Shown: positions 1-34,127 of the stretch, piece by piece
Layout of the letters: each line of letters begins with the position of its first letter
Numbering within the stretch: the first letter of the stretch is position 1
Assembly (NCBI GenBank): GCA_017469115.1
Contig: JAFUGY010000079.1
Coordinates: forward strand, 1 to 34,127
Direction: 5' to 3'
Length of the DNA stretch: 34,127 nt
Source: Oscillospiraceae bacterium
GTDB taxonomy: Bacteria > Bacillota > Clostridia > Oscillospirales > Oscillospiraceae
Notes under the pieces: generated by a model
What the model was told of the DNA's origin: nothing
The model's input: the letters and a program-made list of their open reading frames with translations, nothing else
Database searches by the model: none
Program-made: the position numbers and the translations under genes

Positions 1-660
1 AGGATCGTTTCGTTCAGGCAGATCGACGTAAGAGGCTTTCAGGGCAATTTCTTTCAGGGGATCAAGAAGCAGTCGATACAGCTTCCTGCAGGAAACGGAC
101 TGGAGATCATCCAGAACTTCGATCCCATTCCCCTGTATGAGGTGATGGAAGGTCTGGGCTACGAGCATTTCACCGAGCAGAAGGGCGCTGCAGAGATCCA
201 CGCATACTTTTATCGCACGGAAGTGAAGCAGGAAGAAAAGGATATTCCGATGCGTCCGGCGGCGCTGACCAACATGCCTCTGATCGATGAGAAGCTGGGT
301 AATATCGCTGTGAACTTCTGGGACCTGACTTGGAATGATGAAAACAGGCATCTACCCTATGAGATCCGGCTGCTGCTTTCCCTGACCAATGCTGTCGGTG
401 CCGGACGGATGCGTCAGGCAACCAGAGAGCTTGTGAAAGCATACATCCACGGTCTGAACAGCGCAGCGCTGGATGACCTATTCGAGCTGCTGGCCTGGAA
501 CCAGGGCATCGGTTATTTCAGTTCCGAAATCGGCCCGTCTACACTGTTTGACGCCTACAAGACCATCAGGAACATGGAGAAACAGGGCAAGGAGCGCAGC
601 GAGATCTGTGAAACGCTTAAAGAGAAGTTCGGTGAAAAGAATCCGGACGTGAAGGTGTGA
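1..660 (+). CDS. DUF2249-like protein with a helical C-terminal domain (5' end missing)
   Basis: The reading frame is open from the first base, so the start lies before the window. The visible part is 219 residues. The N-terminal stretch has the pattern DVRGFQGNF, then GNGLEIIQNFDPIPLYEVM and GLGYEHF. This matches the small alpha/beta fold of DUF2249 (TusA/SirA-like), which usually carries the 'FDPxPLY' motif. The C-terminal ~110 residues are helical (LTNAVGAGRMRQATRELVKA and onward) and loosely resemble the AhpD/carboxymuconolactone decarboxylase bundle, but I see no CxxC redox pair. The biochemical role is unknown; related domain combinations occur in redox or metal-handling proteins. A strong terminator follows 60 bp downstream, so this is the last gene of its unit. 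The domain call is by pattern only. Internal ATGs at 142 and 145 are unlikely starts because homology-like sequence continues upstream. Confidence 0.6.
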   Translation, partial: RIVSFRQIDVRGFQGNFFQGIKKQSIQLPAGNGLEIIQNFDPIPLYEVMEGLGYEHFTEQKGAAEIHAYFYRTEVKQEEKDIPMRPAALTNMPLIDEKLGNIAVNFWDLTWNDENRHLPYEIRLLLSLTNAVGAGRMRQATRELVKAYIHGLNSAALDDLFELLAWNQGIGYFSSEIGPSTLFDAYKTIRNMEKQGKERSEICETLKEKFGEKNPDVKV

Positions 661-721
661 GGTGCGATATAAATGGCACGGAGGTAATTCTTCTTTTTTC
701 TTCATTTAGTGTCTTATTATA

Positions 722-761
722 AAGCCTGCAACTTTCAACGGTACAGTTGCAGGCTTTTTTT
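722..761 (+). terminator. Rho-independent terminator
   Basis: A perfect 12-bp stem, AAGCCTGCAACT (722-733) and AGTTGCAGGCTT (745-756), with an 11-nt loop, runs into a T tract to 761. It ends the transcription unit of the gene closing at 660. Confidence 0.93.
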
Positions 762-801
762 GCAAATGCAATCAATTACCTCATTTTTTTGTTGCAAGTG
801 G

Positions 802-830
802 TTTACATAAATGTTATTATAATCAATAAT
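802..830 (+). promoter_or_regulatory. Candidate sigma-A promoter for the 857 peptide
   Basis: TTTACA (802-807), a 17-bp spacer and AATAAT (825-830) lie just upstream of the AAGGAG site at 843. An overlapping TATAAT (818-823) would need a poorly spaced -35. The call rests on matches to the consensus only. Confidence 0.45.
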
Positions 831-856
831 ATCACCTCTGACAAGGAGAATTCGTC

Positions 857-1006
857 ATGAGAAAGAGGCTTTTCGCCCTTGCATTTTTCTCTATTTTTCT
901 ATTTCCCTTTGCTTCCCTTTCTTTTGCTGAGAGTGCGATCCCAACAATCACAAAAAATCCGACCAGCGAAGCGCCGGCTAAGGCACGAATTTCAAACCAT
1001 CGCTGA
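857..1006 (+). CDS. Small secreted peptide (49 aa) with signal sequence
   Basis: The ATG at 857 follows an AAGGAG ribosome site at the ideal distance. The product starts MRKRLFALAFFSIFLFPF and reaches SLSFAESA: a basic n-region, a hydrophobic core and an A-x-A-like signal peptidase I site near residue 24. Only about 25 residues, rich in Pro, Thr and Ala, remain after cleavage. It ends at TGA, followed at once by an in-frame TAA, and the next gene (1016) is in the same frame nine bases later. Read through, the two would give a plausible single protein: signal peptide, short exported segment, transmembrane helix, cytoplasmic tail. It may be a genuine small peptide translationally coupled to the next gene, or the head of a gene broken by stop mutations. 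Confidence 0.6.
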   Translation: MRKRLFALAFFSIFLFPFASLSFAESAIPTITKNPTSEAPAKARISNHR

Positions 1007-1015
1007 TAAAAGAAA

Positions 1016-1558
1016 ATGGCTATTTTATTGATTGTAATTGCGCTGGTGATCTTTGCAGCGTTGATCATCGTCATGAAGAGAGATGATGATCAAGAACCAA
1101 AAGAACAATGGGCTGATGAAGCGTTGACGGAGGAGGAATCCATTTTGAAGGAACCCTCCCCTATTGCGGAAGACGATTGGATGGCCGAGATATTCGCTGA
1201 TCCACCTGAACCGGCGAAAGGCAGGCATGAAAAAGCCTCCGAACTGCAGAAACAGACGGAGGCAGAAAAACCGCAGAGGAAAACAGAAAACGCTGAAAGC
1301 TCCATTAAACCGGAAAGTGATTTCGATAAAACAATCGTCTATGACCTTGACCGGCTTGAGAAAACGAAAAAAGCAACGAAACCGGAAAAGAAAGTAAAAT
1401 CCGGTACACTGGAAAGTTATCCACCCGAATCGGAAAATTTACAGGAAGAGCCGCTGATTATCTTTGTTCTGGAAGTGATCTGCGGAGTAATCGGGGTTTT
1501 GACTTTCTTTATTGTTGCATTTACCTGGTACGTATACAACAAGAGAAACGGGCTTTAA
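1016..1558 (+). CDS. Two-helix membrane protein with long charged middle, unknown function
   Basis: The 180-aa product opens directly with a transmembrane helix (AILLIVIALVIFAALIIVM, residues 2-20). About 125 residues very rich in Glu and Lys follow, then a second helix near residues 148-172 and a short basic tail. The middle is probably disordered or coiled and is not a domain I recognise. The ATG at 1016 has no convincing ribosome site (upstream is TGATAAAAGAAA). It shares frame with the signal-peptide ORF ending at 1006, so translation may depend on reinitiation after that stop. The frame's first helix follows the exported peptide as a stop-transfer segment would. Function cannot be assigned; the coding call rests on frame length, composition and clean helices. 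Confidence 0.6.
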   Translation: MAILLIVIALVIFAALIIVMKRDDDQEPKEQWADEALTEEESILKEPSPIAEDDWMAEIFADPPEPAKGRHEKASELQKQTEAEKPQRKTENAESSIKPESDFDKTIVYDLDRLEKTKKATKPEKKVKSGTLESYPPESENLQEEPLIIFVLEVICGVIGVLTFFIVAFTWYVYNKRNGL

Positions 1559-1842
1559 GCCTATGAGCAATGTGCAATGAGCCTGTGAAGAACTAAAAAA
1601 GAAACGGCAAGAAATTACAGTTGTTCCTGGGATATACACTCAGAGTCCAATTCCGAGTCGTACATCACATATGTCTTATATAATTATATAAGCCATTGGG
1701 GAAATTACTTATCACTCCCTCAGTCAGCTTACGCTGACAGCTCCCTCGGGGAGGGAGCCAGGGCATAAAAACTGAGAAAAAATGTACGGACAGTGATCAA
1801 CATCGGATTGCCCATTGTAATCAGACAGGAAAACACAGAACG
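1559..1842. other. Intergenic region with palindromic repeat
   Basis: About 280 bp with no credible gene. It holds the double palindrome listed at 1711-1760 and AT-rich sequence around 1670-1690. I see no confident promoter for the downstream kinase. Confidence 0.6.
1711..1760. repeat. Double-palindrome intergenic repeat
   Basis: Two adjacent hairpins: GTCAGC/GCTGAC (723-728 and 733-738 after 1000) and GCTCCCTC/GAGGGAGC (1740-1747 and 1751-1758), preceded by CTCCCTCA. From memory this 'CTCCCTCAGTCA...TGACAGCTCCCTC' pattern is a common dispersed repeat in gut Clostridia. No second copy is present in this window. Confidence 0.6.
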
Positions 1843-3216
1843 GTGGGGAGCAAAGTGGAGAAATCAGCAGCAAATAAGGCCATCGGCCTCGACATCGGGA
1901 CGACGACGATCAGCGCCGTCGTCATAGAAGGAAGAAGCGGCACCGTATTGGAAAGCCGCACCGTTTCAAACAACAGCTTTCTGCCAAACCGGCAGGAATG
2001 GGAAAAGGCACAGGATGCAAACCTGATTATTGAGAAAGTGAAACGGGTGCTGGAGGAACTGCTGGAGAAGCACGATGACATAAGCGTAATCGGGCTGACG
2101 GGGCAGATGCACGGCATCGTCTACACCGGGAGTCACGGTGAGCCGGTAAGCCCGCTTTTCACCTGGCAGGACAGACGGGGCATCCTCCCCTGCTTTGACG
2201 GGAAAAGCATCTGCTCTTTGCTGGAGGAGCGCAACGGCATCAAAGCCTTTACGGGATACGGCCTCGTAACGCATCTGTATCACTGCCTCAACGGGAGTGT
2301 GCCGGAGAGTGCGGAGAGCTTCTGCACCATCGGAGATGCCGTTGGCATGGCCCTCACCGGAAGAACAAAGCCGCTGATGCACAGCAGCAATGCCGCAAGC
2401 CTCGGCTTATTTGACACGGAAGCGAATTGTTTTCTCTCCTCTGTTCTGCGGGAATACGGCGCAGAAGAGAACATGCTGCCGGACGTCACACCTGACTATA
2501 CCTACATCGGCACCTATCGGGGAACCCCGGTTTGCTCGGCAATCGGCGACAATCAGGCGAGCTTTCTCGGCACCGTGCGGGATGCGGAAGACACGATTCT
2601 CGTCAACATGGGCACGGGCGGGCAGATCTCCGTTTTCTCCCGTGCCCTGTGCAAAGCACCGGGAATTGAGGCGAGGCCCATCTTCCGAGATGCCTATTTG
2701 CTGGTAGGGTCTTCTCTCTGCGGGGGAAGAGCTTATGCCGTGGTGAAAGAATTCTTTCAGAAGTTTGCACAAGCTGCCGGCCTGCCTGAGCTTGACGTGT
2801 ATGCCGTGATGGCTCACCTGTTGGAGACAGAGAAAAAACCGCCAGACAGCCTGCAGGTAAGCACGCTGTTTGACGGCACACGAGCCGATCCCGCTCTGCG
2901 CGGCAGCATCGGCAATATCAGTGTGGAAAACTTTACCCCGGCCAACCTGATTGACGGGGTCCTCTCCGGGATGGCAGAAGAGCTGTATCAGTATTACAGC
3001 AGCATCCAAAAAGAGACGGGGCTGGAGAGAAGCAGGCTCCTCGCCTCGGGCAACGGTTTGCGGAAAAACGTCTTCTTACAGCAAAAGATGAGCGAGCGGT
3101 TTGGGATGCCGCTGACGGTTTCGGAGCAAATTGAGGAAGCTGCCTGCGGCGCGGCGCTGGCAGGGCTCGCAGCGGTGGGAGCAAAAACGGTGGATGAGCT
3201 TGTGGGCTCGAAATAA
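1843..3216 (+). CDS. FGGY-family carbohydrate kinase, sedoheptulokinase-like
   Basis: The protein phosphorylates a sugar or sugar-like substrate with ATP in the cytoplasm. It carries the N-terminal phosphate-binding motif GLDIGTTTISAVV (about residues 15-27), TGQMHGIVY (86-94, a substrate-side motif shared by xylulokinase and sedoheptulokinase) and GDNQASFLG (235-243), whose Asp236 is the expected catalytic base. A second ATP-binding segment, NMGTGGQISV, follows. At 457 aa it is near the short end of FGGY kinases (450-520). The C-terminal adenosine-side motif appears as LASGNGLRKN and EEAACGAALAG. The start is uncertain: GTG at 1843 has little ribosome site, while GTG at 1855 has GGGGAG just upstream, spaced a little tightly. 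It is convergent with a GH31 glycosidase, which suggests but does not prove a shared sugar pathway. The exact substrate is not readable here. Confidence 0.85.
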   Translation: MGSKVEKSAANKAIGLDIGTTTISAVVIEGRSGTVLESRTVSNNSFLPNRQEWEKAQDANLIIEKVKRVLEELLEKHDDISVIGLTGQMHGIVYTGSHGEPVSPLFTWQDRRGILPCFDGKSICSLLEERNGIKAFTGYGLVTHLYHCLNGSVPESAESFCTIGDAVGMALTGRTKPLMHSSNAASLGLFDTEANCFLSSVLREYGAEENMLPDVTPDYTYIGTYRGTPVCSAIGDNQASFLGTVRDAEDTILVNMGTGGQISVFSRALCKAPGIEARPIFRDAYLLVGSSLCGGRAYAVVKEFFQKFAQAAGLPELDVYAVMAHLLETEKKPPDSLQVSTLFDGTRADPALRGSIGNISVENFTPANLIDGVLSGMAEELYQYYSSIQKETGLERSRLLASGNGLRKNVFLQQKMSERFGMPLTVSEQIEEAACGAALAGLAAVGAKTVDELVGSK

Positions 3217-3314
3217 GTGCGATGCAAGCTGCTCGCGCGAGACGACATGAAGCCTCGATTTCGGTGCTGATTCGCGAGCTTAATTATGATTTTGAGCTTG
3301 TGTGCTCGAGATAA
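3196..3314 (+). repeat. 21-bp imperfect direct repeat bracketing repeat copy 1
   Basis: The last 21 bases of the kinase gene (3196-3216, GAGCTTGTGGGCTCGAAATAA) and 3294-3314 differ at only two positions. The second copy re-encodes the same C-terminal residues and stop. The enclosed 77 bp is the interspersed repeat. Confidence 0.7.
3217..3293 (+). repeat. Interspersed repeat family, copy 1
   Basis: It begins at the base after the kinase stop codon: GTGCGATGCAAGCTGCTCGC, then a variable middle, then TTCGCGAGCT. Inverted arms are GCTCGCG (3231-3237) and CGCGAGC (3273-3279). Copies of the same block occur at 5874, 9207, 11598, 15376 and 19173. A near-exact 21-bp direct repeat flanks this copy (3196-3216 and 3294-3314). 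Confidence 0.8.
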
Positions 3315-3316
3315 CA

Positions 3317-5812
3317 TTAGATCCCGATCAGGTCAAAGTCTTCAAAAGAGACGGTGAGGGTATAATCTCGCTTCGGATTGGGGTATTTGATGAGAACCGC
3401 CTTTTTCGTCTGGCTGTAATACCAGCCGGTTTCGGCCGCCTCAAACTGACGGCGGTTCAGATAGTGCGCAAGTTTTTCCCTTCTGAGCATGACGCCGTAA
3501 GGGCAGCGGGCAGGGCAAATCATTTCAACGGTTACGGTTTCAACCGTGTCACGGTACTCCCCTTCGGATGTAAACGCCACGGTGACGACCTCCTGCCCGC
3601 TCATGCGGATATGCGTTTTTCGGAAGCCGTTTTTCTGATAATCGTTTGAGACGCCGTCATCATCATAAAGCGTATAGGAGCGATCCTCGCCCGGAGCGAG
3701 AATCAGACGGAGATCGGTGACAGGGTCACGCTCCATATTCCGGATTGCATTCTCTGCCAGAGGCAGGATGGCGCCTTCCCGGAGGAAGAGCGGAATCGAC
3801 TCCAGCGTTACGGACACTTCAATCGTCTGCCCGCCTTCATAACAGCGGAAGGAATTCTGCCAATCATACCACTTACAGCCTGCCGGAAGGTAGACTGTTT
3901 TTGTTTTCGCGCCCTTTACAAGTACGTTTGCAACCAGCAGATCCCGGCCGAAGAGAAAGGTGAAACTCTCATCATAGACGTTGGGATCATCCTGAAACTC
4001 ACAGACGAGGGCGCGCATGATGGGCATGCCGGTTTGAGATGCCTCATATTCGGCAGAATAGAGATACGGTGTGAGCCGGTAGCGGAAGCGGATTGCCTCG
4101 CGGATGATGGGCGTGACCCGGGAATACATCCATGGCTCGGTGACGGAATTGTCGTTATTGGCGGAATGGATGGAGAAACGCGGCTGGAAAATGCCGTTCT
4201 GCACCCAGCGGACAAACAGCTCCTCTTCTGGGGCCGGGCCGGCAAAGCCCCCGATATCGGCACCGTCATTCGGTTGGCCGGAAAGGCCCATGCCGGTGAT
4301 CATCGGGATGTTATATTGCAGAGTCTCCCAGCAGGTATAGTTATCACCGCACCAGTTTTGCGCATAATGCTGAATGCCGGAACCGCCGCTGCGGCAGACG
4401 ATATAAGGGCGTGCCCCGGGATGCAGTTCGCGAATGGCTTCAGATGAGAGAAAACACATGAGGTTGCTCATGAGCGGCTTCAGCGCGCCGATGGTGGATC
4501 CCTTCCCGTCAAAGCTGACGGAGGAATCCTGATCGAGAAGGCTGTCGTATTCACAGTTGTCATTCCAGACAGAGTCGGTGCCGTGAGAAAGAAGCGCCTC
4601 CTTCAAAAGGGCTTTCCAAAGCTTGCGAGCCTGCGGGTCGGTGAAATCCCAGAAGACCCCCTGCCCTCCCCACCATCGGCCGACAGCCGGCAGGGTGGGG
4701 TTTTTGCTGTCTTTCACGAAGACGTTTTGCGTCTTCCACTCCTCAAAACGGGGATGACACAGCAGGACTCCGGGTTTGACATTCGGCACAACCGGTGCGC
4801 CTTTCTCCTGCATGGCCGCAAAAAAGCGGTCGGGATTTGGGAAGCGTTCCCGATTCCAGGTGAAGCAGCAGCGCTTGCCGGCAACGCTTGTATAGCCGGA
4901 GGAGAGATGAAACCCGTCAAGGGGAAAGCCCTCTTCCCGAACGTTGTCGACAAAGGATAAGACAGCTGCGTCGCTGTTCTCCGGAAGCTCGGCATAGTAC
5001 ATGGAAGAGCCCTGATAGCCAAGAGCACGCTTCGGCAGAAGGGCCGGACGGCCCGTCAGAAGGGTATAATGATCGAGAATGGTTTGGATGGAATTGCCGC
5101 CCAGGAGGAAGAGATCGATATCACCGCCGTCAGCGCGCCAGGTCGTGTAGAGCGGCCAGTAATTGCTCTTTTCCCGCCCCAGATTGAAGACGGACTCATG
5201 GAAGTTATGGTAAAAAAGGCCGACGGCTTTGCCGGTTTTCCGCCTGAGCTGCAGATAGAACGGGATGTGTTTATAGAGGGTGTCGGTCCTCCGGGGATCA
5301 TATCCGAAGGCATCGGTTGCACGCTGGACGACGGTTTCTCTGTTTTTGTTGAGATTGCCGCCCTTTTCGCCGAAGCCGTAAAAACAATCGTCCTCCTCCA
5401 TGCGGCTGTAATGGGTAATGCGCCGGTTGGCATCGAGGGTGAAGGAATTGCCCGCAAGGGAGGCATAGACTTCGGTGCCCTCTTTGTCAAAAAGGCGGAT
5501 GCAGAAAGGATCTTTCTCCAGCACAAGGCGAAGAGACGACGTTGCGAAAACAAGAGCATCGTCCGATTCCTCCACTACCGGGTTGACGGGAGGTATGCGG
5601 GTACGATCGTTAGGGAAAAGGAAATCCAGCCGGTCTTCCCACGCGGTGAGCGCGAGAGCATAGGATTCCTCGGCAAACTCTTTGCGGAAGGAAGCGCGGA
5701 GGCGAATGATTTCATCCGTCAGGAAGGTGAGCATGATGTCGGGCGCATCGGTATGAATGAGGCATGAAGCGCCATAGCGCTCCATGCTTATTACTTTAGA
5801 GCAAATATCCAT
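3317..5812 (-). CDS. GH31 family alpha-glycosidase
   Basis: A cytoplasmic retaining alpha-glycosidase of glycoside hydrolase family 31 (831 aa, no signal peptide). The N-terminal beta-sandwich (to about 240) contains the usual DDCFYGFGEKGGNLNK segment. The TIM barrel carries the expected nucleophile Asp418 in SVWNDNCEYD and acid/base Asp490 in WCGDNYTCW, both in normal spacing, followed by GMGLSGQPNDGADIGGFAG. C-terminal beta domains follow (YLPAGCKWYDW, PLFLREGAILPL). The nucleophile motif reads NDNCE rather than the classical DMNE, pointing to a subgroup and perhaps an unusual specificity. The ATG at 5812 has a GGAGT site five bases upstream. A perfect palindrome (5831-5858) sits just above that. 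Its stop converges on the sugar-kinase gene. Substrate (glucoside, xyloside or other) cannot be told from motifs alone. Confidence 0.93.
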   Translation of the reverse strand: MDICSKVISMERYGASCLIHTDAPDIMLTFLTDEIIRLRASFRKEFAEESYALALTAWEDRLDFLFPNDRTRIPPVNPVVEESDDALVFATSSLRLVLEKDPFCIRLFDKEGTEVYASLAGNSFTLDANRRITHYSRMEEDDCFYGFGEKGGNLNKNRETVVQRATDAFGYDPRRTDTLYKHIPFYLQLRRKTGKAVGLFYHNFHESVFNLGREKSNYWPLYTTWRADGGDIDLFLLGGNSIQTILDHYTLLTGRPALLPKRALGYQGSSMYYAELPENSDAAVLSFVDNVREEGFPLDGFHLSSGYTSVAGKRCCFTWNRERFPNPDRFFAAMQEKGAPVVPNVKPGVLLCHPRFEEWKTQNVFVKDSKNPTLPAVGRWWGGQGVFWDFTDPQARKLWKALLKEALLSHGTDSVWNDNCEYDSLLDQDSSVSFDGKGSTIGALKPLMSNLMCFLSSEAIRELHPGARPYIVCRSGGSGIQHYAQNWCGDNYTCWETLQYNIPMITGMGLSGQPNDGADIGGFAGPAPEEELFVRWVQNGIFQPRFSIHSANNDNSVTEPWMYSRVTPIIREAIRFRYRLTPYLYSAEYEASQTGMPIMRALVCEFQDDPNVYDESFTFLFGRDLLVANVLVKGAKTKTVYLPAGCKWYDWQNSFRCYEGGQTIEVSVTLESIPLFLREGAILPLAENAIRNMERDPVTDLRLILAPGEDRSYTLYDDDGVSNDYQKNGFRKTHIRMSGQEVVTVAFTSEGEYRDTVETVTVEMICPARCPYGVMLRREKLAHYLNRRQFEAAETGWYYSQTKKAVLIKYPNPKRDYTLTVSFEDFDLIGI

Positions 5813-5830
5813 GGAATACTCCTGATTATA

Positions 5831-5858
5831 ACATCCGGCATTGTATGATGCCGGATGT
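5831..5858. promoter_or_regulatory. Perfect 10-bp palindrome in front of the GH31 gene
   Basis: ACATCCGGCA (5831-5840) and TGCCGGATGT (5849-5858) have an 8-nt loop. It lies about 10 bp upstream of the GH31 ribosome site on the minus strand. There is no strong T tract in either direction, so it may be a leader hairpin or an operator rather than a terminator. Confidence 0.5.
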
Positions 5859-5873
5859 GTTATTGGGGGACTA

Positions 5874-5991
5874 TACGACGTACTGTGTGCACTGCAAGCT
5901 GCTCGCGAGACAACATGTTACCTCGCCTTTGGTGCTCTGCTCGCGAGCTGAAGACGAGGAAAATCGAGAAAAAAGAACCGTCCCCATTTCT
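5874..5991 (+). repeat. Interspersed repeat family, copy 2
   Basis: A long-form copy: TACGACGTACTGTGTGCACT, GCAAGCTGCTCGCG, the variable middle, CTCGCGAGCTGAAGACG and a tail ending AAAAAAGAACCGTCCCCATT. Its tail end lies against the stop codon (5992-5994) of the c-di-GMP protein on the minus strand. Confidence 0.85.
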
Positions 5992-8900
5992 TCATTCCCC
6001 GAAGATGGCGCAGCCTTTTCTGCCGGCCTGTTTCACCCGGTAAAGGGCAGTATCTGCATCGTTGAAAATGTCACTCTGGGGATTCTTCCGGTCGGAGAAG
6101 GCGACGCCGACGCTCAGGGAAACAGGCGGAAGGTCGTCTTTCGGATTGGAAAGAATGTCATTGGCACGTTTGATTTTATCGCGCACCAGCTGCTGCATGG
6201 TGCTGTTGGAACGCGTCATCACGACGACGAACTCATCCCCGCCGAACCGGCAGATAATATCCACCGAGCGAAAGCTGTGCTGCAGCACTTCAGCGACGCG
6301 GCGAAGCACTCTGTCACCGATGGCATGGCCATATTGATCATTGACCTGTTTGAAGTGATCCACATCCACAATCAGAAAGGCCATATGCTCGGTATCGACA
6401 TTCTGGATGAGAATGTCAAACGCGTTGCGGTTGTTGAGGCCGGTGAGCGTATCGCGGAAGGCCTCTTTGCGCAGCTCTTCGCGGGCATTGTTGTTTGCCT
6501 CCAGAATTTCATTATACGTCTGGGCAACGAACTGCAGTTCTGCCGCGCCGATCGGCGGGATGCTCTCCTGCGCTTTCATCTTCTCCACCATAATGGAGAG
6601 GGGCCGGCGGATCTGGCTGCGGATGACGGAGACAAAGCCCGTAACCACCAACAGGAAGAGGACGACGAAAAACGTCTGCACATGCATAAGACGTGACATC
6701 CGGTCTGACGCCGTTACAAGCTCCCGGCGGGTGGTTTGAATCAGGGCCTCGGTACAGTTATCCACATTTTCGCGGATTCGGGATTTGACAGCCATGTAAT
6801 TGCTTTCAAACACGAGAGTCTCCGCCCTGTTGTGCAATTCGGATTTGGTCAGCTTCTGTTCTTCAGCTGTCAGCTCGATGGCCGAGATCGCTTCGGGGAT
6901 GAGACTGCTGTCATAATCCCCAGCTTCCAGCGTAAGGCGCATGGCATGGTACTCGGTGTTCACCAGGTTATTGGAGAGTTCCAGAGCAGTGTTCAGGCTT
7001 CCGATAGCGCTGTTGTCGGAGCCAAAGAGGGCTTCCATCGTTTCCACGGCATGGTCGCGGCGGCGAGTACTTTCCAGTTCTTCAAAGAAGTCTTCCAGGT
7101 AAGAGATCTCTCCCGTCACGACAAAACTGCGGACCTGGTCGGTCAGATAATCGGAACCGGTTTCCATCTCTGTGGCAGCCAGCTGCGCGGCGATATACCT
7201 GTCGCTCGCCTGCTCCATACGCTCATAACCGCGAGTGACGGCTATGTCCGACACGAAAAGCGCAATTGCCGCGAGAACCCCAAGCACGGAAAAGAGGATA
7301 TTGGTATGCCGAAGCTGAAGCGCCGAACTTGAAACCTTGGTTTTCCCTGCCGGGCCACCGCTCTCCCCGTTCTTTTCCTCATCGGGCGGCAAAGGCAGCG
7401 ATGCAGCTTCCTGCTTTTCCAAAAGGGCTTCCTTGGCGGATGCAAAGCGGTCTGCCTCGGTGACAGCATTCTTCATAGCCTCTTTTTTCTGGAGGATGAA
7501 GGCTTCAAAATCCTTTGCCGGGACAGGTCTTGAGAAGAAATAGCCCTGAATAATGTCACAGCCGAGATGGCGGAGCGTGTCGAGCTGGTGTTCGGTTTCG
7601 ACCCCTTCGGCCACTACGGGCACCGAAAGGAGTTTGGCAATCTGGATGACCACCTCGAGCATATGGGTGTTGCCGCCCTCTTTGAAAGCGCTGCGGATGA
7701 ACTGCATATCAAGCTTGAGGGCGTCGATGGGCAAGGAAGAGAGCATATTCAGGGAGGAATAGCCGGTGCCGAAATCGTCCATCTCGATGAAGAAGCCGAA
7801 CTCCCGAAGCTTGCTTACCGTTTCAATAATCTGCGCGGAATCCTGCGTATAGGCGGACTCGGTCACCTCCAGCATCAGGTCGGATGCGGAAAGGTTGTTT
7901 TCAAAGAGAATGGTCTTCATGATGTTGATCAGGTTGGGATCGTACAGATCAACACGGGAAACATTCACCGAAATGGGCACGGCAAAACCGAATTCATCCT
8001 TCCAGCGGCGCACCTGTTTGGCCGTTTCCCTCCAGACGAATTCATCCAGGCGCTGGATGAGACCGTTCTCTTCAAACAGCGGGACGAAAATGCCCGGAGA
8101 AATCATGCCGAGATCCGGATGTACCCAGCGCACCAGCGCCTCGGCACTGGTCAGGATGGGGGTATCGGGGCGAACGTCAAATTTGGGCTGGTAGTAGACG
8201 ATGAACTGATTATCGGCAATGGCAGCCGGGAAGCTTTCAATCAGCTGCTCGGCATAGAGCTCACGTTCGTGCATGTTGCTGTCGTAAAAGCCGATGGGGT
8301 TGGTGAAGCTGCCCTTTACCGTATTGGCCGCCATTTTGGCACGGTCAAACCGGCGCTCTATCTCAATGCTTTTATCGACATTGGAATAAACACCCATGCG
8401 CAGCCTCACACGGTTGTCCGCCGATTTGTCTCCGGTGAGACCGACGGAGGCATTTTCCAGAATGGCTTTATAGTCATTGCGGTGCGGGCAATAGACCAGG
8501 AAAGAATCCGCCTCCCGCCGGCTGACGATGCCGCCGGAGTCCTGCACAATTTCACGAACCTTTTCCCCGATCCGGACGAGCACCTCGTCGCCGTAGGCTT
8601 TGCCGTAGCGCTCGTTAATCGAATGGAAATGGTTGATATCCAGCAGGATCGCATCCATCTCGGTATCGCGATGGAACTGATCATACTGCTCGGCATAGCG
8701 GAAGAAGAATTCCTTGTTGTAAAGGCCGGTGAGCGGATCCCGCTCGGTTGAGGCAAGGGTCTCGCGGTCTTCATTGAATTCTATGGTGCGCTGGACGCGA
8801 GCCAGCACCACCCCCGCATCTGGATAGGGCTTGGGAATAAAGTCGATAGCGCCGAGCTTCAGGCTTTCAATTTCGGCCGACTGCTCGGAAGTGATGACGA

Positions 8901-9177
8901 TAACCGGGATGTTGCTGAGCTTGGGATCGGCTTTGACTGCCTTGAGCACCTCATAGCCGGACATCTCCGGCATTAAGAGGTCGAGAATCACGAGAGAAAG
9001 CGTTTCCCAGTTGAGGCGCATCTGATCGAGCGCTTCCGACCCGTTGGATGCGAAAAGCACTTCGTATTCGCTGCTCAGAATTGCGCCGAGAATCTCCCGG
9101 TTGATGAGCTCGTCATCGGCAACAAGCACACGGCGCTTCCCGTGGGAAGAATGAAATTTCAGATGACTTTGCGGCAT
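5992..9177 (-). CDS. Multidomain c-di-GMP enzyme: REC-GGDEF(degenerate)-EAL-TM-sensor-TM-GGDEF
   Basis: The 1061-aa product has this order: response-regulator receiver (about 15-133; phosphoacceptor Asp66 in LVILDLLMP, Lys116); a GGDEF domain with the signature decayed to EADSF (222-226), probably inactive; and a complete EAL phosphodiesterase domain (EAL at 346-348, SVNVSR, LEVTES, DDFGTGYSS at 467-475, LKLD, VVAEGVET, QGYFFSRP). A polar linker, two membrane helices (about 626-645 and 834-853) enclosing a ~185-residue helical exported sensor, and a second GGDEF (979-983) follow. The second domain is intact and has an inhibitory RxxD site (RSVD, 970-973). The protein could thus both make and degrade c-di-GMP. 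The ATG at 9177 has AAAGGAG upstream; an earlier in-frame ATG at 9225 lies inside a repeat and is rejected. It looks like a fusion of two signalling proteins. Confidence 0.92.
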   Translation of the reverse strand: MPQSHLKFHSSHGKRRVLVADDELINREILGAILSSEYEVLFASNGSEALDQMRLNWETLSLVILDLLMPEMSGYEVLKAVKADPKLSNIPVIVITSEQSAEIESLKLGAIDFIPKPYPDAGVVLARVQRTIEFNEDRETLASTERDPLTGLYNKEFFFRYAEQYDQFHRDTEMDAILLDINHFHSINERYGKAYGDEVLVRIGEKVREIVQDSGGIVSRREADSFLVYCPHRNDYKAILENASVGLTGDKSADNRVRLRMGVYSNVDKSIEIERRFDRAKMAANTVKGSFTNPIGFYDSNMHERELYAEQLIESFPAAIADNQFIVYYQPKFDVRPDTPILTSAEALVRWVHPDLGMISPGIFVPLFEENGLIQRLDEFVWRETAKQVRRWKDEFGFAVPISVNVSRVDLYDPNLINIMKTILFENNLSASDLMLEVTESAYTQDSAQIIETVSKLREFGFFIEMDDFGTGYSSLNMLSSLPIDALKLDMQFIRSAFKEGGNTHMLEVVIQIAKLLSVPVVAEGVETEHQLDTLRHLGCDIIQGYFFSRPVPAKDFEAFILQKKEAMKNAVTEADRFASAKEALLEKQEAASLPLPPDEEKNGESGGPAGKTKVSSSALQLRHTNILFSVLGVLAAIALFVSDIAVTRGYERMEQASDRYIAAQLAATEMETGSDYLTDQVRSFVVTGEISYLEDFFEELESTRRRDHAVETMEALFGSDNSAIGSLNTALELSNNLVNTEYHAMRLTLEAGDYDSSLIPEAISAIELTAEEQKLTKSELHNRAETLVFESNYMAVKSRIRENVDNCTEALIQTTRRELVTASDRMSRLMHVQTFFVVLFLLVVTGFVSVIRSQIRRPLSIMVEKMKAQESIPPIGAAELQFVAQTYNEILEANNNAREELRKEAFRDTLTGLNNRNAFDILIQNVDTEHMAFLIVDVDHFKQVNDQYGHAIGDRVLRRVAEVLQHSFRSVDIICRFGGDEFVVVMTRSNSTMQQLVRDKIKRANDILSNPKDDLPPVSLSVGVAFSDRKNPQSDIFNDADTALYRVKQAGRKGCAIFGE

Positions 9178-9206
9178 AGGAATGGCTCCTTTCCGTATTG
9201 AAATAT

Positions 9207-9324
9207 TACGTCGTAAGAAATGCAATGCAGGCTGCTCGCGCGGGACAGCATGGAACCTCGGTTTGGGTGCTTCTTCGCGAGCTGAAGACGGGGAAAATCA
9301 GGACAAAAGAACAGTCACCGTGTC
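9207..9324 (+). repeat. Interspersed repeat family, copy 3
   Basis: Long form: TACGTCGTAAGAAATGCAAT, GCAGGCTGCTCGCG, the middle, TTCGCGAGCTGAAGACGGGG and a diverged tail (AAAAGAACAGTCACCGTGTC). It fills the gap between the topoisomerase A stop (9325-9327) and the start region of the c-di-GMP gene. Confidence 0.85.
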
Positions 9325-11565
9325 TTAGTCAAGAAGACTTAATTGCTGCTCTCCTCTGTCTTCCGGTTTCAGGACTGCGCCGGAGCCCGGGATGATTTTT
9401 GCCCGGTAGCGGGAAATATTCTCCACCTTTGTATCGGATGCAAATCCGGCTTCCGTAACCAGCTTCAACTTTTTCAGCTTCATCACGCTGACGCCCTGTG
9501 TGGCTTTGGAAGTCTTCTGCGACAGGAGCGAGGAGTGGAAGATGACCATCCGCCCGTCACCGGAGATGCAGTAAAGGTTCGTCTCCTCCGGTAACAGGAG
9601 AACAGAGACCAGCGGGCTTTTGTCGGAATAGGCATTGATCAGCTTTTTCCGGTTGGTCTTTGTGGCATAGGCAGCGAGCGCCACACGGGCGGCCTTGCCG
9701 TTTTCGAAGAAGAGGATCAGATCTTTGCTGTAGTCTCCCGGGTCAATCACCGAGAGCACTTTTTCTCCCTCGTCCATTTTCAGCTTTGTGGGGAGATACG
9801 TGCCGAGAGCGGATGCCTTGGAATCTTCAAAATCTGCCATTTTTGCTTTATAGACCTGATACCGGTCGGTAAAGACCAGCATCTCATGGCTGTTGGCCGA
9901 CTCGAAGGAAAGGCGCAAGCTGTCATTTTCCTTAAACTTCTGCTCGGAGCTCATCCGGAGCGACTGGGCGGTGATCTTTTTAAAGTACCCCTCGCGGGAG
10001 AGGAAAGCCGTAAACGGATAGTCATTCACGGGCTCCTCTTCGGGCTCTTCCGGAATATCGCTGGCGTAGACCAAATCGGTTTTGCGCGGGGTATGATAGG
10101 TTTTGTTGATCTTCTCCAGCTCCTGGATGATCACGGCTTTGATCCTGCGCCGGTTGTTGAGGGTGGCTTCCAACTCGGCGATATCTTTTTCGAGATCGGC
10201 CGTCTCGGCTGTGCGCTTGAGGATATATTCGCGGTTGATATTCCGCAGGCGGATATCGGCCACGTAATTGGCCTGAATCTCATCTATGCCGAAGCCCATC
10301 ATCAGGTTCGGCACCACATCGCTCTCCTGCTCGGTGTTGCGGATGATCGAGATTGCCTTGTCGATATCCAGCAAAATCCGTTCGAGACCTTTGAGCAGAT
10401 GCAGCTTCTCCTGCTTTTTCTGCAGGTCGAAGTAGATGCGGCGTTTGGTGGATTCGATGCGCCAGGCCGTCCACTCCTCCAGAATTTCACGCACACCCAT
10501 CACCCGGGGGCTGCCTGCAACAAGGATGTTGAAGTTGCAGGAGAAGGTATCCTGCAAAGTCGTCATCTTAAAGAGCTTCTGCATCAGTTTTTCAGGGTCG
10601 GTGCCCCGTTTGAGATCGATGGCGATGCGAAGGCCGTTGAGGTCCGTCTCATCACGGACGTCGTTGATCTCCCGCACCTTGCCCTGTTTGCTGAGATCCA
10701 CAATTTTATCGATGATGATATCGGTGGTGGTCGTATACGGGATCTGGTAGACCTCAATCAGGTTTTCTTTCTGGACGTAGCGCCATTTTGCCCTGATTTT
10801 AAACCCGCCGCGCCCCGTGCGGTAGATGACATCCATCTCTTCCCGGTTGTAAAGGATCTCGCCGCCGGTGGAAAAATCCGGTGCGGGGAGCGTTTCAAAG
10901 AGGTCACATTCCGGGTCGCGCAGGTAGGCGATGGCTGTTGCGCACACCTCGTTGAGGTTGAAGCCGCAGATTTCACTCGCCATGCCGACGGCGATGCCGG
11001 AATTGGCCGAAACCAGCACATTCGGAAAAGCCGTAGGCAGCAGGGACGGCTCCTTCTGGGTGCCGTCGTAACTGTCGACCATGTCGACGGTATCTTTGTC
11101 GATATCACGGAAGATCTCGTTGCAGATGGCTGAAAGTTTTGCCTCGGTGTATCGGGAGGCCGCATAGCTCATATCGCGGGAGTAGACCTTGCCGAAGTTC
11201 CCCTTGGAATCGACAAAAGGCGTGAGCAGCGCGTCATGCCCGACAGAGAGGCGAACCATCGTGTCATAGATGGCAGCATCGCCGTGAGGGTTTAATTGCA
11301 TCGTCCTGCCGACGATGTTTGCGCTTTTCTGCCGCGGACCCGTCAAAAGGCCCATTTTATACATGGTATAAAGCAGCTTTCGATGGGAAGGCTTAAAGCC
11401 GTCGATCTCCGGGATGGAGCGGGAGACAATCACACTCATCGCGTAGGGCATATAGTTGGTTTCGAGCGTTTCGGTGATAGGCTGCTCCAGCACTTCGGAA
11501 TGCAGCCCGATCACGTTCGGATTCTCGAATTTTTTCTTTTCGGTTTCCTGTTTTTTTCTGGGCAT
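9325..11565 (-). CDS. parC: Type II DNA topoisomerase subunit A (ParC/GyrA family)
   Basis: The DNA-breaking and rejoining subunit of an ATP-dependent type II topoisomerase, probably topoisomerase IV, which decatenates daughter chromosomes. The active-site tyrosine is Tyr139 in SYAASRYTEAKL. The winged-helix segment includes NPHGDAAIYDTMVRLS; the residue matching GyrA Ser83 is Ala97, which from memory is usual in clostridial ParC-type proteins. The tower and coiled-coil region spans about 330-480. The C-terminal pinwheel is present but short, and there is no classical GyrA box (QRRGGKG), which favours ParC over gyrase A. Length is 746 aa. The ATG at 11565 follows CAGGAA. The partner subunit lies just upstream, separated only by a repeat copy, so the pair is probably co-transcribed from the promoter at 13777. 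Confidence 0.92.
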   Translation of the reverse strand: MPRKKQETEKKKFENPNVIGLHSEVLEQPITETLETNYMPYAMSVIVSRSIPEIDGFKPSHRKLLYTMYKMGLLTGPRQKSANIVGRTMQLNPHGDAAIYDTMVRLSVGHDALLTPFVDSKGNFGKVYSRDMSYAASRYTEAKLSAICNEIFRDIDKDTVDMVDSYDGTQKEPSLLPTAFPNVLVSANSGIAVGMASEICGFNLNEVCATAIAYLRDPECDLFETLPAPDFSTGGEILYNREEMDVIYRTGRGGFKIRAKWRYVQKENLIEVYQIPYTTTTDIIIDKIVDLSKQGKVREINDVRDETDLNGLRIAIDLKRGTDPEKLMQKLFKMTTLQDTFSCNFNILVAGSPRVMGVREILEEWTAWRIESTKRRIYFDLQKKQEKLHLLKGLERILLDIDKAISIIRNTEQESDVVPNLMMGFGIDEIQANYVADIRLRNINREYILKRTAETADLEKDIAELEATLNNRRRIKAVIIQELEKINKTYHTPRKTDLVYASDIPEEPEEEPVNDYPFTAFLSREGYFKKITAQSLRMSSEQKFKENDSLRLSFESANSHEMLVFTDRYQVYKAKMADFEDSKASALGTYLPTKLKMDEGEKVLSVIDPGDYSKDLILFFENGKAARVALAAYATKTNRKKLINAYSDKSPLVSVLLLPEETNLYCISGDGRMVIFHSSLLSQKTSKATQGVSVMKLKKLKLVTEAGFASDTKVENISRYRAKIIPGSGAVLKPEDRGEQQLSLLD

Positions 11566-11597
11566 TTCAGTATATTCCTGTTTCTATCGAAATCATT

Positions 11598-11719
11598 TAC
11601 GTCGTGAGAAGTGCACAGCAAGCTGCTCGCGCGAGGCAGCCTGTGCACTCGTTTTTGGTGCTCAGTCGCGAGCTGAAAACGGGGAGATTTGAGAAAAAAG
11701 AACCGTCCCCATTTCTTCT
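11598..11719 (+). repeat. Interspersed repeat family, copy 4
   Basis: Long form: TACGTCGTGAGAAGTGCACA, GCAAGCTGCTCGCGCGAG, the middle, TCGCGAGCTGAAAACGGGG and the tail AAAAAAGAACCGTCCCCATT. It abuts the topoisomerase B stop codon (11720-11722). The tail is nearly identical to that of copy 2. Confidence 0.87.
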
Positions 11720-13714
11720 TTATGAGACATCAAGCATATCCAGATACTGTGCGCCGCACTCGGCGATATGCTGTTTGCGCCCTTCGAGATTATCCCCCAG
11801 CAGGAGCTCAAACACTTCCGCCATCCGCTCGGCATCTTCGGGCAAAACTTTGATCAGGCGGCGTGTCTCGGGATTCATGGTGGTCATCCACATCATGTCC
11901 GGATCATTTTCACCAAGGCCTTTGCTGCGGTTGATGGTGCATTTTGCACCTTTCAGGCTCTCGAGAATATCCGCCTTCTCCCTGTCGGAATAGGCAAAAT
12001 ACGTCTTGTCCTTACACTCAATTTCATAGAGGGGAGACTCTGCGATATACACATACCCCTCGCGGATCAGCGTGGGAACGAGACGGTAGAGCATGGTGAG
12101 AATCAGCGTGCGGATCTGAAAACCGTCCACATCGGCATCGGTGCAGATAATGACTTTATTCCAGCGCAGGTTTTCAAGATCAAAGGTGCTGAGATCTTTG
12201 CTGTGCTTGTCCTTTACTTCAACACCGCACCCCAGGACCTTTAACAGGTCGGTGATAATTTCGCTTTTGAAGATGCGCACATAGTCCGCCTTCAGGCAGT
12301 TGAGGATTTTGCCGCGCACAGGCATCACGCCCTGAAACTCGGCATCCCGGCTCTGTCGGCAGGCGCCTGCTGCCGAATCACCCTCCACGATGTAGACCTC
12401 GCGGCGATTGACGTCCTTCGAGCGGCAGTCGATAAACTTCTGCACGCGGTTTGCCATGTCAATCTTCTGCTGCAGGTTGTTCTTAATATTCTGGCGGGCT
12501 TTTTCCGCATGCTCGCGGCTGCGCTTGTTCACCAGAACCTGATCGGCAATCCGGTCAGCTTCCGGTTTGTTTTCGATGAAATAGACCTCAAGCTGGGCTT
12601 TGAAAAACTCCGTCATCGCCTGCTGAATGAAGCGGTTGTTGATGGCCTTTTTCGTCTGGTTTTCGTAGGAGGTCTGGGTGGAGAAGCAGTTCGTCACCAG
12701 AATCAGGCAATCCTGCACGTCCTGCCATTTGACCGCCGTTTCATTCTTGGTATACTTCCCCTGCTGTTTGATGTAAGAATCGATGGCAGAGGTAAAGGCA
12801 CTCCGCGTAGCCTTTTCCGGGGATCCGCCGTTTTCCAGCCAGGAGGAGTTGTGATAATACTCCTGCACCTGCGTCTCTTTGGAAAAGCAGAAGCAGGCCG
12901 AGATTTTCACCTTATAGTCCGGCAGGTCTTCCCTGTCGCGGCCGCGGCGCTCGGTGGCAATCATGACGGGCATGGTCAGCGGGTTCTCGCCGGCAAATTC
13001 CTTCACGTAATCTTCGATGCCGTTTTCGTACAGGTATTCCTTTGTCTCGAACTTTGCACCTTTCTGGACGCGGAGGCGGAACGTCACCCCGGCATTCACC
13101 ACTGCCTGCTTGTGCAGCATTTCTTCAAAAGTTGAGACCGGGATGTCGATATCCGTGAAAACTTCCAGATCAGGCCGCCAGCGGATGGTCGTGCCGGTTT
13201 TTTTGCGGTCGGTCGGCTCTATGAGAAGCTCTTTGCCCTTTTTCCCGCATACTTTGCCTTTTTTAAAGTGAAGTGAATATTTATTCCCGTCACGCCAGAC
13301 GGTGACATCCATATATTCCGAGGCATACTGCGTTGCGCAGGATCCAAGCCCGTTGGTACCGAGAGAATAGTCATAATCGCCGCCGTCGTTGTTTTTGTAC
13401 TTGCCTCCGGCATACAGCTCGCAGAAGACCAGCTCCCAGTTCCAGCGCTTTTCGTTTGGGTTCCAGTCCAAAGGGCAGCCGCGCCCGAAATCTTCCACCT
13501 CAATGGAATGATCTTCAAAATACGTGAGGGTAACCAGATTGCCGTGCCCCTCACGGGCTTCGTCAATGGCGTTGGAGAGAATTTCAAACGCAGCATGTTC
13601 ACAGCCTTCCAGCCCGTCAGAGCCGAAAATCACCGCCGGCTTCTGGCGAACGCGCTGTTCATCTTTCAGGAGCTGAATGCTCTCGTTACCGTATTGCGAG
13701 GAAGAATTTGCCAT
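11720..13714 (-). CDS. parE: Type II DNA topoisomerase subunit B (ParE/GyrB family)
   Basis: The ATPase subunit partnering the downstream subunit A. The GHKL ATPase domain shows EILSNAIDEA (Asn and Glu for Mg-ATP), VEDFGRGCPLD and YSLGTNGLGSCATQY. The TOPRIM domain shows YIVEGDSAAGAC (catalytic Glu) and CTDADVDGFQIRTL (metal-binding DxDxD). The C-terminal IDRSKGLGE-type motif appears as INRSKGLGENDPDMMW. At 664 aa the length fits ParE. The ATG at 13714 is preceded by GGAGTTTCAG. It reads divergently from gdhA, with its own promoter at 13777-13804. ParE rather than GyrB is inferred from the clostridial-style divergence and the partner lacking a GyrA box; the assignment is not certain. Confidence 0.92.
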   Translation of the reverse strand: MANSSSQYGNESIQLLKDEQRVRQKPAVIFGSDGLEGCEHAAFEILSNAIDEAREGHGNLVTLTYFEDHSIEVEDFGRGCPLDWNPNEKRWNWELVFCELYAGGKYKNNDGGDYDYSLGTNGLGSCATQYASEYMDVTVWRDGNKYSLHFKKGKVCGKKGKELLIEPTDRKKTGTTIRWRPDLEVFTDIDIPVSTFEEMLHKQAVVNAGVTFRLRVQKGAKFETKEYLYENGIEDYVKEFAGENPLTMPVMIATERRGRDREDLPDYKVKISACFCFSKETQVQEYYHNSSWLENGGSPEKATRSAFTSAIDSYIKQQGKYTKNETAVKWQDVQDCLILVTNCFSTQTSYENQTKKAINNRFIQQAMTEFFKAQLEVYFIENKPEADRIADQVLVNKRSREHAEKARQNIKNNLQQKIDMANRVQKFIDCRSKDVNRREVYIVEGDSAAGACRQSRDAEFQGVMPVRGKILNCLKADYVRIFKSEIITDLLKVLGCGVEVKDKHSKDLSTFDLENLRWNKVIICTDADVDGFQIRTLILTMLYRLVPTLIREGYVYIAESPLYEIECKDKTYFAYSDREKADILESLKGAKCTINRSKGLGENDPDMMWMTTMNPETRRLIKVLPEDAERMAEVFELLLGDNLEGRKQHIAECGAQYLDMLDVS

Positions 13715-13776
13715 AAAAATCTGAAACTCCTTACCAAAGCGGCATTTTTGTTCCGCTTTTCATGTAAAACTAATAT

Positions 13777-13804
13777 AGTATACCACATTTCACAGATTTT
13801 TCAA
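13777..13804 (-). promoter_or_regulatory. Promoter for the parE-parC genes
   Basis: On the minus strand TTGAAA (13799-13804), a 16-bp spacer and TATACT (13777-13782) lie about 65 bp ahead of the subunit B start. Confidence 0.6.
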
Positions 13805-13868
13805 GTTCCTGCAGGAAGATCGACCGGAACCTGCAAAGAGTTCTGTATCCATGAGAAAATGTCATATT

Positions 13869-13890
13869 AAAATGCTATATTAGCATTTTT
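13869..13890. promoter_or_regulatory. Palindrome in the parE-gdhA divergent region
   Basis: AAAATGCTA (13869-13877) TAT TAGCATTTT (13881-13889) is a perfect 9-bp inverted repeat flanked by A and T runs. It could be an operator for gdhA or a weak bidirectional terminator. A TATAAT (13910-13915) lies 20 bp downstream as a possible gdhA -10 box, though without a good -35. Confidence 0.45.
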
Positions 13891-13954
13891 CAATTAAGCC
13901 TATCCGCGTTATAATTCTACCGCATTTCGAATTTAGAATTTGGGAGGATATTAA

Positions 13955-15304
<1,350 letters not shown>

Positions 15305-15327
15305 TCACAACATACAATCCATATCAA

Positions 15328-15355
15328 AAAACAGCAGCCAACCGGCTGCTGTTTT
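15328..15355 (+). terminator. gdhA terminator
   Basis: A perfect 12-bp stem, AAAACAGCAGCC (15328-15339) and GGCTGCTGTTTT (15344-15355), with a 4-nt loop, 24 bp after the gdhA stop. The T run is built into the 3' arm. Confidence 0.9.
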
Positions 15356-15375
15356 GCTGTTTACAAGATTTCCTT

Positions 15376-15447
15376 AAGCTCGCGCGGGAACTCTCCCCAC
15401 GAGGGGAATGCCATCCCGCGAGCAGGTTGCCGTGCACAAATCACGAC
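15376..15447 (-). repeat. Interspersed repeat family, copy 5 (reverse orientation)
   Basis: Read on the minus strand: GTCGTGATTTGTGCACGGCA, ACCTGCTCGCGGG, the variable middle, CGCGCGAGCTT. It is a short form without the GTCCCC tail. Its GTGCA end lies four bases from the stop codon (15452-15454) of the peptidoglycan-binding protein. Confidence 0.75.
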
Positions 15448-15451
15448 TGAA

Positions 15452-16399
15452 TCAGAAAACCAGATCCATCAACGCCTGAATCGTGCGGCTGTCTGCTTCA
15501 CCCGTCACGGGAAGGCCGCTGGCCTCCTGAAGGGCAGACACCGCTTTTACGGTCAGAGGCCCGTAGCTGCCGTCGGCCGTTCCCGGCTTCTGATATCCGG
15601 CTTCAATCAGATACTGCTGAAGGAAGTTGACGGAATCGCTGAACGTGTTGGAATAGATCGGCTCGTACTGGGCGCTGCGGCGCACATCAAGAAACGTCCA
15701 TTCCTGCACATGGTCCAGATCATAAAAGACGCCTGCATATGCATCCTCTTCCCCTTGCGGTTCCTCTTCCGCGGGAGGAACATGAGTCGTCTCTTTGTTA
15801 TGAATGGCCAGCAAAAGCCCGTCATAATCCGCCGGAACATTAAACGTATACGAAACGCGGACAATCACAGGGGTTTCCATGGTAAGGCCGTCCCATTCCG
15901 GCTCTCCGACTTCCATCTCGGTTTCGGAAGTGAAGTAGACCCTCACCTCTCCGCCCGGGACTTCCAGAACGTTTTTGTCGCTGCGGGACGGCATTGTGAC
16001 GTAGGGGATGTAAGCATTCGTCTCCTGAATCCATTTGCCGGTGTAGGCATCCATCGGGAGGAGCTCATGCGGTTTCACATCGGTAAAAAAGTCCTTCCTT
16101 AACAGACTTCTGAGAACTTCCGCCTTTTTGCCGGTACGCAGCGTATACACAACCGTGTAAACCGCACGCCCGTCATACTCGGGCATCCTGCTTTTCACTT
16201 CCGGCTGCGACATGCTGGCCGACCAGATACCCGGTGTAACACCCGGGTCATCGGCAGCGGTTTCTTCCATGAGGCCGTCAAACGCACGCGCAGGCACAAT
16301 ATTGAAGCCATGCTCCTGCGCGAATGAAGCGTCGGCAAACGCGCCTTCCAACGGCATCAGAAACACCAGTACCAGCAGAATGGACAGAATCTTCTTCAT
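15452..16399 (-). CDS. Secreted protein with C-terminal peptidoglycan-binding domain
   Basis: The 315-aa product has a signal peptide (KKILSILLVLVFLMPL, cleavage likely after AFA near residue 22; no lipobox Cys). About 200 residues of unrecognised sequence follow, likely beta-rich (YTVVYTLRTG, VRVYFTSETEMEV). The C-terminal ~60 residues fit the PG_binding_1 fold: VNFLQQYLIEAGY, DGSYGPLTVKAVSALQEASG and TGEADSRTIQALMD (about 255-312). It should act outside the membrane, anchored non-covalently to the wall. The ATG at 16399 overlaps the stop of the HAD phosphatase gene as ATGA, so it is translationally coupled and belongs to the operon with the degenerate P-type ATPase. No catalytic domain is evident, so a binding or scaffold role is more likely than hydrolysis. 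Confidence 0.82.
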   Translation of the reverse strand: MKKILSILLVLVFLMPLEGAFADASFAQEHGFNIVPARAFDGLMEETAADDPGVTPGIWSASMSQPEVKSRMPEYDGRAVYTVVYTLRTGKKAEVLRSLLRKDFFTDVKPHELLPMDAYTGKWIQETNAYIPYVTMPSRSDKNVLEVPGGEVRVYFTSETEMEVGEPEWDGLTMETPVIVRVSYTFNVPADYDGLLLAIHNKETTHVPPAEEEPQGEEDAYAGVFYDLDHVQEWTFLDVRRSAQYEPIYSNTFSDSVNFLQQYLIEAGYQKPGTADGSYGPLTVKAVSALQEASGLPVTGEADSRTIQALMDLVF

Positions 16400-16980
16400 C
16401 GCTTTTCGCTCCTTTCAAAAGGCCAGGGGATCAGCTGTTCTCCCTTCACCAGAAATGCGCTCCGGGCGACGTATGCAAGAGGGGCATCGGATAAAGAATC
16501 GGAATAAAATTCATCGATCTCGCAATCGGAGTATTCCTTCCGAAACCGCCGCAGCTTTTCCGCATCATGGCAATTGCGGCCCGAAATTCTGCCGGAGAAC
16601 GGATCCATCGGTGTAGCCAGCAGTGAAACACCCAATCTTTCAGCCGCCGGGCGAACCAGAAAATCAGGGGAAGCGGAAATAATCACATCATCCGCTTTGC
16701 TCTGAGCGAGATACCAGGGCTGCACAAGATGAAAACTCTTTTCCCAGAAATCCGAAACCATCTCCAGCGGGTTTCCGAGGGTGCCGAGAAAGGCAAACAG
16801 CTCCTCTTTCAAAGGCGCTGCATCTTTTTCCGTACCGCCCGCTACATACCGTAAAAATGCCGACAGCTTCGGCATCAGCGGCTGCATCACCGTTCTCGGG
16901 TAACGCCGGAGACAGTAGCGAAAGAAAGCATCCGAACTGTCAACCCGGAATATCGTTTTGTCAAAATCATAAACATTCAT
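16396..16980 (-). CDS. HAD-superfamily phosphatase (PSP-like)
   Basis: A 194-aa cytoplasmic hydrolase of the haloacid dehalogenase superfamily, nearest in pattern to the phosphoserine-phosphatase-like subgroup. Motif I is YDFDKTIF (nucleophile Asp5, acid/base Asp7), motif II IISASPDF, the lysine motif CHDAEKLRRF and motif III FYSDSLSDAPL, all intact. The helical insert between motifs I and II (about 15-95) is a C1-type cap. The ATG at 16980 overlaps the ATPase stop as ATGA; a longer in-frame start at 17064 would sit inside the ATPase gene and is not favoured. Substrate unknown; small phosphorylated metabolites or lipids are possible. An intact HAD next to a P-type ATPase homologue with a lost HAD-type nucleophile is notable, since both share the same catalytic fold. 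Confidence 0.85.
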   Translation of the reverse strand: MNVYDFDKTIFRVDSSDAFFRYCLRRYPRTVMQPLMPKLSAFLRYVAGGTEKDAAPLKEELFAFLGTLGNPLEMVSDFWEKSFHLVQPWYLAQSKADDVIISASPDFLVRPAAERLGVSLLATPMDPFSGRISGRNCHDAEKLRRFRKEYSDCEIDEFYSDSLSDAPLAYVARSAFLVKGEQLIPWPFERSEKR

Positions 16981-18944
16981 AAGCGTGTAAAGAAAACGGA
17001 CGCAAACAGATAGGAAAGAATGGAGGACGCGGAGAAAAGCGCAGCTGCCAGAACCGGCGGGCAAACCCCAACCAGGGCAAGCACAATCATCAGAAGCCGC
17101 AGCGCAAAATGAACGGAAACACTGAGAAACGACAACCTGGAAGAGGCACGCCCGGCACGCACTGCCGCCGGAAAGCGCTGAATGCCCTCACTGAGCACTG
17201 CCACATCCGCTCGTGAAGCCTCTGCATCGCCCACGGCCCCCGTGGACACAAACAGCCCGTCCGTCGGCACTGCTTCCATCTCGTTGGTGCCGTCTCCCGC
17301 ATAGGCGAGCGTTCTGCCCTGGGTGCGGTTGCTGCTGAGATAGGCTGCAGCGGCCTTTTTTCCTTCGGCATCCAGCTCTGCCTTCACCACATTGAAATTG
17401 AGCGCAGAAGCAATCGGCCTGACGACGGAACGCAGATCGCCTGAGAGAAGGGCAAAATTCTTCACACCGGAGGAGCGAAGCTGCTCAATGGCGTCATAAA
17501 CGCCCTCGCGAACGGGGTTTTCCATCAAAACGTATCCGCAATACTTGCCGTTCACGGCTGCATGAATGGCCGTTCCATGCCCTTCCGGCACGGAGCAGTT
17601 GATGCCGCGCTCAAACAGCAGCGTTGCATTGCCGATGAGCACATCGTTCTTCCCGATTCTGGCGGAAATGCCCTTGCAGGGAATCTCTTCACGTACGATA
17701 TTCCGCACGGCATAGTGATCCGAAACCCCGACGTAGCGCCGCAACGCCTGAGCAATCGGATGATCCGAGCCGCTCTCTGCCTTCACCATGACCGACAGCA
17801 GCGCATCCTCGCTGATGCCGGACGGAGAAACCGACCGCACCGAATAATTTGACTCCGTTACGGTGCAGGTTTTGTTACAGATAAACGTCTCCAGTTTGGC
17901 AAGGGAAAAGAGAACCCGGATTTCCCGGATGACAATTCCGTTGGCAAAAATCTCCGAAACACCGCTGAAAACCGCCAGCGAAAGCGCACCCTTCACGGCA
18001 AACGGGCAGGCTGCCAGCAGCAGCACCATTCCGCGCCGAACGCCGAGATCCCAGTTCCGGGTGAAAAGAGGAACCAGCAGCGTAAACAGCACAAAAGCTG
18101 CAAAAAGCGCCAGATAGGCAATATTGCTGACTCTCACAGTCAGCCGCTCATCCTCGCTCTCTTTGCGAATCGTTGCCGTAAAGGAGGAATAGACCTTTGC
18201 TGCCGTAGAAGAGCTGAAACCGCAGGAGGCACGAATCGTCAGAGGCTCCGTCAGGTTGCGGCAGCCGCCGCATACCGTGCAGCCTTCGGATACGTCCATG
18301 CGTTTTTTGCTTCTGGTAAGAGGGCTCAGGTCTACCGATGAAATCCCATCCAGAACAACTCCGTCGGTCGGGATAATCTCGCCGGGTTCCACCAGCAGCA
18401 GATCCCCTTCCCGGATATGAACGGGTTTGATCTGCCGGACGGTTTTGCCGATATCGTCTTCTTCGATCAGGGAAGCCGTCTGCGGCAGAATGCTGAGAAT
18501 GGCCTGACCACCCTCCTGCTGATGGCGTACGGCTGTAATTTCAACCAGTTTCACCAGCTGGTAAAGCAGCATCATGAGAATAGCCTGGAGTAACATTCCC
18601 GCGGCTATGCCGATCACACAGGCTGCCACAACCGGCAGCGCTTCACAACAGAAGTGCCCGAGGCGAATGTTGTGAATCAGATTATAAATGCAGTGAAAGC
18701 TGACCAGCGCAAAACTGGCAATCCGGAATCCGAGGCGGATTGGAGACCCTTCCTTCAGAAAGAGGGAGACCAGCAAAATCAGCACGCCTGCCAGCAAAAA
18801 CACCGGGATCCGCCATCCGGCGGGATAGGTATCGCTGTCAGCACCGAAATCAGGATACAGGCGTAAAAGCTCCAGGAGGCTGCCCTTTTTGCTTTTGGAC
18901 CGCCCCGGTTTCTGTTTTTTATTTTCAGAAAGGTGTTTACTCAT
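16977..18944 (-). CDS. P1B-like P-type ATPase homologue with degenerate catalytic motifs
   Basis: The 655-aa full-length product has the fold order of a heavy-metal P-type ATPase: N-terminal helices, actuator segment (about 140-265, VEPGEIIPTDGVVLDG), CPx-type helix (AACPFAVKGALS, 311-322), phosphorylation and nucleotide domains, and C-terminal helices. The key motifs are altered. The invariant DKTGT is CNKTCT (Asn357 in place of the phosphorylated Asp, codon AAC). The actuator TGE is LTRSK (209-213). TGDN is SGDLRS, and GDGxND is GDGTNE (550-555). The nucleotide-site HP (DHPIAQAL, 394-401) is kept. No metal-binding CxxC domain precedes the first helix; the tail is Lys-rich. The frame is uninterrupted, so this looks like a maintained pseudoenzyme, not decay. 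Asn cannot form the aspartyl-phosphate, so ATP-driven transport is unlikely. It leads an operon with the HAD phosphatase and a wall-binding protein. Confidence 0.85.
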   Translation of the reverse strand: MSKHLSENKKQKPGRSKSKKGSLLELLRLYPDFGADSDTYPAGWRIPVFLLAGVLILLVSLFLKEGSPIRLGFRIASFALVSFHCIYNLIHNIRLGHFCCEALPVVAACVIGIAAGMLLQAILMMLLYQLVKLVEITAVRHQQEGGQAILSILPQTASLIEEDDIGKTVRQIKPVHIREGDLLLVEPGEIIPTDGVVLDGISSVDLSPLTRSKKRMDVSEGCTVCGGCRNLTEPLTIRASCGFSSSTAAKVYSSFTATIRKESEDERLTVRVSNIAYLALFAAFVLFTLLVPLFTRNWDLGVRRGMVLLLAACPFAVKGALSLAVFSGVSEIFANGIVIREIRVLFSLAKLETFICNKTCTVTESNYSVRSVSPSGISEDALLSVMVKAESGSDHPIAQALRRYVGVSDHYAVRNIVREEIPCKGISARIGKNDVLIGNATLLFERGINCSVPEGHGTAIHAAVNGKYCGYVLMENPVREGVYDAIEQLRSSGVKNFALLSGDLRSVVRPIASALNFNVVKAELDAEGKKAAAAYLSSNRTQGRTLAYAGDGTNEMEAVPTDGLFVSTGAVGDAEASRADVAVLSEGIQRFPAAVRAGRASSRLSFLSVSVHFALRLLMIVLALVGVCPPVLAAALFSASSILSYLFASVFFTRL

Positions 18945-18959
18945 ACCACTGTTCCTGAA

Positions 18960-19172
18960 GGTTTTTTAAGTATAAAATCAATATTTAAGCCCGCTACTGA
19001 AGACGCATGCACGGTTCTTTTAGCCCGCTACGAAGCCCAACGGCGAAGCACATGAAGTGTAGCGAATGTGCGTAGCTAAAAGTGGGTTCGGAGCGGAGAA
19101 GGGAAAATGGCACGAATGTCTTTTCCATAAAAGGTTTTCCTTTTATGGCAGACATGAAGCTGCCATTTTACC
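18960..19172. other. Structured intergenic region with nested hairpins
   Basis: No gene is seen. The block AGCCCGCTACGAAG or a close form appears twice (about 18987 and 19021). TTTTAGC..GCTACG pairs with CGTAGCTAAAA around an internal GCACAT/ATGTGC. Two further hairpins follow: CCATAAAAGG-TTTT-CCTTTTATGG (19125-19148) and ATGGCAG/CTGCCAT (19144-19165). The last two may terminate the obg-flippase transcript on the minus strand. Confidence 0.5.
19125..19165 (-). terminator. Overlapping hairpins, possible terminator of the flippase operon
   Basis: CCATAAAAGG (19125-19134) and CCTTTTATGG (19139-19148) form a perfect 10-bp stem with a 4-base loop; ATGGCAG and CTGCCAT form an overlapping alternative stem. 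They lie 90-125 bp beyond the flippase stop. There is no long T run, so termination is a guess. Confidence 0.4.
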
Positions 19173-19250
19173 GAAAGCTCGCGCGGGTAATCTGAAATCG
19201 AGGTAAAACGCCGTCTCGCGAGCAGCTTGCTGTGCACAAAGAACGATGCT
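19173..19250 (-). repeat. Interspersed repeat family, copy 6 (reverse orientation)
   Basis: Read on the minus strand from the flippase stop: GCATCGTTCTTTGTGCACAG, CAAGCTGCTCGCGAGACGG, the middle, CCTCGATTTCAG and CGCGCGAGCTTTCG. It is a short form without the GTCCCC tail. The GTGCA end is within two bases of the stop codon region (19252-19254). Confidence 0.82.
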
Positions 19251-19251
19251 T

Positions 19252-20691
19252 TCAATTCCCGCGTTTTAATAGCTTTCCGGCAATCCCGAGCAGATACCGA
19301 AACGGTTCCAGCTTCAGCAGTGCAGAGACTCCAACGTAAATCACCGCGCCGAGCAGAACCTGCAAAACCAGTGTCACCAGATTGCCGAGCCCCAGAAGAG
19401 AAAGCGCATAAACAGCAGCGCCCATTGCTGCAGAGAGCAGAAATGCCGGGAAAATATCTTTCATCTGCTCCGTGAACGCATAGCCACAGAGCCTTTTGTT
19501 GGGAAATGCATTGATAAACAGGCAGAGGAAGCCCTCTGTCAGAAGGCCGAATGCCATCGCTTTCACACCGATAAAAATGGTGCCGACAACAAAAGCCAGA
19601 TCCAGAATACGTTTGGCCACTTCCAGCTTCAGGAAGATATCGCTTCTCCCCATCGCCTTGATGGCGTTGAGGTTGGCCGTATGGATCGGGAAAAGCGCAT
19701 AATACAAGCTGAAAATGCGAAGAAACGGGACGCACGGCAGCCATTCCTCCCCCAGCAGGAGAGAAACCAGCGGCCTTGCACAGACAAAAAGCCCGATCAT
19801 CAACGGCCACATGATATAAGAGCTGATCTGAATAGCCCGGCGCGTCATGGCCTTCACATTTTCGGAAGAATCCTGCTGCTGTGAAAGTGCCGGCAGCAGC
19901 ACGCTGTCGATCGAGGAATTCACATTGTCCACAATCAGGTTGGGAAAGAGAATGCCTTCATTATAAAAGGAAAGATCCGAAGCGGAAAACCGGTAGCCGA
20001 TAATCAGGGGCCTCAGCTTGTCCGACACGATATTGAGCACGCTGGACACCAGCAGCTTCCACCCATAGGAAAAGAGGCCTTTCAGCCGTTCCGGCGAAAA
20101 CTGCAGTTTCGGCCGCCATTTCACCGTAAACCACAGGATCAGCGTGCCGACCAGGTTATTCAGCAGATACTGCGTCACATATGCCCAGACGCCGAACCCT
20201 TTCACCGCCATGCCGATGCCGACGATTGCGGCTGTAATCGTCCCGCCCAGGGTGGCGAAAAAGAAGCGCTTGAAGAGCATGTTGCGGGAAACATAGGCTT
20301 GCTGCACATTCCGCACACCCGCGATGATCAGAATCAGGCCTACCACGCGAACAACCTGCAGCAGTTCCGGCTTTCGATAGAGCCTTGCAATCATGGGGGC
20401 GGCAGCAAACAGCAGCGCATAAAGCACCACAGAAATCGCGAGGTTGAAAAAGAAAACCGACGAAAAATCCAGATCGTCCGCATCCTTTTTCTGGATCAGA
20501 GCCGTGCCGAATCCGCTTTCCACAAACACCTGCAGAATCTCTGTGAACACCAGCACAATCGTCACGGTGCCATAGAGCTCCGGTGCCAGAATCCGCGCCA
20601 GAATCAGGTTGACAATGACCGAAATCAGCTTTGCTCCGATCCTCTCGGAGAAGCGCCACAGCAGATTGGAAAATACGTTATTTCCGTTCAT
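19252..20691 (-). CDS. Polysaccharide flippase (Wzx/PST family, MOP superfamily)
   Basis: A 479-aa integral membrane protein with about 12-14 predicted helices and the N-terminal pattern of PST-family exporters (LLWRFSERIGAKLISVIVNLILARILAPELYG). Members of this family, such as TuaB or WzxC, move lipid-linked oligosaccharides across the membrane. Other recognisable pieces are ESGFGTALIQKKDADDLDFSS, YRFSASDLSFYNEG and LLPALSQQQDS. No glycosyltransferase or polymerase genes lie nearby, so the substrate is unknown. The start at 20691 is four bases after the obg stop; its ribosome site must lie within the obg end, suggesting translational coupling at the tail of the rplU-rpmA-obg operon. A copy of the dispersed repeat follows directly. 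Confidence 0.88.
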   Translation of the reverse strand: MNGNNVFSNLLWRFSERIGAKLISVIVNLILARILAPELYGTVTIVLVFTEILQVFVESGFGTALIQKKDADDLDFSSVFFFNLAISVVLYALLFAAAPMIARLYRKPELLQVVRVVGLILIIAGVRNVQQAYVSRNMLFKRFFFATLGGTITAAIVGIGMAVKGFGVWAYVTQYLLNNLVGTLILWFTVKWRPKLQFSPERLKGLFSYGWKLLVSSVLNIVSDKLRPLIIGYRFSASDLSFYNEGILFPNLIVDNVNSSIDSVLLPALSQQQDSSENVKAMTRRAIQISSYIMWPLMIGLFVCARPLVSLLLGEEWLPCVPFLRIFSLYYALFPIHTANLNAIKAMGRSDIFLKLEVAKRILDLAFVVGTIFIGVKAMAFGLLTEGFLCLFINAFPNKRLCGYAFTEQMKDIFPAFLLSAAMGAAVYALSLLGLGNLVTLVLQVLLGAVIYVGVSALLKLEPFRYLLGIAGKLLKRGN

Positions 20692-20695
20692 TGGT

Positions 20696-21979
20696 TCAGT
20701 CTTTATACTCGAACATCAGGTCGTAGATGCTGACGGTGTCCCCGTCCTTCACGCCCATCTCTTCCATCCTCGCATAAATGCCGGAAGTTCTCAATGCGCG
20801 GTCAAAAAACATCATGCTCTCATGGTCCGAGAAGTTGACGGTAGCGCAAAGCCGCTGCATCCAGGGGCCTTCCACCGTCCACAATTCATCAAAGTGCTGA
20901 ATCACCACATCGTCCGCCGAGCCGATCTCCGGTTCGGGCGCCACGTAATCCGCCTCATATGCCTTGGGCAGCGGAATCGTGCTGAGCGCGTCAGCACACT
21001 CCTTCACCAGTGCCTCAACCCCGCTGTGGGTGGCGGCACTCATCACGAAAAAGCGATACCCAAGCGCTTCCGCATGTTCCTTCAGCCGATGGATATTCTC
21101 CTGTTCTTCTTCGGAAAGAAGATCCGCCTTGTTGCCGACGACGATCTGCATCCGTGTGGAGAGCTCTTCACTGTATTCCTTCAGCTCCGCATTGATTTTG
21201 TCGAAATCCTCTACCGGATCCCGCCCTTCGGAGCCGGAGACATCCACCACATGCACGAGAAGCCTGCAGCGATCCACATGGCGGAGAAAATCATGCCCGA
21301 GACCGGCCCCTTCGGAGGCACCTTCAATCAGCCCGGGGATATCCGCCATCACAAAACTCCTGCCCTCATCCACGTATACCACGCCGAGGTTCGGATAAAG
21401 TGTTGTAAAATGATAATTCGCAATTTTCGGGTGAGCTTTGCTTACCACCGACAAAAGGGTAGACTTCCCGACATTCGGAAATCCGACGAGCCCCACATCC
21501 GCCAGAAGCTTGAGTTCCAGCGTCATCTCAAAGGATTCACCCTCCAGCCCCGGTTTTGCAAACCGCGGCACCTGGCGCGTCGGCGTGGCAAAATGCATAT
21601 TGCCCCAGCCGCCTCTGCCTCCCTTGGCGGCAACCCAGTCTTCCCCGGAGGACATGTCGTGCATAATCGCATTCGTGGCCGTATCGCGTACGACCGTCCC
21701 TCGGGGCACGCGGATATACAGTGATTCCCCGTCCTTGCCGTTGCAGCGTTTTCCGTTGCCGTTGCTGCCGTTGCCGGCGACAAACTTGTGCTTGTAGCGA
21801 AAATCCATCAGGGTTGACATGTTGTCGTCCACCGTGAAAATCACACTTCCGCCGCGTCCGCCGTCACCGCCGTCGGGGCCTCCTGCAGCCACATACTTTT
21901 CCCGATGAAAAGCAATGGCGCCGTCTCCCCCTTTGCCGCCTTTTACGGTTATTCTTGTTTTGTCGATAAAGCTTGTCAT
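20696..21979 (-). CDS. obg: Obg/CgtA GTPase
   Basis: An essential ribosome-assembly and stress-responsive GTPase, 427 aa from the favoured start. The glycine-rich Obg fold fills the N-terminal ~158 residues (KGGKGGDGAIAFHREKY, GGPDGGDGGRGGSV, KGGRGGWGNMHFATP). The G domain has G1 GFPNVGKST, G3 DIPGLIEGASEGAGLGHDFL, G4 NKAD and G5 SAAT. The C-terminal OCT domain (about 340-425) is present. The open frame extends to ATG 21991, but ATG 21979 has GAGG properly placed inside the longer version and matches the family start (MTSFIDKTRI). It is downstream of rpmA, separated by a hairpin (21998-22023) that may partly terminate. This order, rplU-rpmA-obg, is conserved in many bacteria. Confidence 0.97.
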   Translation of the reverse strand: MTSFIDKTRITVKGGKGGDGAIAFHREKYVAAGGPDGGDGGRGGSVIFTVDDNMSTLMDFRYKHKFVAGNGSNGNGKRCNGKDGESLYIRVPRGTVVRDTATNAIMHDMSSGEDWVAAKGGRGGWGNMHFATPTRQVPRFAKPGLEGESFEMTLELKLLADVGLVGFPNVGKSTLLSVVSKAHPKIANYHFTTLYPNLGVVYVDEGRSFVMADIPGLIEGASEGAGLGHDFLRHVDRCRLLVHVVDVSGSEGRDPVEDFDKINAELKEYSEELSTRMQIVVGNKADLLSEEEQENIHRLKEHAEALGYRFFVMSAATHSGVEALVKECADALSTIPLPKAYEADYVAPEPEIGSADDVVIQHFDELWTVEGPWMQRLCATVNFSDHESMMFFDRALRTSGIYARMEEMGVKDGDTVSIYDLMFEYKD

Positions 21980-21997
21980 AGCCATCCTCATATTAGA

Positions 21998-22023
21998 AAA
22001 GGCCGGACTGAAAGCCCGGCCTT
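21998..22023 (-). terminator. Hairpin between rpmA and obg
   Basis: On the minus strand AAGGCCGG and CCGGCCTT form a GC-rich 8-bp stem with a ~9-nt loop, followed by TTTTC. It is probably a partial terminator that lowers obg expression relative to the ribosomal proteins. Confidence 0.65.
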
Positions 22024-22036
22024 ACGGTTCACTTTT

Positions 22037-22300
22037 TTACTGAGCGAGCTCTTCGTAAACAGAAACCTTTTTACGGTCTTTGCCGAGACGCTCAAATCTG
22101 ACAGTACCATCCACGAGTGCGAACAGGGTATCATCTTTGCCCTTGCCCACGTTAGTGCCCGGATGAATTTTCGTTCCGCGCTGTCTGACGAGGATGTTGC
22201 CAGCAAGCACAAACTGACCGTCTGCTCTCTTGGCTCCAAGACGCTGTGACGCACTGTCACGGCCGTTCTTGGTAGAACCCATTCCTTTTTTATGAGCCAT
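22037..22300 (-). CDS. rpmA: 50S ribosomal protein L27, lacking the N-terminal extension
   Basis: Ribosomal protein of the large subunit near the peptidyl-transferase centre, 87 aa. It begins [20 protein letters not shown], and continues with [14 protein letters not shown] and [13 protein letters not shown], all typical. In most Bacillota L27 is made with a cleavable leader (xxLQFF) removed by the Prp protease encoded between rplU and rpmA. Here the codon right before ATG is an in-frame TGA and the gap to rplU is 43 bp, so neither the leader nor prp is present at this locus. The ribosome site is GGGAGG. This makes L27 like that of Proteobacteria in its N-terminus. Confidence 0.98.
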
Positions 22301-22343
22301 TCAGGTGTAACCTCCCTTTGTCAAAATCAGGTATGCGGAAAAA

Positions 22344-22658
22344 TCAGCAATTAATTGCTTCAATCTGGACCTTGGTATACGGCTGTCTGTGGCCCTGCGT
22401 TCTGCGATAGCCTTTTTTCGGCTTCATCTTGTAAACGCGGATCTTTGCGGATCTGCCGGACTTCACAAGATTTGCAGTGACCGTTGCGCCCTCAATGTAA
22501 GGTTTGCCGAAGGTCGCATTCTCACCGTCAACAACGGCAAGAACCTTGTCGAACTTAACGGAAGCACCCGCTTCGCCTTCGAGCTTCTCGATGAAAATCA
22601 CATCGCCCTCAGAAACACGGTACTGCTTGCCGCCGGTAACGATAAAAGCATTCTTCAA
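22344..22658 (-). CDS. rplU: 50S ribosomal protein L21
   Basis: Large-subunit ribosomal protein, 104 aa. Recognisable segments are [15 protein letters not shown] near the start, and [21 protein letters not shown] at the end (the usual KRRKxYRRKxGHRQ-type tail). The start is TTG at 22658, with GGAGG seven to eleven bases upstream; no better ATG exists in frame. It is the first gene of the rplU-rpmA-obg-flippase operon, driven by the promoter at 22740-22768 through a ~75-nt leader that contains a possible regulatory hairpin. Confidence 0.98.
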
Positions 22659-22674
22659 TGAACTTTCCTCCCTC

Positions 22675-22735
22675 TTTACAGGTCTCGCTCTTGAGGCGGA
22701 GACAACTCACTTTTCAAGCCTCTTCAACGCAGCTA
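22675..22735 (-). promoter_or_regulatory. Possible L21 leader (autoregulatory 5' UTR)
   Basis: The transcript between the promoter and rplU can form GTCTC/GAGAC (about 22681-22703) and the alternative GAGGC/GCCTC pairing. Rfam describes an L21 leader in Bacillota; whether this matches its consensus I cannot test. The position and competing stems fit such a role. Confidence 0.4.
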
Positions 22736-22739
22736 TAGT

Positions 22740-22768
22740 AGTATACAAAACTTGATTCGAAAAGTCAA
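22740..22768 (-). promoter_or_regulatory. Strong promoter for the rplU operon
   Basis: On the minus strand TTGACT (22763-22768), exactly 17 bp, TATACT (22740-22745). Near-consensus sigma-A promoter, overlapping the short gap after the upstream PLP-enzyme gene. Confidence 0.85.
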
Positions 22769-22776
22769 TCATTTTT

Positions 22777-24027
22777 TTACTGAAAAATCTGATTTACTGC
22801 CATCATCACGCCGAGTTTGCCGGATTCATAGGTGAGGCCGCCCTGCAGATAAACGCAGTAAGGGTCGCGCATGGGCCCGTCGCACGAAAGCTCGATGGAG
22901 CTGCCCTGGATAAAAGCGCCTGCCGCCATGATGACATCGCAGTCATATCCCGGCATGGGAGCCGGAACAGGAGCGACAAAGGAATCCACCGGAGCGCCTG
23001 ATTGAATGCCGCGGCAGAAGGCTTCCATTTTTTCGGGTGACCCGAGAGAAATGCGCTGAATGATATCCGAACGCTTTTCATCGTAACGAGGAAAGCTCTC
23101 ATATCCGCAAAGGTGCATCATGGCAGCGGCAAACACCGCGGTTTTCACTGCCTGCATCACAATATGCGGCGCCATGAAAAATCCCTGGAACAAAAGCCGG
23201 CTCGTGCCGAGGGTCGAGCCGCATTCCCCGCCGATGCCCGGCAATGTGAGCCTGCAGGCAGCTTTTTCAATCAGGTCTGCCCGGCCGGCAATATAGCCGC
23301 CCGTGGGTGCAAGGCCGCCGCCGGGATTTTTGATGAGTGAACCCGCCATCAGATCGGCTCCGACATGGGTCGGCTCCAGAACATCGGTGAATTCCCCATA
23401 GCAGTTGTCCACAAAAATGGATACGTCCTGCCGCTTTTCCTTGACGGTTTTACAAATCTCCCCGATTTGCTGAACAGAAAGCGCTTTTCTCGTGCTGTAG
23501 CCGATGGAGCGCTGCAGCGTAACCGCTTTCACAGCAGGATCTTCCAGCGCTTTCAGAATTCCCGGGAGATCGGGGGAACCGTCTTCCCGGAGATCTACCT
23601 GCTCATAACCGATGCCGTAAAACCGCAGGGAGCCAAACTCCTCCCCCGTGATGCCGATGGCCTGATGGAGCGTGTCATAAGGCTTCCCTGTAGCAGCGAG
23701 AATTTTTTCTCCCGGGCAACACAAAGCGAACAGCGCCGCTGTGATGGCATGGGTGCCGTTGACAAAATGGGGGCGTACCAGGGCAGCTTCGGTGCCGAAA
23801 ACGCGGGCATAGATTTTCTCCAGTGTTTCCCTGCCGAGATCGTCGTAGCCATAACCCGTTGTTCCGGCAAAGCAGGCTTCGGAAACACGAAATTCCTGAA
23901 AGGCATCCATCACGCGGATGGTATTCTGTTCGCAGATTTCTTGCAGGGCGGCAAACTGCGGGGCCGCAAGCGCTTCGGCACGGCGGGCAAGATCCATGAT
24001 TTCGGGTCTGATTTCTGAACTTTTCAC
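22777..24027 (-). CDS. Methionine gamma-lyase family PLP enzyme ('aluminium resistance protein', YnbB-like)
   Basis: A 416-aa cytoplasmic PLP-dependent enzyme of the aspartate-aminotransferase fold. The N-terminal segment GTTGYGYDDLGRETLEKIYA and the tract RPHFVNGTHAITAALFALC are typical of the family annotated as methionine gamma-lyase or aluminium resistance protein. The cofactor lysine is expected in AGSLIKNPGGGLAPTGGY; FVDNCYGEF holds the aspartate that binds the pyridine nitrogen. The C-terminal region has QGSSIELSCDGP and LQGGLTYE. The reaction is uncertain; cleavage of sulfur amino acids is the usual guess. The start is GTG at 24027, overlapping the murD stop as GTGA, so the two genes are translationally coupled. 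No terminator follows; the rplU promoter lies straight after it. Confidence 0.88.
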   Translation of the reverse strand: MKSSEIRPEIMDLARRAEALAAPQFAALQEICEQNTIRVMDAFQEFRVSEACFAGTTGYGYDDLGRETLEKIYARVFGTEAALVRPHFVNGTHAITAALFALCCPGEKILAATGKPYDTLHQAIGITGEEFGSLRFYGIGYEQVDLREDGSPDLPGILKALEDPAVKAVTLQRSIGYSTRKALSVQQIGEICKTVKEKRQDVSIFVDNCYGEFTDVLEPTHVGADLMAGSLIKNPGGGLAPTGGYIAGRADLIEKAACRLTLPGIGGECGSTLGTSRLLFQGFFMAPHIVMQAVKTAVFAAAMMHLCGYESFPRYDEKRSDIIQRISLGSPEKMEAFCRGIQSGAPVDSFVAPVPAPMPGYDCDVIMAAGAFIQGSSIELSCDGPMRDPYCVYLQGGLTYESGKLGVMMAVNQIFQ

Positions 24028-25409
24028 TCTTCCAGCTCCATTACCAGTTTTTTGAAATGTCTGCCTCTCTCGGCAAAGTTTTTAAAAGCGTCGAACGCAG
24101 CGCAGGCCGGTGAGAGGAGCACAATGTCCCCTTCCTGCGCCATGGAAGAAGCCTCATGAACAGTCTGATCAAAGCCATCGATCTTTTTCAGGATCAACCC
24201 GGACGAGGCAAAATACGGTGAAGCTTTCACGGCTTCGGCAATTTTGTCGGCCGTGGCACCCGTCACCAAAACGGCTTTGGCTCGCAGGCAGAGCTCATCG
24301 CCGAGGGAATCAAAGGGAATATGCTTGTCGTATCCGCCTGCAATCACAATGGGCTTTGTTTTCAAAGCATGCAGGCCGGCGATGGTGCGCGTCGGACTGG
24401 TGCCGATGGAATCGTTGATATAGGTGACGCCGTGAAGCACACGCACTGTCTCCAGCCGGTGCTCAACACCGCGAAATGTTTTGGCAACCGAGCAACAAAT
24501 TTCATCACTCACCAGATCGGCTGTGGCAGCAAAGGCCGCCATGTAGTTCATGCAGTTGTGCTCGCCGGGCAGAAGAATTTCATCAGAGCGCATGATGGGC
24601 GTGAACACACCGTGATCGGCACGCAAGAGCACGCCGTCTTTCCGGAATACACCGTCCGGTACTTCCTTCTCCAGAGAGAAATAGCGCTTTTGTGCAGCAG
24701 CTTCCGAGGCAAATTCGTGCGTGCGGGCATCTTCTGCATTCAGGACGATGACGTCTTCTTGCCGCTGCCTGCGGTAGATTGACTTTTTGGCGTCTACGTA
24801 ATCTTCATAATCCTTGTGCTTGTCGAGATGGTTGGGGCTGATATTGGTAATCACCGAAACATCCGGCCGGCACTCCATACTGTGCAGCTGGAAAGAGCTG
24901 AGCTCCAGCACAACAATATCCTCTTTTTTCATCTCCGGGGTTTCACACAGAAGAGGCTTGCCGATGTTGCCCCCGAGATGCACCGTGTAACCTGCCGCCT
25001 TCAGCAGCTCGGAAATGATGGTGGTCGTGGTAGTCTTCCCGTCGCTCCCCGTCACGGCAAAGATGCGGCAGGGACAAACCTGAAAGAAGACCTCCATCTC
25101 TGAAGTGATCACGCTGCCCTTTTGCCTTGCCCGCTCGAGATGCTCCTCAAACGGCATGAGACCGGGGGTGCGGAAAATAAGATCAAAATCGAGATCCTCC
25201 AGATAATCTTCTCCGAGGCGAAGATGAGCACCGAGGGCAAGGAGTTTGTCCGCCTCGTCCCCCATCTCTTCTTTTGTGCGCTTGTCACAGGCCGTCACAC
25301 GGCAACCGGAAGCAAGCAGCATGGTAATCAGCGGCTCATTGCTCACCCCGATGCCAATCACACAGATTGACTTTTCGCGGATGGACTCGACATAGTTTTC
25401 CAACGTCAT
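24024..25409 (-). CDS. murD: UDP-N-acetylmuramoyl-L-alanine:D-glutamate ligase
   Basis: Adds D-glutamate to UDP-MurNAc-L-Ala in cytoplasmic peptidoglycan precursor synthesis, using ATP. 461 aa. The N-terminal Rossmann-like domain shows VIGIGVSNEPL; the ATP-binding loop is TGSDGKTTTTT (120-130; usual form GTNGKTT); ELSSFQL and ITNISPNHLDKHKDYEDY follow, then NAED and the C-terminal YINDSIGTSPTRT and VIAGGYDKHIPF. It is complete. The ATG at 25409 follows GGGAGGAG. It stands away from the usual mur/fts cluster, here divergent from rnpB and coupled to a PLP enzyme. Confidence 0.95.
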   Translation of the reverse strand: MTLENYVESIREKSICVIGIGVSNEPLITMLLASGCRVTACDKRTKEEMGDEADKLLALGAHLRLGEDYLEDLDFDLIFRTPGLMPFEEHLERARQKGSVITSEMEVFFQVCPCRIFAVTGSDGKTTTTTIISELLKAAGYTVHLGGNIGKPLLCETPEMKKEDIVVLELSSFQLHSMECRPDVSVITNISPNHLDKHKDYEDYVDAKKSIYRRQRQEDVIVLNAEDARTHEFASEAAAQKRYFSLEKEVPDGVFRKDGVLLRADHGVFTPIMRSDEILLPGEHNCMNYMAAFAATADLVSDEICCSVAKTFRGVEHRLETVRVLHGVTYINDSIGTSPTRTIAGLHALKTKPIVIAGGYDKHIPFDSLGDELCLRAKAVLVTGATADKIAEAVKASPYFASSGLILKKIDGFDQTVHEASSMAQEGDIVLLSPACAAFDAFKNFAERGRHFKKLVMELEE

Positions 25410-25480
25410 AAAACCGATTCTCCTCCCTACCCTTCACAGGAATGAACCTTTGTCAGGCTCCCGAAAGCCCAAACAGAGGT

Positions 25481-25509
25481 ATTATATCGTCTTTGCTCTT
25501 TGTTTACAA
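25481..25509 (-). promoter_or_regulatory. murD promoter
   Basis: On the minus strand TTGTAA (25504-25509), 17 bp, TATAAT (25481-25486). It is placed back to back with the rnpB promoter, the two -35 boxes nine bases apart. Confidence 0.7.
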
Positions 25510-25517
25510 GATTAAAC

Positions 25518-25546
25518 TTGACGGGGCAGCATTTTTCCTTTAAAAT
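25518..25546 (+). promoter_or_regulatory. rnpB promoter
   Basis: TTGACG (25518-25523), 17 bp, TAAAAT (25541-25546), placing transcription start near 25553, just at the P1 helix of the RNA. Confidence 0.75.
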
Positions 25547-25552
25547 ATGCTC

Positions 25553-25910
25553 CGCAAGTCAGCCGAGCGGCCGCGGGCACAAGGCGAAAGCCTGTGCGTG
25601 AGGAAAGTCCGGGCTCCGAAGGGCAAGGATAACGGGTAACGCCCGCCAGGGGTGACCCTCGGACAAGTGCAACAGAGATATACCGCCGGCAAATGCTTTG
25701 CTTTTGCCGGTAAGGGTGGAAAGGCGAGGTAAGAGCTCACCCACCGCATGGAGACATGTCGGTGCTGTAAACTCTATCCGGAGCAACACCGTGGGAGAGC
25801 ATATGGCCTGCCCGGCCGCTCTCAGGAGGTGGCTTGAGCCTTTCGGCAACGAAAGGCCACAGATAGATGGCCGCTTAAGACAGAACCCGGCTTACAGACT
25901 GACTTGTATT
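25553..25910 (+). ncRNA. rnpB: RNase P RNA
   Basis: The catalytic RNA of ribonuclease P, which matures tRNA 5' ends. Conserved blocks appear in order: GAGGAAAGTCCGGGCTCC (about 25601), ACAGAGATATACCGCC, AAGGGTGGAAAGGCGAGGTA, AAACTCTATCCGGAGCAACA, then AGATAGATGGCCGCTTAAGA and CAGAACCCGGCTTACAG near the 3' end. P1 closes with CAAGTCAG (25555-25562) against CTGACTTG (25900-25907). The arrangement fits class A. Its last ~18 bases are the left attachment site of an integrated element, which restores the 3' strand of P1 exactly, so the RNA should be complete and functional. The hairpin downstream (25918-25953) is element DNA. Confidence 0.96.
25891..25910 (+). repeat. Left attachment site (attL core), 3' end of rnpB
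   Basis: CTTACAGACTGACTTGTATT, identical to 30685-30704. The flanking bases differ on both sides, so the shared core is exactly 20 bp. It includes the 3' strand of rnpB helix P1. Confidence 0.93.
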
Positions 25911-25917
25911 AATTTCT

Positions 25918-25953
25918 AATCCCGCTCATTTTGTTCTTAATATGAGTGGGATT
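25918..25953 (+). terminator. Element-borne terminator now serving rnpB
   Basis: AATCCCGCTCA (25918-25928) pairs with TGAGTGGGATT (25943-25953) over 11 bp with one G-U wobble; loop 14 nt, then TTCATATTT. It starts eight bases inside the element and replaces rnpB's own terminator, displaced to 30706. Confidence 0.75.
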
Positions 25954-26298
25954 TTCATATTTCCCCATCATTTAGCATTAGATAGTTCATAGATTTAAAT
26001 TAAAAGTATCCTATTTTCCCCTTGTCCCCATGTTTTTCCCCATTATGTACCTGTTTTTTCCCCTTTTCCCCCATATTTGCGGGTGGAATTATCATTGATT
26101 TTTTCCCGCTCCCATGCTAAAATTTTCTTGCGGTCGTGGCTGACCGACATATATTCATATTGTCAAATTCATATCGGAAGAGCCCTGCACTTGCCATGCC
26201 GGGCTCGTTCTTATTATTGATATTTTTGTGATTTTGTGTTACAATAAAAAAGAGGCGAAGATCTTGCTCACTTCACCTCACAACATCCATCTGGGTTA
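25954..26298. other. Left end of the element: arm-site-like motifs and hairpins, no gene
   Basis: Several C-runs after T-runs occur (TTTCCCCAT 25959, TTTTCCCC 26012, TTTTTCCCCATTA 26033-26045, TTTTTTCCCC about 26051), likely integrase arm sites. A GC-rich hairpin GAGCCC..GGGCTC lies around 26179-26206. No ORF of interest is present. Confidence 0.55.
26033..26045 (+). promoter_or_regulatory. Candidate integrase arm-type site, left
   Basis: TTTTTCCCCATTA, identical and in the same orientation to 30557-30569 near the other end. Related TTTTCCCC motifs cluster on both sides, as arm-type sites of tyrosine integrases do. Confidence 0.45.
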
Positions 26299-26330
26299 GC
26301 TGCTGGGGCTCACGTACCAGCAGCTTTTTT
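26299..26330 (+). terminator. Terminator facing the element's leftward operon
   Basis: GCTGCTGG (26299-26306) and CCAGCAGC (26317-26324), then T6. It is oriented to stop plus-strand transcription, such as read-through from rnpB, and overlaps the last codons of the 120-aa gene on the other strand. Confidence 0.75.
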
Positions 26331-26672
26331 GTTCTCTGCAAAAACTTCACTTCTCAATTCTGCAACAACATCTTCCGCAACTGCAACCAAAGCCGCAGCC
26401 CTGTCGCTGTCGTTGATCTCCAAATAACGGCTTGCACTGTCAAGCAAGGCTTCTAACTGTGTTACATACAAAAAAGCTTGCTTGATGATTGCCCTATACT
26501 GTGGGACTGCCTCCGACAACATTAAATCGGCTGTAAGCTGCCTGAGTTCCTTTCTCTGCCGCCTGACGGCACCTGATGCAATGCCGCCCTTCTGGCCGTT
26601 TTTCCGGGCTTCCTCCGGGCTTTGTCTACCTGAGAACTGAATGAGATTATTAATGTTACCCACTGTTATCAT
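26310..26672 (-). CDS. KGG-motif small protein, element gene
   Basis: A 120-aa product starting MITVGNINNLIQFSG. The segment SPEEARKNGQKGGIASGAVR is a Lys/Arg/Gly-rich motif found in many small phage and plasmid proteins, followed by two amphipathic helices (VPQYRAIIKQAFLYVTQLEA and SDRAAALVAVAEDVVAELRS). The nearby ATG at 26717 would add 15 residues but lies within the preceding gene; ATG 26672 has AAGG before it and overlaps the previous stop, so coupling is likely. Function unknown. A DNA-binding or small-terminase-like role has been suggested for similar-looking proteins, but nothing here proves it. It is the last gene of the leftward operon. Confidence 0.65.
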   Translation of the reverse strand: MITVGNINNLIQFSGRQSPEEARKNGQKGGIASGAVRRQRKELRQLTADLMLSEAVPQYRAIIKQAFLYVTQLEALLDSASRYLEINDSDRAAALVAVAEDVVAELRSEVFAENKKAAGT

Positions 26673-26808
26673 CTGCCTTCGAACGGGCTTCCGGCTCTTT
26701 ATCCTTCCCCTCGGCACGAATAAACTGCAATAATCCGGCTCCGGCTGTCCTCAAGTCATCCAGCAGCCCCGCCGGGTCTGCAAAGTCATCTGTAAATACT
26801 GAATCCAT
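26656..26808 (-). CDS. Small acidic protein (50 aa), element gene
   Basis: ATG at 26808 with AAGGAG seven bases upstream. The product begins MDSVFTDDFADPAGLLDDLR, continues TAGAGLLQFIRAEGKDKEP and ends after ARSKADDNSG. It is acidic in the first half. It overlaps the start of the KGG gene by 17 bases in another frame, suggesting translational coupling. No known family was recognised. The good ribosome site and tight overlap are the evidence for it being real. Confidence 0.6.
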   Translation of the reverse strand: MDSVFTDDFADPAGLLDDLRTAGAGLLQFIRAEGKDKEPEARSKADDNSG

Positions 26809-26867
26809 GTAAAGCTCCTTTTCTGTATAGGGGAGCGGGATTGCTCCCCCTCTGTCATTTTGGCTCG

Positions 26868-27004
26868 TGTATTTTTACACTAAGACCCGCTCAAATCTTA
26901 GTGACTTTTTACACTAATATTGATACTGTTCTCTCTTGCTCTTAGTGACTTTTTACACTAACCGTCCCTGATTTTCCCTCTTGCCCCTTAGTGACTTTTT
27001 ACAC
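26868..27004. repeat. Iteron array, probable replication origin of the element
   Basis: CTTAGTGACTTTTTACAC occurs exactly at 26897-26914, 26941-26958 and 26987-27004, spaced 44 and 46 bp (about four helical turns). A partial copy (TTTTTACACTAA, 26872-26883) precedes them. The first two copies extend to TAA, making each unit an imperfect palindrome, TTAGTG-N8-CACTAA. The array lies directly 3' of the replication-type gene, in the position of SaPI-like origins, and also upstream of the 50-aa gene. Confidence 0.75.
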
Positions 27005-27025
27005 GAGAATTATAAATATTACCAT

Positions 27026-27493
27026 TTACTCTATTTCTTTTTTTCGGATTTTTCGCCTCATTGCATCTGTCATATTAGCACAATCCACCTCGATAACGCT
27101 GGAAGGGTCAAAGTGCATCCAATCGGCTGAAAACTTGTAGATTGACTTTGTACGTGTTACGGCTCCACATTCAACACATTTTACAAATCCATGCATTATC
27201 AACGACTCCATATCTCGTTGAAAGCCTCTATGGTTTTCCTTCGTGTATAAATGATATTTTTCTGCCCATTTCTGCTGATTCATCGTGAACGTCTCCCTGT
27301 CATCTTCAACAGGCTTTTTCTTCTCACTATAATATTGACTTTTGCAAGTAAGATACAGCACCCTTGCTGATGCTGATAGGTCTTGCCATGCAGTAGAAAG
27401 CATCATGGACTCATATATATTTGCAGACGTGTCCGATGGTTGCAGCGTGCTTTCGAATGGCTTCTTCTCGTACTTTTGCTTTTTCCCGCCCAC
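27026..27493 (-). CDS. Replication-initiator-like protein, element gene
   Basis: The 155-aa product has a basic N-terminus (MGGKKQKYEKKPFESTLQPS), then a segment of the kind found in plasmid and satellite replication proteins: IYESMMLSTAWQDLSASARV, LYLTCKSQYY and FTMNQQKWAEKY, a predicted winged helix. A CVEC pair follows (about residues 110-113). It lies five bases after the preceding gene, with iterons immediately downstream, which supports an initiator that binds them. I infer this from position and general pattern; no replicase or helicase motif is visible, so host or helper enzymes would be required. ATG at 27493. Confidence 0.55.
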   Translation of the reverse strand: MGGKKQKYEKKPFESTLQPSDTSANIYESMMLSTAWQDLSASARVLYLTCKSQYYSEKKKPVEDDRETFTMNQQKWAEKYHLYTKENHRGFQRDMESLIMHGFVKCVECGAVTRTKSIYKFSADWMHFDPSSVIEVDCANMTDAMRRKIRKKEIE

Positions 27494-27498
27494 ATCAC

Positions 27499-27951
27499 CT
27501 AAACCTCACTACCATCAATGCCCATTTGTCCAGGCATCACACCCAAAAACCGCCGTAGCCTGTGAACTGTAACCATTGTGTTTCCACCCCTGCGAGCGTA
27601 AGTGGCAGCGCATCGGGCAATATCTGCCCTCCCTTGTGGCGTTGACGGATCTGCTAACCAATAGCCACGACCTTTTCCACCTGTGACAATCGGACTCTGC
27701 AAGCGTTCTTCTCGAATCATTTTTTGCAGATGCCGCCGTGCATCCTTATCCTGACTCATACCCAATGCCTCAAGAATTGTTTCATCCGACATTTTGGCTC
27801 CCTCACTCAATGCTCGGCTGCTCCATAAGATTTTAGCCACTGGTCCTTGTGTTTCACTTTGAGATGTGGTATACTCTTTTTGCGTTGTAGAGTTTTCCAT
27901 GACCTCGTGTGTGCCGCTGCCGTCCCGCAGCGGCTTTTTCTTTTTGTACAT
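27499..27951 (-). CDS. Winged-helix protein, element gene
   Basis: The 150-aa product begins with a basic, low-complexity lead (KKKKPLRDGSGTHEVMENST). The central region looks like a winged helix (ILEALGMSQDKDARRHLQKM, then IVTGGKGRGYWLADPSTPQG as the wing) and continues into an Arg-rich helix (RADIARCAATYARRGG). This pattern recurs in phage and satellite genes upstream of replication proteins. The start could be an internal ATG (MENSTTQKE at residue 18) in place of 27951. The gene is next to the replication-type gene, with a gap of only five bases. Function is inferred as DNA binding; not established. Confidence 0.55.
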   Translation of the reverse strand: MYKKKKPLRDGSGTHEVMENSTTQKEYTTSQSETQGPVAKILWSSRALSEGAKMSDETILEALGMSQDKDARRHLQKMIREERLQSPIVTGGKGRGYWLADPSTPQGRADIARCAATYARRGGNTMVTVHRLRRFLGVMPGQMGIDGSEV

Positions 27952-28042
27952 CTGTATGTACCTCCTTTGATAGTGTTTTTGCTGTATATGTCACACCACC
28001 ACCGAAAAATCATACTCGCACTAATACATATACAATAATTAA

Positions 28043-28258
28043 TTATGCCCTAATTTCTTGCCCGACCATCTCTGATAATGCTTCTTCCAACTGTTGCCTT
28101 GGCACGATGATAGAATTGTTTACTCTAATTGAAGGAATTACGCCGCTCCTAATCATCCCATACACAAGGGGTAAACTCAATCCTAACACCTGTGAAACTT
28201 CCGCAGGCCGATATGCCATTTTATTGGCAAGACTGCTGTGTTCCTTCTTCTCTTCCAT
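28043..28258 (-). CDS. Excisionase-like HTH protein (MerR/HTH_17 type)
   Basis: A 71-aa product with a single helix-turn-helix: AYRPAEVSQVLGLSLPLVYG followed by MIRSGVIPSIRVNNSIIVPR, the standard pattern of the excisionase/AlpA group in which the wing ends in 'xxPRxxL' (VPRQQLEEAL). Such proteins bend DNA at attachment sites and steer tyrosine integrases to excision. It stands in the xis position of satellite-like elements, first or second gene of the leftward operon, divergent from the repressor. The start overlaps the 57-aa gene by 38 bases. ATG at 28258. Confidence 0.78.
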   Translation of the reverse strand: MEEKKEHSSLANKMAYRPAEVSQVLGLSLPLVYGMIRSGVIPSIRVNNSIIVPRQQLEEALSEMVGQEIRA

Positions 28259-28394
28259 TTAGTTCCTCCATAACTTTTTTCTGCCAATAACGCATGTTAA
28301 TTGCTCTGACTTTATCAGGGTGTTTGGCTCTCCACTCTCTCTGATACTTGTTCCGGGCTTGACGTATTTTTTCCATCATGTCAACTTCATTCAT
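28221..28394 (-). CDS. Small basic protein (57 aa), first gene of the leftward operon
   Basis: ATG at 28394 with a GGAGGG site upstream. The product contains KIRQARNKYQREWRAKHPDK and VRAINMRYWQKK, a highly basic helical pattern (YxREWRxKxPDKV..xxRYWxKK) I recognise from small proteins of phages and integrative elements of Bacillota, function unknown. It overlaps the excisionase-like gene in a different frame. Basic composition suggests nucleic-acid binding. Confidence 0.7.
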   Translation of the reverse strand: MNEVDMMEKIRQARNKYQREWRAKHPDKVRAINMRYWQKKVMEELNGREEGTQQSCQ

Positions 28395-28426
28395 GTAAGT
28401 TTTCCCTCCTTTATTTCATAATCATC

Positions 28427-28480
28427 TTGACATTTGTCATTATATCATGCTATAATGTAGCTGTAAACGTGATTATTATT
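28427..28480 (+). promoter_or_regulatory. Repressor promoter with operator-like palindromes
   Basis: TTGACA (28427-28432), 18 bp, TATAAT (28451-28456): near-consensus. TGACATTTGTCA straddles the -35 box. ATTATA and TATAAT arms bracket the spacer end, and TGTAAA/TTTACA arms follow downstream. The region lies between divergent operons, where a switch would be expected. Confidence 0.7.
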
Positions 28481-28508
28481 TACACCTATTGTTAAGGAGC
28501 TGTTTATT

Positions 28509-29177
28509 TTGAAATACAACGAACGCATTAAAATAATAGGCGAACGCATCAAACAGGCACGGGAAGAAAAAGGAATGTCACAATCTGAGCTTATAACCCA
28601 ATTGCAAAATCGGATGGATGGTTCTTCTATTGGCAGGAATACTCTATCAAAGCTGGAAAATGGAAATGTATCAAATATACAGAGCCATCTAAAAACATTA
28701 TATGCAATCGGCGAAATACTGGACCTTGATATTAATCATCTCATTGGCGAACAAGAGCACACATCTTTAGATCGTGTTGATATTTCAAAGTATACCGGTC
28801 TTTCTGACAAAGCAATAACCATTCTGCATGACTCCATATCGACATTAGATAGATTACCTTCAACTTTTCTTAATGACTTAATCGAAACTCCCTCTTTTTG
28901 GCGAATGGCCTATCAGTATGGACAGATCTTGGAACGACAAAAAAGGTACAATAACCGGAAAAGTGAATTCAAAACAATTTCTGATTTCATAACTGCAGAA
29001 GCAAGCAAAGCTTTATTCAACGAAATTGAAGACTCTTATCAAGATCTCCGTGATATTTCACAATTATTTTCAGAAGAATCGCACGAACAACAATTGAGAG
29101 ATGACCTTGATTTTGAAGAGTATAAACTTCAAAAAATGCTTCTTGACTTCTTCCATCGCACAGAAGATAAAAAATAA
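28509..29177 (+). CDS. XRE-family repressor of the element
   Basis: A 222-aa protein with an N-terminal helix-turn-helix of the Cro/C1 type: IGERIKQAREEKGMSQSELI and IGRNTLSKLENGNVSNIQSH (about 10-60), followed by a ~150-residue acidic helical C-terminus without a recognised protease (LexA-type) domain. It starts at TTG (28509) with AAGGAG nine bases upstream. Divergent from the 57-aa and excisionase-like genes, it is placed like the Stl master repressor of satellites. Without a self-cleavage domain, induction would need a partner protein rather than RecA. This last is inference. Confidence 0.82.
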   Translation: MKYNERIKIIGERIKQAREEKGMSQSELITQLQNRMDGSSIGRNTLSKLENGNVSNIQSHLKTLYAIGEILDLDINHLIGEQEHTSLDRVDISKYTGLSDKAITILHDSISTLDRLPSTFLNDLIETPSFWRMAYQYGQILERQKRYNNRKSEFKTISDFITAEASKALFNEIEDSYQDLRDISQLFSEESHEQQLRDDLDFEEYKLQKMLLDFFHRTEDKK

Positions 29178-29295
29178 AAAAACGCCCCTGCACGGCCAAT
29201 GCAGAGACGTTCTTGGTAAACAAGCAGATCACTTCACAAATCAGCCTGCATTCCATAGAATACCAGAATGCGGGCAAAATTACAAGGAGGTAATT

Positions 29296-30510
29296 ATGCC
29301 CAGAAAGAAAAAAGAGGCAACCACACGCGCGCCCAAAGGTCAAGGAAGTGTCAAGCAGCGCACCATCACCAGAAATGGCAAGACTTATATTTCATGGCGC
29401 GCTCGGTGCTTCATTCCCGATCCAGATACCGGCATTCCACAACTTAGAGAATTCACCGGCTCTTCTCAGAAAGAAGCACTTGCCAAAATGCAGGAAGCGC
29501 AAAAGCAAGTTGCTCTCGGCACCTATCAACCGCGCCGGGAAAAAGAATTCACTCTTGCTGAGTGGATTGACGTCTATACTTCTGAATACCTCAATTCCGT
29601 TAAGCACCGGACGAGAGAAACTTACACCAATGATCTTGCTAAGCACGTAAAGACTGATAAAATCTCAAAACTCAAATTGACAAAGATAACTCCCCTTCAC
29701 ATCCAGAAACTTTACAACGGATTTACTAACCGGATTAGCGGCGAACCACTCAACCCCAAAACAGTTAAAAATGTTCATGCCGCTCTGCATCAATGCTTGC
29801 AAAAAGCTGTTGATATTGGCTTGCTTCGGTTCAATCCGACCGACAAGGCGGACTTACCGAAAATCATTTCTCCAGAGATAAAGCCTTTAGATGAGCACGA
29901 CATTGAGAACTTTCTCTCGTCTGCTCAAAAAAACAAGTATTATAATCTGTTTGTGGTTGCTCTATTCACGGGAATGCGCAAGGGTGAAATTCGCGGGCTG
30001 TCTTGGGATGAGGTCGACTTTGAAAACGGTCTGATAACAATAAAGCATCAGCTGGATTCGAAAGGTCGTAATGTTCTCCTTCCCACTAAAAATTCTAAAC
30101 CTCGCACCCTTCGGCCTGCTCCTTCTATCATGCAGCTTCTCAAATCAATCAAGACAAAGCAATTTCAACAGATGCTCGAGGTTGGCTCCGATAATTGGAG
30201 GAACGAATTAAATCTTGTATTCACACATTCGGACGGATCCCCTTACAGCTCCGAAACTGTCTATTTGAATTTCAAACGGATAGCAGAAAAAATTGGACGT
30301 CCTGACGCTCGATTCCATGATCTTCGTCATTCTTACGCGGTGCAATCCATCCGGAACGGTGACGATCTCAAGACTATACAAAACAACCTTGGTCATTCAA
30401 CGGCAAGCTTCACTCTTCAAGTGTATGGACACGTTACGGATACAATGATGCGCGAATCCGCTGAGCGAATGGACAAATTTATTAAAAATCAGAAAATCAA
30501 AATCAGTTGA
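29296..30510 (+). CDS. int: Tyrosine recombinase / integrase
   Basis: Site-specific recombinase, 404 aa, that should integrate the element into rnpB. The N-terminal arm-binding domain comes first (GQGSVKQRTITRNGKTYISW), then the SAM-like core-binding domain (about 85-185) and the catalytic domain. Catalytic residues: Arg228 (FTGMRKGEIRGL), Lys in the beta hairpin near 253-268, His341 and Arg344 (FHDLRHSYA), His367 (LGHSTASFT) and Tyr377 (QVYGHV). All are present. The correct start is ATG 29296 with AAGGAGG (29284-29290); the open frame reaches 29101 but would overlap the repressor gene. A strong terminator follows at 30516. It lies beside the right end of the element. Confidence 0.97.
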   Translation: MPRKKKEATTRAPKGQGSVKQRTITRNGKTYISWRARCFIPDPDTGIPQLREFTGSSQKEALAKMQEAQKQVALGTYQPRREKEFTLAEWIDVYTSEYLNSVKHRTRETYTNDLAKHVKTDKISKLKLTKITPLHIQKLYNGFTNRISGEPLNPKTVKNVHAALHQCLQKAVDIGLLRFNPTDKADLPKIISPEIKPLDEHDIENFLSSAQKNKYYNLFVVALFTGMRKGEIRGLSWDEVDFENGLITIKHQLDSKGRNVLLPTKNSKPRTLRPAPSIMQLLKSIKTKQFQQMLEVGSDNWRNELNLVFTHSDGSPYSSETVYLNFKRIAEKIGRPDARFHDLRHSYAVQSIRNGDDLKTIQNNLGHSTASFTLQVYGHVTDTMMRESAERMDKFIKNQKIKIS

Positions 30511-30515
30511 TCTTC

Positions 30516-30549
30516 TTCCCCATGAATCAAAAACATGGGGAAATTTTTT
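30516..30549 (+). terminator. Integrase terminator
   Basis: TTCCCCATG (30516-30524) and CATGGGGAA (30534-30542) with a 9-nt loop, followed by ATTTTTT. The arms contain the TTCCCCAT motif found near both ends of the element. Confidence 0.85.
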
Positions 30550-30684
30550 CCCCATATTTTTCCCCATTAACCCATTTATTTTGATTTTTCCAGATTATAC
30601 CACATTTTGAATGTTGACTTTCTCTCTACATTATTACATTTTAGATTTCAACAGATTGTGGCTGCTTTTGTGGGTCCGCCCCAT
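30543..30684. other. Right end of the element: arm-site-like motifs, no gene
   Basis: TTTTTTCCCCAT (30544-30554) and TTTTTCCCCATTA (30557-30569) repeat the left-end motif. The rest is AT-rich and empty up to the core site. Confidence 0.5.
30557..30569 (+). promoter_or_regulatory. Candidate integrase arm-type site, right
   Basis: TTTTTCCCCATTA, identical to 26033-26045. About 115 bp from the right core. Confidence 0.45.
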
Positions 30685-30704
30685 CTTACAGACTGACTTG
30701 TATT
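30685..30704 (+). repeat. Right attachment site (attR core)
   Basis: CTTACAGACTGACTTGTATT, exact copy of the rnpB 3' end at 25891-25910. The original continuation of rnpB follows. Confidence 0.93.
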
Positions 30705-30705
30705 T

Positions 30706-30744
30706 ATGATGCTGCAGCACTTTTGTTTGCAGCATTATTTTTTT
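30706..30744 (+). terminator. Displaced original rnpB terminator
   Basis: ATGATGCTGCA (30706-30716) pairs with TGCAGCATTAT (30728-30738) over 11 bp with one G-U wobble, followed by a run of T to 30744. It sits at the place, relative to the core, where rnpB's terminator would be if the element were absent, and has no gene of its own to end. Confidence 0.75.
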
Positions 30745-30856
30745 GCTTGCGATCTGCATGTTATACATGACTAACTGTATGTCCATATGGTAAAATAACT
30801 TTATAATGGAAAGGTATGTCAAATCGTTCCAATTATTTTGAGAGAAGGAGATACCC

Positions 30857-33565
30857 ATGGCAAGAGAAATACTGTTTGATCTTGGCAAAATGATTACGGA
30901 CCGTCTTCCGTACAAATTCGGCATCAAGAAGCTGACGGAGACCGATCCGGAATACATTATTCTGGACAGGGCATGCACCAGCGATGAAATCGCTGAGATC
31001 ATGTTTAAGATGGAGCTGAGAAAGCCCAAAACCACTGCAGAAATTGCAAAAATTACCGGCAAGTCAGAGGAACGCATTACCGAGCTGCTCACGGATGCAG
31101 CGGAACACGGCATCGTCGAATACAACTGGGAAAATCCGCAGCATGAAAAGCAATGGTACGTCCAGCTGTTTGTGCCCGGGATCGCCGAGATGACCAATCT
31201 GGTACGCTGGCAGGTAGACAAATATCCGGAACTTGCCGATTCTTTCGACAAAATGACCTTCCTGCCGTTGGAAGGGAAAACGCACCTGATTCCTCCCGGA
31301 GGAGACGGTATCGGCATGCACGTCATCCCCGTGGAAAGTGCCATCCCTGCCAAGAGCGAATCCGCTTCTATCGAACACCTCACCCACTGGCTGGAGAAGT
31401 ATGACGGACAACTGTCCGTCGGTTACTGCTCCTGCCGCAACGCCCGCCGCCTTTATCATGAAGGCTCCGGTGAAATTCAGGATGACTGCTGCATCGGCGT
31501 CGGCGATTTTGCCACGTATCTGATTGAGACCAACAAGGGCCGCCCCATCACCAAGGAAGAAGCCCTGGAGATTCTCAAGCGCTCGGAAGACAACGGCTAT
31601 GTGCATCAGGTCACGAATATTGACGGGAAAGACAAGATTTTCGGCATCTGCAACTGTGACGTGGGCGTTTGCTTTGCCCTGCGCACCAGCCAATATTTCA
31701 ACACGCCAAACCTTTCGGCCTCCGCTTACCGCGCCCATGTGGATAAAGACAACTGCGTTGCCTGCGGCAAGTGCGTGGAAGTATGTCCTGCCGGCGCTGT
31801 AAAGCTCGGCCAGAAGCTCTGCACCAAGCACGGCGATGTGGAATATCCGAAACAGGAACTCCCCTCCGGCCTGAAGTGGGGCAAAGATAAATGGAACCCG
31901 AACTATGTGGTAGACAACCGCAAGAACTGCCATGAATCCGGCACGGCACCGTGCAAAACCGCATGCCCGGCCCACATTGCCATTCAGGGATATATCAAGC
32001 TGGCAAAAGAAGGCCGCTATCTCGATGCCCTCAAACTCATCAAACAGGATAACCCCTTCCCCTCGGTTTGCGGCTACGTCTGCAACCGCAGATGTGAAGA
32101 AGCCTGCACCCGCGCCTCTCTCGACAAGGCAGTCGCCATTGACGAGATCAAGAAGTTCATCGCCGAGCAGGATCTGAAAGGCGAAGAGCGCTATATTCCG
32201 GAACCCATCCGCCGTCGCCCGATTGATAAACCCTACGAGGAAAAAGTTGCCATTATCGGTGCAGGCCCTGCCGGTTTGAGCTGCGCTTACTATCTGGCGC
32301 GCATGGGCTATACCAACGTCACCGTATTCGACCGCAACCCCCAGCCCGGCGGTATGCTGATTATGGGCATCCCCAGCTATCGGCTCGATCGCAGTGCCCT
32401 CAAAGGCGAAATTGAAGTACTGGAAAAGATGGGTGTACACTTCCGCATGAACACCGAAGTGGGTAAAGACGTCACCATTGAGCAGCTCCGTGAAGAGGGC
32501 TACAAGGGCTTCTATGTTGCCATCGGCGCACAGAAGAGTGCCAAACTCGGCATTCCGGGTGAAGAGTTTGCCGGCGTTTTCGGCGGAGTTGACTTCCTGC
32601 GTGAAGTGAATCTCGGCGGAAGCCCCGATATTGGGAAGAAGTGTGCCGTCATCGGAGGCGGCAACGTGGCAATGGATGTTTGCCGCACAGCCGTTCGCCT
32701 CGGTGCAGAAACAACCGTGATCTATCGCCGCAGCGAAGAAGAGATGCCGGCTGACAAGGAAGAGATTGCCGAAGCAAAAGCCGAAGGCGTGAAGTTCTGC
32801 TTCCTCAATGCACCGATTGAAGTTCTCGGTACAGACGGCAAAGTGACCGGATTGAAAGTTGAAATCATGGAACTGGGTGAGCCGGATGAAAAAGGCAGAC
32901 GGAAACCCGTCGGCACCGGCAATTATGAAATTCTGGAAGTGGATTCCGTCCTTGCAGCAGTCGGCCAGACGATTGACTGGGGCGGGCTCGACGTAGGGAA
33001 ACTCTCTACCGGCAAAAAGGGCAACGCCCTTGCCGATCCCGTCACGTACCAAACGGAGCAGGCTGACATCTTCGTCGGCGGTGACGTTTACACCGGCCCG
33101 AAGTTTGCCATTGATGCCATTGCCGCCGGCCGCGAAGGTGCCGAATCACTTCACCGCTTTGTTCAGGAAGGACAGAGCCTTACCAGAGGCAGAAACCTCC
33201 GTGAGTTTTACGAGCTCAATAAGGAAGATCTCCTCTTCGGGCTTGACAGCTTTGACCGTCCTGCCCGTCAGCCCATCCTGCACGATGAAAAGAAGGTCGG
33301 AACCTTCGAGCATGACAGGCTCACCTTTACCGAAGAGCAGGTCAAATCGGAAGCTTCCCGCTGCCTCGGATGCGGCGTAAGCGTCGTCGACCGGAACAGA
33401 TGCATCGGTTGCGGGCTCTGCACCACAAAGTGCATGTTCGACGCCATTCATCTGCAGCGCGACGTGCCGGAAGCTTCCAACATGGTACGCTGCGAAGACA
33501 AAGTCGGGCCCATGCTTCGCCATGCTGCAAAACAGAGCATCAACATCATCCGCAAGAAGAAATAA
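30857..33565 (+). CDS. GltD-like FAD/NAD(P) oxidoreductase with several Fe-S domains (902 aa)
   Basis: A cytoplasmic electron-transfer flavoprotein. Residues ~1-280 are a region with a predicted winged helix (TAEIAKITGKSEERITELLT) and clustered cysteines (YCSCRN 190-195, DDCCIG 209-214, ICNCDVGVC 264-272), likely binding a cluster. Next is a ferredoxin motif, CVACGKCVEVCP (300-311), then a GltD N-terminal domain (CKTACPAHIAIQGYI, CGYVCNRRCEEACTR). FAD binding is IIGAGPAGLSCAYYLARMG (466-484), pyridine nucleotide binding VIGGGNVAMDVC, with YRRSEEEMPA and GGDVYTGPKFAIDAIAAGRE. A last ferredoxin-like motif, CIGCGLCTTKC, is near the C-terminus. The family resembles glutamate synthase small subunit but no large subunit is nearby; it may move electrons between NAD(P)H and ferredoxin. 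ATG at 30857 follows GAAGGAG. Confidence 0.88.
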   Translation: MAREILFDLGKMITDRLPYKFGIKKLTETDPEYIILDRACTSDEIAEIMFKMELRKPKTTAEIAKITGKSEERITELLTDAAEHGIVEYNWENPQHEKQWYVQLFVPGIAEMTNLVRWQVDKYPELADSFDKMTFLPLEGKTHLIPPGGDGIGMHVIPVESAIPAKSESASIEHLTHWLEKYDGQLSVGYCSCRNARRLYHEGSGEIQDDCCIGVGDFATYLIETNKGRPITKEEALEILKRSEDNGYVHQVTNIDGKDKIFGICNCDVGVCFALRTSQYFNTPNLSASAYRAHVDKDNCVACGKCVEVCPAGAVKLGQKLCTKHGDVEYPKQELPSGLKWGKDKWNPNYVVDNRKNCHESGTAPCKTACPAHIAIQGYIKLAKEGRYLDALKLIKQDNPFPSVCGYVCNRRCEEACTRASLDKAVAIDEIKKFIAEQDLKGEERYIPEPIRRRPIDKPYEEKVAIIGAGPAGLSCAYYLARMGYTNVTVFDRNPQPGGMLIMGIPSYRLDRSALKGEIEVLEKMGVHFRMNTEVGKDVTIEQLREEGYKGFYVAIGAQKSAKLGIPGEEFAGVFGGVDFLREVNLGGSPDIGKKCAVIGGGNVAMDVCRTAVRLGAETTVIYRRSEEEMPADKEEIAEAKAEGVKFCFLNAPIEVLGTDGKVTGLKVEIMELGEPDEKGRRKPVGTGNYEILEVDSVLAAVGQTIDWGGLDVGKLSTGKKGNALADPVTYQTEQADIFVGGDVYTGPKFAIDAIAAGREGAESLHRFVQEGQSLTRGRNLREFYELNKEDLLFGLDSFDRPARQPILHDEKKVGTFEHDRLTFTEEQVKSEASRCLGCGVSVVDRNRCIGCGLCTTKCMFDAIHLQRDVPEASNMVRCEDKVGPMLRHAAKQSINIIRKKK

Positions 33566-33597
33566 CGAAAGCCACCAAACAATATTGTTGAACAGTA

Positions 33598-33627
33598 AAC
33601 CCGGCGGGTACAGGTACCCGCCGGGTT
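33598..33627. terminator. Bidirectional terminator between convergent genes
   Basis: AACCCGGCGGGTA (33598-33610) and TACCCGCCGGGTT (33615-33627), a perfect 13-bp stem with a 4-base loop. It separates the oxidoreductase stop from the convergent ammonia-lyase stop. The flanking T/A tracts are short. Confidence 0.85.
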
Positions 33628-33637
33628 GCGTTATTGG

Positions 33638-34127
33638 TTATTGGGAGATGACACGCCTGTATCCTTCCGGATCGGTGTCCCCTTCCGTATTGATGAGAAG
33701 AATCACGGAATTCTGATCAATCCGGAAAAGATTTCTGAGCTCTTCAGACTGCAGAATTGTGAGCAGCAGGCCGTAGGTAACCGCGCCGGATTCTCCTGCA
33801 GTTACTGCCGGATCGGAACCATACGGATTTGCATAGGAACGCATGCCCAGTTCCGTGACGGCATCCTTACAGGCGCAGAAAAAGGAGGAACAATCCCGGA
33901 GAATCGGCCATACGGTTTCACATGGCGTCCCGCAATTGAGCCCGGCCATGATTGTGACAGGATCACCCGTAACGGAATGCATCTGCCCGTCATTTTTCAA
34001 AACAGACTGATAGATGCAGGCAGCTTCTTCGGGTTCCACAATTGTCACAAGCGGCATGGCTTCCCGGTATTTCCGGATGAAATAGGCCTCGATTCCTCCC
34101 GCCATGGCGCCGACCCCGGCTTGCAGG
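33638..34127 (-). CDS. dpaL: Diaminopropionate ammonia-lyase, C-terminal part (5' end beyond the window)
   Basis: A PLP enzyme that degrades 2,3-diaminopropionate to pyruvate and ammonia. Only about 162 C-terminal residues are visible. The frame is open to the window edge (LQAGVGAMAGGIEAYF), continuing through VEPEEAACIYQSV, TGDPVTIMAGLNCGTPCETV, WPILRDCSSFF, GMRSYANPYGSDPAVTAGES, GAVTYGLL and ILLINTEGDTDPEGYRRVIS, all characteristic of the YgeX/DpaL family. The PLP lysine is in the missing part. The ATG at 34105 is internal, not a start. Its role would be amino-acid catabolism. Confidence 0.9.
   Translation of the reverse strand, partial: LQAGVGAMAGGIEAYFIRKYREAMPLVTIVEPEEAACIYQSVLKNDGQMHSVTGDPVTIMAGLNCGTPCETVWPILRDCSSFFCACKDAVTELGMRSYANPYGSDPAVTAGESGAVTYGLLLTILQSEELRNLFRIDQNSVILLINTEGDTDPEGYRRVISQ

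Follow-up and report, generated by a model that had tools for sequence, protein, structure and literature searches.

A putative 4.8-kb integrative element at the 3′ end of rnpB with a replacement RNA end and a candidate replacement terminator

Genomic islands, prophages, and integrative plasmids that insert into tRNA and tmRNA genes by means of tyrosine integrases are a known class of elements. The gene for RNase P RNA, rnpB, is usually single-copy and essential, and therefore an element inserting into it must rebuild it exactly. In a study of ICEKp1, which occupies a tRNA-Asn gene in Klebsiella, the tRNA's own terminator is displaced to the far end of the element, int lies directly downstream of the tRNA in the same direction and is driven by the tRNA promoter, and stem-loops in the int 5′-UTR form a potential terminator that attenuates read-through (PMC13023037). 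The PICIs at fis, as described in another report, use a protein-coding target, and the identity block can extend into the host terminator (PMC10111431).

Here we describe a locus in a 34,127-bp stretch of DNA from an Oscillospiraceae bacterium (the whole stretch analysed is called the window). Very probably, it contains a 4.8-kb cryptic integrative element that was inserted into rnpB by a tyrosine integrase, rebuilding the end of the RNA and replacing its terminator. The locus comprises the following features.

24024..25409, minus strand: murD, left chromosomal flank (PF08245, 1.7e-35; PF02875)
25518..25546, plus strand: promoter-like site 5′ of rnpB (TTGACG-17-TAAAAT; consensus match only)
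25555..25910, plus strand: rnpB, class A RNase P RNA, full length (RF00010, 278.4 bits, model 1-367)
25891..25910, plus strand: attL core, the 20-nt terminal part of rnpB, which contains the 3′ strand of P1 (exact repeat)
25918..25953, plus strand: element-borne terminator-like hairpin, 7 nt past rnpB (-18.4 kcal/mol, z -6.8)
26310..26717, minus strand: 135-aa phage-like protein, function unknown (phrog_2412, 3.4e-11)
26656..26808, minus strand: small ORF, 50 aa, with a relative in the same-genus genome G110 (40% identity over 52 positions in L297)
26862..27007, no strand: iteron-like repeats, four copies (73-100% alike) of the palindromic 20-22-mer TTAGTGACTTTTTACACTAA (repeat search)
27026..27493, minus strand: 155-aa protein, probable replication initiator (relatives next to repeats)
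27499..27951, minus strand: 150-aa protein, function unknown (relative 46% identical in G110)
28043..28258, minus strand: excisionase-like protein (PF12728, 7.8e-9; TIGR01764 above cut-off)
28221..28394, minus strand: 57-aa phage-like protein (phrog_14214, 1.8e-9)
28427..28467, no strand: overlapping divergent promoter-like sites for the leftward genes and the repressor (12/12 and 11/12 consensus matches)
28509..29177, plus strand: XRE-type repressor (PF01381, 4.2e-5, above cut-off; PF12844, 7.7e-7, just below cut-off)
29296..30510, plus strand: tyrosine integrase, 404 aa (PF00589, 3.4e-27; PF14659, 3.7e-9; phrog_1, 5.6e-67; PDB 6emy 'Int protein', 1.1e-14)
30535..30555, plus strand: separate hairpin 3′ of the integrase gene (terminator scan)
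30685..30704, plus strand: attR core, a partial copy of the rnpB 3′ end (exact repeat)
30706..30738, plus strand: the chromosome's own rnpB terminator, now on the right-hand side of the element (-16.5 kcal/mol, z -4.8; position as in genomes G020, G110, and G078)
30857..33565, plus strand: Fe-S/NAD(P) oxidoreductase, glutamate-synthase-like, right chromosomal flank (domain/family matches)

With both strands counted, the window contains exactly two copies of the 20-mer CTTACAGACTGACTTGTATT, at 25891-25910 and 30685-30704, in agreement with the original prediction. No further match with three or fewer mismatches is present on either strand of the window, and a 20-bp repeat was obtained in none of 100 shuffled sequences. 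By repeat offset, the element consists of 25911-30684 plus one core copy, or 4,794 bp, and each of its ends has the direct repeat, an exact 20-bp match to the end of the target gene. By eye, GACTGACT in the attL core is flanked by TACA/TGTA inverted repeats, which are putative half-sites.

In three genomes of the same genus (G020, G110, and G078), the site is empty, and murD, rnpB, and the right-flank oxidoreductase gene follow one another. The murD gene upstream of rnpB is 75-85% identical to that of the window over the part fetched, the oxidoreductase gene directly 3′ of rnpB has 83-92% amino-acid identity (in G020 over 469 of 902 aa only), and the joined flanks of the window align with these genomes through the terminator region. 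The empty sites come from related genomes; no element-free strain of the window's own species was found. Together with the open frame of the tyrosine integrase and the rnpB junctions and attP-like sites of viral contigs (see below), they support the predicted site-specific insertion in the rnpB 3′ end. There is one rnpB match per genome in this genus, and a downstream repeat of at least 14 nt of the rnpB 3′ end was found at none of the 79 other rnpB loci (same-strand scan of the fetched sequence, with a median of 12 kb after rnpB and less than 2 kb at 9 of the 79). Judged from the sequence, the 3′ end of rnpB is rebuilt from element DNA. The integrase would recombine a 20-bp attP core with the identical rnpB 3′ end, which would serve as attB. 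The left junction would then yield a whole RNase P RNA whose 5′ part comes from the host and whose 3′ part comes from the element, the element arm beside rnpB would supply a replacement terminator, and the host's own rnpB terminator would be displaced to the right of the element, which may also be excised and replicated as a circle.

The right-hand hairpin stands where the three empty-site genomes have their rnpB hairpin, as expected if it is the original rnpB terminator. The left-hand hairpin had been proposed as its equivalent at a similar distance; a hairpin is indeed present and differs in sequence from the right one, but it lies 7 nt from the 20-mer rather than 1 nt, and its T tract (TTTTCATATTT) is short and weaker. 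The consensus terminator scan, with a loop limit of 3-8 nt, lists neither the 25918-25953 nor the 30706-30738 hairpin.

Of 29 tRNA-adjacent integrase relatives (some of which are near copies of each other), 28 have a hairpin in the element arm, 0-8 nt beyond the tRNA, and one has none by rule; in random windows, for which intergenic position was not matched, the background rate is 50 of 1,500. In 6 of 16 relatives a second copy of the tRNA 3′ end was found, and inspection by eye shows a hairpin behind that copy as well. Among the arms of rnpB-targeting elements, five of six, including that of the window, have a hairpin on the RNA side, and the L235 arm has none by rule. The proposal that the element supplies a terminator is thus supported, but not as something specific to rnpB: with 28 of the 29 tRNA-adjacent relatives sharing the design, it is widespread in the tRNA-targeting relatives and no special adaptation to this gene. 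Against the terminator reading, a close terminator seems not to be strictly needed, because 15 of the 79 rnpB loci of the genus have none within 40 nt (rule-based), five of them reaching murD 36-45 nt past the core start. Since the element brings the end that the RNA would otherwise lose, and probably also a new signal for transcription to stop, rnpB RNA should still be made.

The left hairpin could instead have nothing to do with rnpB, and either close the leftward element genes or form part of the attP structure, its position being incidental. The genes at the left end do point toward it, the weak plus-strand T tract and its absence from the scan fit such a role, and in the tRNA relatives the hairpin stands between the tRNA and a convergent integrase, which might be the gene that it serves. 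However, the att core of the window is flipped relative to the integrase, and yet the hairpin is still on the rnpB side, 7 nt past the gene; another hairpin (30535..30555) already follows the integrase gene; and the minus-strand tract after the left stem (AGAAATTAATACAAG) is poorer in T than the plus-strand tract. With the RNA-side hairpins counted above, these points make an incidental hairpin unlikely.

For the 155-aa protein, searches of PHROG, NCBIfam, and PDB gave no match, and that of Pfam gave none above cut-off. Its relatives, 53-60% identical, occur in three tRNA-flanked elements with repeats just downstream in each, and repeats of different wording stand at the equivalent place in L293, L294, and L295. 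Probably, the protein is a replication initiator. One might regard the element as a decayed relic fixed in place, with intact rnpB kept by selection alone, since its eight proteins include no relaxase, capsid, or packaging gene. That reading is somewhat more doubtful still, as the frames of the integrase, xis, and repressor are all open, the two core copies still agree at all 20 positions, and other elements have relatives of the 155-aa protein accompanied by repeats in the same arrangement. Assembly chimerism or chance is scarcely credible: although the source is a draft assembly of 148 contigs and the searches made found the element in no second genome, one junction coincides exactly with the end of rnpB and the other with the right flank, which has homologues in three other genomes, an integrase and xis with matching att repeats constitute a mobile element, and the repeat appeared in no shuffle.

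The locus has the integrase domains, the direct repeat, and the empty site of an integrative element with a tyrosine integrase at the 3′ end of an RNA gene. No relaxase or conjugation gene, as defines an ICE or IME, was found among the eight ORFs scanned, nor was a capsid, portal, or terminase gene, as defines a prophage. With xis, a repressor, and a probable initiator with repeats, the element may or may not be a phage satellite (PICI-like), a type that has a replication initiator, regulation, and an integrase and depends on a helper. The integrase gene begins 3.4 kb from the end of rnpB, at the distal end of the element, and genes on the opposite strand separate the two; not being directly downstream of rnpB, it lacks the layout for ICEKp1-type control by the target promoter.

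Integrase relatives, most of them 37-44% identical, adjoin tRNA genes in genomes of the genus itself and of its family and order. L301 (genome G012), the closest by identity among relatives with a fetched neighbourhood (46%), has no tRNA in 15 kb. With the integrase alone as query, the search of genome contigs returned only remote relatives (23-32% identity, mostly proteobacterial), and that of viral contigs returned two remote relatives. By eye, L306 and L308 have apparent tRNA 3′ pieces beside int; L349, at a tRNA-Ser gene, is ambiguous and possibly a second flipped element.

The suggested search for rnpB-adjacent integrases was fruitful, with five viral contigs (G872, G870, G871, G868, and L235) whose integrases are 22-28% identical to that of the window, for G871 over 63 aa only. 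One of them, a prophage (G872, IMG/VR 3300035388_000034), has the two rnpB junctions, each followed by a hairpin; in three contigs the rnpB 3′ end is interpreted as attP, and one more is a prophage junction. A hairpin follows the core in four of the five. Read in this way, rnpB is a recurrent integration target. The earlier view of rnpB as an uncommon target fits the genus, in which the window is the sole case observed by the 79-locus scan, but rnpB is used by several phage contigs. In a FastTree analysis of 39 rows (L031, which is the window's own copy, L335, and G871 left out), the window integrase and 34 relatives are apart from G872, L235, L264, and G870 with a local support of 0.925; another integrase tree has long branches, and its grouping is not decisive. 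We infer that rnpB targeting was gained independently by the window lineage and the viral integrases, ancestral rnpB use with later losses being a possible alternative.

Several other candidates were set aside. Nineteen viral-contig stretches that match the first 16 nt of the core in the window exactly, without an integrase match in the locus, were read as chance. Whole rnpB genes are present in the phage records MT835553 and MT836823 (no integrase match in the fetched stretch; they look like host contigs), in a Phocaeicola plasmid record (no integrase match in the 14.5 kb fetched), and in pMM59_01 of Pusillibacter (8 kb inspected, without an annotated integrase). Integrase-like genes within about 100 bp of rnpB in seven genomes of the genus are convergent, and the one tested is XerD above cut-off; they were read as housekeeping genes. 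L335, in which an integrase lies about 800 bp beyond rnpB, and the L229-type contigs, in which an integrase precedes the rnpB 5′ end by about 1.1 kb, are ambiguous and were not counted among the rnpB-targeting elements.

The literature searched yielded no description of an attachment site in rnpB; its coverage excludes the TIGER paper and the Williams 2002 catalogues, and none is contained in the available parts of PMC8776855, PMC3541175, PMC5462765, PMC2516327, PMC2386152, PMC2864759, PMC13023037, PMC10111431, and PMC2705793. The observation is real, and rnpB appears to be a new target for a known kind of element. A core ribozyme gene joins the list of integration targets, with phage examples of its own, and island finders restricted to tRNA and tmRNA genes would miss such elements. 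A testable rule is that elements of this type replace the terminator along with the RNA end. More broadly, we lean toward the idea that the integrase clade carries a portable attP cassette of RNA 3′ end plus terminator, which remains beside the RNA gene also where the core is inverted relative to the integrase, and that rnpB is a general, overlooked site. If so, integrases could switch RNA targets, single-copy rnpB included, without silencing the target, the cassette would keep the target's promoter from reading into the element, and the rnpB attachment site would be used by several unrelated integrase lineages.

In comparison with known systems, the window's element resembles those in tRNA and tmRNA genes in that the 3′ end of an RNA gene is the integrase target, a direct repeat is present, and the gene is rebuilt at one end. 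It differs in that the target is rnpB, with one match per genome, rather than one of many tRNA genes, and in that the core is oppositely oriented relative to the integrase. The rnpB-adjacent viral contigs likewise have the rnpB 3′ end as core and mostly a hairpin after it, but they are contigs of 10-52 kb, with packaging genes shown in L235, and their integrases are convergent with rnpB. Like the fis PICIs (PMC10111431), the element is small and has its att block at the end of a gene beside a terminator; unlike them, it targets an RNA gene, and its two terminators differ in sequence. As in ICEKp1, the terminator of the RNA gene is displaced to the far end of the element, whereas in the window a hairpin stands 7 nt past the RNA gene and int is at the far end.

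The final 20 nt of rnpB recur exactly at 30685–30704, and neither strand of the window holds a further copy with up to three mismatches, confirming the original observation of an exact rnpB 3'-end repeat flanking an integrase-bearing element. The features at the two junctions are as follows.

25555–25910, + strand, rnpB, class A RNase P RNA (RF00010 match)
25918–25953, left hairpin, element side (−18.4 kcal/mol, z −6.8)
30706–30738, right hairpin, chromosome side (−16.5 kcal/mol, z −4.8)

The repeat offset gives an element size of 4,794 bp. In the interval bounded by the two copies, the leftward genes are those for a phage-like protein of 135 aa, a small ORF, and 155-aa, 150-aa, excisionase-like, and 57-aa phage-like proteins; the rightward genes encode a repressor of the XRE type and a tyrosine integrase. 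None of the eight proteins matches a relaxase, capsid, or terminase. The observation is confirmed and its reading supported.

Of the 102 genomes in the genus, 83 have an RF00010 match, 82 of them above the cut-off. Leaving aside the window's own genome, G115 (pieces below the cut-off), and G028 (at a contig end), we compare 80 rnpB loci, in 79 of which the rnpB 3' end can be placed. In three genomes (G110, G078, and G020), murD precedes rnpB and the window's oxidoreductase gene follows it, without the element. At the amino-acid level, the oxidoreductases are 92%, 90%, and 83% identical to the window's, respectively; the G020 comparison covers 469 of the 902 residues. In all three, a hairpin directly after rnpB is followed by GTTATGCATGACTAA; in the right flank of the window, a hairpin at the matching position is followed by GTTATACATGACTAA. 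These three loci represent the empty site. A same-strand downstream repeat of at least 14 nt of the rnpB end occurs in none of the 79 loci within the sequence covered (median 12 kb after rnpB; <2 kb in nine). A weaker integrase-like match is present in 13 of the 80 loci, within about 100 bp of rnpB in seven and at 5–10 kb in six; one of the seven, when checked, is XerD.

By eye, the P1 helix of the window's rnpB has an A-U pair where G110 and G020 show A opposite C, and an inner A opposite C where they have G-C. P1 may have been altered by the 3' strand that the element delivered. The murD–rnpB gene order is also found in Pusillibacter faecalis (Oscillospiraceae), which makes a clostridial host likely. 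A 504-kb replicon of this species (NZ_AP023421.1, L346), labelled a plasmid and typed as conjugative, holds rnpB, murD, and ligA; it is either a chromid or a wrongly labelled piece of chromosome.

The hairpins originally noted after both rnpB 3'-end copies are recovered by computation, and the right one is placed as the rnpB hairpin of the empty-site genomes. The two share no evident sequence by eye, the T tract is weaker in the left one, and a consensus terminator scan (loop 3–8) lists neither.

Relatives of the integrase (E≤1e-40) occur in 52 of 101 genomes of the genus, counting the window's. Among the matches listed, the best others are 43–48% identical to the window's integrase, and, for genomes with an rnpB match, none lies on the contig of the same genome's rnpB (coordinates by eye; a weak test, the contigs being short). 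After removal of near-identical and C-terminally incomplete integrases, 38 relatives remain. In 29 of them, the 3' end of the integrase gene is no more than 500 bp from a tRNA gene, always convergent; these 29 integrases are mostly 37–44% identical to the window's (one 25%). In 28 of the 29, a terminator-like hairpin begins 0–8 nt past the tRNA in the element arm, some of these relatives being too closely related to count as 28 independent events. All 28 also pass stricter limits (dG ≤ −9, start within 12 nt), as do 50 of 1,500 random 80-nt windows from 20 such loci. A tRNA 3'-end repeat is found in six of 16 relatives examined (L293, L298, L305, L309, L295, and L294); its spacing gives elements of about 4.7–9.0 kb, and by eye a second hairpin follows the other copy in each. 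Therefore, terminator supply by the element, as originally proposed, is supported, but it is a habit of this element group rather than a trick specific to rnpB. Terminator restoration by some tRNA elements may already be covered in older reviews. In L347 (G096:C20), two integrases share a contig and a single tRNA-Ser. Part of this tRNA is repeated in the interval that separates it from the first integrase, and the locus is probably an array of related elements in tandem.

By our own hairpin rule, 15 of the 79 rnpB loci have no terminator within 40 nt, some of them showing longer hairpins by eye. In five of the 15 (L179, L169, L173, L186, and L228), murD begins 36–45 nt after the core start, an arrangement suggesting that the two genes are co-transcribed. 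A near terminator after rnpB is therefore common, not obligatory.

Conserved rnpB 3' ends used as queries against viral contigs match 37 and 20 stretches in two scans, many by chance. In the 41.7-kb prophage contig G872 (IMG/VR 3300035388_000034), rnpB is truncated by the contig end and a second 3'-end copy lies about 39.5 kb off; the main block is identical at 40 of 41 bases, and a hairpin follows each copy. In G870, G871, and G868 (L264), an rnpB 3' end adjoins a convergent integrase, and the searched stretches hold no rnpB gene (RF00010), in L264 even at a relaxed threshold; we read these ends as putative attP sites. In L235 (GC 66%, probably actinobacterial), rnpB is complete, and an integrase frame ends 33 bp beyond it. 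This contig also encodes portal and terminase proteins; by our rule, no hairpin follows its rnpB. Overall, five of six rnpB-targeting element arms, including the window's, have a hairpin starting within 25 nt. L335, in which about 800 bp separate rnpB from a downstream integrase, is possibly a further such prophage.

The five viral integrases share 22–28% identity with that of the window (for G871, across no more than 63 aa), compared with up to 44% for the tRNA-adjacent relatives. It is possible that rnpB use is ancestral and was then lost, and a more careful integrase tree is not decisive. FastTree places the window integrase with 34 closer relatives (support 0.925), and rnpB has therefore probably been adopted as a target more than once.

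The integrase faces the RNA gene in all 29 tRNA relatives and the five viral contigs. In the window, integrase and rnpB point in the same direction, and the integrase is at the opposite end of the element, adjoining the partial rnpB copy; the hairpin is nonetheless on the RNA-gene side, and a separate hairpin lies past the integrase at 30535–30555. Because the flipped orientation parts hairpin from integrase, this single clear case favours the left hairpin serving rnpB rather than the integrase; L349 is ambiguous as a second case.

Relatives of the 155-aa protein (53–60% identical) occur in three tRNA-flanked elements. Palindromic direct repeats lie just downstream of its gene in the window (26862–27007) and in all three elements (L293, 6242–6383; L294, 6562–6666; L295, 6989–7131). 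By eye, these are palindromic like the window's TTAGTGACTTTTTACACTAA copies, with distinct wording in each element. We infer a putative iteron-like origin module, with the protein as initiator and the repeats as iterons; family and PDB searches with the protein give no match supporting an initiator role.

In literature searched mostly outside subscription journals, no description of rnpB as an attachment site is found. The main additions here are that related elements widely supply a terminator, that the flipped orientation acts as a control, and that phage contigs hold further rnpB attachment sites. In ICEKp1, insertion displaces the terminator of the tRNA gene, int is driven by the tRNA promoter, and stem-loops in the int 5'-UTR attenuate read-through (PMC13023037). 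With its immediate hairpin and int at the far end, the window presents a different solution.
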